The notes under the pieces were generated by a model that worked only from the letters and a program-made list of their open reading frames with translations, ran no database searches and was not told the origin of the DNA. Positions 1 to 64,000 of a stretch of DNA of 64,000 nucleotides are shown piece by piece. This stretch comes from an uncultured Flavobacteriales bacterium (GTDB taxonomy: Bacteria; Bacteroidota; Bacteroidia; Flavobacteriales_D; Parvicellaceae), in assembly GCA_943788115.1 (NCBI GenBank), contig CALSPA010000006.1:62001-126000 (forward strand), read 5' to 3'. Position numbers and translations under genes: made by a program. Position 1 is the first letter of the stretch, and every line of letters starts with the position of its first letter.

Positions 1-422
1 GTGCTCCAAAATTCTTTTGCTTTGACACCACCTCTTGCATCATAAAACTTCCAAAGACCAACTTTAGTTTGATTTATTAATAACCCCTCATGCTTTATGT
101 GTCCATTAGAATAATATGTTTTAAACCTTCCTTTTCCTTTTTTAAATTTATCTTTTGATAATATTCTTCCTCTAGAATTATAACAAACCCTGCTCCCATG
201 CATTTTACCTTTTTTAAATGATGCTTCAGCAATGAATTGTCCTTTTTTATTTTTCAGAAACCCTAACCCACTAAACTTTTCACCTCTATAAAAATAAAAT
301 TCACCTTCAAGACTTAGCTCTTTCATTAATGCATTTTGAGCACTAACAACAACTAAAAAGTTAGTCATCAATAAGATTAAAATCGCTTTTAATTTAAGAT
401 CGTAGAAGTATGACTTTAACAC
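1..422 (-). CDS. MORN/YwqK-like secreted protein (3' part missing)
   Basis: The reading frame stays open from about 422 to the window edge, so the C-terminus is missing. The N-terminus is hydrophobic (LKAILILL, then LVVVSAQN), consistent with a signal peptide. It is followed by repeated short units such as YYSNGHIKHEG and GLWKFYDARG, the pattern of MORN/YwqK-family proteins found widely in Bacteroidota. The start is uncertain: GTG at 422 gives a full signal peptide, while ATG at 368 would cut into it. No function beyond a probable secreted repeat protein can be claimed. Confidence 0.6.
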   Translation of the reverse strand, partial: MLKSYFYDLKLKAILILLMTNFLVVVSAQNALMKELSLEGEFYFYRGEKFSGLGFLKNKKGQFIAEASFKKGKMHGSRVCYNSRGRILSKDKFKKGKGRFKTYYSNGHIKHEGLLINQTKVGLWKFYDARGGVKAKEFWS

Positions 423-568
423 ATGTAAAACTAAAAATTAAAAGTTTATACCCCAATATTGGTTGGTTTGTTACATTTAAAATGTAAGTTTTTTAAGTTA
501 GATTTTATAAATTTTGTTTGTATAAAAACAAAGTTTAAATTCGCAGACTCATTAAAGCCAAATTAAAT

Positions 569-650
569 GCCGAAGTGGCGGAACTGGTAGACGCGCACGA
601 CTCAAACTCGTGTACCTTCGGGTGTGTGGGTTCGATTCCCACCTTCGGTA
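569..650 (+). tRNA. tRNA-Leu (anticodon CAA)
   Basis: The acceptor stem gccgaag (569-575) pairs with cttcggt (643-649), with one G-U pair at the end, followed by discriminator A at 650. The anticodon stem cacga/tcgtg encloses the loop CTCAAAC, giving anticodon CAA. The extra-arm region (about 617-630) and the T arm (gtggg ttcgatt cccac) fit a class II leucine tRNA. CCA is not encoded. The dCMP deaminase start lies only 29 bases downstream on the same strand, so the two may share a transcript. Confidence 0.95.
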
Positions 651-679
651 CAATAAATGGTTTTATTCAAATTTTAGCA

Positions 680-1132
680 TTGGAAAACAATCAATCAATC
701 AATCAATCTGAAAAGCAAAAAAAATACGATCGCGCTTATTTAAAAATGGCATTAGAATGGGGGTCATTATCTCATTGTGAAAGAAAAAAAGTAGGTGCGC
801 TTATCGTGAAAGACAGGATGATAATTTCAGATGGGTTTAATGGAACTCCTACAGGATTTGATAATTATTGTGAAGATGATGAGGGTTACACTAAATGGTA
901 TGTGCTACATGCTGAAGCAAATGCAATTTTAAAAGTGGCAAACAGTACAAATAGTTGTGAAGGAGCTACTCTTTACCTCACGCTTTCTCCATGTAAAGAA
1001 TGTGCCAAGCTGATTTATCAATCTGGAATAAAAAGATTAGTTTATATTAAAGAATATAAAGACAACTCCGGCCTACGTTTTCTTAAAAAAGCAGGTCTTC
1101 AAATATCTCAACTATCTCTAAATAATGACTAA
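680..1132 (+). CDS. deoxycytidylate (dCMP/CMP) deaminase family protein
   Basis: A zinc-dependent cytidine/deoxycytidylate deaminase of about 150 aa, expected to convert dCMP to dUMP for thymidylate synthesis in the cytoplasm. The catalytic HAEAN motif supplies the zinc-binding His and proton-shuttle Glu, and PCKEC supplies the two zinc Cys. GTPTGF near residue 55 is typical of dCMP deaminases. The open frame runs back into tRNA-Leu, which cannot be coding, and no in-frame ATG lies between the tRNA and the conserved KYDRAYLKMA region. I therefore chose TTG at 680. Its end overlaps the next gene by 8 bases (ATGACTAA), implying translational coupling to the S41 protease. Confidence 0.85.
   Translation: MENNQSINQSEKQKKYDRAYLKMALEWGSLSHCERKKVGALIVKDRMIISDGFNGTPTGFDNYCEDDEGYTKWYVLHAEANAILKVANSTNSCEGATLYLTLSPCKECAKLIYQSGIKRLVYIKEYKDNSGLRFLKKAGLQISQLSLNND
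688..707 (+). repeat. CAAT tetranucleotide repeat, 5 copies
   Basis: Five perfect CAAT units lie within the first ten codons of the dCMP deaminase, directly after the inferred TTG start. Four-base units inside a coding region change frame when copy number changes. Confidence 0.9.
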
Positions 1133-2729
1133 AAAAAGTTCAACCCCTTATTTCCCATTATTACTTTGTTTCTTTACAGCACTAGCTTACCTTATTGGAG
1201 TATTTAATTCAAACATTAACTCTTCTGATAAAGCAACAGACACTAATAAAATCAACCACATAATTAATGTGATAGAAAACAATTATGTTGACTCAGTTGA
1301 TAAATCTGAATTAATTGAGAATTCAATTGTTGGGCTACTTTCAAATCTCGACCCACACTCAGTTTACATTTCTAAAGATGATGTGGAATTTGCAAATGAA
1401 GGCCTTCAAGGTCATTTTGGTGGAGTTGGTATAAGATTTATTATATTAAGAGATACACTAATGGTAGCCAATGTTATAAATGGTGGCCCATCACAAAAAG
1501 CCGGACTAGTTTCTGGAAATAGAATTATTAATGTTGATGGTGATAATATTGCTGGAGTTGGGATTAAAAATGAAGATGTTTTCAAACTCCTCAAAGGAGA
1601 ATATGGATCTATTGTTAATTTAACAACATACAACCCTATTAAAAAAATTGAAAAATCAACTGATATAGTTAGAGGTTTAATTCCTCTTCCTTCAATTGAC
1701 GCATCATTAATATTAGAAAAAAATATTGGCTACATTAAATTAACTAGTTTTTCAGACAAAACACCTGTAGAATTTCATGAAGCTTTAATTAGCTTAAAAA
1801 AAATTAGGAATGGGAAAAATTAATTCTTGATTTAAGATCAAATACTGGTGGATACCTTCATGGAGCTATAAGTGTTGCAGATGAATTTTTACAAAAAAAA
1901 GAACTCATTGTATACACGGATGGATTGCATCAAAAAAGACAAAATCATTTTGCATCAAACAATGGAGAGTATGAAGATGGTGATTTAGTTATTTTAGTAA
2001 ATAGTGGTTCTGCATCTGCCAGTGAAATTGTCAGTGGTGCCGTTCAAGATAACGATAGAGGGGCAATTATTGGAAGAAGGACTTTTGGAAAAGGACTCGT
2101 TCAACAACCAATTAAACTTGCTGACAACTCAGAATTACGACTAACTATTTCAAGATATTACACCCCTACAGGAAGGTGCATTCAAAAACCTTATGGAGTT
2201 GGTGAAGACTATGACAATGAATTGATGAGTCGATATGAAAGTGGGAGAAATGTATGCCCTAGACTCAACTTCGTTTATTAATGAAGAAAAATACATCACA
2301 CCTAAAGGAAAAATTGTATATGGTGGAGGGGGTGTTTTTCCTGACATTTTTGTTCCCTTAGACAGTTCCCAATACTCACTATATTACTCATCATTGTATT
2401 ACTCTACCGCATTTAGAAATTTTTGTTTTGATTATTTTTATAACAATTCAAATAATTTCAACTATAAAAAAGTTGAAGATTATGGCAGCTCATATAAAAT
2501 TTCAGATAAATTATATTTAGATTTTATTCATTATTCTCAAAAAAACAACAGTATTAACATTCCTGAAGAAATTGAAGAAATTACAATTCAAAGAATAAAA
2601 AATCAGCTAAAAAATGAATTTGCCACTTATTTATTTAACCAGGAATCAAGGTACTTCCTTTCATATTCAAAAGACACTGACATTCAAGAAGCAATTAAAT
2701 CGTTTCAAAAAGATTCAACTAAGGATTAA
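1125..2729 (+). CDS. ctpA: S41 C-terminal processing peptidase, frame broken twice
   Basis: A periplasmic serine protease of the CtpA/Prc (S41A) family. After correction it is about 534 aa: N-terminal membrane segment (about residues 8-25), PDZ domain (about 85-170), then the catalytic domain. The nucleophile Ser lies in SGSASASEI and the general-base Lys in FGKGLVQ, so the Ser-Lys dyad is intact. Two compensating single-base changes break the frame: a GG at 1807-1808 that should read GGG (restoring IREWEKLILDLR), and a GGG at 2243-2245 that should read GG (restoring YESGEMYALD). Both flanks remain perfectly family-like, so I annotate one gene. It starts inside the dCMP deaminase gene and ends 11 bases into the convergent zinc-ribbon gene. 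Confidence 0.85.
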
Positions 2730-3123
2730 AGTCATCTAAATCATCATGTATTTCTCCATCTGCATCTCCATAGGAATCTATTTCATCTTGGGTCACAATG
2801 TAGGTTCTTTTATCTCCATGAACAGTTGAGAACAGTGCTTCGAAATATATAAATTCATTAACCATCATTCTTAATTCTGCAAATTTGTAGTTTTTCTCAC
2901 TTGTTAGGTCAGCGTTGCATAAAGGGCAAATAAAAATTACACGTTCTCCTTTATCGAAAGAAACATTTGGAGTTGTAGTGAAATCATAATTTCCGGGCTC
3001 AGGAGATAAATGAATAACACCTGTCTCATTGTGATTTTGTCTCTTAAAATTTAATTCAACAGAACTATTTTTCATCAGTGATTTTTCACATTTTGGGCAA
3101 TGATAGTTACAATTCTGAATCAT
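2719..3123 (-). CDS. zinc-ribbon conserved hypothetical protein
   Basis: A 134-aa soluble protein with two CxxC pairs, CPKC (about residues 10-13) and CPLC (about 67-70), a likely zinc-binding site. The C-terminus is very acidic (DSYGDADGEIHDDLDD). No signal peptide or membrane segment is seen. I recognise it only as a conserved hypothetical of Bacteroidota. It is convergent with the S41 protease gene and overlaps its end by 11 bases. A role in nucleic-acid or protein binding would be a guess. Confidence 0.7.
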   Translation of the reverse strand: MIQNCNYHCPKCEKSLMKNSSVELNFKRQNHNETGVIHLSPEPGNYDFTTTPNVSFDKGERVIFICPLCNADLTSEKNYKFAELRMMVNEFIYFEALFSTVHGDKRTYIVTQDEIDSYGDADGEIHDDLDDFNP

Positions 3124-3288
3124 AATTGTGAATTTTTTAACAAATAAAAAACTTGCTGTTCTTCTTTAAATTTAATCAATTTTAACGAAAAAATCAAAGA
3201 TTTTAAGCGTTAGCCTAATGAAAACAAAGGTTGAACTTCGGAAAAATAAATAGCAATAATTTAGATTTAATATTAGCTAATTAAAGAT

Positions 3289-3296
3289 TACTTTTG
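3289..3296 (+). promoter_or_regulatory. Bacteroidota-type -7 element (TACTTTTG) for aspS
   Basis: TACTTTTG matches the TAnnTTTG consensus used by the Bacteroidota primary sigma factor and lies 25 bases before the aspS ATG. A clear upstream TTG at the expected spacing was not identified, so support is from one element and position. Confidence 0.5.
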
Positions 3297-3321
3297 GAAA
3301 CTTTTTTTAAAGCAATTATTT

Positions 3322-5080
3322 ATGTATAGAACACAGACAAATGGTGATTTAAGGCTTAAGCATGTAGACAAACATGTTACGCTTTGTGGTTGGGTTCAAA
3401 AATCAAGAGACCTAGGCGGAATGACATTTATTGACCTAAGAGATCGATACGGTATTACACAGCTTACATTTAATGAATCAATAGATAAATTACTTTGTTC
3501 TAAAGCAAGAGAATTAAGTAGAGAATGGGGTAATTCAAATTTCAGGATTAGTAAGAGAACGAAGTAGCAAGAACCCAAATATAAAAACAGGTGAAATTGA
3601 AATTGAAGTTCAATCCTTAACCGTTTTAAATCAATCTAAAACACCACCTTTTACTATAGAAGATCAAACGGATGGTGGTGAAGAGTTAAGGATGAAGTAT
3701 AGATTCTTGGATTTAAGAAGAGGTCCTCTGCAAAAAAACATGCTGCTACGAAGCAAGATGAGTCTAGAAACAAGAACTTATTTCAACGAGATTAATTTCA
3801 TTGAGATAGAAACTCCATATCTAATAAAATCAACTCCAGAGGGAGCAAGAGATTTTGTTGTGCCAAGCAGAATGAATAAACAACAATTTTATGCCCTTCC
3901 TCAATCACCTCAAACATTTAAACAGCTTTTAATGGTCAGTGGTTACGATCGCTATTTTCAAATTGTAAAATGTTTTAGAGATGAAGATTTAAGAGCTGAT
4001 CGACAGCCTGAATTCACACAAATTGATTGTGAAATGGCATTTGTTAATCAGCAAGACATTTTAGATACTTTTGAAGGGCTAATAAAACACCTTTTCCAAA
4101 AATTAATTGGGCTTTCTTTTAAAGAAAAATTTCCTGTTATTACTTATGAAAAAGCAATGTTAAATTATGGCTCTGATAAACCTGACATTAGGTTTGAAAT
4201 GAAGCTCAACTATATTGATTCATTAGCAAAAGGAAAAGGGTTTAATGTATTTGACCAAGCCGAATCAATCGTAGCAATTAGTGTTCCCAATTGTGCTGAT
4301 TACTCTAGAAAAAAACTAGACAAACTAACTGAATGGGTCAAAAGACCTCAAATTGGAGCTAAAGGTCTTATTTATGTTAAACTCAACTCTGACAACACAA
4401 TCAAATCTTCAGTTGATAAGTTTTTCAATAGTGAAGACTTAAAACAATGGGGAAATCTTTGTGGATCTAAACCTGGAGACTTGCTACTTATTCTGAGTGG
4501 GAACTCTGAAGAAGTTCAAAAACAAATGAATGAATTGAGATTAAAAATGGGTACTGATCTAAACTTAAGAGATCCTTCGGTTTTTAAACCAATTTGGGTT
4601 GTCGACTTCCCTCTTCTTGAAAAAGATAATGAAACTGGTGATTTTCATGCGATGCATCATCCATTTACCTCACCTAAATCTGAAGATTTAAAGCTCATCG
4701 ATGAAAACCCTATTCAAGTTAGGGCAAATGCTTATGATTTAGCCATTAATGGGGTTGAAGTTGGTGGTGGTTCTATTAGGATTCATAACAGAGATGTCCA
4801 AGAAAAAATGTTTGCACTGCTAGGTTTCTCTAAAGAAGAAGCCAAAGAACAGTTTGGATTTTTAATGGATGCATTTGAATATGGAGCTCCTCCTCATGGT
4901 GGAATCGCTTTTGGATTTGATAGACTTTGTACTCTTTTCGGAGGCAGAGAAAATATTAGAGAGTTCATTGCCTTCCCTAAAAATAATCAAGGCAGAGATG
5001 TAATGATTGACGCCCCATCTAAAATAGACATTCAACAAACTAAGGAGCTTGGAATAAGCTTAGAAGAAATTGAAAACTAG
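3322..5080 (+). CDS. aspS: aspartate--tRNA ligase, one frameshift
   Basis: Class II aminoacyl-tRNA synthetase charging tRNA-Asp; corrected length about 585 aa, normal for bacterial AspRS. An N-terminal OB-fold anticodon-binding domain ([21 protein letters not shown]) is followed by the catalytic core with motif 2 ([14 protein letters not shown]), the bacterial GAD insertion and motif 3 ([10 protein letters not shown]). The frame breaks in the G run at 3527-3530: removing one G turns REWGNSNF into [14 protein letters not shown] and joins the two halves. A broken essential synthetase is implausible, so an error in the sequence is likely. The stop shares the palindrome CTAG with the convergent membrane-protein gene. 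gatC and gatA are both in this window, so AspRS may also serve the tRNA-Asn amidation route; that is inference. Confidence 0.92.
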
Positions 5081-6045
5081 ATTTCTTTTTTTTGATATTG
5101 AATAGCAAAGAGAGAGATTAGGCCTAATGCAACAATGAAGATTGTTTGTGTTGACCACATTAACATACTAAAAGATTTAGCAGTTTCTCCTTCAAAACCA
5201 TATAGTCCTGTCAACACAGAGGCAACCATAATTGGGTAAAGTCCTATTCCTCCAGGTGTCACTCCAATTGCAATTGCACCAGCTACAAAACAAGCAAAAG
5301 TAGCGTTTACGCTAATGTTTTCAACACCTGGCAGTGCTAATGCTGTAAGCCAAAACATAGCTAAGTATGCCGCCCAAATAAAAACCGTATGAAATATAAA
5401 TGCAGTTTTTTGTTTTAATTTTAAAATTGTTAAACAACCCTCAAGAATACCCTTTACAAACTTAATTAGCTTATGTCTAATTTTCTTTGAAAAGCTAATT
5501 GTCAGAAATAATATTGTTATAAAAATTAGAAAAGCTGGAATGATCCAAGGTGGAAAACCTTCAGCTTGAGTAGCTTTTATTTGATTAAATTGCTCTTGAT
5601 CTGTTTGTAATAATCCTGCAATAAAAATAACTAGACCAAACATTATTAAATCAATTACACGTTCAACTACAATTGTACCAAATGTTTTATCTACAGATGC
5701 TTTATGATATTTACTAAAATAACCAGCTCTTGCTAACTCTCCAGACCTTGGAATCGTCAAATTAATTATATAACCAATCATTACACTGTGGTACATTAAG
5801 CTGAGCTTTGGTTTATAACCAAGTGGATGAAGTAAATATTTCCAGCGATACGCTCTACTTAGATGACTTAAAAATGCAACAACTAAAGCAACCATGATCC
5901 ACCAATAATTTGCCCCTTTAAAAGCAGCTAACATGTGCTGCCTTTCAGCAATAGAAGAGTTAGAAAAGAAATACCAAGTCAAGTAAACACCAATAGAAAT
6001 AGGGATTATAATTTTCAATATCTTTATTAGTCTTTCTTTAATCAT
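5077..6045 (-). CDS. UPF0104/lysylphosphatidylglycerol-synthase TM-region family protein
   Basis: A 322-aa integral membrane protein with roughly eight hydrophobic segments and conserved family motifs: RAYRWKYLL after the second helix, [16 protein letters not shown], and GGIGLYPIM near the C-terminus. It corresponds to the membrane domain of MprF-like proteins without the soluble aminoacyl-transferase domain, so lysylation activity is not expected. It lies 4 bases downstream of panC and is probably co-transcribed with it. The true substrate is unknown; a lipid-related or flippase-type role is a family-level guess. Confidence 0.85.
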
Positions 6046-6049
6046 AAAA

Positions 6050-6877
6050 TTAATTTAATTCGATGTTATCAATAAGTCTAATATCGCCCAATTTAGTAGC
6101 TACAAAAGCTCTCCATTTTGTATTCTTTCCACCAGATTTTGACAAATCATTAGCATTTCTAATTTCAAAATATTCAGGACTAGAAAATTTTGAAAGCTCT
6201 TTAAAACATGTATTCTCTAAATCATTAAAATCCATTGTTTTTGCTTTTTGCATACACATACCTAAAACCTTATAAATATTTGGAGCTAAAGATCGATGAT
6301 GTTTAGATAGTCTAGCATTTCTTGAGCTCATGGCTAAGCCATCATTTTCTCTAACAGTTTTACAAGCAATAATTTCAGTTTTAATTTCCAACTTTTTTAT
6401 TAATGTTTTTATTATCAATAATTGCTGAAAATCCTTCTCTCCAAAAAATGCATAATTAGGTTTTATAAGATCTAAAAATAATTTAACCACTCTAGCAACT
6501 CCTTCGAAATGACCAATTCTATGGAATCCTTCCATTACGTTTTCAATGGATTCAAAAGCAATAGTGTCATAATTCTCATTTTTATATAACTCTTCAGCGC
6601 TAGAAGGAATAAAAACCATGTCAACCTCTAGATTTTCTAAAGCTCTTAAATCTTGGTCTAAAGTTGACGGATAATTTACAAAATCATTTTTGTCTCCAAA
6701 TTGTGTTGGATTAACAAAAATACTTACCACAACTAAGTCTGCCTTTTTTTTCGCTTCGCTTATTAGAGAAAGATGCCCTTTGTGAAGCGCTCCCATGGTA
6801 GGAATAAACCCAATTGCTAAATCTTTGTTTTTAGAAACCCAATTAACTACTTCTAAGTTGTTGTAAATCAATTTCAT
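6050..6877 (-). CDS. panC: pantoate--beta-alanine ligase (pantothenate synthetase)
   Basis: Cytoplasmic ligase joining pantoate and beta-alanine with ATP in the last step of pantothenate synthesis. Length 275 aa is normal. Visible motifs: PTMGALHKGHLSLI (HIGH-like nucleotide site), VNPTQF, FFGEKDFQQL and SSRNARLS. It is divergent from the GT5 gene; both have a TAnnTTTG element in the 100-base spacer. The panD gene often found beside panC in flavobacteria is absent here. Confidence 0.95.
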   Translation of the reverse strand: MKLIYNNLEVVNWVSKNKDLAIGFIPTMGALHKGHLSLISEAKKKADLVVVSIFVNPTQFGDKNDFVNYPSTLDQDLRALENLEVDMVFIPSSAEELYKNENYDTIAFESIENVMEGFHRIGHFEGVARVVKLFLDLIKPNYAFFGEKDFQQLLIIKTLIKKLEIKTEIIACKTVRENDGLAMSSRNARLSKHHRSLAPNIYKVLGMCMQKAKTMDFNDLENTCFKELSKFSSPEYFEIRNANDLSKSGGKNTKWRAFVATKLGDIRLIDNIELN

Positions 6878-6895
6878 AGATAATTATTGCAGGTG

Positions 6896-6903
6896 CAAAA
6901 CTA
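6896..6903 (-). promoter_or_regulatory. -7 element (TAGTTTTG) for panC
   Basis: Read on the minus strand this is TAGTTTTG, a TAnnTTTG match 18 bases before the panC start codon. It forms a divergent pair with the element at 6937-6944. Confidence 0.5.
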
Positions 6904-6936
6904 GTTTATTTATTAGTATTATTAGTTTTTTTAGCT

Positions 6937-6944
6937 TAATTTTG
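6937..6944 (+). promoter_or_regulatory. -7 element (TAATTTTG) for the GT5 gene
   Basis: TAATTTTG matches TAnnTTTG and lies 33 bases before the ATG at 6978. No clear TTG was seen at the expected upstream distance. Confidence 0.5.
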
Positions 6945-6977
6945 TAGGCTCTTAACTCTAAAAAGAGGATCAAACAT

Positions 6978-7805
6978 ATGGAAAAAAGTAGAATTTTATT
7001 TGTTACCCAAGAAATCACCCCTTTCCTCAGCGAAACTAAATTAGCTGAAACTGTTAGAAAAATATCACAAGGTGTTCATGAAAAAGATAAAGAAATAAGA
7101 ATCTTTATGCCAAGATTTGGCGTTGTCAATGAAAGAAGACATCAGTTGCACGAAGTGATTAGACTTTCAGGAATGAATTTGATTGTTGATGATGCTGACC
7201 ATCCACTTATTATTAAAGTTGCTTCGATTCCACAAGCTAGAATACAAGTTTACTTTATCGATAATGAAGAGTTTTTTAAGCGCAAAAGAGTTTTCAATGA
7301 TGACAAAGACAAATTTGCAAAAGACAATGACGAAAGAGCTATTTTCTTTTGTCGAGGGGTAGCTGAAACTGTTAAAAAATTAGGCTGGGCTCCTGACATT
7401 GTTCATTGCCACGGTTGGATGACTGCTTTTATGCCACTTTATTTAAAAAGCATCTATAATGATGACCCTCATTTCACTAGTGCTAAAACAATGTTTTCAG
7501 TTTATGGAAGTGGTTATAAAGGATCTTTGTCTAAGAAAATTTTAACCAAATTGTCCTTTGATGGAATTGCCACAGATGATTTAGTTTTAGAAAATTCACC
7601 TAATTCTGATAATGTAAACATGCTTGGAGTTCAATTTGCAGATGTAATTGGAATTGGAGATCAAGCAATAAATACAGATTTACTTAGTTATATAGAAAAT
7701 TGTGGGAAACCGATTTTAGGTTACCAAGAAGAAGAAAGTTTAGTTGATGCACATCAGGATTTTTATGACAAAGTACTCACTGAGGATGGTGTTTTTGCAG
7801 ATTAG
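6978..7805 (+). CDS. short GT5 'glycogen/starch synthase' N-domain protein
   Basis: A 275-aa protein that matches only the N-terminal Rossmann domain of GT5 glycogen synthases (about 480 aa in full enzymes). Retained features are the opening ILFVTQEITPFL, RIFMPRFG and HCHGWMTAFMPLYL. The ADP-glucose-binding KTGGL motif is replaced by SETKL, and the C-terminal nucleotide-binding domain is missing. Short forms like this are commonly annotated as glycogen synthase in Bacteroidota next to panC and DUF4270, as here. Canonical glycogen synthesis is doubtful; a binding or regulatory role is possible. It ends cleanly at TAG, and the following DUF4270 gene starts 40 bases later. Confidence 0.8.
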   Translation: MEKSRILFVTQEITPFLSETKLAETVRKISQGVHEKDKEIRIFMPRFGVVNERRHQLHEVIRLSGMNLIVDDADHPLIIKVASIPQARIQVYFIDNEEFFKRKRVFNDDKDKFAKDNDERAIFFCRGVAETVKKLGWAPDIVHCHGWMTAFMPLYLKSIYNDDPHFTSAKTMFSVYGSGYKGSLSKKILTKLSFDGIATDDLVLENSPNSDNVNMLGVQFADVIGIGDQAINTDLLSYIENCGKPILGYQEEESLVDAHQDFYDKVLTEDGVFAD

Positions 7806-7845
7806 GCAGAAAACCAATTACAGATATTATTTTAAAACAGCAGGT

Positions 7846-9174
7846 ATGAAATTTATACCTCTTCTTCTGATAACTATTTTGTTTTCATGTAGAAAAACAA
7901 ATGACTTTGGTTTGGAAGTACAACCCAATCAAGATTTACTTTCTGTAAATCAAACAGATTCCACTTCAATCATAACATATTCGGTTTTAGAAGACAGCTT
8001 AAAAACGGATGAATTATCTGGACCAAATCTTTTAGGTTCCTATACTGACCCCTACTTTGGGTCTTTAAATTCATCTGTATACACCCAAATTAGACTTGAA
8101 AGCTCATATGACTTTAGACCTAGTGGAACGCTTACTCTAGATAGTTTAATAGTCGATTCTGTTATTTTATACCTTGCTATGGATGGGTATTATGGTAATT
8201 TAGGGAGTCAAACGTTTGAAGTTTTTCAATTAAGTGAAGACCTTCATTTAGATTCTAGCTATTATACAAACTCAACCTTGTCAGCTAACCTGATTAATCT
8301 TGTAGCATCATCTAATGGGGAAATCAACCCAAACCCCCAAGTACCTGGCTATGTAAAAGGCGAGCTAGTGAATGAGGCAATATTGAGAATTCCATTAAGT
8401 ATAACAGATTTTGCAATTCCAATCATGGAACAATCTGGAACAACATCATTAGACGGAAACGATGGAGATGATCAATTTATAGATTGGTTTAAAGGATTAC
8501 TCATCACCACCAACAATACATCTCAAAGCATAAATCAAGGAGCAATTTATTACACAGATCTCTTAAGCGAATTTTCTAAAATCACTTTATTTTATAGAGA
8601 CACTTCTGGTACCGCAGCAGATCACGACACCTTATCTTTTGACTTTAACTTAAACGCCAATTGTGCACGCTTTCACAATTCAACAATTGATTACACATCC
8701 TCGGTTGTCGAGTCTACATTAAATGACTCTACTTTAGGTCAAGATTTATTCTATGTTCAATCTCTTGGTGGGTGTAAAGGTAAAATACATTTTCCTTATT
8801 TAGACCAGCTTATTGACAGCTCTATTATAATTAATAAAGCCGAATTAGTTTTACCTTTCCAATTCTATCTTTTAGATGCTTACGACCCTGCATCATCTCT
8901 TATTTTAACAACCGAAAACAGCAATGGAGATGCATCCTTTTTGCCTGATTTTTTTGAAAGTAATCATGGAGGAAGTATCGATTTAATTAATAAAAACTAT
9001 CGTTTTAACATTACCCGATATATAAATGAAATAATTGCTGGAGAAACTTCCAATTATCCTCTTTCTTTAATTACTAGTGGCTCAGGTGTGTCTGCAAACA
9101 GAGGTGTCTTTAATGGTTTCAACTCTACTAAAAAAGACAAGCCTAAATTAATTTTAACTTATTCAAACTATTAA
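7846..9174 (+). CDS. DUF4270 domain lipoprotein
   Basis: A secreted lipoprotein of about 442 aa. The start at ATG 7846 gives MKFIPLLLITILFSCRK, a signal peptide with lipobox LFSC; the frame is open further upstream but that would overlap the GT5 gene. The body is beta-rich with repeated LDSLIVDSV and LTYS-type strands, characteristic of DUF4270, a Bacteroidota family usually placed between the short GT5 gene and glmS. Its function is unknown. It lies 3 bases upstream of glmS, so co-transcription is likely. Confidence 0.85.
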   Translation: MKFIPLLLITILFSCRKTNDFGLEVQPNQDLLSVNQTDSTSIITYSVLEDSLKTDELSGPNLLGSYTDPYFGSLNSSVYTQIRLESSYDFRPSGTLTLDSLIVDSVILYLAMDGYYGNLGSQTFEVFQLSEDLHLDSSYYTNSTLSANLINLVASSNGEINPNPQVPGYVKGELVNEAILRIPLSITDFAIPIMEQSGTTSLDGNDGDDQFIDWFKGLLITTNNTSQSINQGAIYYTDLLSEFSKITLFYRDTSGTAADHDTLSFDFNLNANCARFHNSTIDYTSSVVESTLNDSTLGQDLFYVQSLGGCKGKIHFPYLDQLIDSSIIINKAELVLPFQFYLLDAYDPASSLILTTENSNGDASFLPDFFESNHGGSIDLINKNYRFNITRYINEIIAGETSNYPLSLITSGSGVSANRGVFNGFNSTKKDKPKLILTYSNY

Positions 9175-9177
9175 TAA

Positions 9178-11025
9178 ATGTGCGGTATTGTTGCATACAT
9201 TGGTAAGCAAACGGCTTACGATATAATTATAAAGGGCCTTAAGCGTTTAGAATATAGAGGCTATGATAGTGCTGGTGTTGCTCTTCATAATTCAAAAAGC
9301 CTTAATGTTTACAAAAAGAAAGGGAAAGTTGCTGATTTAGAAACTTTTATTGATGATAAAGATATTTCTGGAAGCATAGGTATAGGACACACTAGGTGGG
9401 CTACTCACGGACCACCAAATGACATCAACTCTCATCCACATCAGTCTGGAAATAAAGATTTCGCATTAGTTCATAATGGAATTATTGAAAATTACGCTGT
9501 TCTAAAAGAAGAATTAACACAAAGAGGACATCAATTCCTAAGTGATACAGACACTGAAGTCTTAATTCATTTAATAGAAGAAATTTACACAAATAGTAAA
9601 AAAAGTTTAACCCTTTTTGAAGCAGTAAGGATTGCTCTTAATGAAGTAATTGGAGCTTATGCAATTGTAGTTATTAATAAAAACAACCCAAATGAACTAA
9701 TTGCAGCAAGAAAAAGTAGCCCCTTAGTTGTTGGCATTGGTGAAGGAGAATTCTTCTTAGCATCTGATGCTACTCCTATGGTTGAATTTACAAAAAATGT
9801 GGTTTACCTTGAAGACGGAGAGATTGCTCATCTAAGCTTAGAAACTGGATTGAAAATAAAAACTGTTGCTAATCAAGAAAAAACACCCTACATACATGAG
9901 CTTGAAATGCATTTAGAAACTCTTGAAAAAGGAGGTTTCGATCATTTCATGTTGAAAGAAATTTACGAACAACCTCAATCTATTCACGACAGTATGAGGG
10001 GGAGACTTCGATCAAGTAAAAGCATGGTTTCACTTGGAGGAATTAAAGATTATGAAGAAAAAATTGTACAAGCAAAAAGATTAATTTTTGTGGCCTGTGG
10101 GACCTCTTGGCATGCTGGTTTAGTTGGTGAATATCTTTTTGAAGACTTAGCTAGAATTCCTGTTGAGGTGGAATACGCTTCAGAGTTTAGATACAGAAAC
10201 CCCATAATCAATGAAGATGATGTTGTTATTGCAATATCTCAATCTGGAGAAACTGCAGATACATTAGCTGCTATTAAAATGGCAAAAGAAAAAGGTGCTA
10301 CAATTGTTGGAATTTGTAATGTTGTTGGAAGCTCAATCTCAAGATTGACAGACTGCGGTTCATATACGCATGCAGGACCTGAAATCGGAGTTGCATCTAC
10401 TAAAGCTTTTACCGCACAAGTGACTGTACTTACACTTATGGCTTTGATGATTGGAAAGAAAAAAGGAACTATCACCAATCAGAGGTTTAATAGATTACTA
10501 GTAGAGCTAGAATCAATTCCAGAAAAATTAGAATCAGTATTAACGCTAGATTCAGTAATTAAAAAAATAGCTTCCACTTATAAGGACTCAAGCAACGCTT
10601 TATATTTAGGAAGAGGAATTAACTTTCCGGTAGCATTAGAGGGTGCTTTAAAGCTTAAAGAAATTTCTTACATACACGCAGAAGGTTATCCCGCTGCTGA
10701 AATGAAGCATGGTCCAATAGCACTTATTGACGAAGAAATGCCTGTTTTTGTGATTGCAACACAAGACACAAGCTATGAAAAAGTTGTATCTAATATTCAG
10801 GAGGTTAAAGCTAGAAAAGGAAAGGTAATTGCAATAATCACAAAAGGAGATAAAGATGTTAAAGAAATAGCTGATCATTACATGGAAATTCCATTGACAG
10901 ATAGCTTATTAGTCCCTCTTTTAGCAACTGTCCCTTTTCAATTATTAAGCTACCATGTTGCAGTAATGAGAGAGTGTAATGTTGACCAACCTAGAAATTT
11001 AGCGAAGTCAGTTACGGTAGAATAA
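9178..11025 (+). CDS. glmS: glutamine--fructose-6-phosphate aminotransferase (isomerizing)
   Basis: Makes glucosamine-6-phosphate from fructose-6-phosphate and glutamine, the first committed step to UDP-GlcNAc for peptidoglycan and LPS. The 615-aa length is standard. The N-terminus MCGIVAYIG exposes catalytic Cys2 of the class II glutaminase domain (about residues 1-220); two SIS domains follow (about 290-420 and 460-600) with CGTSWHAG and SQSGETADT in the first. The C-terminal NLAKSVTVE is the conserved tail. No glmS-ribozyme-like leader is evident, since only 3 bases separate it from the upstream gene. Confidence 0.97.
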   Translation: MCGIVAYIGKQTAYDIIIKGLKRLEYRGYDSAGVALHNSKSLNVYKKKGKVADLETFIDDKDISGSIGIGHTRWATHGPPNDINSHPHQSGNKDFALVHNGIIENYAVLKEELTQRGHQFLSDTDTEVLIHLIEEIYTNSKKSLTLFEAVRIALNEVIGAYAIVVINKNNPNELIAARKSSPLVVGIGEGEFFLASDATPMVEFTKNVVYLEDGEIAHLSLETGLKIKTVANQEKTPYIHELEMHLETLEKGGFDHFMLKEIYEQPQSIHDSMRGRLRSSKSMVSLGGIKDYEEKIVQAKRLIFVACGTSWHAGLVGEYLFEDLARIPVEVEYASEFRYRNPIINEDDVVIAISQSGETADTLAAIKMAKEKGATIVGICNVVGSSISRLTDCGSYTHAGPEIGVASTKAFTAQVTVLTLMALMIGKKKGTITNQRFNRLLVELESIPEKLESVLTLDSVIKKIASTYKDSSNALYLGRGINFPVALEGALKLKEISYIHAEGYPAAEMKHGPIALIDEEMPVFVIATQDTSYEKVVSNIQEVKARKGKVIAIITKGDKDVKEIADHYMEIPLTDSLLVPLLATVPFQLLSYHVAVMRECNVDQPRNLAKSVTVE

Positions 11026-11118
11026 CTCTATTTTTTAGTTAAACACTTAATTTATTTAATTAACATTTTTGTTCGACTTGAATAAGATTAAATAAATTGT
11101 AGTTTAAATTAATCAAAA

Positions 11119-11145
11119 AAAAAGTGCCCAAATTGGACACTTTTT
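11119..11145. terminator. bidirectional hairpin terminator
   Basis: The inverted repeat aaaaagtg...cacttttt contains an inner cc/gg pair and a short AT loop, and has A and T tracts on its two sides. It sits between the convergent glmS and fasciclin genes and can serve both. Confidence 0.7.
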
Positions 11146-11162
11146 CATGAAATACATTTTAA

Positions 11163-12707
11163 TTACCTTTTGATAAAAGCTGCTTGAGAAACATTATTAT
11201 CTCCAATTAATCTAATAAAGTAATTTCCAGAATCTAAATTACTCACATCAATTGGTTGTCCATTTAAGTTTCCGCCAACAACAACTTGACCATGAATGTT
11301 AGTTATGAAAAATTCTCCTTGTCCATTTTCAACATTTAAAATATTATTAGTTGGATTGGGATAAACATTAATTTCTATTAATTCTACATCTTTCAAGCCA
11401 GTGATACTTGGCAATAGTACTTTATCTAGAACATGTACAATTCCATTGTCAACAACAATATCAGCTGTTGTAACATTTGCATCATTTATCATAACTCCAG
11501 AAGTAATATCAATTGAAATATCTTGACCATTTAATGTAGTTACTGATCCATTTGAAAGTGATGTTGAAAGTACAACAACATCTAGGGTGTGATAAAGTAA
11601 AATATCAGTAAGATTTGGGTTAGCTAAAACTCCTGTAATGTCAGTTCCTAAGTCAGTAGCTAAATTATCAAAAGCAACATCCGTAGGTGCAAACACAGTA
11701 AACTGACCAAGTGGATTAGTTAAAATTGGTAGAAGACCTTCTTGTATAACTGCTGCTGTAAGTGATGTAAAATTATTATCAATTGCAACATCAATTACAG
11801 TTTCGGATGGTAATACAACAGCATCGATTACATGAACTAATCCGTTGTCTGATAAAATATCTGCCGTAACAACTTTAGCTTGATTAGCATACACACCACT
11901 AGCATTAACAGACATTTTAATTGTGTTAGTAGTGCTTATTGGTTGGGCAATTTGGCCGTTAGAAATGGAAGTTGAGATAACTTCTGCACCAATAACATGA
12001 TAGGTCAAAATATCTGTTAAATTTGGTAGTGCTAATAAATCATTAACTGTAACACTTAATGCTGTTGCTAGATTATCAAAAGCAGTATTTGAAGGGGCAA
12101 AAACAGTAAAAGTTGATAAAGGGTTAGTTAATACAGGTAATAATTCTTCTTGAATTAAAGCGGCAACAAGAGTTGTAAATCCATTATCAATAGCAATATC
12201 TGCAACAGTTTCTACTGGCAAAATAACATCACTAATTACATGAACAACACCATTGTCAGCAGTTATATCTGCAGAAATAACTTGTGAATGATTAACAAAA
12301 ACATCTCCTGAAGTTGTTTTAGTTAATTTAATTGTATTGGTTGTTGAGAGTGGAGTCACAACATCGCCATTATTAATTGCCGATGCAGAAACATTTATTC
12401 CAAGAACATGGTATGTAAGTATGTCCGTCAAATTTGGTAACGCCAGTAAATCGGGAACTGTTAAACCAAAGGAAACTGCTAGGTTAGTAAAAGCGTTGTC
12501 ATCAGGAGCAAACACTGTTAATTGTGCACTTGAATTTTGAAGAGCAACATCTAAATTTTCTTGTATTAAAGCCAATTCTAAATAAGTATGATTAGGACTT
12601 GGCACAATGATATCGTCAAATACGTTAGTTTGACTAGACATATAATTTGAGAAAGATAAAAATAAGAACGCTAATGCAATTCTGGGATAGATTGAAATTT
12701 TTTTCAT
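11163..12707 (-). CDS. triple-fasciclin (FAS1) surface protein with T9SS sorting domain
   Basis: A 514-aa secreted protein: signal peptide (IALAFLFLSFSNYMSSQ), three FAS1 domains (about residues 32-170, 171-305 and 306-435), then a type A Por-secretion C-terminal domain (about 440-514) with VYPNPTNNILNV, DLDSGNYFI-like and FIKR elements. Each FAS1 copy repeats FTVFAP...AFDNLA and LPNLTDILTYH, with a VHVI.. .VLLP-like end. FAS1 domains typically mediate adhesion, and the sorting domain predicts export through T9SS to the cell surface. It has its own promoter upstream and shares a terminator with glmS. Confidence 0.92.
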   Translation of the reverse strand: MKKISIYPRIALAFLFLSFSNYMSSQTNVFDDIIVPSPNHTYLELALIQENLDVALQNSSAQLTVFAPDDNAFTNLAVSFGLTVPDLLALPNLTDILTYHVLGINVSASAINNGDVVTPLSTTNTIKLTKTTSGDVFVNHSQVISADITADNGVVHVISDVILPVETVADIAIDNGFTTLVAALIQEELLPVLTNPLSTFTVFAPSNTAFDNLATALSVTVNDLLALPNLTDILTYHVIGAEVISTSISNGQIAQPISTTNTIKMSVNASGVYANQAKVVTADILSDNGLVHVIDAVVLPSETVIDVAIDNNFTSLTAAVIQEGLLPILTNPLGQFTVFAPTDVAFDNLATDLGTDITGVLANPNLTDILLYHTLDVVVLSTSLSNGSVTTLNGQDISIDITSGVMINDANVTTADIVVDNGIVHVLDKVLLPSITGLKDVELIEINVYPNPTNNILNVENGQGEFFITNIHGQVVVGGNLNGQPIDVSNLDSGNYFIRLIGDNNVSQAAFIKR

Positions 12708-12737
12708 TTTGTTTAATTTAATTTGTTAAAAGTTGAA

Positions 12738-12767
12738 CAAATATATGTTTTGTTTAACAAAAAACAA
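12738..12767 (-). promoter_or_regulatory. full promoter (TTG-N19-TATATTTG) for the fasciclin gene
   Basis: On the minus strand TTG (12765-12767) is followed after 19 bases by TATATTTG (12738-12745), 31 bases before the ATG at 12707. This fits the Flavobacterium consensus TTG-N17-23-TAnnTTTG well. The rest of the 12708-12902 spacer shows no gene. Confidence 0.6.
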
Positions 12768-12902
12768 AAATAATTAAACAAAAAAGAGTGATTTAAACAC
12801 TCAACAGGTGAAATAAAATTTTATTTTTTTGACAAACGCACAATAAAACTTAGCTATAATGTTGCTTTTATGGAAAATAAAGTAAGAATTGGTGTGTTTC
12901 AA

Positions 12903-13415
12903 TTAACACCCATTTGATTGTATTTGTAAGGTTCCATTGGAGTTGTAAATCTTTTGGTCGACAGGAAGACCATTTTCAAAAATTGTTTCTCCTGTTTGAA
13001 TTAATTTTCCAAATGAATCATAGGTTTTCCAATGAGTTGGAACATCATTTTGTAAATTGGAAACCTTAATAAGTTGTCCATTAACATTAAAATTTTTCCA
13101 AGTGCTGACTTTTCTGCTATATAATTCGTTTTCAACAAATTTGTAATATCCGTGTTGTTTTAATTTACCACTTAAATAAAATGACATAAACTCTCCAATA
13201 AGTTTTCCTTTTTCATATTCAGAAACCGTCATTTCAGGACCCCTTTCCCAAAAAAGGTCAGTCTTCCAATAATATATACAAGGTCCATGTCTTAACCCAT
13301 TCTCGTAAGAAATTTCAGAGCATAGTTGACCATTGGGATAGAATGTTTTAACTACTTCTCCAAACGCAAAAAATGAAATCGAAACGAAAAACAAAATTAT
13401 GGCAACCCTTTTCAT
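12903..13415 (-). CDS. MORN-repeat/YwqK-like exported protein
   Basis: A protein of about 170 aa. ATG at 13415 gives a clean signal peptide, KRVAIILFFVSISFFAFG; the open frame upstream would overlap the CotH-like gene and lacks signal-peptide character. The body has repeated units of the form FYPNGQLCSEISYENG.RHGP, FYLSGKLKQHGYYKF and YDSFGKLIQTGE, which are MORN/YwqK repeats. It follows the CotH-like gene by 38 bases on the same strand and may be co-expressed with it. Function unknown; such repeats are commonly protein- or lipid-interacting. Confidence 0.75.
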   Translation of the reverse strand: MKRVAIILFFVSISFFAFGEVVKTFYPNGQLCSEISYENGLRHGPCIYYWKTDLFWERGPEMTVSEYEKGKLIGEFMSFYLSGKLKQHGYYKFVENELYSRKVSTWKNFNVNGQLIKVSNLQNDVPTHWKTYDSFGKLIQTGETIFENGLPVDQKIYNSNGTLQIQSNGC

Positions 13416-13453
13416 TTTATAAAAATATGAAGAAAAAGGGTGTTTATAAACTA

Positions 13454-15031
13454 TTAAAGTCGTTTCCATGGAAACATTTCAACTACTGACAGGTTGTTTT
13501 CACCTATTGAATGAAAATAAATAGAAACATTTTTGTTTTCTAAAACATTAGAATTATTAATTAATATTATTTCAAAAACTGGATTCGAGTTACTTTGATG
13601 AGGCAATATAATTTTATCAATATATAAAGCTTTCACTGTGTCATTAATTTGAAACAGTATGCTGTCTACTTTAACGGGAAGAAATCCAACATTTTCAACT
13701 TCAATTTTAAAATCACCACTATCATTGAAAATAGGGTAAGCATGAATACTATTTTCTTTATTTAATATCTTGTTTACTTGGTCTGCTCTATTGTAAATAG
13801 ATTTTTCAGAAAATAAAAATTTATTATCCCCATAATGAAACATCTTATCTTCAAATGCATCTTCCTGTGAGTAAATAACATTTAAATTTTCACTCAATCC
13901 CTGTTTTATACTTTTCAAAAATTGATCTACCCATTTTTTAGAGGAGTACTTTTTTAAATACTTAATATACATTTCAAAAAAATATTCATCAAATAAAATA
14001 GGGTTGTTGAATAATAGACGATACCAGTCATTGTAATATTCCACCCAAAACTTTTTATCTACTTGCATTATTGGTAGGGTTGAGCTTAATTGAGGTGCAA
14101 TTTTATTATTTATAAAAAACTCATTGTAATGACCATCATAACCAATTGGGTATAACAATTCAGTTTCTGAATTATAATAAAACCGAATGCTTTTCCAAGC
14201 TTGTCCATGATGAAGCCATAAAACATCAGTAATCGCAAAGTACTTAGCTAAACTTTTAACATCAAAAACTTCAGATGTAGCTAACTTAGACCTTCTCCAT
14301 TTTTCCATTTTAGAAATTGCATCGTTTGTAATGTCTGGATAATTAGAAAGCCAAAATTTTGACTGATATGGCTCTACAAATGTGGTGTGCAAATTGTGCC
14401 AAGAATAGTCTTCATTAAATCTTAAAATAGGGCCTGTGGGTAACTTTTTATTTTCAATTAATGATTTCTCAAAATGTTCTTCAAAAGCATATAATCCTAA
14501 TTTCTCACCGTTCAACTCTACATTCAAAAATTTATATTTCAAATTAATCAAATCAATGAAGCCAAGTGCTTGATGGAAAATCCATTCATAAATATAGTTC
14601 CTTGCAATGGGATGATGTAGAGAGAATTTTTTCAAATTATAAATAGATCTATTATTTAAAACCTTTATTCTAAACGATAGTTTTGAGGTGTCATTGAAAT
14701 GGATGGACCTGTCACCTTTCAATTTTAGCTTTATTGGAATACTGTCGTTATCAATTAGACAAATTGCCTCAACATAAGAAAAATCTTTATTCCCTTGAAG
14801 TGCTTTCTTTTGCTGAGCAATTATATTTTGCTTGTTTTCTGCAGAAACAAATAGCCTTAAAGAATCGACATCAAATTGTTTAGATAGTTCTGGATCTTCT
14901 TCAAAACTGTTTTCACTAATCAGCAGCACTTTTATTTGGCTTAAAACCGAAAACCTATTTTCAGAATATAGTCCAATTACTAAAAACAATAAAGAGAAAA
15001 TAACAGTATAAAAAAATTGGTTACGCTTCAT
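13454..15031 (-). CDS. divergent CotH-like kinase family protein
   Basis: A 525-aa exported or membrane-anchored protein: hydrophobic segment FFYTVIFSLLFLVIGLY (about residues 6-22), then a CotH-type domain. Family features include IKLKLKGDRSIHF, KLSFRIKV, NGEKLGLYAFEEHFEKSLIE and a late LLYPIGYDGHYNEFF. CotH proteins are atypical protein kinases. Here the usual PWDxD metal-binding stretch reads PIGYDGH, so one acidic residue appears lost and catalysis is uncertain. The C-terminal 90 residues look like a beta-sandwich. Two starts are possible (TTG 15034 and ATG 15031); ATG is preferred. It is followed by a MORN-repeat gene on the same strand. Confidence 0.7.
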   Translation of the reverse strand: MKRNQFFYTVIFSLLFLVIGLYSENRFSVLSQIKVLLISENSFEEDPELSKQFDVDSLRLFVSAENKQNIIAQQKKALQGNKDFSYVEAICLIDNDSIPIKLKLKGDRSIHFNDTSKLSFRIKVLNNRSIYNLKKFSLHHPIARNYIYEWIFHQALGFIDLINLKYKFLNVELNGEKLGLYAFEEHFEKSLIENKKLPTGPILRFNEDYSWHNLHTTFVEPYQSKFWLSNYPDITNDAISKMEKWRRSKLATSEVFDVKSLAKYFAITDVLWLHHGQAWKSIRFYYNSETELLYPIGYDGHYNEFFINNKIAPQLSSTLPIMQVDKKFWVEYYNDWYRLLFNNPILFDEYFFEMYIKYLKKYSSKKWVDQFLKSIKQGLSENLNVIYSQEDAFEDKMFHYGDNKFLFSEKSIYNRADQVNKILNKENSIHAYPIFNDSGDFKIEVENVGFLPVKVDSILFQINDTVKALYIDKIILPHQSNSNPVFEIILINNSNVLENKNVSIYFHSIGENNLSVVEMFPWKRL

Positions 15032-15163
15032 CAAAACAAATAATTACCCACTTTTATTTCTAAAACATGATTTTCTAACAGCTTATTATTAGTTGTTTTT
15101 AATACAGCTAATTTTAGAAAAATAAAAAATTCCCTTAAATTAAAGCTTTATAACGAAATCTCA

Positions 15164-15631
15164 ATGAAGGTATTTTTTATTATTTCTACCCTTTTTTCTT
15201 TTAACCTTTTTCATGCACAAACAGTAATTGGAACTCAAGGTAACTCAAGTTCAAATTCTGCTTGCTCATTAGATTATACTATTGGCGAAGTTGTTATTGC
15301 TTTTGGCTCAGATAGTTCATCTATTTTGACACAAGGGTTCCATCAACCTGTTTTCGAAATAACAACAGTTGAAACAATAGAAGTCAATTTTGATGTTGTT
15401 ATTTACCCAAACCCAGCTGTAGATCAACTTAATCTTCGTTTTAAAGAAATAAACAGAGGAGATCAATTTCAGCTTTATGATGCATTAGGAAAACAATTAG
15501 TTCAGGAGTTAATAGTAGACTATCAAATGTATATTCCTTTTAGTAATTATTCGACAGGAATTTATTTCCTATCAATTATATCATCTGAAAACAAACTAAT
15601 TAAAACTTTTAAGATTCAAAAATCACATTAA
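15164..15631 (+). CDS. small secreted protein with T9SS type A sorting domain
   Basis: A 155-aa protein: signal peptide VFFIISTLFSFNLFHAQ, a short N-terminal region (SLDYTIGEVVIAF, LTQGFHQPVF), then a Por-type C-terminal domain from about residue 80 with VIYPNPAVDQLNLRF, LYDALGKQL and STGIYFLSI. The GEV...LTQGFHQP opening is seen in many small Bacteroidota sorting-domain proteins. It lies 2 bases before the large repeat protein, suggesting joint expression. Exact function unknown. Confidence 0.85.
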   Translation: MKVFFIISTLFSFNLFHAQTVIGTQGNSSSNSACSLDYTIGEVVIAFGSDSSSILTQGFHQPVFEITTVETIEVNFDVVIYPNPAVDQLNLRFKEINRGDQFQLYDALGKQLVQELIVDYQMYIPFSNYSTGIYFLSIISSENKLIKTFKIQKSH

Positions 15632-15633
15632 TT

Positions 15634-18600
15634 ATGAAAAAATATTTCTCTCTATTTAGCTTATTTATTTTCTTTTCCTTTGTTTCTTTTGGGCAATCTC
15701 CTCCAGAATCTTTCAAATATCAATCTATTGTAAGAGATGCCTCTGGAAACATGCTGCAAAATCAAAATGTGAATTTTCAATTCACTTTAATTCAAGGATC
15801 AACTTCAGGTAATACTGTTTACCAGGAAGTATTCCCAGTCACAACAAATAATTACGGCCTCGTAAATTTAGATATTGGGACAGGAAGCTCAGTTAGCGGA
15901 AGTTTTTCTGCTATTGATTGGAGTCAAGGACCTTATTTCATACAAACAGGGTTAGATATTACTGGAGGAACTAATTATTCAATAATGTCTACCAATGAAT
16001 TAATGAGTGTTCCCTATGCTTTATACGCCAAAACATCTGGTGGGGGCCCTCCAGGGCCAGCAGGGCCTGCGGGACCTCAAGGAAGTACAGGTCAGCAGGG
16101 AATAACTGGCCTTGATGGTAATTCTGGGGTTGTTCAGCAAACTGTTTTAAACATTGGGAACTCATCCTGTCCTAATGGCGGTCTTTTAATAGAAAGTGGT
16201 TTAGACTTGAACAATGATGGTGTATTGTCAAGTACAGAGATCACTTCAACTGGATACGTTTGTAATGGTGACGATGCGCTTGATAATCAAAATTTAACTG
16301 GTGCATCATTAACAGGAACTATTCTTCAAATAGACATAGACAATGGATCATCGGCTTTAGTCGATCTTTCAGCTCTTCAAGATGGTGTTGATGATGCAGA
16401 TAACGATCCTGCTAACGAATTTAATACCAATGCTGTTCTTAATGGTAATAACTTAGAAATTACGGATGGAGGAGGAACTCAATCTGTTGACCTTAGTGCA
16501 ATTCAAGATGGTGTTGATGATGCAGATAATGACCCTTCAAATGAATACATCACCAATGCTGTTCTTAATGGTAATAACTTAGAAATTACGGATGGAGGAG
16601 GAACTCAATCTGTTGACCTTAGTGCTTTAACTGGAACTGGATCTGATGATCAGAACCTTACAGGTGCTACTCTTACTGGAACTTCTCTTCAAATTGATAT
16701 TGAAACAGGAAATTCTGTTACTGTTGACCTTGTCGCTTTACAAGATGGTGTTGATGATGCAGATAATGATCCTGCTAACGAATTTAACACCAATGCCGTT
16801 CTTAATGGTAATAACTTAGAAATTACTGATGGTGGAGGGACTCAATCTGTTGACCTTAGTGCTTTGACTGGAACTGGATCTGATGATCAGAACCTTACAG
16901 GAGCTACTCTTACTGGAACTTCCCTTCAAATTGATATTGAAACAGGAAATTCTGTTACTGTTGACCTTGTCGCTTTACAAGATGGTGTTGATGATGCAGA
17001 TAATGATCCTTCAAATGAATACATCACCAATGCTGTTCTTAATGGCAATAACTTAGAAATTACTGATGGTGGAGGTACTCAATCTGTTGACCTTAGCGCT
17101 TTGACTGGAACTGGATCTGATGATCAGAACCTTACAGGAGCTACTCTTACTGGAACTTCCCTTCAAATTGATATTGAAACAGGGAATTCTGTTACTGTTG
17201 ACCTTGTCGCTTTACAAGATGGTGTTGATGATGCAGATAATGATCCTTCAAATGAATACATAACCAATGCTGTTCTTAATGGTAATAACTTAGAAATTAC
17301 TGATGGTGGAGGCACTCAATCTGTAGATTTATCCTCTTTTGCAGATGATGGTGACTGGATAGTAGGAACGGGAATTGTTTACAACTCAACTGACAATATT
17401 GGTATCGGAACATCTTCCCCAACTAGAAAGCTACATATTGCGGCATCAAGTAACGATTGGCCCTTTATGGTTAGAGATAATACTAGTGGTGTCCAATTAG
17501 AATTTTCAAGGAACTCTATTCTGCAAAGAGGTTCAGCGTTTAATTTAGAAGCTAACGAATCTGATATTGTTTTTAAAACAAATCCTAATCCAGGAACAGC
17601 GATTACTGGATTAACAGATAGAATAACACTTAAAGCAGCTTCCGGATATTTAGGGGTTGGTACAACAAACCCTTCTTCTAGGCTTCATGTGGTTCAGACT
17701 GACGATTTTAACTCATTAGACTTAGAACATTCTGGAAATACAGGAACTATTTTAAAAGCTACAAGCACTAATACTTCAAATACATCACCAGGAATCGATC
17801 TAACGATGGATGGAACAGGTATTGGCCTTGCCCTAGTTCACAACAATAATTATGCTGGTGGACTCATAGATTTAGCAAGTACAACTAATGATTATTCAGG
17901 ACTTCAAATAAATCATGCTGGAACAGGTTTTGGAACATCCGTTTTTCATGCAGGTACGGGCTTTGGTCATTATATAGAGATGTCTAACACAACCGCTGCA
18001 AATAGTAATCAAGCAATATTAGGGCTACATAGTGGTGGTAACACTACTGCAGCAATAAGAGTTGGAGATTTTGAATACATTGGTGTGGAAACATATGATC
18101 ATATAGGTGTGTTTGGTTATTCAAGTCCCGCAACTGGATGGGGTATTGGTGGACAATTTCAAGGAGGCTATATGGGAGTTGCTGGATTTGGAGATGACTA
18201 TGGAGTTGTTGGATTGTCTGGGACGACAGCTGCAGTGTTTGCCAATGGAGATTTAAGTGCCTCTGGAGTAAAAGCATTTATGATTGATCATCCACAAGAC
18301 CCAGAAAACAAACTTCTTAAACACTTCTCAATTGAATCAGATGAAATATTGAATATTTATAGAGGTGTTGAAAAACTTGATGCGAATGGAAAAGTTCAAA
18401 TTGAATTATCAGATTATTTTGAAGATATTAATGTTAATTTTAGTTATCAATTAACGGCAATAGGCACTCCTGAGCAACCTTATATTCTAAAAGAAATTAA
18501 GCACAATAAATTCACAATTGCTGGAGCTCCTAATTCAAAAGTATCTTGGTTAGTTATTGCTGAAAGAAATGATGAATACTTAAAACGAAATCCTGAAAAA

Positions 18601-18756
18601 AGAGCTAATGAGGTTGCTAAGAAAGGTAAAGAAAAAGGTAAATATTTGATGCCTGAACTTTACAACCAACCTAAAAGTAAAGGAATATTTAATGTGCAGG
18701 AAAAAGCAAGAAGACAAGAAAATAAGAAGGCAAAAACAAACTCTAATAAAAAGTAG
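15634..18756 (+). CDS. large tandem-repeat secreted protein, adhesin/tail-fibre-like
   Basis: A 1040-aa secreted protein. Signal peptide about 1-20 (SLFIFFSFVSFGQ); an N-terminal domain (SFKYQSIVRDASGNML) typical of Bacteroidota surface proteins; a short collagen-like stretch of GPx triplets (about 135-150); an EF-hand-like LDLNNDGVLSSTE motif (about 190); a tandem array (about 217-567) of 79-aa units containing DGVDDADNDP, NGNNLEITDGGGTQSVDLSAL and NLTGATLTGTSLQIDIETGN; then a tail-fibre-like region opening with IGIGTSSPTRKLHI. The C-terminal part (FMIDHPQDPENKLLKHFSIES) matches a conserved end domain found in many such proteins, followed by a Lys-rich tail. No T9SS sorting domain is evident. 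The repeats are acidic and could bind calcium; that is inference. Confidence 0.85.
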   Translation: MKKYFSLFSLFIFFSFVSFGQSPPESFKYQSIVRDASGNMLQNQNVNFQFTLIQGSTSGNTVYQEVFPVTTNNYGLVNLDIGTGSSVSGSFSAIDWSQGPYFIQTGLDITGGTNYSIMSTNELMSVPYALYAKTSGGGPPGPAGPAGPQGSTGQQGITGLDGNSGVVQQTVLNIGNSSCPNGGLLIESGLDLNNDGVLSSTEITSTGYVCNGDDALDNQNLTGASLTGTILQIDIDNGSSALVDLSALQDGVDDADNDPANEFNTNAVLNGNNLEITDGGGTQSVDLSAIQDGVDDADNDPSNEYITNAVLNGNNLEITDGGGTQSVDLSALTGTGSDDQNLTGATLTGTSLQIDIETGNSVTVDLVALQDGVDDADNDPANEFNTNAVLNGNNLEITDGGGTQSVDLSALTGTGSDDQNLTGATLTGTSLQIDIETGNSVTVDLVALQDGVDDADNDPSNEYITNAVLNGNNLEITDGGGTQSVDLSALTGTGSDDQNLTGATLTGTSLQIDIETGNSVTVDLVALQDGVDDADNDPSNEYITNAVLNGNNLEITDGGGTQSVDLSSFADDGDWIVGTGIVYNSTDNIGIGTSSPTRKLHIAASSNDWPFMVRDNTSGVQLEFSRNSILQRGSAFNLEANESDIVFKTNPNPGTAITGLTDRITLKAASGYLGVGTTNPSSRLHVVQTDDFNSLDLEHSGNTGTILKATSTNTSNTSPGIDLTMDGTGIGLALVHNNNYAGGLIDLASTTNDYSGLQINHAGTGFGTSVFHAGTGFGHYIEMSNTTAANSNQAILGLHSGGNTTAAIRVGDFEYIGVETYDHIGVFGYSSPATGWGIGGQFQGGYMGVAGFGDDYGVVGLSGTTAAVFANGDLSASGVKAFMIDHPQDPENKLLKHFSIESDEILNIYRGVEKLDANGKVQIELSDYFEDINVNFSYQLTAIGTPEQPYILKEIKHNKFTIAGAPNSKVSWLVIAERNDEYLKRNPEKRANEVAKKGKEKGKYLMPELYNQPKSKGIFNVQEKARRQENKKAKTNSNKK
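16282..17336 (+). repeat. in-frame tandem repeat array, 237-bp unit
   Basis: Units start with caagatggtgttgatgatgc at 16378, 16504, 16741, 16978 and 17215. The last three intervals are exactly 237 bases (79 codons) and nearly identical; the first interval is only 126 bases and lacks the LTGTGSDDQNLTG... half. The last unit is partial. The copies differ by few, mostly synonymous, changes, pointing to recent duplication or gene conversion. Confidence 0.92.
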
Positions 18757-18766
18757 GGGTATTAAA

Positions 18767-19333
18767 TCAATTTAAATATTTGTTTTTTTTTAGCATGGAA
18801 AATCTATTTTTCCTTTGTAGCAACATTGGGTATATATTAAAAACTACTGAAAAAATAGTTAATACTATAAAGTCATCAAAACACTCAAGGTATAAGAAAA
18901 TAAGCTGAGCAATAAAAGTAGTAAAGAAAGAAACCATATGAGATGTTTCAGACCGCTTTGTTTCTTCAATAAAAACTTTATGATAAGCCTTTCCCCTCCC
19001 CTTTAAATAAACACGAGTATTTAATCTTTTAAAAAAAGAATTAATTAAAACCAGCCTAAAGATTTGAACTCCCAATAAATTAAACCAAAGATCTGTTTCA
19101 ATTCTCCTTTTCTCATAGAATGAGTAGGGAAATCTTATGTATTTAAACGCTTGGAAAAAGAAAAAACCTACTAGCATTAAGTCCCAACACAGTAAAAAAT
19201 TTAATGCTAAGGTGGTCCAAATATTATCACTTGAAAATAAAACATTGCACAACAAGAATGCTATAACTCCAACAACAATATAAATTGCTATTAAAACAAA
19301 AATCTTACTTATTAAACTAAAATTTTGTAGCAT
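18767..19333 (-). CDS. CrtO-like acyltransferase family membrane protein
   Basis: A 188-aa protein with four or more hydrophobic stretches (about residues 9-29, 36-60, 135-150, 155-170). The centre and C-terminus resemble the glycosyl-4,4'-diaponeurosporenoate acyltransferase (CrtO) family: WFNLLGVQIFRLVLINSFFKRLN, EETKRSETSHMVSF with an internal RxSExxH, and the closing NIYPMLLQRKNRFS. The family acylates glycosylated carotenoids in staphylococci. No carotenoid genes are nearby, so the substrate here is unknown. It is convergent with the repeat-protein gene. Confidence 0.55.
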   Translation of the reverse strand: MLQNFSLISKIFVLIAIYIVVGVIAFLLCNVLFSSDNIWTTLALNFLLCWDLMLVGFFFFQAFKYIRFPYSFYEKRRIETDLWFNLLGVQIFRLVLINSFFKRLNTRVYLKGRGKAYHKVFIEETKRSETSHMVSFFTTFIAQLIFLYLECFDDFIVLTIFSVVFNIYPMLLQRKNRFSMLKKNKYLN

Positions 19334-19424
19334 TCAACTAATATAATAGAAGAAATTTATTCCTGATAAATAATAACAAATGAACTTACTTAAAAACAAT
19401 GCTATTTCAAGGTTTTGATTTTAT

Positions 19425-19432
19425 TACTTTTG
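19425..19432 (+). promoter_or_regulatory. -7 element (TACTTTTG) deciding the EamA start
   Basis: TACTTTTG lies only 8 bases before ATG 19441. If functional, transcription starts almost at that ATG, giving a leaderless or nearly leaderless mRNA and excluding the in-frame ATG at 19399. Confidence 0.4.
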
Positions 19433-19440
19433 CCCACTTA

Positions 19441-20346
19441 ATGTTTAAGAAATATAAATATCATTTATTATTACACTTTACAATCCTTATTTGGGGGTTC
19501 ACCGGTGTTTTGGGAAAGCATTTAGCTATTTCAGGAATGAACTCAATGCCAATTGTTGTTTATAGAATGTTAATTGGTTGGGTAACACTTCTAATCTTTA
19601 TGTTAATTATAAAAAAATCAATTAAAATTGACACAAAGGGGCTATTTAAAACTCTTGGAACAGGTGTAGTTATTGCCACACACTGGTGGGCTTTTTTTAA
19701 GGCTATTGAGCTTTCAAATGTCTCCATTGCACTTATTTTTATGTCAACAACCGCCCTTTTCACATCCTTTGTCGAGCCAATTATTACAAAAAAAAGATTT
19801 GACTTTAAAGAATTACTAATGGGTGTTATTGTCGTTATAGGAATTGTAGTAATTATTAATGATCTCTATTTCAATGTTAATCAGCAATACATCTGGGCAA
19901 TAGGTCTAGCCCTATTTTCTGCTTTTTTAGCAGCTGTGTTTTCAATTGTTAATTCTGTATTAGTTAAAGAATATGATTCAAAATTAATTACTCTTTATGA
20001 AATTCTAGGGGGTTCAATTGCAATTACAATAGCAACTTTTTCAATAGGTAATTACGAGATTTCTGAATTTATGATAAGTGGGAAGCAGTTTTTGTTGTTG
20101 TTTATCTTAGGGTCAGTCTGTACCTCTTTTGCTTTTTTAATCGGTGTTTATATAATGAAGTTTATCCCTGCTTACACTGTAAATCTATCAGTAAATATGG
20201 AACCTATTTACGCTATTATTCTTGCTTTAGTGTTTTTTGGTTCAAATGAAGTGATGAGCGTTAATTTTTACATCGGAGCCCTAATAGTTGTTGGAACTAT
20301 CTTATTAAACGCTTATTTCAAAAGAAAGAAAAAAGCTTTAAACTAA
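19441..20346 (+). CDS. EamA/DMT-family transporter
   Basis: An inner-membrane protein of about 301 aa with ten predicted helices in two EamA repeats; ILIWGFTGVLGK is typical of the first helix and GALIVVGTILLNAY of the last. The family exports metabolites or amino acids; the substrate cannot be read from the sequence. ATG 19441 (MFKKYKYHLLLHF) was chosen over 19399 because a -7 promoter element falls between them and homologues start near here. A bidirectional terminator follows, shared with superoxide dismutase. Confidence 0.85.
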   Translation: MFKKYKYHLLLHFTILIWGFTGVLGKHLAISGMNSMPIVVYRMLIGWVTLLIFMLIIKKSIKIDTKGLFKTLGTGVVIATHWWAFFKAIELSNVSIALIFMSTTALFTSFVEPIITKKRFDFKELLMGVIVVIGIVVIINDLYFNVNQQYIWAIGLALFSAFLAAVFSIVNSVLVKEYDSKLITLYEILGGSIAITIATFSIGNYEISEFMISGKQFLLLFILGSVCTSFAFLIGVYIMKFIPAYTVNLSVNMEPIYAIILALVFFGSNEVMSVNFYIGALIVVGTILLNAYFKRKKKALN

Positions 20347-20381
20347 AAAAGTGCCTTTAGCTAAAACTAAAGACACTTTTT
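20346..20381. terminator. bidirectional hairpin terminator
   Basis: aaaaagtg-c-ctttag pairs with ctaaag-a-cacttttt around a 6-base loop, with A and T tracts flanking. It sits between the convergent EamA and superoxide dismutase genes. Confidence 0.8.
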
Positions 20382-20396
20382 AAATAATGATTTTTT

Positions 20397-21005
20397 TTAT
20401 TTTGCAGAATTGAAAGTCTCTTCCACTTTATCCCAATTAATAACATTGAAAAAAGCAGAGATATAATCTGGTCTTCGGTTTTGATAATTTAAATAATATG
20501 CATGCTCCCAAACATCAAGACCAAGAATAGGAGTTCCACCACAACCAATACCATTCATTAACGGATTATCTTGATTTGCTGTTGAACAAACTTCTACACT
20601 ACCTCCAGAATGAACGCATAACCAAGCCCATCCAGAACCAAATCTTGTAGCTGCTGCTTTTGCAAAAGCAGCTTTAAAATCTTCGAAAGATCCAAAAGCA
20701 TCGTTAATTGCATTTGCTAATTCACCAGAAGGTTCTCCCCCTCCATTGGGAGACATCACATCCCAAAACATACAGTGATTGTAATATCCACCACCATTAT
20801 TTCTAAGAGCACCGTTATTCATATCTAAACCACTCAATATTTCTTCTATTGTCTGATTTTCCTGTGGAGTACCAGCAATTGCATTGTTTAAATTGTTAGT
20901 ATATCCCGCATGGTGTTTACCATGATGGATTTGCATTGTTTGTGTATCAATATTTGGCTCAAGTGCATCATGAGCATAAGGTAATTCTGGTAATTCGAAT
21001 GCCAT
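20397..21005 (-). CDS. superoxide dismutase, Fe/Mn family
   Basis: A 202-aa cytoplasmic enzyme that dismutates superoxide. Metal ligands are visible: first His in [14 protein letters not shown], second in YYNHCMFW, then Asp and His in LDVWEHAYY. The C-terminal [18 protein letters not shown] is characteristic. The sequence does not settle iron versus manganese use. A TATATTTG element 39 bases upstream of the ATG probably drives it as a single gene. Confidence 0.96.
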
Positions 21006-21044
21006 TTTATTTATAGTTTAATTAATTAAAAATCTAAAATCAAA

Positions 21045-21052
21045 CAAATATA
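21045..21052 (-). promoter_or_regulatory. -7 element (TATATTTG) for superoxide dismutase
   Basis: On the minus strand TATATTTG matches TAnnTTTG, 39 bases before the start codon at 21005. Confidence 0.45.
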
Positions 21053-21122
21053 ACCATTTGAATAGTTGAATTAGCATTGTGAATTTGAATAAATATTTAA
21101 CTTTAATATTTCAGAAAAAAAA

Positions 21123-21572
21123 ATGATCGAACAACCCTTATCTGATGAGTATTATATGCGTAAAGCTTTACATGAAGCTGAAACTGCTTTTTCAAAAAAC
21201 GAAGTTCCAGTTGGGGCAATCATTGTTTGTAAAAACAAAATAATTGCTCGTTCTCACAACTTAACCGAAAAGCTTACGGATTTTACCGCACATGCTGAAA
21301 TGCAAGTTTTTACTGCTGCAAGCGAGTTTTTACAAAACAAATACCTTAATGAGTGTACTATTTATGTTACACTGGAACCGTGCCTTATGTGTGCAGGGGC
21401 TTCATTTTGGACTCGAATTGGACGCATTGTATATGGGGCTAGTGATCACAGAAGGGGTTTTAAATCATTCAGTGAAAACGTACTTCATCCTTCAACAGTT
21501 ATTAATGGTGGTGTCTTAGAAGCTGAATGTAGCTCATTGTTAACTTCCTTTTTTAGTGCTAAAAGAAAATAA
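21123..21572 (+). CDS. tadA: tRNA-specific adenosine deaminase
   Basis: Converts wobble A34 to inosine, in bacteria chiefly in tRNA-Arg(ACG). The 149-aa length is normal. Catalytic AHAEM supplies zinc-His and Glu; EPCLMCAGA supplies the two zinc Cys. NEVPVGAIIV precedes them, as in TadA. The ending LTSFFSAKRK is also typical. It appears to be a single-gene unit with a strong hairpin at its end. Confidence 0.93.
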   Translation: MIEQPLSDEYYMRKALHEAETAFSKNEVPVGAIIVCKNKIIARSHNLTEKLTDFTAHAEMQVFTAASEFLQNKYLNECTIYVTLEPCLMCAGASFWTRIGRIVYGASDHRRGFKSFSENVLHPSTVINGGVLEAECSSLLTSFFSAKRK

Positions 21573-21597
21573 AAAAGGCTTCCAAAAGGAAGCCTTT
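21571..21597. terminator. hairpin terminator, stronger on the minus strand
   Basis: aaaggcttcc and ggaagccttt form a perfect 10-bp stem with an AAAA loop. On the minus strand it is followed by a T-rich tract, so it fits the end of the lipoprotein gene at 21618; it also closes tadA. Confidence 0.75.
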
Positions 21598-21617
21598 AAG
21601 ACTTGTTTTTAAAAAAA

Positions 21618-22250
21618 TTATTTTGTTAATGTCCAGCTACTAATTGTAGAGTTAGTCGTTGAAGAACCATTGTAAGTTGATGTATTACTTTCGTTTGCAG
21701 AACATACGAATTCGCTTTTGGAAGAACTCTCAACTAATAAAGTTTGTGTTTCTTCACCTTCGTTATATGTGTCCATAGATGTATTAGTATCCTCTGTTGT
21801 AACTCCAGCAATTGTATAAGCTGTCACATCAGTAGTGGTTGTTGACAACGTACTTAAAACAATTCTATCATTGGCTTTCAATTCTGCAGATTTATTTTTT
21901 CCAACAAAGGACCAAGTTCCAGAATTTTCCATAGTATAGGTAATAATTGCAGTAAACCCTGTACCTGAATAATCAACACTATATCCAATACTTTGAGTCC
22001 AAGTACCTTCTTTGTCGAAACTCATAGCAGCAGAAGTAACATTACCAGTTGTTACACTTGATCCGTCATCAATAGAAATAACGTTTCCGTCAATTGTAAC
22101 TGTTTCGCTTCCAGAAGATGAAGTTGATGTTTCAGTGAAATTAGAAATTGTCCAATCTCCAGAAATTTTATTAGCATTTGTTTTTTTACAAGAAGAAATT
22201 CCTGAAGAAATAACCAAAACACTAAATAAGTAAATTATTGTTTTTTTCAT
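21618..22250 (-). CDS. lipocalin-like lipoprotein of unknown function
   Basis: A 210-aa lipoprotein: signal peptide IIYLFSVLVISSGISSCKK with the Cys at about 21. Early ISGDWTISNFTE and later GTWSFVGKNK and LTK ending resemble the Bacteroidota lipocalin-like/'DUF' families that start with a KxxGxW motif. Ser/Thr-rich throughout. No catalytic motif is visible. Confidence 0.7.
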   Translation of the reverse strand: MKKTIIYLFSVLVISSGISSCKKTNANKISGDWTISNFTETSTSSSGSETVTIDGNVISIDDGSSVTTGNVTSAAMSFDKEGTWTQSIGYSVDYSGTGFTAIITYTMENSGTWSFVGKNKSAELKANDRIVLSTLSTTTTDVTAYTIAGVTTEDTNTSMDTYNEGEETQTLLVESSSKSEFVCSANESNTSTYNGSSTTNSTISSWTLTK

Positions 22251-22340
22251 GATTTTAAATTAGGGTTTATATTATAAGATTTCCGAAAGTAGATAAAAAA
22301 CATTTCCTAAACAAAAAAAACTTATTGTTAAAATAATAAC

Positions 22341-22348
22341 TAGTTTTG
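22341..22348 (+). promoter_or_regulatory. -7 element (TAGTTTTG) for the bacilliredoxin gene
   Basis: TAGTTTTG matches TAnnTTTG and lies 16 bases before the ATG at 22365. Confidence 0.5.
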
Positions 22349-22364
22349 CAAAAAAATTAATTAC

Positions 22365-22778
22365 ATGTATCCAGCAGAATTAGTATTACCAATGAGAGAA
22401 GATTTGACAGAAAAAGGCTTTAAGGAGTTTGTTTCTATTGAAGATGTAGATAATTCACTAAACAACTCTAAAGGCACTTCGCTTGTTGTTATTAACTCTG
22501 TTTGTGGCTGTGCTGCAGCTAATGCTAGACCTGCGGCTAAAATAGCTTCAGAGCATTCTACAACCCCAGACAATCTTTATACTGTTTTTGCCGGATTCCA
22601 TAATGACGCAACAAATCAAGTTCGAAAATATTGCCTTCCTTACCCTGCATCATCTCCAAGTATGGCGCTTTTCAAGGATGGAAAGTTGGTTCATTTTATC
22701 GAAAGACATCATATTGAAGGTAGACCGGCAGAATTAATAGCTGAGAATCTAACAGCAGCCTTTGATGAGTTTTGTTAA
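22365..22778 (+). CDS. BrxA/BrxB-family bacilliredoxin-like protein
   Basis: A 137-aa thioredoxin-fold protein of the YphP/YqiW (BrxA/BrxB) family. The family CGC active site is visible as NSVCGCAAANARPA at about residue 48. In Bacillus these remove bacillithiol from protein thiols; whether this organism makes bacillithiol cannot be told from the window. FIERHHIEGRPAELIAENL near the C-terminus is also family-typical. Convergent with gatC, 3 bases apart. Confidence 0.9.
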   Translation: MYPAELVLPMREDLTEKGFKEFVSIEDVDNSLNNSKGTSLVVINSVCGCAAANARPAAKIASEHSTTPDNLYTVFAGFHNDATNQVRKYCLPYPASSPSMALFKDGKLVHFIERHHIEGRPAELIAENLTAAFDEFC

Positions 22779-22781
22779 AAC

Positions 22782-23075
22782 CTAATTCTTTCCTAAAACT
22801 TTCGGTATTTTAAAGTAAGTAGAATCTTTTGAGGGGGCATTAGTCAATGCTTCTTCTTGTGATATTGTAGTTTTTGCATCATCAGCCCTTAACACATTTA
22901 CATCTTCGGTCATGTGAATTAAAGGTTCAACATTGTCCGTATCAACCTCCTGTAGGGTTTCAATAAAGTCAAGCATTTGATTCATATCATTAAGAATAGC
23001 CACTTTTTCTTCAGTGTTAAATTCAAGTTTTGATAGTTGGGCAATTCTTTCAACAGTGCTTTCATCTAATTTCAT
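22782..23075 (-). CDS. gatC: Asp-tRNA(Asn)/Glu-tRNA(Gln) amidotransferase subunit C
   Basis: A 97-aa accessory subunit of GatCAB, which amidates mischarged Glu-tRNA(Gln) or Asp-tRNA(Asn). Family features: VERIAQLSKLEF at the N-terminus, LDFIETLQEVDTDNVEPL, and the C-terminal YFKIPKVL. It overlaps plsC by 4 bases. gatA is present 14 kb away; gatB is not in the window. Confidence 0.93.
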   Translation of the reverse strand: MKLDESTVERIAQLSKLEFNTEEKVAILNDMNQMLDFIETLQEVDTDNVEPLIHMTEDVNVLRADDAKTTISQEEALTNAPSKDSTYFKIPKVLGKN

Positions 23076-23812
23076 CTATTTAGCTCTTTTTTAATTGTAT
23101 GATAAGTTTGATTCCTCAAAGATATTAAATCTTTATCAATAAAATTATTAGGGAATATAGGCTCATGGACAACTACACGAGCAATTCCTGGTCTGCAGTA
23201 ACCTTTGAAATCAGAATGATCTGTAAAGAGGTCAAAATTAGTTTTAAAAGTAATGGGAACAATTGCAGTGTTTGTTTCTACAGCAATAATGAATGCACCA
23301 TTTTTAAACCTTCTTAACTTTTTTGATCGATCTTTCCAACCACCTTCAGGAAAAACAGCAACACTTCTTCCATTTTTCAATGCTTTTTCAGCTAAAACCA
23401 AACACTCTTTCAACCTTTTAACACTAAATCTATAAACAGGAATATCAATCCCTCTTTTAAAAAACAAATTAATTATAGGCCACCTTAGCACTTCAGCTTT
23501 ACCTAAAAATGCAAATTCTTTAGGGACCACTAAATACATAATAATTATATCTAAATAAGATGAATGATTTGGGCAAATAACATAAGAAGAGCCTTTAACG
23601 AAATTTTCTTTACCCTTAACTTTAACCCTAACAAATACAAGAATGCAAATTGTTTTTGACCACAGTCTTTTTAAATTGAAGGCAAACTTATATTTTAAGC
23701 TACCATTAACTAAAAGCAAAAAGAAAGGCAAAAACAAGATTCCAGTGGAAAAAAAAACAATTCCAAAATAAAGTCTATATATAAACGACAATAAAAGCCC
23801 TAAAAATCTCAT
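23072..23812 (-). CDS. plsC: 1-acyl-sn-glycerol-3-phosphate acyltransferase (PlsC family)
   Basis: A 246-aa membrane-associated acyltransferase making phosphatidic acid from lysophosphatidate. The catalytic HX4D motif is NHSSYLD (about residue 78) and the FPEGG substrate motif is present (about 154). Hydrophobic N-terminus FIYRLYFGIVFFSTG anchors it. It is translationally coupled to gatC by an ATGA overlap. Confidence 0.88.
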   Translation of the reverse strand: MRFLGLLLSFIYRLYFGIVFFSTGILFLPFFLLLVNGSLKYKFAFNLKRLWSKTICILVFVRVKVKGKENFVKGSSYVICPNHSSYLDIIIMYLVVPKEFAFLGKAEVLRWPIINLFFKRGIDIPVYRFSVKRLKECLVLAEKALKNGRSVAVFPEGGWKDRSKKLRRFKNGAFIIAVETNTAIVPITFKTNFDLFTDHSDFKGYCRPGIARVVVHEPIFPNNFIDKDLISLRNQTYHTIKKELNR

Positions 23813-23877
23813 CTTAAGTATTTAATACAAAATAAATAGAAAATTAACTATGTTTCTGTTTTTTTAAGTCAAACTAT

Positions 23878-23885
23878 TAATTTTG
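23878..23885 (+). promoter_or_regulatory. -7 element (TAATTTTG) for trpS
   Basis: TAATTTTG matches TAnnTTTG and lies 18 bases before ATG 23904. This supports the ATG rather than the in-frame TTG at 23883, which overlaps the element. Confidence 0.5.
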
Positions 23886-23903
23886 TATAACTTTCGAAAA
23901 TTA

Positions 23904-24875
23904 ATGGCAAGAATACTAACGGGAATACAAAGCACAGGAACTCCTCATCTAGGAAATATCATTGGCGCAATTTTGCCTGCCATTGAAAATTCAAAAGACA
24001 AGAATAATGACTCCTTTCTTTTCATAGCAGACTTACATTCATTAACTCAAATAAAAGATGCTACTGTTTTAAAAAACAATACCTATAGTGTAGCGGCTGC
24101 GTGGCTAGCTTTTGGATTAGACCCAAATGAAAGTGTTTTCTACAGACAATCTGATGTTCCTGAATGCACAGAATTGGCTTGGTATTTAAATTGTTTTTTT
24201 CCTTTTCAAAGACTAAAACTTGCACATTCATTTAAAGATAAGTCTGATAGACTTGAAGATATAAATGCGGGTTTATTTGTTTATCCAATGTTAATGGCTG
24301 CTGATATTTTATTATATGACGCTAATCTAGTGCCTGTTGGTAAAGATCAGTTACAACACCTTGAAATGGCCAGAGATGTTGCCTCAAGAATTAATCATAA
24401 ATACAAAAATGTATTTATTGTTCCAGAGCCATTAACAACTAAAGATAGCATGCTAATACCTGGAACGGATGGAGATAAAATGAGCAAATCAAAAAATAAC
24501 ACCATTGACATTTTTCAAGGAAATGCTGATATAAAGAAAATTGTTAACAAACAAATTGTAACTGACAACATCCCTTTAGAAGACCCAAAAGATCCATACA
24601 TTTCAACAGTTTATAAACTTTATAGTGTAATTGCAGATGAAGATTCTGCAGCTCAAATGGCAAAAAAACTACAAGCTGGTGGTTATGGTTGGGGTCACGC
24701 AAAAAAAGAGTTAATATCTATAATAGAAACTAAATTTGACAACCCAAGAGAGAAATTTAATTACTACATCTCTCACAAAGAAGAACTTGATATAATATTA
24801 GAAAGTGGCGCAGCTAAAGCTAGAAAAGTAGCTAAGGCTACACTAGATAGAGTAAGAAATCAAATTGGCTATTAA
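23904..24875 (+). CDS. trpS: tryptophan--tRNA ligase
   Basis: Class I synthetase charging tRNA-Trp, about 323 aa from ATG 23904 (MARILTGIQSTGTPHLGN). The HIGH-type motif is TPHLGN and the KMSKS loop is GDKMSKSKNN. PVGKDQLQHLE is the tryptophan-binding region. An open frame extends seven codons upstream, but a -7 promoter element overlaps it. Confidence 0.96.
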   Translation: MARILTGIQSTGTPHLGNIIGAILPAIENSKDKNNDSFLFIADLHSLTQIKDATVLKNNTYSVAAAWLAFGLDPNESVFYRQSDVPECTELAWYLNCFFPFQRLKLAHSFKDKSDRLEDINAGLFVYPMLMAADILLYDANLVPVGKDQLQHLEMARDVASRINHKYKNVFIVPEPLTTKDSMLIPGTDGDKMSKSKNNTIDIFQGNADIKKIVNKQIVTDNIPLEDPKDPYISTVYKLYSVIADEDSAAQMAKKLQAGGYGWGHAKKELISIIETKFDNPREKFNYYISHKEELDIILESGAAKARKVAKATLDRVRNQIGY

Positions 24876-24961
24876 TTATTGAGGCAATTTTACAATTTTT
24901 ATAGTGTTACTCATAGAAATAAAGGATGAAAAATTTAACTCTGACTAAAAAAACAAAAAAC

Positions 24962-25354
24962 ATGAAAAGGTTAATTCCAGCATTATTATTAATACTATTT
25001 TTCTCTTGTTCAAAAACTGAAGGTCCTGGTGGTCAAGCAACAATAAAAGGTAAAGTTAGTGTTGCTAACATTAATGTTTTAGGAACAACAATTGACACCT
25101 ACGATGCACAAGAAGAAAATGTATACATAAATTACGGTGACATAGACAATACATTTGATGATGATGTTAAAACAAGTCACGATGGAAGTTTTCAATTCAA
25201 TTATTTAAATAAAGGTAATTATGAAATATTTATTTACAGTGATTGTGTATCTTGCCCTAAAGGACAAGATAGCTTAATTAAAGTAAATGTAACCATTGAA
25301 AACAGGGCCGAAGAAGTTGATTTAGGAATTATAACCATTGCTAATTTCATTTAA
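24962..25354 (+). CDS. small lipoprotein with carboxypeptidase-regulatory-like fold
   Basis: About 130 aa from ATG 24962: signal peptide KRLIPALLLILFFSCSK with lipobox FFSC. The rest (ATIKGKVSVANI, FDDDVKTSHDGSFQFNYLNKGNYEIFIYSD) resembles the beta-sandwich of carboxypeptidase-regulatory or CNA-B-like domains. It precedes the DUF2490 gene by 5 bases; the two likely act in the envelope. Function unknown. Confidence 0.75.
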   Translation: MKRLIPALLLILFFSCSKTEGPGGQATIKGKVSVANINVLGTTIDTYDAQEENVYINYGDIDNTFDDDVKTSHDGSFQFNYLNKGNYEIFIYSDCVSCPKGQDSLIKVNVTIENRAEEVDLGIITIANFI

Positions 25355-25359
25355 AAAGC

Positions 25360-25998
25360 ATGTATAAGTTCATTTTCATCTGTTTTTTGACTCCTCTTTT
25401 TTTTTATTCTCAAGAAGATTTTGGCACTTGGACTAAAATCAGTTTTGATTATAAACTAAATAAAAAAGTATCTTTCAACTCTAAAACTGAGCTAAGAACT
25501 AAAGATAATTCTAGAACCAGAAATCAATTTTATACGCAACTTTCAACCAGGTATAAGTTCAATAAAAAACTTTCTATCAATCTCGCTTATAGACTTAAAT
25601 CATTAAATGAAAATTATGGCGAAGAAATTCAAAATAGATTTCATTCTGATATTAACTACAAATCTAAAATAGAAGATCTTTCTATTTATTTTAGATTACG
25701 GACACAATATAACATCACCTACAACTCAGATAATGACTGGTACGAGAGAACTCGATTAAAATTAAAATACGAATTCAACAAAAAATTAAGTTGCTTTATT
25801 TATAATGAGTTTTATTTTCTTATTAATGAAATAGAAAACAATGGTTTTCACAAAAACAGATTTGGAACTGGTCTTGAATATAAGATATCCAAATCTATTT
25901 CTGCAGGGCTTAAATACCTCAGAATAGCAGCTGTTAATGTAGAAAATCCTAAAACAATGAATGTAATTGGATTAAGCTTTGCCCACAAACTTAATTAA
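25360..25998 (+). CDS. DUF2490 outer-membrane-type protein
   Basis: A 212-aa protein with signal peptide KFIFICFLTPLFFYSQ and alternating strands of the form RYKFNKKLSINLAYRLK and GLEYKISKSISAGLKYLRI, ending in a terminal strand IGLSFAHKLN. This matches DUF2490, probable small outer-membrane beta-barrels. Its stop shares a TTAA palindrome with the convergent dehydrogenase gene. Confidence 0.85.
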   Translation: MYKFIFICFLTPLFFYSQEDFGTWTKISFDYKLNKKVSFNSKTELRTKDNSRTRNQFYTQLSTRYKFNKKLSINLAYRLKSLNENYGEEIQNRFHSDINYKSKIEDLSIYFRLRTQYNITYNSDNDWYERTRLKLKYEFNKKLSCFIYNEFYFLINEIENNGFHKNRFGTGLEYKISKSISAGLKYLRIAAVNVENPKTMNVIGLSFAHKLN

Positions 25999-27551
25999 AG
26001 CTCAAACTTTATGCCCTGAGCTAATGGAAGATCTCTTCCCCAATTTATAGTATTGGTTTGTCTTCTCATGTATACTTTCCAAGCGTCAGAACCAGATTCT
26101 CTTCCGCCTCCAGTATCTTTCTCTCCTCCAAAAGCACCACCAATTTCAGCTCCTGATGTTCCAATATTTACATTTGCAATTCCACAATCAGAACCCATAT
26201 GAGATAAGAATTCTTCTTGCTCTCTCATGTCTGTTGTCATTATTGCTGAAGAAAGACCTTGAGGAACAGCATTTTGAATATCAATTGCATTTGAAACCTC
26301 TCCACTGTACTTTAACAAATATAAAATTGGAGCAAAAGTTTCATCTTGAACAATTTGATACTTATTTTCAGCTTCAACAATTACAGGTTTAACGTAACAT
26401 CCACTTTCGTAACCATCACCCTCTAAAACTCCTCCTTCTAATAAAACTTTAGTACCTTCTTTCTTTCCATTTTCAATTGCAGCTAAATACATGCTTACAG
26501 CATCAGTATCAATTAATGGCCCCACATGATTAGATTCATCTAATGGGTTTCCAATTTTCAGTTGAGCATATGCATTTACAAGTACTTCTTTAACTTCATT
26601 GTATATACTATCATGGATAATCAACCTTCTAGTAGAAGTACATCTTTGACCTGTAGTTCCAACAGCACCGAAAACAATGGCAGGCAGCAACATTTTAAGA
26701 TCAGCACTTGGCGTTAAAATAACAGCATTATTACCCCCAAGTTCTAATAAAGACTTACCTAATCTAGCACCTACCGCTTCTCCAACTGATTTACCCATTC
26801 TAGTTGAACCCGTTGCTGATACAAGAGGAACTCTTTTATCATTAGCCATTAATACACCTATATCAGCACGACCAATAACTAATGAAGAAATTCCATCATG
26901 TAAGCCATTTTCTTTTATGACCTGAGCAATTATATTCTGACACGCTATTGCACATATCGGTGCTTTTTCTGATGGCTTCCAAATACAAACATCTCCACAA
27001 ACCCAAGCTAATGCAGTATTCCAAGCCCAAACTGCTACTGGAAAGTTAAATGCAGAGATAACCCCTACTATACCAAGTGGATGATACTGCTCATACATCC
27101 TGTGAAGTGCTCTTTCCGAATGCATCGTAAGGCCGTGTAACTGTCTAGACAATCCAACAGCAAATTCACATATATCAATCATCTCTTGTACCTCTCCTAA
27201 TCCTTCTTGATAGGACTTACCCATTTCGTAAGAAACCAATTTACCTAAATCTTCTTTTTTCTCTCTTAAAAGCTCTCCGAATTGCCTAACAATTTCGCCT
27301 CTTTTTGGAGCTGGAACCATTCGCCAAGATTTAAAAGCATCGTTTGCCTTTTCAATACAGGCCTCATACTCTGTATTAGTGGCCGAATTAACTTCTGCTA
27401 TTAAGCTCCCGTCTACAGGAGAATAAGATGCAATTGTTTCACCTCTTGTCATGAACCAATGTGATCCAACTGCAGAACCACTATTTTCAGCTTTAATTCC
27501 AAGATTTTCTAATACATTTTTAATATCTATTTGTTCCATCACTTCGGTCAT
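25995..27551 (-). CDS. ALDH7-like aldehyde dehydrogenase
   Basis: A 518-aa NAD-dependent dehydrogenase. Catalytic Cys lies in GTTGQRCTSTRR and the general-base Glu in LLELGGNNA; NFPVAVWAWN and the GSTRMGKSVGE segment form the cofactor site. This motif set matches ALDH7/antiquitin and piperideine-6-carboxylate dehydrogenases, suggesting oxidation of aminoadipate semialdehyde in lysine breakdown. No other lysine-degradation gene is nearby, so the substrate is inferred. The start may be 27551 or the next ATG at 27539. Confidence 0.88.
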   Translation of the reverse strand: MTEVMEQIDIKNVLENLGIKAENSGSAVGSHWFMTRGETIASYSPVDGSLIAEVNSATNTEYEACIEKANDAFKSWRMVPAPKRGEIVRQFGELLREKKEDLGKLVSYEMGKSYQEGLGEVQEMIDICEFAVGLSRQLHGLTMHSERALHRMYEQYHPLGIVGVISAFNFPVAVWAWNTALAWVCGDVCIWKPSEKAPICAIACQNIIAQVIKENGLHDGISSLVIGRADIGVLMANDKRVPLVSATGSTRMGKSVGEAVGARLGKSLLELGGNNAVILTPSADLKMLLPAIVFGAVGTTGQRCTSTRRLIIHDSIYNEVKEVLVNAYAQLKIGNPLDESNHVGPLIDTDAVSMYLAAIENGKKEGTKVLLEGGVLEGDGYESGCYVKPVIVEAENKYQIVQDETFAPILYLLKYSGEVSNAIDIQNAVPQGLSSAIMTTDMREQEEFLSHMGSDCGIANVNIGTSGAEIGGAFGGEKDTGGGRESGSDAWKVYMRRQTNTINWGRDLPLAQGIKFEL

Positions 27552-27567
27552 TTATATTTATTTTTTG

Positions 27568-27598
27568 CAAATGTAGGATTTAATTCAAATAAGGACAA
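27568..27598 (-). promoter_or_regulatory. full promoter (TTG-N20-TACATTTG) for the ALDH7-like gene
   Basis: On the minus strand TTG (27596-27598) is followed after 20 bases by TACATTTG (27568-27575), 17 bases before the start codon at 27551. Confidence 0.55.
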
Positions 27599-27655
27599 CC
27601 ATAGACAAAAAGATAGTTGAAGGAAATACTAATTGATCTATACATTTGAAATACT

Positions 27656-29026
27656 TTATTCTTCCTTTTGATTTTGATGAGAATCATTGTTTGACAAAGC
27701 CTCTTCAATTTTATCTGAAATCATATTCTGATTACTTTTTAATTTTATTGAATCGATTAAAACATCTTTCACTTTCTCTCCTCTGTTCATAATTAAAGCT
27801 ATTGTCATGATTAAGCTTGTCAAAATAATTGTATGCAGCAAAATACCTTGATCAAAAAATGAAATTGTACAATCAAATTTAGCATTGTAATCATCTAAAA
27901 AATCCCCTTGAATATCTACCCAACCATTTGGGATTGAAAAAAACAACAAAACAGTAATTAAACCTCTTGGAGCAATCCATAGCTGAGGAAAAACATCTTT
28001 TCCCGAAAAAATTCGAAGTAAAATCAAACGAACAATAAACAAGACACAAACAATGACTAAACTAATTAAACCATACCTCCAATCGAAAAGAGAGCTAATG
28101 GAAATGGTAATTCCAAAAACAACAAAGAAGAAAGTCCTAAGAACAAAAGCTGTTTCTAGTGTAATTACATGTAATTCGTGAAGAGATTCTTTTAGTTTTT
28201 CACCGACAGTAAACCTCTTCAAAGGACCAAGGAAAAACAATTTGCTATTATTCAATATTAAACCGAAAAATAGAATTATTACTAAAGAAGAAATATGAAA
28301 CATTTTTCCGATTGCATATAATAAAACAAGAACCGAAAACATCAAAAAGTATTTTGCTTGCATTTTCAGCTTTTGAAATAATATAACCAATAAATAGCTG
28401 ATAAAAACTGCTATTAATACAGTTGCTCCAATATTAAATGAAACTTCTTTGAAAATTTCTGATGCTGATTCTACGTATCTATTGTCCTTCAAAAAGTAAA
28501 AAAACATAATTCCCAAAATATCAGAAAAAGTACTTTCATAAATCATGAATTCTTTTTTCTCTTTCATCAATCTAGAAACAGATGGAATAATTATAGCACT
28601 ACTCATAATTGACAATGGAACAGCGTACATTAAAGCAGTAATCCAATTCACATTATTGGCCGATTGAGGTTCAAACCATAAGAGCATGAACAATGAAGCT
28701 ATGGCAAAAGAGGATAGAATTAAAGCAAAAAAAGCGACTATGAAACTTTTAAAAATCATACCAATTTTTTCTCTTCTTAATTTCAGATCAAGAGCTGCTT
28801 CTAAAACAATAAAAATAAGACCGACATTCCCTAGAATCTCAAGGCCCATCATAAGTTGAGAATCCTTTGCTTCAGTATTTGGAGCCCAAATTGTAAGCTG
28901 AATAATTACTCCTAAAACAATCAACATTAAGACACTTGGAATGTTTGTTTTGTTAGAAATAATATTGAATATAAAACTCAGTATTATGATTAATGCAGCT
29001 GCTATAATAATTACATAAGTACTCAT
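27656..29026 (-). CDS. CPA1-type cation:proton antiporter
   Basis: A 456-aa membrane protein with about 12 helices of the NhaP/Kef-like sodium/proton exchanger fold. Typical stretches: NIPSVLMLIVLGVIIQL in the second helix, LGNVGLIFIVLEAALDLKL, and APRGLITVLLFFSIP late. A charged C-terminal tail (about residues 420-456) is cytoplasmic. It follows the histidine kinase gene by 11 bases on the same strand. Sodium or potassium specificity cannot be told. Confidence 0.88.
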   Translation of the reverse strand: MSTYVIIIAAALIIILSFIFNIISNKTNIPSVLMLIVLGVIIQLTIWAPNTEAKDSQLMMGLEILGNVGLIFIVLEAALDLKLRREKIGMIFKSFIVAFFALILSSFAIASLFMLLWFEPQSANNVNWITALMYAVPLSIMSSAIIIPSVSRLMKEKKEFMIYESTFSDILGIMFFYFLKDNRYVESASEIFKEVSFNIGATVLIAVFISYLLVILFQKLKMQAKYFLMFSVLVLLYAIGKMFHISSLVIILFFGLILNNSKLFFLGPLKRFTVGEKLKESLHELHVITLETAFVLRTFFFVVFGITISISSLFDWRYGLISLVIVCVLFIVRLILLRIFSGKDVFPQLWIAPRGLITVLLFFSIPNGWVDIQGDFLDDYNAKFDCTISFFDQGILLHTIILTSLIMTIALIMNRGEKVKDVLIDSIKLKSNQNMISDKIEEALSNNDSHQNQKEE

Positions 29027-29037
29027 TTAATGAAATA

Positions 29038-30609
29038 TTAATTAATCGTCTTTAGTAAGATTCTAAATGTAGTTCCCGCTTTGATTTCAGTTGTAAGAAC
29101 AAATATTTTTCCATCGTGATGTTCTTCAATAATTCTTTTTGCTAATGACAAACCTAAGCCCCAGCCCCTTTCTTTGGTAGTATATCCAGGCTCGAAAACA
29201 TTCTTCGTTTTATTTAACGGGATTCCCTTGCCAGTATCCGAAATGTCTATTGAAATCATTTTATTGTCTAAACCAAAGTTAATAGTCAACTTTCCCTCTC
29301 CCTGCATAGCATCAACAGCATTTTTAACAACATTTTCGATTACCCATTCAAATAGTGCTTTGTTAACTTCACAATTTAAGTTAACTCCTTTGTTGTTAAT
29401 CTCAATATTTACCTTCTTAGAAATTCTTCCCTTCATGTAATCTATACAACCAGTAACAAGTTCAACTATGTTTAAAGTTTCAAGTTTAGCAGTAGAACCT
29501 ATTTTAGAAAATCTTTCCGTTATTGTTTCCAACCTTATAACATCTTTATTCATTTCGGCAATTGAATCATGATCAACACCTTGATCTTTTAAAATTTCTA
29601 ACCATGCCATTAATGAAGATAAAGGTGTTCCTAGCTGGTGAGCAGTTTCTTTTGCCATACCTACCCAGACTTGATTTTGTTCTGCCCTTCTAAATGTGCT
29701 AAAAAGTAAATATGCTACAAATAAAAATAAACTTATAACACCTAACATTACATATGGGAAATACCTTAACTGCTTTAATGTTAGAGATTCGTAATAATAT
29801 ATAACCCCACTTTTTCCATCTCCTAGATCTATTTGAATTGGAACATTTTCATTTTTCATTTTCAACACTACATCTTCAATGTCCTTAGAATTAACATTGG
29901 ATGCAATTATTTCATTTGTATTTGAATTAATAAAAACCACAGGGACAAGAGCTGAATTATTTATTAAATCTTTATTAAAGGATTGAATTAACGAATCTCT
30001 TTTATATTGTAAATCGTAAAACTCTTGAGAATTCGAAAAATACACTCGCTGACTTTTAACTTTGGAATATGAAATTTCAATTGGTGGATTTTTCTCTCTC
30101 CAAGTCTTTATCAATGAAGCTAATTTTTTATTCTTAAGCTTTATAAAACCTTGTTCGTCTGTTATATTATTGGAGTTTTTTGCTTTTCTTATTATATTTT
30201 CGATTGAATCTAATTCTGGTAAATTCACATAAGAAATAAATTGATCATTTTGATCCGTTAGAATTAAAGGAATGTTGTCATTTTTATATATAGTATCTAC
30301 ATTTTTCTGGATGATGTATAATGCAAACCCATAATCATTTAATGGTTTCTCAAATTCTTTTTCTGCTTTTGCCCAAAGCTCTACATTCTCTCTTTCTTTT
30401 TCAGAAAGCGCAAAGAAAGATTGATTTGTTAACTTAACTAAATCAGCTTTTTTACTAATAGCCTGACTCCAAAGCTTTATTTTTTGACGCTCCTCTTTTT
30501 GAACTTTACTAGCAATGTGAGATGCGTACCAATTTGTTCCAATAACAATTAAAAAAGCTATTAACCCTAAAAGATACTTCCACCTTTGTTTTTGAGAATA
30601 TAAATTCAT
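29038..30609 (-). CDS. sensor histidine kinase, orphan
   Basis: A 523-aa membrane kinase: helix 1 about 12-29, a large extracytoplasmic sensor region about 30-280, helix 2 about 283-305, then the kinase core. The phospho-accepting His lies in AKETAHQLGTPLSSL; N box NVVKNAVDA; G1 DTGKGIP; G2 GWGLGLSLAKRI. No response regulator is adjacent. The gene precedes a cation/proton antiporter with 11 bases between, so an ion or pH-related signal is plausible but unproven. Confidence 0.9.
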   Translation of the reverse strand: MNLYSQKQRWKYLLGLIAFLIVIGTNWYASHIASKVQKEERQKIKLWSQAISKKADLVKLTNQSFFALSEKERENVELWAKAEKEFEKPLNDYGFALYIIQKNVDTIYKNDNIPLILTDQNDQFISYVNLPELDSIENIIRKAKNSNNITDEQGFIKLKNKKLASLIKTWREKNPPIEISYSKVKSQRVYFSNSQEFYDLQYKRDSLIQSFNKDLINNSALVPVVFINSNTNEIIASNVNSKDIEDVVLKMKNENVPIQIDLGDGKSGVIYYYESLTLKQLRYFPYVMLGVISLFLFVAYLLFSTFRRAEQNQVWVGMAKETAHQLGTPLSSLMAWLEILKDQGVDHDSIAEMNKDVIRLETITERFSKIGSTAKLETLNIVELVTGCIDYMKGRISKKVNIEINNKGVNLNCEVNKALFEWVIENVVKNAVDAMQGEGKLTINFGLDNKMISIDISDTGKGIPLNKTKNVFEPGYTTKERGWGLGLSLAKRIIEEHHDGKIFVLTTEIKAGTTFRILLKTIN

Positions 30610-30662
30610 AAATATCTAATCTATGAAATTACAAATGAAATTGTGAATTATTAGCAACTGAT

Positions 30663-31112
30663 TTATAGCCAATTAGTAAAAAGATGAGTAAGGTTGGGTA
30701 GCTGAAAACCAAAATCAACAACACTGATTTCATCTTCCTGAGAGTTGCTTAAATTATTTTCAGTATTAACACTGGTAATAATTTTGTCTGAAAGTAGTTC
30801 AAGAGAATATTGACCATTATTAAGATCACTAACAAAAGCTATTATTTCATCTGAAGATACAATTTCATTATTATAATCAACTAAAAGTTTTGAAACCGAA
30901 AAGTCTATATTGCAGTTAACTACTCCAGTAAATTCTGATATCTTATTTTTCAAATAAGAAGTACACCCTCTTTCACACATCATTCCTTTCACTAAAAATT
31001 CACTCTGATGATTAGTAAAAACCTCAACATTATCATTATTTAAATCAATCGAGTTATTTGAACAACCAAAAAACATAAACACAACAAGAATACTTAAAAT
31101 AATATTTTTCAT
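30663..31112 (-). CDS. heavy-metal-associated-domain lipoprotein
   Basis: A 149-aa lipoprotein: signal peptide KNIILSILVVFMFFGCSN, then one HMA domain (about 38-105) with metal motif GMMCERGC. The two Cys are three residues apart (CxxxC) rather than the usual CxxC, a variant common in Bacteroidota. VNCNIDFSVSKLLVDY is the standard following strand. A 40-residue tail follows. A role in periplasmic copper or zinc binding is inferred. Confidence 0.8.
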   Translation of the reverse strand: MKNIILSILVVFMFFGCSNNSIDLNNDNVEVFTNHQSEFLVKGMMCERGCTSYLKNKISEFTGVVNCNIDFSVSKLLVDYNNEIVSSDEIIAFVSDLNNGQYSLELLSDKIITSVNTENNLSNSQEDEISVVDFGFQLPNLTHLFTNWL

Positions 31113-31190
31113 TTTTTCAAATTAATTTTAACGAAAATAACGATATTTAACCTAAAACGTATTTGTTTAATAATTTATTGCAAACAAACA

Positions 31191-32123
31191 GTGAAAAGCC
31201 AAATTAAATCCTGGGTATTTCTAATTCTTCTTTCAATAATTTGGGGGAGCTCATTTTTATTAATAAAAATAGCATTAATGGATGATGCTGGAAACTTAAG
31301 ATTATCACCCGAAATTCTTGCAGCATTAAGATTAAGCTTGGCATTTATTTTCTTGCTTCCACTTGCAATAATTCATTTTAAAAAAGTGAAATTAAAAGAC
31401 ACACCCTATTTGTTAATTTCTGGGTTCTTAGGCAATGGCATACCTGCTTTTCTATTTGCTTTTGCAGAACTCGAACTAAGTAGTGCCGTTACAGGAATGT
31501 TAAATTCTCTCGTTCCAGTTTTCACAATTATTATTGCAGTTTTATTTTTCAAGTTTATATGGAATTTAAAGCATTTTTTTGGAATATTAACTGGCATAAT
31601 TGGAACTTTTTTAATTGTTGGAATTGATGTTTCACAAAGTTTCTCTCTCCTTCCAGCCACACCATTAATTATGGTTCTTTCTGGATCTCTTTGCTATGCT
31701 ATAAGCTTAAATGTAATTAAATACAAACTCAATCATCTTCACCCCAATTTAATCACCTCTATATCTTTTTGCTTTATTGGAATCCCTTCGCTTTTATTTC
31801 TGTGGAGCAAAGATTTTTTTTTCGAAATATCAAATGGTGAAATTGAAAAAGAAGGTTTAATTGCTGTTTTTATTTTGGCTTTATTAGGAACCGCAGTAGC
31901 TGTGTTAATTTTTAATAGGCTAATTAAAATCTCAAGTCCTGTATTTGCGTCTTCAATAACCTACTTAATCCCAGTTGTTGCGGTAGTCTTTGGATCTTTA
32001 TATGGAGAAAAAACAACATTTATTCAACTAGCTGGGTTATTTATCCTTTTATTTGGGATTGTTATTATCAATATTGACAAACCATTTCATAGAATTAAAC
32101 AGGTTTTTATCTTTGACAAATAA
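31191..32123 (+). CDS. EamA/DMT-family transporter
   Basis: A 310-aa inner-membrane protein with ten helices in two EamA repeats (LSIIWGSSFLLIK in helix 1, ITYLIPVVAVVFGSL in helix 9). The start is GTG at 31191, since no suitable ATG precedes the first helix. The substrate is unknown. It lies 11 bases before the M28 peptidase gene and may be co-transcribed with it. Confidence 0.86.
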   Translation: MKSQIKSWVFLILLSIIWGSSFLLIKIALMDDAGNLRLSPEILAALRLSLAFIFLLPLAIIHFKKVKLKDTPYLLISGFLGNGIPAFLFAFAELELSSAVTGMLNSLVPVFTIIIAVLFFKFIWNLKHFFGILTGIIGTFLIVGIDVSQSFSLLPATPLIMVLSGSLCYAISLNVIKYKLNHLHPNLITSISFCFIGIPSLLFLWSKDFFFEISNGEIEKEGLIAVFILALLGTAVAVLIFNRLIKISSPVFASSITYLIPVVAVVFGSLYGEKTTFIQLAGLFILLFGIVIINIDKPFHRIKQVFIFDK

Positions 32124-32134
32124 TTTTCCATTAA

Positions 32135-33172
32135 ATGCATACTAAGAACTACAAGTATTTTCTATTATTCTTAATTCCGTTTATTCTTAGCTGTCAGCAA
32201 GAAATAGAATCTATAGAAATAGAAACCCCCGTTATAGAAAAAAACGAAAATGTTACAATGCATCCTAAAGTTGAAACTCCTGTTTTTAATGCGGATTCAG
32301 CCTTTAGCTATATAAAAAAACAAGTAGATTTTGGGCCAAGAGTACCTAATTCGATTCCTCATTATAATTGTGGTGAATGGTTAGAAAAAAAGTTGACTGC
32401 TTTAAACTTTCAAGTATTGACTCAGAAAGGCAAAGTAATTGCTTTTAATGGTGCAAAGCTTAATATTAACAACATTGTTGCAAGGCATAAACCTGAAATG
32501 AAAGACAGAGTTATGCTTTGTGCACATTGGGACACTCGCCCATTTGCTGACAGAGACAGCGAAAGAGTTAACCTTCCAATTGATGGGGCAAATGATGGCG
32601 CAAGTGGTGTTGGTGTACTTTTAGAGATTGCTAGAAACATATCATTATTAGATCCGCTAATTGGAGTTGACATTATTTTATTTGATGCTGAGGATTATGG
32701 CGCTCCAAATATGAGCGGTCAGTTTTTTGACCTAAACTCCATGAATGATACATGGTGCCTTGGTTCACAGTATTTTTGCAAAAACATTCTCATTGAGAAT
32801 TACAAACCTAAATATGGAATTTTATTAGATATGGTAGGTGGAGAAAATGCTAAATTTCCCAAAGAAGGAATTTCCAGACAATTTGCTGCTCAAAAACTAA
32901 ACATTATATGGAAACGTGCGCAGCAATTGGGTTATGGAGATTATTTTGTGAATAAACTTGCCCCACCAATAACTGACGACCACACCTATATAAATCAACT
33001 TTACAGAATACCAACAATAGATATTATTCATTACACTCCTAGAACAACCAATGGAAGGTTTGATTTTGGGAAATTCCACCATACTCACCAAGACAACATT
33101 GACAACATCCACAAACCAACTCTAATGGCTGTGGGGCAAACTGTTTTACACGTTATCTATGAACAACTTTAA
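32135..33172 (+). CDS. M28-family zinc peptidase / glutaminyl cyclase-like lipoprotein
   Basis: A 345-aa exported lipoprotein: signal YFLLFLIPFILSCQQ. The M28 domain shows metal-binding AHWDTRPF, DGANDGASG, FDAEDYG and late TDDHTYI residues, plus VDFGPRVPNS at its start. This arrangement is close to bacterial glutaminyl-peptide cyclotransferases, which form N-terminal pyroglutamate, and to M28 aminopeptidases. In T9SS bacteria such an enzyme may process exported proteins; that is inference. It ends 2 bases before polA. Confidence 0.85.
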   Translation: MHTKNYKYFLLFLIPFILSCQQEIESIEIETPVIEKNENVTMHPKVETPVFNADSAFSYIKKQVDFGPRVPNSIPHYNCGEWLEKKLTALNFQVLTQKGKVIAFNGAKLNINNIVARHKPEMKDRVMLCAHWDTRPFADRDSERVNLPIDGANDGASGVGVLLEIARNISLLDPLIGVDIILFDAEDYGAPNMSGQFFDLNSMNDTWCLGSQYFCKNILIENYKPKYGILLDMVGGENAKFPKEGISRQFAAQKLNIIWKRAQQLGYGDYFVNKLAPPITDDHTYINQLYRIPTIDIIHYTPRTTNGRFDFGKFHHTHQDNIDNIHKPTLMAVGQTVLHVIYEQL

Positions 33173-33174
33173 AT

Positions 33175-35947
33175 ATGTCTGAAAAAAAACTTTACCTTCT
33201 TGATGCCTTTGCTTTAATATATAGAGCTCATTTCGCTTTTGCTAGAAACCCAAGATATAACTCAAAGGGAATGAATACTTCTGCTGTTTTTGGATTTACA
33301 AATAGCTTACTTGAAATATTAAACAATCAAAAACCAACTCATTTAGGAGTTGTTTTCGATACTCCTGGGCAAGGGATTAGGGAAGAGATGTTTTCAGATT
33401 ATAAAGCCAATAGAGATAAAATGCCAGAAGACATTCAGCTTGCCATTCCTTATATAAAAAATCTTCTTAAGGCATTGAAAATTCCTATTGTCTCATTAGA
33501 GGGATATGAAGCAGATGATTTAATGGGCACATTAGCAGTAAAAGCTGAAGAATTAGGCTTTATAACTTATTTAATGACTCCAGATAAAGATTTTGCACAG
33601 CTTGTAAGCTCAAATACATTCATATATAAACCCGGAAGGTCAGGAAATCCATTTCAAATTTTAGGTGTAAAAGAAGTTTGTGAAAAATTTGAAATAGAAA
33701 CCCCAAAACAAGTAATTGATATATTGGGACTTTGGGGAGATGCCGTTGACAACATTCCTGGAATTCCTGGAATTGGAGAAAAAACTGCAAAAAAATTAAT
33801 CAGGCCAATATGGAAGTGTTGAAGGTCTTCTTAAAAACACTCACGAATTAAAAGGTAAACAAAAAGAAAATGTTGAAAATTTTGCAGAACAAGGCCTGCT
33901 TTCTAAAAAACTCGCCACTATAATATTGGATAGTCCAATAGAATTTATTCCTGAAGAGTTTATTATAAAACAGCCTAATAAACCAGAAGTTTTAGAGTTA
34001 TTATCTGAATTGGAATTTAACCGCTTATCTAAAAGACTTTTAGGAGATGAAGTAGAATTAAAACCAACAAGCAGTTCTGGGCAAATGTCTTTATTTGGAG
34101 GTTCAGTTGGGGAGAGTATAAAAGAGGAGGTTCAGCCTGTCGAATACAAAACCATTCAGGATTTAAACCCAAATTACACTTTAATTTCTACTGAGTTAGA
34201 GCATAAAGAATTCGTCAAAATTTTATGCAACCAAAAAACAGTGTGTTTTGACACTGAAACTTCAGGATTAAATCCAAGAGAATCTTCAATAATTGGGCTA
34301 GCTTTTTGTTTTAAAAAAGGAGAAGCTTACTACTGTTCTATTTCTGAAAACCCTAATACTTTAAACATTTACCAATCGTTTTTTGAAGATTCTTCAATAT
34401 TAAAAATTGCACACAATTTAAAATTTGATGCCGCAGTTCTTAAATCTAATAAGGTTAATGTTGTTGGGCCTTTTTTCGATACCATGATAGCACATTATCT
34501 TCTAAAACCAGACCAAAGACACGGTATGGATGTGCTAGCTAATAACTATTTATCTTACAAGCCAATTTCAATTGAAACTTTAATAGGAAAAAAAGGAAAG
34601 AACCAGAAAAGCATGCTTGAAATTCCTGCAGATATTATTAAAGATTATGCAGCTGAAGATGCCGATATAACTTTTCAACTTTATCAAGTTTTTGAACCCG
34701 CTATTAAAAAAGAAAAACTAGAATCTCTTTTCTATGACATTGAAATTCCTCTTTCAATTGTTCTTATGGAGATGGAAAATGAAGGCATTTGTTTAGACAC
34801 TAAATCTTTATCAGATTTCTCTATTATGCTTGAAGAGTCGATTAAAAATTTAAAATCTACTATCTATGGTTTTAGTGAAGTTGATTTCAACATTGACTCT
34901 CCTAAACAATTGGGCGATATTTTATTTAATCATTTAGCTCTTGATGAAAAAGCAAAGAAAACTAAAACCGGTCAATACAAGACCGATGAACAAACTCTTC
35001 TGAAATTAGCAAGCAAGCATCAAATTGTCAAAGAAATTCTTGAATACAGACAACAAAAAAAGTTACAATCTACCTATGTAGATGCTCTACCTAAATTGAT
35101 TTCTGCTCAAACAAATAGATTGCATACTACATTTATGCAAACAGTGGCTGCTACAGGCAGACTAAGTTCAACCAATCCAAATATTCAAAACATTCCCATT
35201 AAAACTGAAATGGGTAAAGAAATTAGAAAAGCTTTTATTTCTAGAAACAAAGACTACTCAATATTAGCAGCAGATTATTCTCAAATTGAATTACGCATTA
35301 TTGCTGCTTTAAGTGGCGATAAGAGTATGATTGATGCCTTTAAAAACAACATAGACATTCACTCGTCTACCGCAGCAAAAGTCTTTAAAGTAGATTTTAA
35401 GGATGTAACTCAAGATATGCGTAGAAAAGCAAAAATGGTGAACTTCGGTATTATTTATGGTATAACCGCATTTGGTTTATCTCAAAGACTAGGAATTAAA
35501 AGAGGTGAAGCCAAAGAAATAATTGATAACTATTTTGAACAATTTCCAGATATTAAAACATACATGGACTCTATGGTTGATTTCGCAAGAGAAAATGGGT
35601 ACGTAGAGACCATAAAAAACAGAAAAAGACATTTAAAAGATATTAACAGTAGAAATGCTCCAATAAGAGGGTTTGCAGAAAGAAATGCAATAAACGCTCC
35701 AATTCAAGGAAGTGCTGCAGACATAATTAAAATTGCAATGATTAACATAAGGAAAGAAATGCAATTAAGAAACCTAAAGTCAAAACTTTTACTTCAAGTT
35801 CATGATGAGTTAGTTTTTGACTTATTTAACGAAGAAAAAGATGTGATGTTAGAGCTAGTTGAAAAAAACATGTCTGGTGCTGTTAATCTTAAAGTTCCAT
35901 TAAATGTCGAAATGGGAATTGCAGATAATTGGCTAGATGCACATTAA
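33175..35947 (+). CDS. polA: DNA polymerase I, one frameshift
   Basis: Corrected length about 923 aa. Domains: 5'-3' exonuclease (about 1-290, with EGYEADDLMGTLA and DNIPGIPGIGEKTA), 3'-5' proofreading exonuclease (about 340-520, with FDTETSGL, NLKFDAAV and YAAEDADI intact) and polymerase (about 530-923, with LAADYSQIELR, RRKAKMVNFGIIYG and LLQVHDELVFD). The frame breaks at CC 33805-33806; deleting one C gives LIRQYGSVEGLL and restores the protein. All three active sites look functional, so a sequence error is more likely than decay. Confidence 0.94.
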
Positions 35948-35955
35948 TTTTATAC

Positions 35956-35963
35956 TAGTTTTG
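35956..35963 (+). promoter_or_regulatory. -7 element (TAGTTTTG)
   Basis: TAGTTTTG matches TAnnTTTG, 32 bases before the lipoprotein start at 35996 and just after polA. Confidence 0.45.
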
Positions 35964-35995
35964 TCTATATAACATATTTAAATTATTTTTATGTT

Positions 35996-36871
35996 ATGCG
36001 GAAGTTCAAGTGTCCCTACATAATCTTGTTTTTTATTGTTTTTTTATTCTCTTGTAATGAAACTTCAAATTATGAAAAGAATTCTAATATAAACAGTCAG
36101 CCAATTGACACTATTATTGAAATTCAAGACACACATGTTGAGAATATATATTTCAATGTTCCTACTCCAATGGAAACAGCCTACATCCTTAAAAAAGCAG
36201 GGGCGATTTATGACTTCTCTTTGCCTTTAGATCCAAATAAAGCACAAAACGACTACACATCAGAAGAACAAGCTCTTTTACTTGGATTATACGGTTCAGA
36301 TTTAAATTACACTATTGTATCTAGTAAGAATCAAGAAACAATGTTTTATTTAAACAGCACAAAGATATTAGGTGAGAAACTAGGCCTTGGAAATATCCTT
36401 AATGAAGAGGTTAAAGAAAGGGTTGAAAATAATATTAACAGCAAAGACTCTATGCAAGTAATAATAAGTGATCTCTTTTGGAAAGTTGAAATGTCTCTTA
36501 AGGATGATGATCGTGAAAGTATAAGTGCATTAATTATTGCTGGTGGATGGATTGAAGGATTATATATTGCTACTCAGATTTCAAATCAAATGCAAGGCAA
36601 TCAAGAGATTAAATCAATTATATGTCAACAAAAATACAGCTCTAGAAGTGTTCTCGAGCTGTTGAAAAACAAACGTGTATCAAGCCATACATTTGAAACT
36701 GTAATTGAGCCTTTAGAAGAAATAAATTCGGCATTCGCTATGCTTGAATTGGAAGATAAAACAATAAAAAACAATGATAATTTAAGCAGCGGAACCCTTT
36801 TGATTAATGATGACGTTATTTCCGATGTTAGATTAATAATTGAACAAATAAGAACTGATATCACTCATTAA
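35996..36871 (+). CDS. conserved hypothetical lipoprotein
   Basis: A 291-aa lipoprotein with signal peptide IILFFIVFLFSCNE (Cys about 20). The body is mostly alpha-helical with FNVPTPMETAYILKKAGA, LLLGLYGSDLNYT and SALIIAGGWIEGLYIATQI. I recognise this pattern only as a conserved Bacteroidota hypothetical. Not classifiable further. Confidence 0.75.
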   Translation: MRKFKCPYIILFFIVFLFSCNETSNYEKNSNINSQPIDTIIEIQDTHVENIYFNVPTPMETAYILKKAGAIYDFSLPLDPNKAQNDYTSEEQALLLGLYGSDLNYTIVSSKNQETMFYLNSTKILGEKLGLGNILNEEVKERVENNINSKDSMQVIISDLFWKVEMSLKDDDRESISALIIAGGWIEGLYIATQISNQMQGNQEIKSIICQQKYSSRSVLELLKNKRVSSHTFETVIEPLEEINSAFAMLELEDKTIKNNDNLSSGTLLINDDVISDVRLIIEQIRTDITH

Positions 36872-36878
36872 TTTTTCT

Positions 36879-36886
36879 TAACTTTG
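36879..36886 (+). promoter_or_regulatory. -7 element (TAACTTTG) for tatA
   Basis: TAACTTTG matches TAnnTTTG, 17 bases before the tatA ATG at 36904. Confidence 0.45.
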
Positions 36887-36903
36887 TCCTAACTTATTAA
36901 ATT

Positions 36904-37098
36904 ATGGAAACAATTTTATTTATACAGAATATAGGAGTGCCGGGATTAGTAATGATTGTTTTAATCATAGTATTACTTTTTGGAGGGAAAAAAATTCCTG
37001 AACTCATGAAAGGGCTTGGAAAAGGAATGAAAGAATTCAAAGATGCCTCTAAAAATGACAAAGACGATTCTAGCTCTACAGATTTAAAAAAAGATTAG
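36904..37098 (+). CDS. tatA: twin-arginine translocase subunit TatA/TatE
   Basis: A 64-aa protein with one N-terminal membrane helix ([18 protein letters not shown]), the conserved [20 protein letters not shown] hinge and amphipathic helix, and an acidic-basic tail. It forms the pore of the Tat pathway for folded proteins. It is directly upstream of gatA (6 bases), an order seen in many Bacteroidota. tatC is not in the window. Confidence 0.93.
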
Positions 37099-37104
37099 TT
37101 TTTT

Positions 37105-38530
37105 TTGGACTCTTACAACTCTTTATCAGACATTCAAAGTGCTTTTATTACAGGTAATTTAACTTGTAGTGAGCTTTTAAAGCAATATTTACTTAAGAAT
37201 TTCGGCTTCTAAAAGCAACGCCTTCATTGAGGTATATTCAGAAAGCGCTTTAAAAAGCGCTCAAGAAATTGATGAAAAGATTAAATCTGGAACCGCTAAA
37301 AAGCTAGCTGGTTTAATAATTGGCGTAAAAGACAATATTTGCATTAAAAACAAACCGTTAACAGCAAGTTCCAAAATATTAGAAAACTTTAATTCGGTCT
37401 ACAATTCAACAGCTATAGAACGTTTGTTGAACGAAGACGCTATAATTATCGGTCGATTAAATTGTGATGAATTCGCAATGGGAAGCTCTAATGAAAACAG
37501 CATTTATGGTCCTGTTTTAAACCCACATGATTTGACAAAAGTTCCTGGAGGATCTTCAGGTGGTTCAGCCGCAGCAGTTGCTGAAGGCCTCTGCCTGGCG
37601 TCATTAGGTTCTGATACAGGAGGTTCAATCAGACAGCCAGCTTCTTTTTGTGGTGTAGTTGGGCTCAAACCTTCTTATGGGAGAGTTTCAAGACACGGGT
37701 TAATTGCATATGGATCTAGCTTCGATCAAATTGGACCATTAACAAATAACATTGAGGATGCTGCAATTATAATGGAAGTTATCGCAGGTCAAGATGATTA
37801 TGACAGTACGTCTTCAAATGAGCCTGTACCTGAATACTCCAATTCGTTAAAATCTCTTCCCAAATCTCTACACATTGCTGTTCCCTCAGAATATTTAAAT
37901 TCTAATGCAATTGACAATGAGATAAAAGATGATTTCATAAATAAAATCGCTCAGTTAAAAGAGTTAGGTCATAAAGTGAAAGAAGTTAGTTTTCCGTATG
38001 TTGATTCTCTAATTCCAACTTATTACGTTTTAACTACAGCTGAGGCATCCTCTAATTTAGCAAGATACGATGGTGCTCATTATGGTTATAGAAGTAAAAA
38101 CTCTAAGGACATTGAAACAACGTATTTTAAAACAAGATCAGAAGGTTTTGGTTTAGAAGTGAAACGAAGAATCATGTTGGGTACTTTTGTTTTAAGCGCA
38201 GGTTATTACGATGCTTATTACACAAAAGCTCTAAGGGTAAGGCGACTAATTAAAGATAAAACGGATGAGCTTTTTAAGGCTCACGACTTAATTCTTTTGC
38301 CTACTGCTCCAACAACGGCATTTGGTCTTGACGAAATTAAAGACCCAATAAAAATGTATCTCCAAGACATTTTTACTGTTCATGCAAATATTGCAGGTAA
38401 CCCTGCAATATCAATACCCTTAGGCAATCATACTAACAACATGCCGTTCGGAATTCAATTAATGACAAATAAATTTGAAGAAGAAAAACTACTAGCTTGC
38501 GCTTCATACATGATGAACGAATTAAACTAA
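37105..38530 (+). CDS. gatA: Asp-tRNA(Asn)/Glu-tRNA(Gln) amidotransferase subunit A, one frameshift
   Basis: Amidase subunit of GatCAB. Corrected length about 474 aa, starting at TTG 37105 (LDSYNSLSDIQSAF). The Ser-cisSer-Lys triad is visible: Lys in IIGVKDNI, cis-Ser in PGGSSGGSAAAV, nucleophile in GSDTGGSIRQPASFCG. The frame breaks at AA 37195-37196; removing one A gives YLLRISASKSNAF and restores the family sequence. The TTG start follows an 8-T run, so it too could be affected by an error. The gene ends with TAATG, overlapping the transglycosylase start by one base. Confidence 0.92.
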
Positions 38531-39744
38531 TGTCAATTAAAAAATATTTTCTTCTTTCTTTTTGTCTTATTACTTTATTAATTAATGGTCAGGATACCTT
38601 ATTTGCGGTTAATGATTCTGCAATTAAACTTTATGAAGCTAATATTGCTCTTTTACATCAAGGGACAAAAGACACATACTATAACTCAAATCACTTAAAC
38701 GATTCCACTGTTAAGCACTCAATAAAAGAAATAGAAAAAAGAATTAATTATTTAAATCATCAAACACCCTTTGATTTTAATTCTTCTGAATTAATATTAA
38801 ACTACATCAAAACTTATTCTGAAAAAAGAAAGAAATTAACCGCTAAAATGTTTAATTATGGAAAGTTTTACTTCCCAATATTTGAAGAACTGCTAATAAA
38901 GCATGAGCTACCTTTAGAACTAAAGTACCTTCCAATTGTAGAATCTGCCTTAAACCCAAAGGCGAAATCTCGAGCAGGAGCTGTTGGATTGTGGCAATTT
39001 ATGCCTCGAACGGGAAAGATGATGGGGCTAGAAATAAGTTCGTTTATTGATCAAAGAAAAGATCCATTATTATCAACTGAGGCAGCTTGCCTCTATTTAA
39101 AAAAATTATTCTCAATTTATGATGATTGGAATTTAGCTTTAGCAGCTTATAATGCTGGACCAGGAAACTTAAATAAAGCAATCAGAAGAGCAGGAGGAGA
39201 AACTGACTATTGGAAAGTTAGACCTTTTCTACCAAAAGAAACTCAAAATTATATTCCAGCATTTACGGCTGTTAATTACATGATGAATTACAATTACATT
39301 GGAGGTCAAACTGCTGAAGAACTTCCTTATGTTTATTATGATGTTGACACACTGCTTGTAAACGAACGTGTCACTTTTGCAACTTTAGAAGAATGGCTAA
39401 GCTATGATGTAGAGAAAATTTCATTTCTAAACCCTTCATATAATGAAGGAATAATTCCCAAAAGCAACTCTAAATATTCATTGTGTTTACCATCATTTTT
39501 AATTTCGGATTTTTTGATGCAACAAGACAGTATTTATCATTACTCTTCAATTGCTTTAAATAATAAACACTATGAAGAAAAATTACCTATTTCAAAATTC
39601 TACATCATAAAAGAGGGGGATACCATTTGGGATATTGCCGAGAAATACAATGGGTTAAGTGTTGCAGATATTAAAACATATAATAAAAATATAGACATCT
39701 CAAATGTAAAAAAAGGAGATAAGATTATTATTAGCGCCCATTAG
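38530..39744 (+). CDS. MltD-like lytic transglycosylase with LysM domain
   Basis: About 404 aa from ATG 38530: signal peptide YFLLSFCLITLLINGQ, SLT domain (about 115-240) with catalytic Glu in LPIVESALNPKAKS and the flanking GAVGLWQFMPRTG and LALAAYNAGPG motifs, and a C-terminal LysM domain (about 355-404; IKEGDTIWDIAEKYN). It cleaves peptidoglycan glycan strands to 1,6-anhydro products in the periplasm. The start chosen avoids an extension into gatA. Confidence 0.93.
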   Translation: MSIKKYFLLSFCLITLLINGQDTLFAVNDSAIKLYEANIALLHQGTKDTYYNSNHLNDSTVKHSIKEIEKRINYLNHQTPFDFNSSELILNYIKTYSEKRKKLTAKMFNYGKFYFPIFEELLIKHELPLELKYLPIVESALNPKAKSRAGAVGLWQFMPRTGKMMGLEISSFIDQRKDPLLSTEAACLYLKKLFSIYDDWNLALAAYNAGPGNLNKAIRRAGGETDYWKVRPFLPKETQNYIPAFTAVNYMMNYNYIGGQTAEELPYVYYDVDTLLVNERVTFATLEEWLSYDVEKISFLNPSYNEGIIPKSNSKYSLCLPSFLISDFLMQQDSIYHYSSIALNNKHYEEKLPISKFYIIKEGDTIWDIAEKYNGLSVADIKTYNKNIDISNVKKGDKIIISAH

Positions 39745-39781
39745 CTAATGGCTTATATATTATACAAACACAAAATAACGC

Positions 39782-40198
39782 ATGAAGCATTTTCTTGAAA
39801 ATGATTTTGAATTTGAGTTTCAACTCATCGGCATAAGCTGCCACGAAAAAGATTATAGAATATGTTGGGCTTTAAATCAAGCATTAGGTGTTGAATTAAC
39901 AAAAACAGAAACAGATTTAGAACTTGTGCTTAAAAAAAGAAAAAAAACTTCTTTTTATTCAGTATTTGAGTATAAAAATGATGACACCTTAAACGAGTAT
40001 TATTTAATTAATAATCGGAGTACAAACGGTCTACTTATTAATGAACTGCCCCATTTAGATTATTTTGTAATGGTAAAAGAGAATTATCCTGTTGATATTA
40101 ATGATGCTATAACACATATTAAAAAAATTCCTTTTATTTTAACGGCTTATAGTGTTTCGGTAGATTCACTTGTGTCTAAAGAAAATTTAATATTTTAA
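39782..40198 (+). CDS. IPExxxVDY family protein
   Basis: A 138-aa soluble protein of the Bacteroidota IPExxxVDY family, usually found beside pyruvate kinase. The signature here is INELPHLDY, so the Pro and Val positions differ from the name-giving motif. Other family features: FQLIGISCHEKDYRICWALN near the N-terminus and a conserved YYLINNRS. It is one base upstream of pyk, so co-expressed. Function unknown. Confidence 0.85.
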   Translation: MKHFLENDFEFEFQLIGISCHEKDYRICWALNQALGVELTKTETDLELVLKKRKKTSFYSVFEYKNDDTLNEYYLINNRSTNGLLINELPHLDYFVMVKENYPVDINDAITHIKKIPFILTAYSVSVDSLVSKENLIF

Positions 40199-40199
40199 A

Positions 40200-41624
40200 A
40201 TGGATAGAAAAACTAAAATTATTGCCACTATAGGGCCTGCTTCAGCATCACTTGAAGTCTTAAGGAAATTAATATTACAAGGAGTAAATGTTGCAAGAAT
40301 CAATTTCTCTCACGGGTCTGAACAAGATAATGTTCAAGCTATTAAAAATGTAAGGAAAATAAATACAGAACTCTCCGTTCACACCTCAATTTTAGCCGAC
40401 TTACAAGGTCCTAAAATTAGAATCGGTGCTATGCCCGAAGCAGGAGTTGACCTAAAAAACGGTGCTAAATTCACATTAGATACAACAGTTGAAGAAGGAA
40501 ATGTTAATACTGCAAAAATTAGTTATTTAAACCTTCCTAAAGACGTGAAACCTGGAGAACGTATTTTATTGGATGATGGTAAAATTATTTTAGAAGTAAC
40601 CCAAACAAATAAAACTAATCAGGTTACTACCAAAGTTATTGCTGGGGGTGTCTTATATTCTCGCAAAGGGGTAAACTTGCCAAACACAGTTATTTCCACC
40701 CCTAGTTTAACAGAGAAAGATAGACACGATCTTAAGGTAGCTTTAGAAAACAAAGTAGATTGGATTGGGTTGTCATTTGTGCGATCGGCCAAAGATGTTA
40801 TTGAATTAAAAGAAGAAATAAAACTCTTAAATGGAAGTGCTAAAGTAATTGCTAAAATTGAAAAACCAGAAGCGGTTAACTCATTAAACGAAATTCTTGA
40901 AGTTACAGATGGTGTAATGGTTGCTAGAGGAGATTTAGGAGTTGAAATACCATTAGAAAGTGTTCCTATAATCCAAAAAGAAATTGTAAAAAAAGCATTA
41001 AAGCTCGCAAAGCCTGTAATTATTGCAACTCAAATGATGGAGAGTATGATAAATAGTATAACTCCAACAAGAGCAGAAGTTAATGATGTTGCAAATGCTG
41101 TTATGGATGGTGCTGACGCTGTTATGCTTAGTGCTGAAACTTCTGTAGGAGATAATCCTATTGAAGTGATAGATATTATGGCAAGAATTATTAATGAAGT
41201 AGAAACAAATTATTCTAATTTGTTTAATCAAGAAGCTTTTCCAACAGAAAATCATGCAAGATTCATTACTGATTCAGTTTGTTTTAATGCTTGTAGACTT
41301 GCAAAGAGAGTACAAGCAAAAGCAATCATAACTATGACTCATTCTGGATATACAGCATTCAAAATTTCAAGTCAACGGCCCAAATCATCCATTTTTGTTT
41401 TTTCTAGCAATAGAAATCTTCTTTCATGCCTATCATTAGTTTGGGGAGTTAAAACATTTTACTATAACAAAATGGTAAGTACTGATAATACAATTGCAGA
41501 TATTAAAATTTTTCTAAGCAAAAATGGACTTGTTTCTAAAGGAGATTTAATAATTAACACGGCTAGCATGCCAATTGAAGAGGCTGGGAAAACGAACATG
41601 CTAAAGCTAAGTGAAATTGATTAA
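40200..41624 (+). CDS. pyk: pyruvate kinase
   Basis: Makes pyruvate and ATP from phosphoenolpyruvate and ADP. Length 474 aa is normal. Motifs: ATIGPAS, VARINFSHG, LADLQGPKIR, the catalytic Lys-Glu in AKIEKPEAV, MVARGDLGVE and ATQMMESMI. A C-terminal allosteric-type domain (about 340-474) is present. Confidence 0.97.
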   Translation: MDRKTKIIATIGPASASLEVLRKLILQGVNVARINFSHGSEQDNVQAIKNVRKINTELSVHTSILADLQGPKIRIGAMPEAGVDLKNGAKFTLDTTVEEGNVNTAKISYLNLPKDVKPGERILLDDGKIILEVTQTNKTNQVTTKVIAGGVLYSRKGVNLPNTVISTPSLTEKDRHDLKVALENKVDWIGLSFVRSAKDVIELKEEIKLLNGSAKVIAKIEKPEAVNSLNEILEVTDGVMVARGDLGVEIPLESVPIIQKEIVKKALKLAKPVIIATQMMESMINSITPTRAEVNDVANAVMDGADAVMLSAETSVGDNPIEVIDIMARIINEVETNYSNLFNQEAFPTENHARFITDSVCFNACRLAKRVQAKAIITMTHSGYTAFKISSQRPKSSIFVFSSNRNLLSCLSLVWGVKTFYYNKMVSTDNTIADIKIFLSKNGLVSKGDLIINTASMPIEEAGKTNMLKLSEID

Positions 41625-41634
41625 AAAAATAAAA

Positions 41635-42678
41635 ATGAATATACCACTGTTAAAAGAAATTTGTGAAGTAGCAGGAACTTCTGGATTTGAAAATAGAGTT
41701 AGAAATTTAATTATTTCAGAAATTGAAAGAATAGGTGCAAAATATTCCATAGACAACATGGGGAATTTGACCGTATTAATTAAAGGGAAGGATAGCAGTA
41801 AAAAAGTTATGCTTGGAGCCCATATGGATGAGATTGGATTCATTGTTACACACATAGATGAAAACGGGTTCTTAAGATTTCACACTCTTGGAGGATTCGA
41901 TCCAAAAACACTTACATCTCAAAGAGTAATTGTACATGGTAAAAAAGATTTAATTGGTGTGATGGGTTCAAAACCTTTACATGTGATGACTCCAGATGAA
42001 AAAAATAAAGTTCCAAAAATAACAGACTATTTTATTGATCTTGGAATGGGTAAAAAAGAGGTAGAAAAATTAATTTCAGTAGGGAACCCAATAACTAGAA
42101 AAAGAGGATTTATAGAAATGGGCGATTGCTTTAATTGTAAAAGCTTAGACAACAGAATTTCTGTATTTATCTTGCTAGAATTAATTAAGAGACTGAAAAA
42201 TCCTAGTCACGATGTGTATGCTGTATTTACTGTACAAGAAGAAGTTGGAATAAGGGGGGCTAATGTTGCCACTCAAGAAATTCAGCCTGATTTTGGATTT
42301 GGAATTGATACAACTATTGCATTTGATGTGCCAGGAGCTGCTAATCATGAGAAAATAACTGAGCTAGGGAAAGGTGTTGCTATAAAAATAATGGACGCAA
42401 GTACTATTTGTGATACAAGAATGGTTAGTTTCATGAAAGAGACAGCAAGTAATAACAATATTAAATGGCAAAATGAAATACTAACTGCAGGTGGAACTGA
42501 CACTTCTGGAATTCAAAGAATGACACCTGGAGGCTCAATAGCTGGAGCAGTATCAATTCCTACAAGGCACATTCATCAAGTGATAGAAATGGTGCATAAA
42601 GATGATGTTGGCAACGCAATAGAGCTATTGCAAAAATGTCTAGAAAATATGAAAAGCTATAATTGGGATTTTAAATAA
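41635..42678 (+). CDS. M42-family glutamyl aminopeptidase
   Basis: About 347 aa from ATG 41635 (MNIPLLKEICEVAGTSG); an in-frame GTG upstream lies inside pyk and is unlikely. Metal ligands are visible in GAHMDEIGF, SLDNRIS, VQEEVGIRGA and GIDTT, and a final His in TRHIHQV. M42 enzymes are tetrahedral cytoplasmic aminopeptidases that trim peptides. It is adjacent to pheS tail to tail with no gap. Confidence 0.92.
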   Translation: MNIPLLKEICEVAGTSGFENRVRNLIISEIERIGAKYSIDNMGNLTVLIKGKDSSKKVMLGAHMDEIGFIVTHIDENGFLRFHTLGGFDPKTLTSQRVIVHGKKDLIGVMGSKPLHVMTPDEKNKVPKITDYFIDLGMGKKEVEKLISVGNPITRKRGFIEMGDCFNCKSLDNRISVFILLELIKRLKNPSHDVYAVFTVQEEVGIRGANVATQEIQPDFGFGIDTTIAFDVPGAANHEKITELGKGVAIKIMDASTICDTRMVSFMKETASNNNIKWQNEILTAGGTDTSGIQRMTPGGSIAGAVSIPTRHIHQVIEMVHKDDVGNAIELLQKCLENMKSYNWDFK

Positions 42679-43698
42679 CTAAATGTTAGCTGATTTAAAT
42701 TGCCCTAAAAATCTTAAATCATTTTCTGAATACAGTCGCAAATCATTTACTTGATATTTGAGTTGAGCAATTCTTTCAATGCCCATTCCAAAAGCAAACC
42801 CGGTATATATTTTAGAATCAATTTTACAATTGTCCAAAACATTTGGATCTACCATTCCACAGCCCATGATTTCTAACCATCCTGAATATTTACAAACGTT
42901 ACAACCCTTTCCCGAACATATAGTACAAGAAACATCAACTTCAGCCGATGGTTCTGTAAATGGGAAATAAGAAGGTCTTAACCTAATCTTAGTTTTGTCT
43001 CCAAACATTTGTTTAGTGAAATAACTAAGCGTTTGTTTTAAATCACCAAAAGAAACATTTTTATCAATAAACAACCCTTCTACTTGATGAAAAAAACAAT
43101 GCGCCCTTGCGGAAATAGCTTCATTTCTAAAAACTCTCCCTGGAGAAATCGTTCTTATCGGTGGTTGTCTCTTTTCCATTTCCCTAACTTGAACCGAAGA
43201 GGTGTGTGTTCTTAATGCTATGTCTTTTGATATGAAAAAGGTGTCTTGCATATCTCTTGCAGGATGATTTTCTGGAAAATTTAGTGCAGAAAAATTATGC
43301 CAATCATCTTCAATTTCTGGTCCTTCAGAAATAGAAAACCCAATGTTTGAAAAAATTTCAATAATCTCATTTTTAACAATTGATATTGGATGCCTTGATC
43401 CTAATTCATAGGGTTGAGGAGGAACAGTTAAATCAATCTCTGTTTTTGAATTAAGCTTCTTTGAACCAATCTGTTCTTTTAACTCAATTATTTTGCTTTG
43501 AATTGTTTTTTTCAAAACGTTAAGTTGAGCCCCAAATTCCTTTTTTTGATCATTAGGAACGTTTCTAAACTCATTAAAAAGCAAAGTTACCTTGCCTTTT
43601 TTCCCAAGGTAAGCTATTCTGAATGCCTCTAATTTTTCAATCGATTGAGCATTAAAATCTGCTACTTCACTTTGTATTTCTTTTACTTTATCTAGCAT
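42679..43698 (-). CDS. pheS: phenylalanine--tRNA ligase alpha subunit
   Basis: Class II catalytic subunit, 339 aa. N-terminal coiled coil (about 1-90), then motif 2 ([13 protein letters not shown]), the FHQVEG substrate region and motif 3 ([16 protein letters not shown]). A Cys-rich insert ([17 protein letters not shown]) typical of some PheS is present. pheT is 18 kb away, so the two subunits are unlinked here. Confidence 0.96.
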
Positions 43699-43700
43699 TT

Positions 43701-44554
43701 TTATTTAATTAAAGACATGGAAATAATCTTTACATCTTCTTTAGGGCGATTATTCTGAAAAGTATCCATATTACAAATAGTGTCGACAACTTCCAATCCT
43801 TTAATAACTTCTCCAAACACTGTATATCCACCATCTAAATGGGGTGTTCCCCCAATAGTAGTATAATCTATGAGTGCCTGTTTAGAAAATTTAAACAGCT
43901 CCATTTCTTTTGTTGCAAAAGGTTTTATTTCTTCAATTGTAATGTTCATACTATCTCTCAAGTTTTCTTTTTGACATTTTTTCAAAAATTTAAATACTCT
44001 ACATTTTCTTCCTTTTGAAGGAACATTTTGATTGCATCACCTTCTTTTTGAGCGTTTATTCTAGCTTCCATGTTTTGCAACTGATCTTTGGTGTGAACTT
44101 TTCCTTGAACAATGTAAAACTGACTACCACTTGAAGACTTAGCAGGATTTATGTTATCGGGCTGCCTTGCTGCTGCAAGAGCTCCCTTTTTATGAAAAAA
44201 TTTTGGTTTAAACTCTGCCGGTATAGATTCTCCTTCACTGTTTTTACCCAAGGAGCCAGTGTATAGTTCATTTTTAGAATTTGGATCCCCAGCTTGAGCC
44301 ATGAAATCTTTCATTACTCTATGAAACAAAACTCCTTCATAAAATCTTTTTTCCACTAAATTGATAAAGTTTTGTTGATGAATGGGTGTTTCAGGATAAA
44401 GATATAATACAACAGCTCCTTTATTAGTGATCATATGAATTTTAATACTATCTGTCTGAGCATATGAAGATGAAAACAACCATCCTGAACTTATATATAA
44501 AATAAAAACAGCAGAAACTAGAAATGATGAGAATAGTCTATTATTTGAGTTCAT
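43701..44554 (-). CDS. cyclophilin-type peptidylprolyl isomerase, one frameshift
   Basis: A periplasmic or membrane-anchored PPIase of about 284 aa when corrected. ATG 44554 precedes a hydrophobic N-terminal segment ([20 protein letters not shown]). Cyclophilin motifs: [27 protein letters not shown] and, after a long insert, [16 protein letters not shown]. The frame breaks at the A run 43984-43988 (T run on the coding strand): six rather than five would read [12 protein letters not shown] and join the parts. It lies 2 bases upstream of pheS. Confidence 0.88.
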
Positions 44555-44629
44555 ATTTTTTTTTAACTTTGTTATATTACACAAATTAAGGCATTTGTAA
44601 GATAACTTGCCGGATAAAACAAGACAAAA

Positions 44630-44992
44630 ATGACTACAGCTTCAAATTATATAAAATCAGCAATTTTATTGCTGCTTGTTATTTTCACTATTTCTTCTTG
44701 TTACAAAAAGAAAGACACCATTGTTATTGTTAATGTATTAGATAGTGTTTCTAACGAGATGGTTATAGGTGCAAATGTTAGGTTAATGTATCTAGCAGGC
44801 AACCCAGATTCGACTAGAATAGACGTAACTGCGGCAAGTAATCCTCAGGGGCAAGCCGTGTTTAATTTTAATGAATTATATCAATCTGGACAGGCTGGGT
44901 TTGCAGTTTTAGATCTTCTTGTTAATGGAACAAAAGTTTCTGTTATTCAAATTGAAGAAGAAGTAACAACAGAGGAAACTGTTTATATTTAA
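44630..44992 (+). CDS. small hypothetical lipoprotein
   Basis: A 120-aa lipoprotein: signal SAILLLLVIFTISSCYK. The remainder (IVIVNVLDSVSNEMVIGANVRLMYL, NPQGQAVFNFNELYQSG) looks like a single beta-sandwich domain similar to carboxypeptidase-regulatory-like folds. Its stop shares TTAA with the convergent downstream gene. Function unknown. Confidence 0.72.
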   Translation: MTTASNYIKSAILLLLVIFTISSCYKKKDTIVIVNVLDSVSNEMVIGANVRLMYLAGNPDSTRIDVTAASNPQGQAVFNFNELYQSGQAGFAVLDLLVNGTKVSVIQIEEEVTTEETVYI

Positions 44993-45315
44993 TTAAAGTA
45001 ATCTATTATTGCTTCTTTAATTATTTGTTCCTGCTCTTTCTCGTTCACATTTGGTATTTTTTTTCTGCTTTCAAAATGTGGCCAACCATCATTATCTAAT
45101 CCTATATTTTCATAATATCCATAGGGCTCTAAAAGAGTACATATAGCAACATGAATAACTTCTATTTTTTGATCTTTACTTAACCTATCAGCTCTTAAAT
45201 TTAATTCTTGTAACCCAATCAAAAATAAAATTGATTGTAAATCAATTTGTTCATCAAAGTTTTTTGAAATAATAGAAACTGTTTCTCTCCACTTTTTTTC
45301 AAATTCAAAATTCAT
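44989..45315 (-). CDS. conserved hypothetical protein
   Basis: A 108-aa soluble, mainly helical protein (DLQSILFLIGLQELNLRAD, IEVIHVAICTLLEPYGYYE, then GWPHFE). No signal peptide, metal site or catalytic motif is seen. I recognise the LIGLQELN...HVAIC..L.P.GYYE pattern only as a Bacteroidota conserved hypothetical. It sits alone between convergent and divergent neighbours. Confidence 0.7.
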   Translation of the reverse strand: MNFEFEKKWRETVSIISKNFDEQIDLQSILFLIGLQELNLRADRLSKDQKIEVIHVAICTLLEPYGYYENIGLDNDGWPHFESRKKIPNVNEKEQEQIIKEAIIDYFN

Positions 45316-45393
45316 CTAGCAAAACTAATAGTATTTAAATTGAATTGCTTTAAAAAACGAATTATAGAAAATATTCTATTTCTTTGTTTTAAC

Positions 45394-45401
45394 TAAATTT
45401 G
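45394..45401 (+). promoter_or_regulatory. -7 element (TAAATTTG) before enoyl-CoA hydratase
   Basis: TAAATTTG matches TAnnTTTG but ends only 4 bases before the ATG at 45406; if used, the mRNA is leaderless. Confidence 0.35.
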
Positions 45402-45405
45402 AAAG

Positions 45406-46179
45406 ATGAACTATCAAAATATTCTAGCCAATAATGAAAATGGCATATCAACAATAACAATAAACCGCCCTAAACAGCTAAACGCCCTAAACAAGCTAAC
45501 CATTGATGAATTACATCACGCTATTAATGCAGCACAAAATAATAATGCGGTAAGAGTTCTAATATTAACAGGACAGGGTGAAAAAGCTTTCATTGCAGGA
45601 GCCGATATAAAAGAATTTGCTGGATTTTCTCGACAAGAAGGTAAAAAATTGTCTTCTGACGGACATGACAAGCTCTTTAATTTGGTTGAAAACTTGTCTA
45701 AACCAGTCATCTCAGCTATAAATGGCTTTGCACTTGGTGGTGGTTTGGAACTTGCAATGGCTTCTCACATTAGAATTGCAGCTGAAAGTGCAAAACTTGG
45801 TCTTCCAGAAGTTGGACTTGGTGTAATACCAGGATACGGAGGAACACAGCGATTAGCACACCTAACAGGAAAGGGGAAAGCAATGGAGTTAATAATGACT
45901 GCCAACATGATTAATGCCCAAGAGGCATTAAAAATTGGGTTAGTAAATCATGTAGTGTCACTTTCTGAATTAACAGATTTTTCTATAAAAATGGCTTCAC
46001 GTATAATGAGAAATTCTCCAATGGCCGTAGGTAATGCAATACGTGCCGTTAATGCTAATTATAAAGATGGTGTTGATGGCTATCAAGAAGAGATTAACGC
46101 TTTTGGCGATTGTTTTGGCACCGAAGAATTTATTGAAGGAACTTCTGCCTTTCTTGAAAAAAGAAAACCTAATTTTTGA
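45406..46179 (+). CDS. enoyl-CoA hydratase / crotonase-family protein
   Basis: A 257-aa crotonase that hydrates 2-enoyl-CoA in fatty-acid or amino-acid catabolism. The oxyanion-hole region (IAGADIKEF and INGFALGGGLELA) and both catalytic Glu residues (in GGGLELA and LPEVGLGV) are present, so hydratase activity is likely. No beta-oxidation partners are adjacent; the exact substrate is unknown. Confidence 0.92.
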   Translation: MNYQNILANNENGISTITINRPKQLNALNKLTIDELHHAINAAQNNNAVRVLILTGQGEKAFIAGADIKEFAGFSRQEGKKLSSDGHDKLFNLVENLSKPVISAINGFALGGGLELAMASHIRIAAESAKLGLPEVGLGVIPGYGGTQRLAHLTGKGKAMELIMTANMINAQEALKIGLVNHVVSLSELTDFSIKMASRIMRNSPMAVGNAIRAVNANYKDGVDGYQEEINAFGDCFGTEEFIEGTSAFLEKRKPNF

Positions 46180-46286
46180 CTCTTATTAGTTTCCATTTTT
46201 TGTTAAGCTAAAATTGTTGATATTAAGAACGTTTCGAATAATATTCAAAGAATATACTTCGTTACTTTACTTAAAACTTATTAGTA

Positions 46287-47804
46287 TTGAGTGTTTTAAA
46301 AAAATTAGCGGGTCAAACAGCTATCTATGGATCAAGTAGTATTATTGGTCGTTTTTTAAATTTTTTACTTACCCCTCTTTATGCTCTTCAATTTACCAAT
46401 GAGCAATATGGCATAATCACTGAATTATATGCCTATGTTGCATTTCTTGTAGTATTACTAACCTACGGAATGGAAACATCCTATTTTAGATTTTCTACAA
46501 TCAAAGAGAACAAACCCTCTGATGTTTACTCAAACACTCTTTATTCACTATTTACGACTTCTAGTTTTTTTATTATTGTGATAACTTTTTTTTCACAAAC
46601 TATTGCCGATTGGTTAAAATATCCAGATCATTTTGAATACATCATTTGGTTTGGGATTATTGTAGCCTTAGATGCTATTTCTTCTATTCCACTAGCTAAA
46701 CTGAGATCTGAATTTAAAGCAAAGAAATTTGCCTTGGTAAATTTCGCCAATGTTGGAGTTAATATTTCTCTGAATTTATTTTTTATTTATTATTGTAAAT
46801 CAAATTTTGATGCTGGAAATACTAATTGGTTGATTAATCAATTATACAATCCTGAAATTGGGGTTGGGTATGTTTTTATATCTAATTTAATTTCAAGTGT
46901 AATCAAATTTTTATTACTCGTTCCTGAGATGTCTTTTAAAGGTGAATTCCGATGGGAATTACTTAAAAAAATGTTCGCATATTCGTCTCCAATGCTATTT
47001 ATTGGGTTAGCTTATGTAATAAACGAAACTTTGGATAGGGCAATGTTAAAAAACATCCTGTATAACAGCTATATTGAGGAAGGCTTTAATTCAACAGAAT
47101 CACTTACAAAGGCTTTAGAGAAAAATGGGATCTATGGTGCGAATTATAAAATCACAATGATTGTAACCATGTTTATTCAGGCATTTAGATATGCCTCTGA
47201 ACCTTTTTTCTTTAAAAATGAAGCTGACAAAAACTCAAAAACTATTATCTCAAAAATAATGACCTATTTTGTGATTGTATTGGTTTTTATATTCTTAACA
47301 ATCACTCTATATCTTCATATTTTCAAATATTTCATTCCTAATGAGATCTATTGGGAGGGGTTAGTCGTTGTTCCTATTCTTCTTGCTGCTAATATTTGTC
47401 TGGGAATTTACACCACCCTATCAATTTGGTATAAATTGAGTAAACATACAATATATGGAGCTTACATTTCAGGGTTTGGAGCAATTTTGACGCTAACAAT
47501 TAATTATTTACTTATTCCTATTTATGGATATTTAGCCTGTGCAATTACTACATTAATTTGCTACTTCTCAATGATGGTGATTAGTTATTTTCTTGGGCAA
47601 AAATACTATCACATTCCTTATGACTTAAAAAAGATATTTTTATATGTTTTTATTGGGTCGGGGCTTTATGCAATAAGCCTGCCTTTTGAACCTATGGAAA
47701 ACTATCAGTGGGCTGGTTATGCTTATCATACTTTTTTAATCTTTACTTTTATTTTAATCGTTTATTTTAAAGAAATAAGGAAAGAAAAAATGGTAGTTTT
47801 GTGA
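46287..47804 (+). CDS. polysaccharide biosynthesis flippase (MATE/Wzx type)
   Basis: A 505-aa integral membrane protein with about 12-14 helices of the MOP superfamily. The start is TTG 46287 ([22 protein letters not shown]), a typical family opening with [10 protein letters not shown] following. It is expected to move lipid-linked saccharides across the inner membrane for surface polysaccharide. It heads a run of envelope genes in the same order seen in many Bacteroidota. Confidence 0.88.
47794..47801 (+). promoter_or_regulatory. -7 element (TAGTTTTG) for dut, inside the flippase end
   Basis: TAGTTTTG matches TAnnTTTG and overlaps the last codons of the flippase gene, 16 bases before the dut ATG. 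Confidence 0.4.
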
Positions 47805-47817
47805 AATAATTTTAGAT

Positions 47818-48252
47818 ATGAATGTGAACATAATTAATTTATCTAAACATCCTCTTCCAGCATATGAAACATCTGGCTCAGCAGGTATGGATATTAGAGC
47901 AAATTTGAATCAAATGGTTGTAATTGAGCCGCTTGGGCGTGTTTTAATAAAAACAGGCTTGTTTCTAGAGCTTCCAAATGGCTTTGAAGCACAAATTAGA
48001 ACTCGTAGTGGAATGGCTTTAAAAAAAGGTCTTTCAGTTCTTAATAGTCCTGGAACAATTGATGCAGATTATCGTGGTGAAATAGGAGTTATTCTTGTAA
48101 ATATTTCTAATGAAGAAAAAGAAATAAAAAATGGTGATAGAATTGCTCAAATGGTAATTGCAAAGATAGAACAACCGAAATTAATAGAAGTAACAGAACT
48201 TAACGAAACAAAAAGAGGTGCAGGCGGATTTGGCAGCACTGGATTTAATTGA
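47818..48252 (+). CDS. dut: dUTP diphosphatase
   Basis: A 144-aa trimeric dUTPase that hydrolyses dUTP to dUMP. All five family motifs are visible: [39 protein letters not shown] and the C-terminal [10 protein letters not shown]. It overlaps the next reading frame's alternative start by 4 bases. Confidence 0.97.
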
Positions 48253-48257
48253 AAAAT

Positions 48258-49262
48258 ATGAAAATAATAGTTCCAATGGCTGGTAGAGGGTCTAGATTAA
48301 GACCACATACACTAACTGTACCTAAACCCTTAATCCCTATTGCAGGCAAACCAATAGTTCAACGTCTAGTTGAAGACATTTCTAAAGTTTGTGATGAAAC
48401 AGTAGATGAAATTGCATTTATAATTGGTGATTTCGGTAATGAAGTTGAAGAAAACTTAATAAACATAGCTGAATCTTTAGGTGCTAAAGGAACTATTTAT
48501 CATCAGAAGGAAGCCTTGGGAACTGCACATGCTATTCTTTGCGCTAAAGAATCATTAACTGGAAATGTTGTTGTTGCTTTTGCTGATACACTTTTTAAAG
48601 CTGATTTTACTCTTGATAATTCTGCAGATGGGATTATTTGGGTTAAGCAAATAGAAAACCCAAGTGCTTTTGGTGTAGTTAAACTTAACGAAAGTAATGA
48701 GATCACAGATTTCATTGAAAAGCCAGAAACATTTGTTTCTGATTTAGCGATTATAGGAATCTATTATTTTAATGATGGTATGAAATTAGCCCTTGAGCTT
48801 CAATATTTAATTGATAACAACATTAAAGAAAAAGGAGAGTTTCAGCTAACTAATGCGCTTGAAAACATGAAAGCAAAAGGTGTTAAATTTAAACCTGGTG
48901 AAGTAACAGAATGGTTAGATTGTGGGAATAAAGAAGTGACCGTTAATACAAACAATAAAGTATTAACCTTAAATGAAAGCTACAGCAGTGTTCCTAAATC
49001 AGCTAAATTTGTTAACTCATTAATAATTCCACCATGTTTCATAGGTGACAATGTCTCCTTAACAAACTCAGTAATCGGGCCACATGTGTCAATTGGCAAC
49101 AACAGTGAAATTGAAAAATGCATCGTTGAAAACACAATTATACAAGAAGATTCATCAGTTTGTAATGCTATTATTAAAAACTCTATGATTGGTAATAAAG
49201 TTTCTTACAATGGAAAAGCACAAGATTTAAGTATTGGAGATTTTACTATAATTGAATCATAA
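48258..49262 (+). CDS. sugar-phosphate nucleotidyltransferase
   Basis: About 334 aa from ATG 48258 (a TTG at 48249 is also possible). An N-terminal nucleotidyltransferase domain shows PMAGRGSRLRPHT and PKPLIPIAGKP; the C-terminus has hexapeptide-like left-handed helix turns (VIGPHVSIGNNSEI). The family makes NDP-sugars such as dTDP-glucose. The exact sugar is not readable. Neighbours suggest a role in envelope polysaccharide. Confidence 0.88.
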   Translation: MKIIVPMAGRGSRLRPHTLTVPKPLIPIAGKPIVQRLVEDISKVCDETVDEIAFIIGDFGNEVEENLINIAESLGAKGTIYHQKEALGTAHAILCAKESLTGNVVVAFADTLFKADFTLDNSADGIIWVKQIENPSAFGVVKLNESNEITDFIEKPETFVSDLAIIGIYYFNDGMKLALELQYLIDNNIKEKGEFQLTNALENMKAKGVKFKPGEVTEWLDCGNKEVTVNTNNKVLTLNESYSSVPKSAKFVNSLIIPPCFIGDNVSLTNSVIGPHVSIGNNSEIEKCIVENTIIQEDSSVCNAIIKNSMIGNKVSYNGKAQDLSIGDFTIIES

Positions 49263-49271
49263 CATTTCTGA

Positions 49272-51002
49272 TTGAAAATTTATTGTCATATAATCTTTTA
49301 TTTCTTGCTAATTGGAAATATATCTTGTTCCACAAGCAAAAACACAGTTAAAAACAAAGACTCGAAAAATATTGTTTCAAAACAAGAGAGTCGAATAAAA
49401 AAACTCTTAATAGAAGGAACTACTGAAAAAATAATAGGGAATTTAAATGAAGCTGATTCCTTATTTAAAATGTGTCTAACCATTGACCCTAAAAATGCAG
49501 TTTGTTTTTATGAACTTTCAGGTATATCTCTTCAAAAAAAAGAAATTGAGGATGCTTTAGAATTAGCTGAAAAAGCTGCAGATTATCAACCAAAAAATGA
49601 GTGGTATAAATTAAATTTAGCTTTAATATTTATTGAGAACAAAAAAGAAAAAGAGGCCATTAAAATATTCGAAGAATTAACTTTTGAACACCCCGAACGT
49701 TATGAGTATTTATATTCCTTGTCCGATAGCTATATTAATATTGGAGAATATAAAAAAGCCATCTCCCCTTTAGACAAATTAGAAAAATTAATTGGCAAAA
49801 ATCCTGAGTTGTTGGTTCAAAAGCACCGACTATATTTACAAATTGGAGAACAAGAAAATGCCATAAAAGAAATACAAAAATTAATAGACAACAATCCTAA
49901 GGAGGTTAAGTTTCATGGTTTAATGGCAGAGTTATACGAGTCTCTAGGTGAAGATGAAAAAGCACTAAAGCAATATCAAAAAATACTTGCTATTGATTCT
50001 ATAAATGGAATAGTTAATATTTCATTGTATCAGTATTATATAATTAAAGGAGACAAAGAAAAAGCATTTACATACCTAAAACCAGCTATAGAATCTAAAG
50101 ACATAAAATTAGAACCAAAAATAGATGTTCTGTTGCGTCTTTTCAATGAGTTTCAAGTTAAAAAAGAGAGTAGAGAATTTATATTTAATTTATGTGAATT
50201 ATTAATTTCAACACATCCAAATCAATCTAAGTCTTACTCAATATATGCAGATTATTTATTACAGGATAAACAGGATAAAAAAGCATTAGAATACTTTAAA
50301 AAATCTGTTGCTTTAGATCAACAAACATATGCTTTATGGAGCCAAATTATAATTCTTGAAAGTAATTTAAATAAACTTGAGCAGCTAAAAGAAGATTCTA
50401 AAACAGCAATGGAAATATTCCCAACACAGCCTACATTTTATTACTTTAACGGATATGCCAACAATCGACTAGGTAATTATCAAGATGCGGTGACTTCATT
50501 AAATATTGGAAAAGAATTAGTAATTGAAGATCATTATTTATTAGCTGAATTCTATCAACTTCTTGGAGATGCCTACCATGAATTAGAAGACCATGGTTTA
50601 TCAGATTTAAATTATGATTTATCTTTAGAAGAACATCCAAATAATCCGTTTGTGTTAAACAATTACAGCTACTACCTAGCGTTAAGAAAAAAATCATTAC
50701 CAAAGGCAGAAAAAATGATTAAAAGAGCCATTGAGCTTAATACAGAAAATGCGAACTATCTAGATACTTATGGCTGGATTTTATTTTTAGAAAAAAAATA
50801 TGAAGATTCCGAATTTTGGCTTTTGAAGGCAATTGATTTTGGTGGAGCAAAAAATGGCACAATTTTAGAACATTATGGAGATGTGCTATTCAAATTAAAC
50901 AAAAAAGATAAAGCATTAAAATATTGGAAATTAGCTCAAGAAAATAATAACACATCACCAACATTAATTCAAAAAATTAATCTGAATTTATACATTGAAT
51001 AA
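49272..51002 (+). CDS. TPR-repeat lipoprotein
   Basis: A 576-aa protein: signal peptide IIFYFLLIGNISCST with lipobox Cys about 19, TTG start at 49272. About 10-13 tetratricopeptide repeats follow (AVCFYELSGISLQKKEIEDALE, EKALKQYQKILAI, NANYLDTYGWILFLEKKYEDS). TPR proteins act as scaffolds. Its end overlaps the DUF4292 gene by 8 bases. The NTP-transferase/TPR/DUF4292/EnvC order recurs in Bacteroidota. Confidence 0.87.
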   Translation: MKIYCHIIFYFLLIGNISCSTSKNTVKNKDSKNIVSKQESRIKKLLIEGTTEKIIGNLNEADSLFKMCLTIDPKNAVCFYELSGISLQKKEIEDALELAEKAADYQPKNEWYKLNLALIFIENKKEKEAIKIFEELTFEHPERYEYLYSLSDSYINIGEYKKAISPLDKLEKLIGKNPELLVQKHRLYLQIGEQENAIKEIQKLIDNNPKEVKFHGLMAELYESLGEDEKALKQYQKILAIDSINGIVNISLYQYYIIKGDKEKAFTYLKPAIESKDIKLEPKIDVLLRLFNEFQVKKESREFIFNLCELLISTHPNQSKSYSIYADYLLQDKQDKKALEYFKKSVALDQQTYALWSQIIILESNLNKLEQLKEDSKTAMEIFPTQPTFYYFNGYANNRLGNYQDAVTSLNIGKELVIEDHYLLAEFYQLLGDAYHELEDHGLSDLNYDLSLEEHPNNPFVLNNYSYYLALRKKSLPKAEKMIKRAIELNTENANYLDTYGWILFLEKKYEDSEFWLLKAIDFGGAKNGTILEHYGDVLFKLNKKDKALKYWKLAQENNNTSPTLIQKINLNLYIE

Positions 51003-51816
51003 ACTAATAATAATATTACTCTGCATGGCAACTTTAACAAGTTGCATTTTTAAAAAGAAAGTTTTTAGTGAAGAAAAAATTTCAGTTATAGACCCACTTG
51101 TGTTGGAAGATTTTTTAATGGAAGGGAAATCAGACTATCAAAATTTAAAATGTAAAGCCACCGCAAAAATTTTAATAAACCAGAATAAAGAAAATTCAGT
51201 TAAAATTAATTTTAGAATTACAAAGGATAGTCTTATCTGGGCAAATTTTTCAAAGTCTGGAGTACAGCTTTTAACAACAATGCTTTCAAAAGATTCGATA
51301 AAACTTCTTAAAAAGATTAACAAAAAAGAGTACTTTTTTGGAACGTACAAGCAATTAGAAAAAATCGCAGGTACACCAATAAGTTTTCACATGATACAAG
51401 ATTTAATTGCAGGAGACCCTATTATGTTTAATTCCGAAATAAAATATTACTCAAGTATCAATTTAAATCAACACCTGCTTTCTTCTGTTAAACCAAAAAA
51501 AATTTCAAAGCTTCTTAAAGAAAATGAAGCTATGATTTTATACAGGTATTGGATTGACCCAGTAAATTTTAAATGTTCAAAAATTGAGATTAATGATCTT
51601 CAAAATAAGAGAACATTGCTGGCTAGATTTGACGATTGGAAATCATTTAACAGTAATTTATTTCCATTAAAATCAGAATTGTCATTTGTTAACAAGGAAG
51701 ACACCATTAGTATTTCCTTAGATTTCAATCCAAATTTTAAATTTAATTCTACCTTTTCATTTCCTTTCAATTACTCTTCAAATTATTCTCCAATAAAATT
51801 ACCTGGTAATGAGTAA
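50995..51816 (+). CDS. DUF4292 lipoprotein
   Basis: A 273-aa lipoprotein starting at TTG 50995, overlapping the TPR gene; signal IIILLCMATLTSCIF. The body (CKATAKILINQNKENSVKINFRITKDSLIW) matches the DUF4292 beta-rich fold, LolA/LolB-like in outline. Function unknown; lipoprotein or outer-membrane handling is a guess. It overlaps the EnvC-like gene by 8 bases. Confidence 0.85.
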   Translation: MNKLIIILLCMATLTSCIFKKKVFSEEKISVIDPLVLEDFLMEGKSDYQNLKCKATAKILINQNKENSVKINFRITKDSLIWANFSKSGVQLLTTMLSKDSIKLLKKINKKEYFFGTYKQLEKIAGTPISFHMIQDLIAGDPIMFNSEIKYYSSINLNQHLLSSVKPKKISKLLKENEAMILYRYWIDPVNFKCSKIEINDLQNKRTLLARFDDWKSFNSNLFPLKSELSFVNKEDTISISLDFNPNFKFNSTFSFPFNYSSNYSPIKLPGNE

Positions 51817-53017
51817 ATCGATTTCACTGCTATTTTTAATATTAATTACAGTTACTTTTTCTGCTTTTTCTCAGAAAAAAAGTGATCAGTTAAAGAAAAA
51901 AGAAAGAGAATTACAGCAAAACATTTTAAACACAAAAAATCTTATTAAGTTAACTCGAAACTCTGAACAACTTTCATTGACAGAACTAGGGATTATTCAG
52001 CATCAAATCGCCTACAGGGAAGAATTAGTTTCACATTATAATTATCAAATAAGAAAACTTGACACTGAAGTTTCAGATACCAAAAAGCAAATTTTAAGTA
52101 TTGAGAATACTATCAATAACTTAAGAGAAGAATATAAAAAAATGATTCTTCATGCTTTTAAAAATAGAAATACTGATTTTAAATATTTATACATAATTTC
52201 TGCAAAAACCTTTACTGAAGCATTTCATAGAATGAAATACATCCAGCATTATAAAGATTACAGGCAAGATCAAATAAATCAAATAGCGATCAACCAAAAT
52301 AAATTAGAGGAAAAGATTCAATACCTGGAAGAGAAAATAAATACAAAACAACAAATCTCTTTAGTTCAAAAAACAGAAAAAGACGCATATCTTGAAGATA
52401 AAATTAAGCAGCAAGAAACGTATTCAAAACTAAAAGCAAATGAAAATAAGTATAAATCTTTACTCAATGCTCAACAAAAAAAGAAAAGAAAAATAGCTTT
52501 AGCAATAAGAAAAGCAATTGAAATTGAAATCGCTGCAACAATAAAAAAATCAGATAATAAATTCACTCTTACTCCAGAAGGAAGTGCCCTATCAAAAACT
52601 TTCACTTCCAATAAGGGAAAGCTACCTTGGCCTGTAACAAAAGGAGAAATCACAGGTAAATATGGAAAGCATAGGCATGATATTGTATCAACCGCTACAG
52701 TGGACAATAACGGTATTGACATTACGACAGAAAAAAAAGCTAAAATAAGAGCTGTTTTTCAAGGAAAAGTAACTAGTGTGTTAATTATACCTGGAGCTGG
52801 TAAAGTCGTTATGATTAGCCATGGTGACTATAGAACAGTTTATTCAAATTTAAAAGAAGTTTATGTTAAAAAAGGAGATCAAGTTAATACAAAACAATTC
52901 CTAGGTCAATTACTAGAAAATGAAGGTGGAAATATTTCTGAAGCTCATTTTGAAATTTGGAAAATAACCTCTTCAGGATTAACAACAGAAAACCCTTCTT
53001 ATTGGATTTCTAAGTAA
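51809..53017 (+). CDS. EnvC-like protein with degenerate M23 (LytM) domain
   Basis: A 402-aa exported protein: signal LLFLILITVTFSAFS, long coiled coils (about 20-110 and 150-260), then a LytM/M23 domain (about 285-400). The zinc motif HxGxD reads NNGID, the usual AHL reads SNL, and the HxH near the end reads EAHFEI with one His lost. Like E. coli EnvC, it therefore looks like an activator of cell-wall amidases rather than an active endopeptidase. It ends the envelope operon. Confidence 0.88.
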   Translation: MSKSISLLFLILITVTFSAFSQKKSDQLKKKERELQQNILNTKNLIKLTRNSEQLSLTELGIIQHQIAYREELVSHYNYQIRKLDTEVSDTKKQILSIENTINNLREEYKKMILHAFKNRNTDFKYLYIISAKTFTEAFHRMKYIQHYKDYRQDQINQIAINQNKLEEKIQYLEEKINTKQQISLVQKTEKDAYLEDKIKQQETYSKLKANENKYKSLLNAQQKKKRKIALAIRKAIEIEIAATIKKSDNKFTLTPEGSALSKTFTSNKGKLPWPVTKGEITGKYGKHRHDIVSTATVDNNGIDITTEKKAKIRAVFQGKVTSVLIIPGAGKVVMISHGDYRTVYSNLKEVYVKKGDQVNTKQFLGQLLENEGGNISEAHFEIWKITSSGLTTENPSYWISK

Positions 53018-53018
53018 A

Positions 53019-53363
53019 CTAGTGTATTTCAATAAATAAATCTACTTCATTAAAACAAATCGCTTTAGTTTTAGCATTAAATTGAATAATCCCACGAGAA
53101 TAACTTTTGTTTAAAAACGCTCTTTTTAACATAGATCTAATACCACTTGAAAGATAACCCAACTTATAACCTTTAAAATAAACTGCAATTGCTTGTTTAT
53201 CCCAAAATCTTGATGCGTCCTCAACAAAATTGATTTCATCACCAGATTTTATCTTGTTCTTAATGTAAATAAAATCATGAGTTGACAATTCCTCTATTGA
53301 TGTTATAATTCCTAGCTTAGGCAATCGATTTATTTGCTGATTTTCAAAGTTTATATTTCTCAT
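53019..53363 (-). CDS. HIRAN-domain protein
   Basis: A 114-aa protein consisting almost entirely of a HIRAN-like domain: RFWDKQAIAVYFKGYKLGYLS corresponds to the NPYDxNAIAVYxxxGxKIGYLP core. HIRAN domains bind DNA ends in eukaryotic HLTF and occur in bacteria with unknown role. No signal peptide. It lies downstream of the next gene on the same strand, 20 bases apart. Confidence 0.7.
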   Translation of the reverse strand: MRNINFENQQINRLPKLGIITSIEELSTHDFIYIKNKIKSGDEINFVEDASRFWDKQAIAVYFKGYKLGYLSSGIRSMLKRAFLNKSYSRGIIQFNAKTKAICFNEVDLFIEIH

Positions 53364-53383
53364 TAGTGTATGTTTTAGAGTTA

Positions 53384-53713
53384 TTATGCTGATTTTCTGA
53401 ACGATTCCATAGGTTTTACTATTAATGCTAAATCAATAAATAAATCTTGATTAATTATTCTTTTAGGAGATACTTCATTTATTGGTTGCTCATTGTTAAA
53501 AAGTGCCGTTGTGAGTGAGTCTAAATACTCCGTATTTGGAAAAATTTTCGTGATAATTTTCGCAAATTGATTGCATTCAACAGGAATATTGGAAAAATAT
53601 TCTTTATTATTTTTTCTAAAAACCCCACTAATTAACAAACAGGAATCATTCTTTTCATGAACGATGTAATTTATTTTGAATGTATTTTCTGGATGTATTT
53701 GTATAGACTTCAT
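53384..53713 (-). CDS. hypothetical protein
   Basis: A 109-aa soluble protein with no recognisable domain, signal or catalytic motif. Features: beta-rich first half (KINYIVHEKNDSCLLISGVF), then a helical second half. It is directly upstream of the HIRAN gene and probably co-transcribed. Coding is supported by frame and codon use only. Confidence 0.6.
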   Translation of the reverse strand: MKSIQIHPENTFKINYIVHEKNDSCLLISGVFRKNNKEYFSNIPVECNQFAKIITKIFPNTEYLDSLTTALFNNEQPINEVSPKRIINQDLFIDLALIVKPMESFRKSA

Positions 53714-53773
53714 TGCTAAATATTAATGATTACATCACTAAATTCAACAATAACTACGTAAAGTAATTACGTT

Positions 53774-54235
53774 CTATTTTCTCAATAGGATTGAAGGGCT
53801 TATTTCTTCATTAAAAGAAACATCTATTTTTTTTCTAATAATCAATGCTCTAACAACAATTTTTCCGTCAATTTTAAGAACTAACTTTTTTCCTAGTAAG
53901 ATTCCTAGAGACGAAAGAGCTGCTTTGGACAATGCAGAAAATGAAGTTTTTATTTCTAAAGGATAGGTTTGATCTGTCTGTTTTTTAACCACAATCTTTT
54001 TTGATAAAAATGATTTGCCAATAAATTGATCATTTAAAAAAACATCAACATTCCCTTTTTTTAAAATAATATTAAATTGATTTGGATTGTTTATTCTTAC
54101 ATCAAAAATAAGAGGAATATCACTTTGATCTTGTTTTCCAAAGCTAACCTTTTCTACACCCTTAAATTCAACTTCTTTAAAAGAAGAGCATGCATTTAAA
54201 AGTATAAAAAAGCTTATAAAAAAGAAATACTTCAT
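53774..54235 (-). CDS. LEA14-like (LEA type 2) lipoprotein
   Basis: A 153-aa lipoprotein: signal YFFFISFFILLNACSS. The body (LIFDVRINNPNQFNIILKKGNVDVFLNDQFIG) is characteristic of the LEA2/WHy fold, where NPN(x)F is the key motif. In bacteria such proteins sit at the cell envelope with unclear function. It is 6 bases downstream of the M20 dipeptidase on the same strand. Confidence 0.82.
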   Translation of the reverse strand: MKYFFFISFFILLNACSSFKEVEFKGVEKVSFGKQDQSDIPLIFDVRINNPNQFNIILKKGNVDVFLNDQFIGKSFLSKKIVVKKQTDQTYPLEIKTSFSALSKAALSSLGILLGKKLVLKIDGKIVVRALIIRKKIDVSFNEEISPSILLRK

Positions 54236-54241
54236 TCTTTT

Positions 54242-55633
54242 CTAACGTTTATTAAGCTCATTAAAGTATTTGTAAAACAAAGGAATTGTCTCAATACCCT
54301 TGTAAAAATTAAACAAACCATAATGCTCATTAGGAGAATGAATTACATCAGAATCAAGACCAAAACCTAACAAAATAGTTTTAAGGCCTAAAACTTCTTC
54401 AAACAAAGGGACTATTGGAATAGATCCACCGCTTCTTACTGGTATTGGTTTTTTTCCAAAACTATCCTCCATTGCTTTACTAGCAGCTAAAAAACCATTA
54501 AAATTAGTAGGAACTACAACACCTTCACCGCCATGATGTGGGGTTACATTAACCTTAACATATTCAGGTGCGATTTTATTGAAATGATCTTGGAAAAGTT
54601 GTGTTATTCTTTTTGAGCTTTGATGTGGAACTAGTCGCATGGATATTTTAGCATATGCTTTTGAAGGCAAAACAGTTTTTGCTCCTTCACCAATATATCC
54701 TCCCCAAATACCATTTACATCTAAAGTAGGTCTTATTGAATTTCTTTCATTGGTAGTATATCCTTTTTCTCCAAAAACAGACTTAATATCTAAATCTTGC
54801 TGATAAGCATCTAAATCAAATGGTGCTTTTGCCATTTCTGCTCTTTCTTTTTCTGAAACAATTTCAACATTATCGTAAAACCCTGGGATATTTATTTGTG
54901 CATTTTCATCATGTAAAGAGGCGATCATTTTAGTTAAAATATTAATTGGATTGGCAACAGCTCCACCATAAAGACCAGAATGAAGATCTCTATTGGGTCC
55001 TACAACCTCAACTTCAACATAGCTTAACCCTCTTAACCCTACACAAATAGATGGTGTGTCATTTGAAATTATACCAGTATCAGAAACTAACACTACATCA
55101 GCGTTTAACATCTCTTTATTTTCTCTAATAAAGGTTTCAAGATTTTCTGAACCAACCTCTTCCTCTCCTTCAATCATAAACTTCACATTACATAAAAGCT
55201 CATTGGTCTTGATCATGGTCTCAAATGCTTTTAAATGCATGTACATTTGACCCTTGTCATCACATGCCCCACGAGCAAAAATTGCTCCATCAGGATGTAT
55301 AGAAGTGTTTTTGATTACTGGCTCAAATGGATTTGAATCCCAAAGTTCATAAGGATCTGCAGGTTGAACATCATAATGTCCATAAACTAATATAGTTGGG
55401 AAGCTGTCATTAATGATTTTTTCACCATAAACAATAGGATGACCTTTAGTTTCAAAAATCTGACAGTTTTCAGCTCCAGCTGAAATTAGTTTATTGTGTA
55501 TGTAATTTGCTGCTTCTCTAACATTATCTGAAAATTTAGAATCTGCACTTACAGATGGAATTTTTAAAAGCTCGATTAATTCCTGTAAAAACCTATCTTT
55601 GTTTTGATCTATGAAGTTATTTATTTTTGACAT
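54242..55633 (-). CDS. M20-family dipeptidase
   Basis: A 463-aa cytosolic metallopeptidase. Metal and catalytic residues: YGHYDVQPADP (His and Asp), ARGACDDKGQMY (bridging Asp), EGEEEVGS (catalytic Glu), and VIHSPNEHYGL (His). The lid/dimerisation domain lies at about 190-340. It likely hydrolyses dipeptides or short N-terminal peptides. A -7-like TATATTTG sits upstream. Confidence 0.94.
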   Translation of the reverse strand: MSKINNFIDQNKDRFLQELIELLKIPSVSADSKFSDNVREAANYIHNKLISAGAENCQIFETKGHPIVYGEKIINDSFPTILVYGHYDVQPADPYELWDSNPFEPVIKNTSIHPDGAIFARGACDDKGQMYMHLKAFETMIKTNELLCNVKFMIEGEEEVGSENLETFIRENKEMLNADVVLVSDTGIISNDTPSICVGLRGLSYVEVEVVGPNRDLHSGLYGGAVANPINILTKMIASLHDENAQINIPGFYDNVEIVSEKERAEMAKAPFDLDAYQQDLDIKSVFGEKGYTTNERNSIRPTLDVNGIWGGYIGEGAKTVLPSKAYAKISMRLVPHQSSKRITQLFQDHFNKIAPEYVKVNVTPHHGGEGVVVPTNFNGFLAASKAMEDSFGKKPIPVRSGGSIPIVPLFEEVLGLKTILLGFGLDSDVIHSPNEHYGLFNFYKGIETIPLFYKYFNELNKR

Positions 55634-55654
55634 CCTTTTAGTTTTTTAGAGTTT

Positions 55655-55662
55655 CAAATATA
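55655..55662 (-). promoter_or_regulatory. -7 element (TATATTTG) for the M20 dipeptidase
   Basis: On the minus strand TATATTTG lies 21 bases before the start codon at 55633. Confidence 0.45.
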
Positions 55663-55751
55663 ACTATAATCATCAGATTAAAACACCAAGAAATTTTCAT
55701 TCAAGCAACCATTGTAACCCGAACATTGTCTATCAAGAAAAAATTAAACAA

Positions 55752-57506
55752 ATGAACTTAGCTAAATCTACATTTTTGACTGCTTTTTTTGCATTAACCC
55801 AATGTTTTTATGGCCAAATGACTGTTTCAATTAATACTATGACAGTAGAACAGTACATTCAAAATGTACTTTTAGGAGGAGGGGTAACCATTTCTAATGT
55901 AGAGTTTAATGGTGGATCTGCTGCAATTAACAACAGTCAAGTGGGTTCTTTTATTGATGCAAATAGTAACATCGGCCTCCCCAGTGGTTTAATTATGGGT
56001 TCTGGTGATGTCTCAATGGCAGCTTTAACCAACACTTCAAATGGAAATTCTGTAGGTGGAACCGGCCAGCAAGGAAATGATTCAGATCTTCAAAGCATAA
56101 CACCTAATCAAATATATGATGAGTGTGTTATTGAATTTGACTTTGTTCCAGAAGGAGACACTATTTCATTTAATTATGTGTTCGCCTCAGAAGAATATCC
56201 AGAATATGTTTGTGGAAGTGTTAATGATGCATTTGGTTTTTTCTTAACGGGTCTCAATCCTAATGGGATAAATTACGTGGCTCAAAACATCGCATTGATC
56301 CCCGATCCTAATAACCCAAGCATCTACACCACTACCGGGGTGTCTATCAACACTGTAAATCCAGGAGTTGCTGGATCTTCTGGAACGGCTTCTAATTGTA
56401 GTAATATTGACCCAAACTGGGCTTCGTATAATATTTTTTATACTGGGAATTCAAGTAATACCTATGAATATGATGGTAGTACAGTAGTCTTAGAAGCCAA
56501 AGCAGCTGTTGTATGTGGGGAAACTTATCATATAAAACTTGCAATAGGTGATGGAGGTGACAGTGCTTTTGATTCAGGAGTTTTCATTGAAGAAGGCAGC
56601 TTTTCATCCTCTGGAATTAACATAGATGCAGGGATCGCTAATGGTGGAACTTTAACTGCGTTAGATACGCTTTTATATGAAGGGTGTAATCATGCATTTT
56701 TTGTTTTCTCCAGAGCAGACACTACAACAGATTTTACAATACAATTGGACATAGGCGGAACTGCAACAAACGGCTTTGATTATGCTCCTATTGCTGATAG
56801 TTTAGTGTTGCCAATTGGTGTTCAACAAGACACACTTTTTATTTTCCCAATAGTGGATGGCGTAACTGAAATAGAAGAAACAATTACTATTAATATTTTT
56901 TACGTTCAATGCATGGGTCAAGTAGATACTGTCTCTGCAACTTTATATCTTAATGATTATACGCCTCTTTCAATCACTATGCCAGACAGTTTAAACATCT
57001 GTCCCGAAATTGATGGTCCTTACTCATTAGAAGGGGTGTGGAGTGGTGGTATTGAACCATTCTCATATAGCTGGTCAACTGGAGACACTTCATCAAATAT
57101 CATTTCAATATCACCAATGGTTACTCAAGACTATAGCTTGACTATTAGTGATGGATGTGGAGATCCTGAAATTGGCAACTCAACAGTCTGGGTGCAATGT
57201 CCAATTGAAGAAATAAATATTTTTACTCCAAACTCAGATGGTAATAATGACTTTTTTATACCCATCAATATTGAACAATATGAAAACATAACATTAAAAG
57301 TATTTAATAGATGGGGAAAGATTGTTTATGAACAAATCAACTATAACAATGACTGGGATGGAACACATTACAAGTCAGGAAAGGAATTAAAAGAAGGGGT
57401 TTATCTATACATTATTGAAACCAATTCTGAAAAATATGAATACGATGATTCAGAAAAAGAAGAACTGAAAACAACTTTATCTGGATATGTTCATTTAATT
57501 AGATAG
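55752..57506 (+). CDS. choice-of-anchor L protein with T9SS type B sorting domain
   Basis: A 584-aa secreted protein: signal peptide to about 22 (FLTAFFALTQCFYGQ); choice-of-anchor L domain (about 25-285; LPSGLIMGSGD, SFNYVFASEEYPEYV, FGFFLTG); a Calx-beta-like region (about 300-400); a SprB/PKD-like domain (about 410-485; GGIEPFSYSWSTGD); then the gliding-motility-associated C-terminal domain (about 490-584; FTPNSDGNNDFF and FNRWGKIVYE). The last directs T9SS export with type B processing. Role probably adhesion or motility-related; no partner is adjacent. Confidence 0.93.
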   Translation: MNLAKSTFLTAFFALTQCFYGQMTVSINTMTVEQYIQNVLLGGGVTISNVEFNGGSAAINNSQVGSFIDANSNIGLPSGLIMGSGDVSMAALTNTSNGNSVGGTGQQGNDSDLQSITPNQIYDECVIEFDFVPEGDTISFNYVFASEEYPEYVCGSVNDAFGFFLTGLNPNGINYVAQNIALIPDPNNPSIYTTTGVSINTVNPGVAGSSGTASNCSNIDPNWASYNIFYTGNSSNTYEYDGSTVVLEAKAAVVCGETYHIKLAIGDGGDSAFDSGVFIEEGSFSSSGINIDAGIANGGTLTALDTLLYEGCNHAFFVFSRADTTTDFTIQLDIGGTATNGFDYAPIADSLVLPIGVQQDTLFIFPIVDGVTEIEETITINIFYVQCMGQVDTVSATLYLNDYTPLSITMPDSLNICPEIDGPYSLEGVWSGGIEPFSYSWSTGDTSSNIISISPMVTQDYSLTISDGCGDPEIGNSTVWVQCPIEEINIFTPNSDGNNDFFIPINIEQYENITLKVFNRWGKIVYEQINYNNDWDGTHYKSGKELKEGVYLYIIETNSEKYEYDDSEKEELKTTLSGYVHLIR

Positions 57507-57514
57507 TTCTTAAT

Positions 57515-59020
57515 TTAAAAAAGTGACTTACCTGTCATTTGTTTTGGTTTTTCAATTTTCATTAATTCTAAAACTGATGGCGCTATATCTGCAAGTTTTC
57601 CGTCAAGCACCTTTTTAACATTATCATCAATTACTATTACAGGGACAAGGTTAAGTGAATGAGCGGTATTAGGTGAACCGTCATTATTAATCATAAAGTC
57701 TGCATTTCCATGATCAGCAATAATTATAAAAGAGTATCCATTTTCTACTCCCAAAGGAATAACTTCTTTAAGACAATTATCAACTGTTTCACACGCTTTA
57801 ATTATAGCTGAAGCATTTCCGGTATGACCAACCATATCAGGGTTAGCATAGTTTAAACAAATGAAATCATTGTCGTTTTTCATTATGGCTGCACAAATAG
57901 CTTCAGTTAGCGGATAAGCACTCATTTCGGGTTTTAAATCATAAGTCTTTACGTTAGGTGATTTTTTCATTATACGGTCTTCATTAAAAAAAGGAGCTTC
58001 ATTACCACCGTTAAAAAAATAAGTAACATGAGGATATTTTTCTGTCTCAGCAAGCCTAAGTTGCTTTAGCTTGTTTTCAGAAATTACCTCACCAAGAGTT
58101 TTTGCTAAATTTTCTTTATTATAAATAACTTTTATGTTTTTAAAAGTTTTATCATAATTTGTCATTGTCACATAATACAACTTCTTTTTCTGCATATTAT
58201 GTTCAGGCATATCAATTTGAGTTAACACCTGAGTTATTTCACGACATCTGTCAGTCCTGAAATTGAAACAAATTACCGCATCGCCATCCTCAATTGTACC
58301 ATTTTCATCAATAATTGATGGTAAAATAAATTCATCAGTAATGTTTTTAGTGTGGTTATCCGAAACAGCATCAGTTGCACTATTATATTTTTCGCCAACT
58401 CCGTTTACAAGTAGATCATACGCTATTTTTATTCTTTCCCACCTGTTATCTCTATCCATTGCGTAATACCTTCCGATAACAGTGGCTATATTAATTTTTG
58501 TGTCTAGAATAGTTTTCTCTAGCTCTTTTAAGTAAGAAAATCCAGAAGTTGGATTACAATCTCTACCATCTGTAAATGCATGGATAAAACAATTTTGAAT
58601 GTTATTACTTTCAATGAATTCACACAATGCAGTTAAATGCTTAAAAGAGGAATGGACTCCACCTTTAGAGACTAAGCCCATTAAATGAAGCTTTTTATTT
58701 TCTCTTTTAGCATATTTAACGGTTTCAAGAAGTTCTTTTTCATTAAAAAAAGTTTGATCTTTTATCGCGTTGTCAATTTTCAATAAGTCTTGATAAACAA
58801 TTCTACCTGCTCCAATATTCATATGGCCAACTTCTGAATTACCCATTTGCCCACTTGGCAAACCTACATCCTCTCCGTATGTAACTAGAGTAGCATTTGG
58901 GTAATTAGACAGTAAAGAGTCGTACATAGGAGTTTTAGCTAAATGAACACCATTTGAATGATCTTTTTTACCAATCCCCCAACCATCTAGTATCATTAAT
59001 ACTACTTTATTTGTCAACAT
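57515..59020 (-). CDS. gpmI: 2,3-bisphosphoglycerate-independent phosphoglycerate mutase
   Basis: A 501-aa two-metal enzyme interconverting 3- and 2-phosphoglycerate. Motifs: LMILDGWGIG, phospho-Ser in GQMGNSEVGHMNIGAGR, DGRDCNPTSG, FNFRTDRCREI and the late ADHGNADFM. It lies 3 bases downstream of a histidine kinase gene. Confidence 0.97.
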   Translation of the reverse strand: MLTNKVVLMILDGWGIGKKDHSNGVHLAKTPMYDSLLSNYPNATLVTYGEDVGLPSGQMGNSEVGHMNIGAGRIVYQDLLKIDNAIKDQTFFNEKELLETVKYAKRENKKLHLMGLVSKGGVHSSFKHLTALCEFIESNNIQNCFIHAFTDGRDCNPTSGFSYLKELEKTILDTKINIATVIGRYYAMDRDNRWERIKIAYDLLVNGVGEKYNSATDAVSDNHTKNITDEFILPSIIDENGTIEDGDAVICFNFRTDRCREITQVLTQIDMPEHNMQKKKLYYVTMTNYDKTFKNIKVIYNKENLAKTLGEVISENKLKQLRLAETEKYPHVTYFFNGGNEAPFFNEDRIMKKSPNVKTYDLKPEMSAYPLTEAICAAIMKNDNDFICLNYANPDMVGHTGNASAIIKACETVDNCLKEVIPLGVENGYSFIIIADHGNADFMINNDGSPNTAHSLNLVPVIVIDDNVKKVLDGKLADIAPSVLELMKIEKPKQMTGKSLF

Positions 59021-59023
59021 CTT

Positions 59024-59923
59024 TTAACTTAATTTAATTATTAACTCACACCCATCTTCTTTAGCTGATACGCTGATTTCACTATTATGTAGTTTCAAAA
59101 TATTATCTACTAAATATAATCCCAAGCCAGTCCCTTTTGAAGATCTTGTATCCTCATTGTCTAATCGATAAAACATATCAAAAACTTTCCGTTGTTCTTT
59201 TAACGGAATTCCCGGTCCCTGATCTTTAATAGAAAAATATTTTTTACCATTAATCATGAAAGATTTCCACAAAATTGTAGTTCCCTTTGGGGAGTATTTT
59301 TGTGCATTAGAAAATAGATTTTGAATAACAGAGATAAAATAAAATTCATCAGCCTTAATCACCAATTCTTCATCAACTTGATTAATTACTTTGTGTGTAT
59401 TTGGGAAGTCATTTTTTACTCTATTTATCAAATCAAATAAATAGACATCTTCAAGAATGAGCTCTAAATCATTTTTAGAAACATTACTTGCCATTAAAAT
59501 ATTATCAACTAAACTTTGAAGCCTTTCTTGATCTAAGTAAACTTTCTTTAGCAACTCAATTTTTTTTTCTTCAGGCAATTCTCTATTTAACAGCGTTTCT
59601 AAAAATAATTTACTTGATGCTAATGGAGTTTTCAGTTCGTGAGTTACCGATAGTGTGAAGTTTTTTTGACGTTGTGATAACTTAATTTCTTTCCTAAATG
59701 AACGCACAACATATAACACTCCTATAGTTATGACAATAATAAAAACAAAAGCTTCGCCAGAAATCATCCAAATTCTTCTATACAAATACTCTTGATCGTT
59801 ATTTAATTGCTTTGTTAAATTTATAATGTGATAGCCCCACCATATAAACTGTAAAATGATGTATCCAATAAGCATGTAAAAGATTATTAACAATCTGCTA
59901 TTTTGAGTAAATGCTTTTTTCAT
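59024..59923 (-). CDS. sensor histidine kinase, orphan
   Basis: About 299 aa from ATG 59923 (an 8-codon upstream extension is possible but has no signal value). Two membrane helices (about 9-29 and 46-68) enclose a very short extracytoplasmic loop. HisKA shows SVTHELKTPLASS; HATPase has NLFSNAQKYS, DQGPGIP and GTGLGLYLVDNI. The sensor is almost absent, suggesting detection of a membrane or intramolecular cue. No response regulator is adjacent; gpmI follows. Confidence 0.88.
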   Translation of the reverse strand: MKKAFTQNSRLLIIFYMLIGYIILQFIWWGYHIINLTKQLNNDQEYLYRRIWMISGEAFVFIIVITIGVLYVVRSFRKEIKLSQRQKNFTLSVTHELKTPLASSKLFLETLLNRELPEEKKIELLKKVYLDQERLQSLVDNILMASNVSKNDLELILEDVYLFDLINRVKNDFPNTHKVINQVDEELVIKADEFYFISVIQNLFSNAQKYSPKGTTILWKSFMINGKKYFSIKDQGPGIPLKEQRKVFDMFYRLDNEDTRSSKGTGLGLYLVDNILKLHNSEISVSAKEDGCELIIKLS

Positions 59924-60035
59924 ACAAATACAAAAATAACAAATCAATTCTTGTAATTAAGAGAGTATAATCTTAAAGATTAATTTTAATTTGAAGCAAC
60001 TTAAAATAAAACACTCGTTTTTAGATAAACTTTTT

Positions 60036-61262
60036 ATGCGCTATACATTTCTCTTGCTATCGTTAATCTCTTTTACTTTTTTTGGACAAACAAAAAATGT
60101 TCTTTTTCTAGGAAATAGTTACATCAATTCGAATTCTTTACCTCAGCTAACTGCAAATATTGCACTTTCATTCAATGATACGCTAAATTGGGACTCTAAT
60201 ACTCCAGGAGGATATACTTTCCAGCTACACTCAACAAACACAACAACATTATCAAAAATTGCAGCCTCTAATTGGGATTATATAATGCTACAAGAGCAAT
60301 CTCAAATCGCCTCTTTTCCACCTAGTCAAGTTACTAATGATTGTTATCCATTTGCCAGTATTTTGGTAGATTCAATAAAATCGGCAAATTCATGCGCAGA
60401 ACCTATTTTTTTTATGACATGGGGTAGAGAAAATGGCGATCAAAGTAATTGTGCTAATTACCCTCCTCTGTGCACATATGATGGAATGCAGTCAAGATTA
60501 AGAGAGAGCTACATTGAAATGAGTATAGACAACCAGTGTTCAGTAAGCCCTGTTGGTGCAGCATGGAAATATGTAAGAGATCAATATCCTTCAATTGCGC
60601 TTTATAGTTCAGATGGCAGTCATCCAAGTATTTACGGCAGTTATTTAGCTGCATGCGTTCACTATTCAAGTATATATAAAAAATCTCCTGTTGGTTCATC
60701 TTATTGTTCATCGATTAGTTGTTCGGACGCACTTTTACTACAACAAGCTGCTGCATTAATTGTTCTAGACAGTTTAGATAACTGGAGAATTGGAGCCAAT
60801 GAAGTTTCAGCGTCATTTAGTCATCAAATTGTTGGAACTACTGTTGCATTTACAAATAACGGACAAAATAACTTCTCGGCTGATTGGAACTTTGGAGATG
60901 GCACCACATCAACAGACATGAATCCCACACATAATTATACAGCTAATGGAAGCTACAATGTTCAATTAATTGCAAATGGAAACTGTGGTTCTGATACGCT
61001 AATTCAAACTATAGACATTTCCAACGTTGGAATAAAAGAACTTGATACTTATCAAATTATTCAGCACAAAAACACGATTTGCTTGTTATTTAACAACTCA
61101 ATTGAAAAAAAAGTCGCACTTTTTAATTTAGAAGGCAAACTTTTATATTTAAATAATAGCTGCTTTAGAGAATTAACAATTCCTGTTTTAAGCAAGAAGT
61201 TTTATATTTTATCAATAGTTGATTCTAAAGGAACAAGCAATAAAAAGATTTTTACTCCATAA
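60036..61262 (+). CDS. secreted SGNH-hydrolase-like protein with PKD domain
   Basis: About 408 aa from ATG 60036 (signal TFLLLSLISFTFFGQ). The SGNH-like domain (about 20-215; resembling DUF4886) shows FLGNSYI with the nucleophile Ser, WDYIMLQEQS, and the DGSHPS catalytic Asp-His. A PKD domain follows (about 255-330; DWNFGDGTTSTDMNPTHNY) and a weak type A T9SS-like end. An esterase or carbohydrate-active role is inferred. A strong terminator follows. Confidence 0.8.
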   Translation: MRYTFLLLSLISFTFFGQTKNVLFLGNSYINSNSLPQLTANIALSFNDTLNWDSNTPGGYTFQLHSTNTTTLSKIAASNWDYIMLQEQSQIASFPPSQVTNDCYPFASILVDSIKSANSCAEPIFFMTWGRENGDQSNCANYPPLCTYDGMQSRLRESYIEMSIDNQCSVSPVGAAWKYVRDQYPSIALYSSDGSHPSIYGSYLAACVHYSSIYKKSPVGSSYCSSISCSDALLLQQAAALIVLDSLDNWRIGANEVSASFSHQIVGTTVAFTNNGQNNFSADWNFGDGTTSTDMNPTHNYTANGSYNVQLIANGNCGSDTLIQTIDISNVGIKELDTYQIIQHKNTICLLFNNSIEKKVALFNLEGKLLYLNNSCFRELTIPVLSKKFYILSIVDSKGTSNKKIFTP

Positions 61263-61290
61263 AAAAAGGGAGCAAAAGCTCCCTTTTTTT
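61261..61290 (+). terminator. Rho-independent terminator
   Basis: aaaaaaagggagc and gctccctttttttt-like arms form a strong stem with an AAAA loop and a terminal T tract, directly after the SGNH gene and before tRNA-Phe on the opposite strand. Confidence 0.85.
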
Positions 61291-61296
61291 GTAATG

Positions 61297-61369
61297 TGGT
61301 GCCTCCAGGAATCGAACCAGGGACACATGGATTTTCAGTCCATTGCTCTACCAACTGAGCTAAGGCACC
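61297..61369 (-). tRNA. tRNA-Phe (anticodon GAA)
   Basis: On the minus strand the acceptor GGTGCCT pairs with AGGCACC, followed by discriminator A. D arm GCTCAGTTGGTAGAGC, anticodon stem ATGGA/TCCAT with loop CTGAAAA (anticodon GAA), and T arm CCTGG TTCGATT CCTGG-like are all canonical. It is divergent from pheT, 117 bases away. Confidence 0.97.
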
Positions 61370-61486
61370 ATCATTTTGGTCGGCAAATATAAAAATATTT
61401 TATTTTCTTATTGAACTTATTGAATTTTTAATTCCCTAAAACATAAAACATTATTTTTGTCCCTCATATAATTACCTTTAATAAAT

Positions 61487-63925
61487 ATGAAAATTTCTTA
61501 TAATTGGTTAAAAAGCATAATTCCTATTGATCTTCCTTCAGATGAAGTGTCTAAATTACTAACTGATATTGGGTTAGAAGTTGAAAAACAATTCTCCTAT
61601 TCTTCTATTGATGGAGGATTAGAAGGGTTGATAATTGGAGAGGTGAAATCTGTAAGTCAACATCCTAATGCTGACCGTTTAAAAATCACTTCCGTTAATG
61701 TTGGAGAGCAAGAACCTTATCAGATAATTTGTGGTGCTCCTAATGTTGATAAAGGCCAAAAGGTTGTGGTGGCACTTCCAGGAACAACGATTCACCCGAT
61801 AAATGGAGATTCTTTTAAAATTAAAAAAGCTAAAATAAGGGGAGAAGTTTCTTATGGAATGATTTGTGCCGAAGACGAAATAGGCTTAGGCTCTGATCAT
61901 GATGGAATTTTAGTATTAGAAGAAACCGTTAATGTTGGTGTTCTTGCTAAGGATTATTTTAAAATTGAAAATGACGATATTTTTGAAATTGGTCTAACCC
62001 CCAATAGAGCTGATGCTATGGGTCATTTTGGAGTTGCTCGAGACCTTCTAGTTGCATTAAAATTTAAAAAGATTGTTCCAGAATCTTTAATGTTGAAACC
62101 GTTTAATTCTGAACATTTTCAAAAAAATAACTCCAATTTCACTATTGAAGTTCAATCAACTAAAGATTGCCCAAGATATTCTGGCCAATTAATTACAGGC
62201 ATTAAAATTGATGAAAGCCCGCAATGGTTGAAGAATAAACTAAAATCAATTGGTCTTAACCCCATTAACAACGTAGTTGACATAACAAACTATGTTCTTC
62301 ATGATATTGGCCACCCTTTACATGCTTTTGATTTGTCTCAAATTGAGGGGAATAAAATAATTGTAAAAAAAGCTACTCATAATAGTTCATTCACTACACT
62401 AGATAGTACCAAAAGAATTCTTGATGAAAATGATTTAATGATTTGTAATGCAAATAAACCCATGTGTATTGCTGGGGTTTTTGGCGGATTAGAATCTGGT
62501 GTAACTGAAAAAACATCTTCTATTTTTATAGAAAGTGCTTATTTCAACCCCCATACAATTAGAAAATCTGCCAAGAGACATGGTTTAAACACAGACGCAT
62601 CTTTTAGATTTGAGCGCGGTGTTGATCCAGAAATAACTCTTCTAGCCCTTCAAAAGGCAGTAGATTTAATCCTTGAAATAGCTGGTGGAGAAATTGCTTC
62701 TTCAATAATAGATCATTATCCAGAGCCAATTCAAGAAAAGCTGTTTGACATCTCTTTTTCTAAAATAAATAGCTTGTGCGGAACTTCATTGCCTGGCAAT
62801 GAAATGTTACGTATCTTAAATTATCTTGAAATAAAAATAATCACTCAATCTGATTCAACCGCAACAGTTCAAGTTCCTTCATACAGGGTGGATATTGAAA
62901 GGGAGGTGGATATTGCTGAAGAGATTTTAAGAATTTATGGCTTCAACTCTGTAGATGAGCCTATTAAAATGAACAGCTCTATAAATTTCAACAATGAATT
63001 AAACGGGCATTTCATCAAAAATAAAATTAGCAATTCGTTAGTACATTTAGGTCTTACAGAAATATTGTCAAATTCATTAACCTCAAAGAATTATGTCGTT
63101 AATGGGGCGCCTTCTACCTTTAACGAAAATGAGCACGTAGCGCTTCTCAACCCCTTAAGCGGAGACACAGCTGTAATGAGGCAATCTTTGATTTTTAATG
63201 CGTTAGAGGTTGTTAATTTCAATCATAAAAATGGAGAGCAAAATATAAGAATTTTTGAGTTTGGTAAATCTTACAAAAAGATTGATGGCAAATTTCTTGA
63301 ACAAGAGCATCTTGTTCTTGCATTAGCTGGTTTACAAAACGAAGAACATTGGTTCAACTCTAAATCTGCAGTATCCTACTTTCAACTTAATGGAATTATT
63401 TCTCATGTTTTAGAAACACTTGGGCTTAAAAAAAGAGCACAATATTCAACTTCTAAAAACACCATTTTTGAAGAGGGGATGTCCGTTTCAATTGAAAAAG
63501 AATTGGTGATTGAACTGGGAATGGCTTCTGCTCAACTAAAAACAACTATTGGCATTAAAGATGCTGTATATATAGCAAACATATATTGGGATAAATTATT
63601 CAATAAAGTTTCTGGAAATGACATCAAATTTAAACCCATTGTTAAATACCCTAAAGTTCATAGAGATTTATCAATGTTAATAGATAATTCTGTTTCCTTT
63701 GAAGATTTAAAAAATACTGCATTGAAATCGAACAAGTCGATTCTTAAAGATGTTCATCTTTTTGATATATATAAAGGAAAAAGTACAGGAGATGATAAAA
63801 AATCCTATGCGTTAAGATTTGAGCTTCAACACAAGGAACACACTTTAACTGAGAAAGAAATTGATGCTGTAATGCACACTATTCAATCAAATTTCGCAAA
63901 ACAATTTAACGCAACTCTTAGGTAA
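61487..63925 (+). CDS. pheT: phenylalanine--tRNA ligase beta subunit
   Basis: An 812-aa subunit of the PheRS heterotetramer. N-terminal tRNA-binding OB domain (about 42-150; HPNADRLKITSVNVG, ICGAPNV), B3/B4 editing region (about 210-400; NNVVDITNYVLHDIGHPLHAFD), B5 (about 410-480), the pseudo-catalytic core, and the anticodon-binding FDX-ACB domain at the end (KYPKVHRDLSMLID). Length is normal. A TATTTTTG -7-like element lies at 61452-61459. The stop TAA overlaps the next ATG (TAATG). Confidence 0.97.
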   Translation: MKISYNWLKSIIPIDLPSDEVSKLLTDIGLEVEKQFSYSSIDGGLEGLIIGEVKSVSQHPNADRLKITSVNVGEQEPYQIICGAPNVDKGQKVVVALPGTTIHPINGDSFKIKKAKIRGEVSYGMICAEDEIGLGSDHDGILVLEETVNVGVLAKDYFKIENDDIFEIGLTPNRADAMGHFGVARDLLVALKFKKIVPESLMLKPFNSEHFQKNNSNFTIEVQSTKDCPRYSGQLITGIKIDESPQWLKNKLKSIGLNPINNVVDITNYVLHDIGHPLHAFDLSQIEGNKIIVKKATHNSSFTTLDSTKRILDENDLMICNANKPMCIAGVFGGLESGVTEKTSSIFIESAYFNPHTIRKSAKRHGLNTDASFRFERGVDPEITLLALQKAVDLILEIAGGEIASSIIDHYPEPIQEKLFDISFSKINSLCGTSLPGNEMLRILNYLEIKIITQSDSTATVQVPSYRVDIEREVDIAEEILRIYGFNSVDEPIKMNSSINFNNELNGHFIKNKISNSLVHLGLTEILSNSLTSKNYVVNGAPSTFNENEHVALLNPLSGDTAVMRQSLIFNALEVVNFNHKNGEQNIRIFEFGKSYKKIDGKFLEQEHLVLALAGLQNEEHWFNSKSAVSYFQLNGIISHVLETLGLKKRAQYSTSKNTIFEEGMSVSIEKELVIELGMASAQLKTTIGIKDAVYIANIYWDKLFNKVSGNDIKFKPIVKYPKVHRDLSMLIDNSVSFEDLKNTALKSNKSILKDVHLFDIYKGKSTGDDKKSYALRFELQHKEHTLTEKEIDAVMHTIQSNFAKQFNATLR

Positions 63926-64000
63926 TGAATTTTAGTTATTGGTTTAAAAATTGGTCATTAAATTATAAACTTGGCTATGGAATTGTAAGAACTGGCGTTA
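63925..64000 (+). CDS. unidentified gene, 5' end only
   Basis: An ATG overlapping the pheT stop opens a frame that remains open for 25 codons to the window end (MNFSYWFKNWSLNYKLG...). The overlap suggests it is co-translated with pheT. Too short to identify. Confidence 0.5.
   Translation, partial: MNFSYWFKNWSLNYKLGYGIVRTGV

Follow-up and report, generated by a model that had tools for sequence, protein, structure and literature searches.

A GT5 protein that lacks its donor domain is linked to bamH across Bacteroidota

BamH belongs to the core of the machinery that assembles the outer membrane in Bacteroidota, and in two 2025 papers on BAM (PMC12611786, PMC12578637) the DUF4270 proteins Fjoh_0823, Bt4306 and PGN_1735 are given as BamH, which the main texts describe as essential in F. 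johnsoniae (PMC12611786) and as important, not essential, in B. thetaiotaomicron (PMC12578637). The BAM components named in those main texts are other subunits than the protein considered here, and the terms "glycogen" and "starch synthase" occur nowhere in them. The protein next in number to Bt4306, BT_4307, is annotated as a putative glycogen synthase. In the relevant passages of PMC10797578 glycogen storage is inferred from BT_4307, those of PMC10394638 infer storage from a P. gingivalis glycogen synthase, and the passage of PMC6706054 that mentions PGN_1734 holds nothing informative.

A further comparison is with catalytically dead pseudoenzymes, in which the fold is kept, the active site is lost and selection remains strong. 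The short GT5 protein described here resembles them in all of this, but differs in that it has lost a whole catalytic domain and in that its gene is tied to a BAM operon. Pseudoenzymes as such are known; a very widespread example that derives from GT5 and belongs to a BAM operon is new as far as our literature search goes, which lay outside most subscription papers and found no published account of the anatomy of the short GT5 or of its BAM linkage.

The window analysed here is a 64,000-nucleotide stretch of DNA from an uncultured Flavobacteriales bacterium, in which the features of interest are as follows.

6050-6877, minus strand: panC (Pfam search), the divergent neighbour in Bacteroidia-type loci
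6937-6944, plus strand: TAnnTTTG promoter element of the short GT5 gene (motif match)
6978-7805, plus strand: short GT5 gene, 275 aa, acceptor domain and crossover helix with the donor domain deleted (Pfam, model, structural alignment)
7029-7043, plus strand: residues S18-L22, replacing the K-x-G-G-L donor motif (residue retention in 90 short proteins)
7113-7262, plus strand: residues 46-95, loop, hairpin and strand under the strongest constraint in the short clade (site entropy)
7404-7418, plus strand: HCHGW motif, D137 changed to G146 (G in 70/90 and D in 20/90 short proteins)
7731-7793, plus strand: C-terminal crossover helix, residues 252-272 (DSSP on the model; GlgA match running to residue 477)
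7846-9174, plus strand: bamH homologue, a DUF4270 lipoprotein (PF14092 match, lipobox)
9178-11025, plus strand: glmS (named in the first-pass annotation and by sequence), a neighbour in many Bacteroidia-type loci

The order reported previously, with a DUF4270 lipoprotein gene and glmS downstream and panC divergent, is as the coordinates have it. The likeness of this locus to the described BamH systems is that of the neighbour, not that of the short GT5: the DUF4270 protein matches PF14092 at 127 bits (cut-off 27), is the sole such match in its own genome, and is a BamH homologue in a genome that also encodes BamG (290 bits), but it reaches only 74 of the 420 bits set as the NCBIfam BamH_fj cut-off. 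Its likely start is the ATG at 7846, followed by the lipobox LFSC, the mechanical ORF beginning at a TTG at 7744.

Anatomy and active site of the short GT5 protein

The frame at 6978-7805 runs for 275 aa with no interruption, and its GT5 N-terminal signature, both points of the first-pass annotation, is borne out by a PF08323 (GT5) match over residues 5-224 (E 2e-49) and by the presence of HCHGW. A Pfam search of the protein returned no match to the GT1 C-terminal domain (PF00534). The top-ranked NCBIfam family is PRK14098 starch synthase, at 178 bits below its cut-off of 754, and TIGR02095 glgA is likewise below its cut-off (122 bits vs 328).

An AlphaFold2 model, made from an alignment of 55 sequences comprising the window protein and those of 54 of 80 named loci, has a mean pLDDT of 90.6 and a pTM of 0.91; pLDDT is 79 for residues 51-60, 71 for residues 61-70 and below 50 for residues 271-275. 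The solved structures closest to it in Foldseek are starch and glycogen synthases (best 6gne_A, E 5.9e-14). Using VIA-align, residues 4-267 superpose on residues 1-477 of E. coli GlgA (Z 24.6, rmsd 2.6, 245 aligned) and residues 2-270 on residues 23-516 of starch synthase IV (Z 27.7, rmsd 2.6, 254 aligned). As the alignment reaches both ends of E. coli GlgA, the last helix is still there and what is missing is the domain before it, so that the short GT5 is a first domain plus a last helix from between which the donor Rossmann domain has gone. A plain C-terminal truncation is ruled out by this end-to-end alignment in favour of an internal domain deletion. The earlier statement that the C-terminal domain is absent therefore stands for the donor domain and fails for a simple cut, and the structural comparison with full-length GlgA that had been proposed matched the acceptor domain and skipped the donor domain. 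Judged by hydropathy only, the start of the protein is not like a signal peptide, with a peak 15-residue mean of 0.76 in the first 40 residues compared to 2.11 for BamH, and so does not indicate export to the periplasm or outer membrane.

Retention of active-site residues was scored in E. coli GlgA numbering for 90 short proteins, 18 full-length relatives outside a family designated f17 and 16 housekeeping GlgA, the donor and catalytic roles of these positions being those that we presume for the E. coli enzyme. K15-T16-G17-G18-L19 of E. coli GlgA aligns with S18-E19-T20-K21-L22 of the window protein, confirming the previously noted reading of KTGGL as SETKL. The E. coli residue is kept among the short proteins at frequencies of 0.06 (K15), 0.00 (G17), 0.00 (G18), 0.20 (D21), 0.22 (D137), 0.18 (H161) and 0.29 (N162), D137 still being present in 20/90 and H161 in 16/90; the same seven positions are kept at 0.94-1.00 in the full-length relatives and at 1.00 in the housekeeping GlgA. 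The donor and catalytic residues of the short GT5 are thus mostly lost. Compared to E. coli GlgA (2qzs) the short GT5 has in common the acceptor-domain fold, the terminal helix and the residues E12, P15, P45, Y92, R102, D116 and H143, but it is without the donor domain and has mostly lost K15, G17, G18, D21, D137 and H161. On these residues and this architecture we would anticipate a protein without transferase activity, and a non-enzymatic role is very probable.

The short GT5 might still be an enzyme of another kind, with a single-domain activity in the old acceptor cleft that is directed, for instance, at a phosphorylated sugar. This would be in keeping with the retention of D116, N117, R120, H143 and W147 in 0.96-1.00 of the 90 short proteins, and BT_4307, which may hold a ligand, figures among the 16 proteins that were enriched in each of two B12-probe screens in B. 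thetaiotaomicron (log2 2.61 and 1.05; PMC8941943, Table 1), the section on these screens giving no confirmation of B12 binding by BT_4307. However, with the donor domain absent and the residues above mostly lost, and with the truncated GlgA of E. lausannensis described as inactive in the pertinent part of PMC7935935, we regard a remaining enzymatic activity as improbable.

GT-B enzymes can in principle be split, as in the split glycosyltransferase Alg13/Alg14, and the short GT5 could be one half of such an enzyme with the donor domain on a separate protein; the genome that the window comes from does have a pair of small frames with a GT1 domain (136 and 217 aa). Both are weak matches (25.9 and 23.5 bits) however, and the short GT5 has lost the catalytic residues of the acceptor side as well, so that a split enzyme seems very improbable. 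A GT1-type glycosyltransferase frame with one in-frame TGA was also seen in this genome (G000:C2:2777-3163).

The short gene is the only GT5 gene found in its own genome, which is 89.5% complete so that absences are no proof, and in which there was no match to the Alpha-amylase_C (glycogen-branching) domain and no glgC over the cut-off, the best match scoring 53 of 425 bits. A role in glycogen synthesis in this genome was rejected on these grounds, within the same limit of completeness. It could be proposed that the short GT5 is instead a regulatory subunit of glycogen metabolism that acts on housekeeping GlgA, and in 15 of 16 hand-picked genomes that have the short gene a GlgA over the cut-off is indeed also present. 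Yet the present genome, as far as it is complete, keeps the short gene without another GT5, Alpha-amylase_C or glgC over the cut-off, and the neighbours of the gene are envelope and cofactor genes; we find this proposal quite improbable. It is very likely that "glycogen synthase" is the wrong name for proteins of the BT_4307 type.

Origin, full-length relatives and constraint

Of 198 genomes of the phylum, 197 have a GT5 match, whether short or full-length, and short frames turn up again and again among the same neighbours, which is more than chance would give. A tree of the acceptor domain was made from 78 sequences: 41 short proteins, left from the 90 after thinning by identity, 20 full-length relatives, 16 housekeeping GlgA and the E. 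coli enzyme. The short proteins form one clade (100/100), nested in a clade with the full-length relatives (100/99) and apart from housekeeping GlgA. From this topology there are therefore two GT5 paralogues in the phylum, and the short protein derives from the second, having a single origin by loss of the donor domain from the full-length paralogue. The latter is FCB-type and PRK14098-like (loci L152-L169), and in addition to its place in the same clade it shares with the short GT5 the residues R41, R53, H58, R62 and Q90 and the linkage to bamH; it differs in having its full length, and in each of the 18 proteins outside f17 the residues K15, R300, K305 and E377 are unaltered. Outside f17 the full-length paralogue looks, from its residues, to be mostly active.

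There are 20 full-length loci of this paralogue in the survey, 18 outside f17 and two inside. With the widened bamH profile described below, bamH lies within 2 kb downstream in 17 of the 20, compared to 9 of 20 before the named and full-length loci had entered the profile. The presence of bamH beside the full-length GT5 indicates that the linkage predates the domain deletion. A GmhB/HisB-like HAD phosphatase directly follows the full-length GT5 in 18 of the 20 loci by eye, L152 and L154 being without it, and was confirmed by profile in all three loci scanned (L155, L165 and L168). BamG (NF053685) is downstream in 13 full-length loci at 157-260 bits, with 6 of these 13 over the cut-off of 250; the BamG scan covered 13 loci outside f17 other than L155-L159, where other genes occupy the place of BamG in so far as they are legible. 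At L168 a lipoprotein ORF and BamG follow the full-length GT5, yet this locus falls outside the bamH count. The operons of L152-L169, in which a full-length GT5 and bamH are often accompanied by a gene for a GmhB-like phosphatase and often by bamG, belong to classes other than that of the window.

Family f17 comprises 14 loci (L170, L171 and L203-L214) and is probably Chlorobiaceae, since the BAM work reports BamG and BamH to be missing from Chlorobiota. No bamH adjoins the full-length GT5 in 14/14 of these loci. All 14 proteins have K15R, G17S, K305Q and changes at G18, R300 and D116, and all keep R41, R53, H58, R62, K80 and Q90; D21, D137, H161 and E377 are also kept. The donor site has therefore been eroded separately in f17 while the hairpin has stayed, and glycogen synthase activity of these proteins appears doubtful.

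Within the short clade the constraint has moved from the donor site to a β-hairpin face formed by residues 46-95. Mean site entropy in the 90 short proteins is 0.79 bits for residues 46-57, 0.98 for 58-84, 1.48 for 85-88 and 0.48 for 89-95, the corresponding values in the 16 housekeeping GlgA being 2.37, 2.51, 2.21 and 1.59 bits. The position of the KTGGL loop, on the other hand, has an entropy of 1.72 bits in the short proteins vs 0.56 in the full-length relatives, and the H161 region 2.35 vs 1.04 bits. All 90 short proteins and all 18 full-length relatives have R41, R53, H58, R62 and Q90, each of which is seen in no more than 1 of 16 housekeeping GlgA; G65, A82, S83 and K103 reach 0.96-1.00 within the short clade and no more than 0.12 outside it. 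Residues 51-70, which belong to the conserved face, are modelled at a lower confidence (71-79).

The short GT5 is also under very strong purifying selection, with dN/dS of 0.011-0.068 in 20 of the 25 closest pairs of short loci, individual values being rough as dS was saturated in the other 5 pairs and exceeded 1 in many more. For bamH dN/dS is 0.060-0.295, and the short GT5 was lower in all 14 pairs that could be computed for both genes. The earlier suggestion that the intact frame reflects a selected function other than glycogen synthesis is upheld by these ratios, by the lost residues and by a genome in which no other GT5, no Alpha-amylase_C match and no glgC over the cut-off were found.

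Linkage to bamH and possible functions

Linkage was surveyed in 69 short loci from the phylum sample (29, plus 40 chosen before the DUF4270 search) and in 80 named short loci. PF14092 alone matches only 66 of the 198 phylum genomes, and for this reason an iterated bamH profile was used; in the first 69 loci a one-sequence phmmer search with the window BamH found 13 ORFs and the iterated profile 65. The profile as it was before the named and full-length loci entered it and the widened profile both find bamH in 71 of the 80 named loci, so that the widening matters for the full-length count alone. A same-strand bamH is 3' of the short gene in 65/69 sampled and 71/80 named loci, 136/149 together, or by class in 111/123 Bacteroidia-type and 25/26 other-class short loci. 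The neighbourhood survey of short GT5 and DUF4270 pairs suggested at the outset thus found a conserved linkage, and in the loci surveyed the most constant neighbour of bamH is an annotated glycogen synthase that is very probably unable to be one.

The motif TAnnTTTG, which we take to be the Bacteroidota -7 type promoter element, is found within 130 bp upstream of the short GT5 start in 116 of 147 loci, 13.2 being expected from mononucleotide shuffles, and upstream of bamH in 12 of 108 loci (6.2 expected). The gap between the two genes has a median of 21 bp in 108 loci, a further 28 having no callable bamH start. The simplest reading is that the short GT5 gene leads one transcript with bamH. 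In the F. johnsoniae BAM study the 100 bp upstream of fjoh_0824, by its gene number presumably the short GT5 gene, is one of two promoters used in the depletion constructs, as these are described there.

Thirteen of the 149 short loci are without an adjacent bamH, two of them at contig ends, which leaves 11 that have downstream sequence and keep the short gene with no bamH beside it. In G007 the short gene remains by panC and a DUF4270 gene is found at another place, next to bamG, whilst in G146 and G002 a DUF4270 gene, BamH or BamH2, is located away from the short gene. By position, then, the function of the short GT5 is not specific to bamH, and it is kept when bamH is not alongside. The link to the lipoprotein that was originally suspected holds as conserved gene linkage; a physical link finds no support in the start of the protein, which is not signal-peptide-like, in the main texts of the two BAM papers, where the terms given above do not occur, or in the 13 loci without an adjacent bamH, and the linkage may be more one of shared regulation than of contact.

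The promoter ahead of the pair and the short gap would also suit a relic, or a translational leader of bamH, with no function at the protein level. It would be hard to reconcile such a gene with the dN/dS values given above, with its retention at the 11 loci lacking an adjacent bamH or with the arrangement in G007, and we consider this scarcely credible.

We think it fairly probable that the short GT5 is a non-catalytic, domain-deleted GT5 paralogue which acts as a cytosolic adaptor or sensor and is co-expressed with BamH. A full-length GT5 that was already upstream of bamH would have lost its nucleotide-sugar-binding Rossmann domain once, and the remaining acceptor domain and crossover helix would form a cytosolic protein without transferase activity. 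A protein partner or a small ligand would be bound through the 46-95 face, as expected of an adaptor or sensor, and production of the protein would be tied to BamH and so to outer-membrane assembly; adjacency to bamH would not be needed for the gene to be kept. As a tentative and rather unlikely proposal, the short GT5 could be a dedicated cytosolic factor for the control or quality of outer-membrane biogenesis, which would set BamH or BAM output and would use the hairpin face to sense a sugar or nucleotide ligand or to bind a partner from export or regulation; under it the paralogue would have lost donor-site function on two occasions, in the short clade and in f17, with binding kept. If a BAM-linked regulator proves to be true, it would be a new control point of outer-membrane assembly; otherwise a function must still be found for a protein that is very widespread and highly constrained.

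panC, glmS and other neighbours

It had been claimed that the whole arrangement recurs in Bacteroidota, which is the case for bamH; panC and glmS are neighbours in Bacteroidia-type loci only. Among the testable short loci of that type, panC stands divergent upstream in 97 of 120 and glmS downstream in 66 of 87, each with 0/26 in the other classes. A link to amino-sugar supply through glmS, as had been conjectured, is therefore rejected as a phylum-wide rule; of these same 26 loci 25 have bamH.

Behind panC in the window (5077-6045, minus strand) is a membrane protein of the LPG_synthase_TM family (PF03706), a relative of which is near the short GT5 in many Bacteroidia-type loci. Finally, the window encodes at 11163-12707 (minus strand) a 514-aa protein with repeated similar stretches, which to us read like fasciclin repeats.
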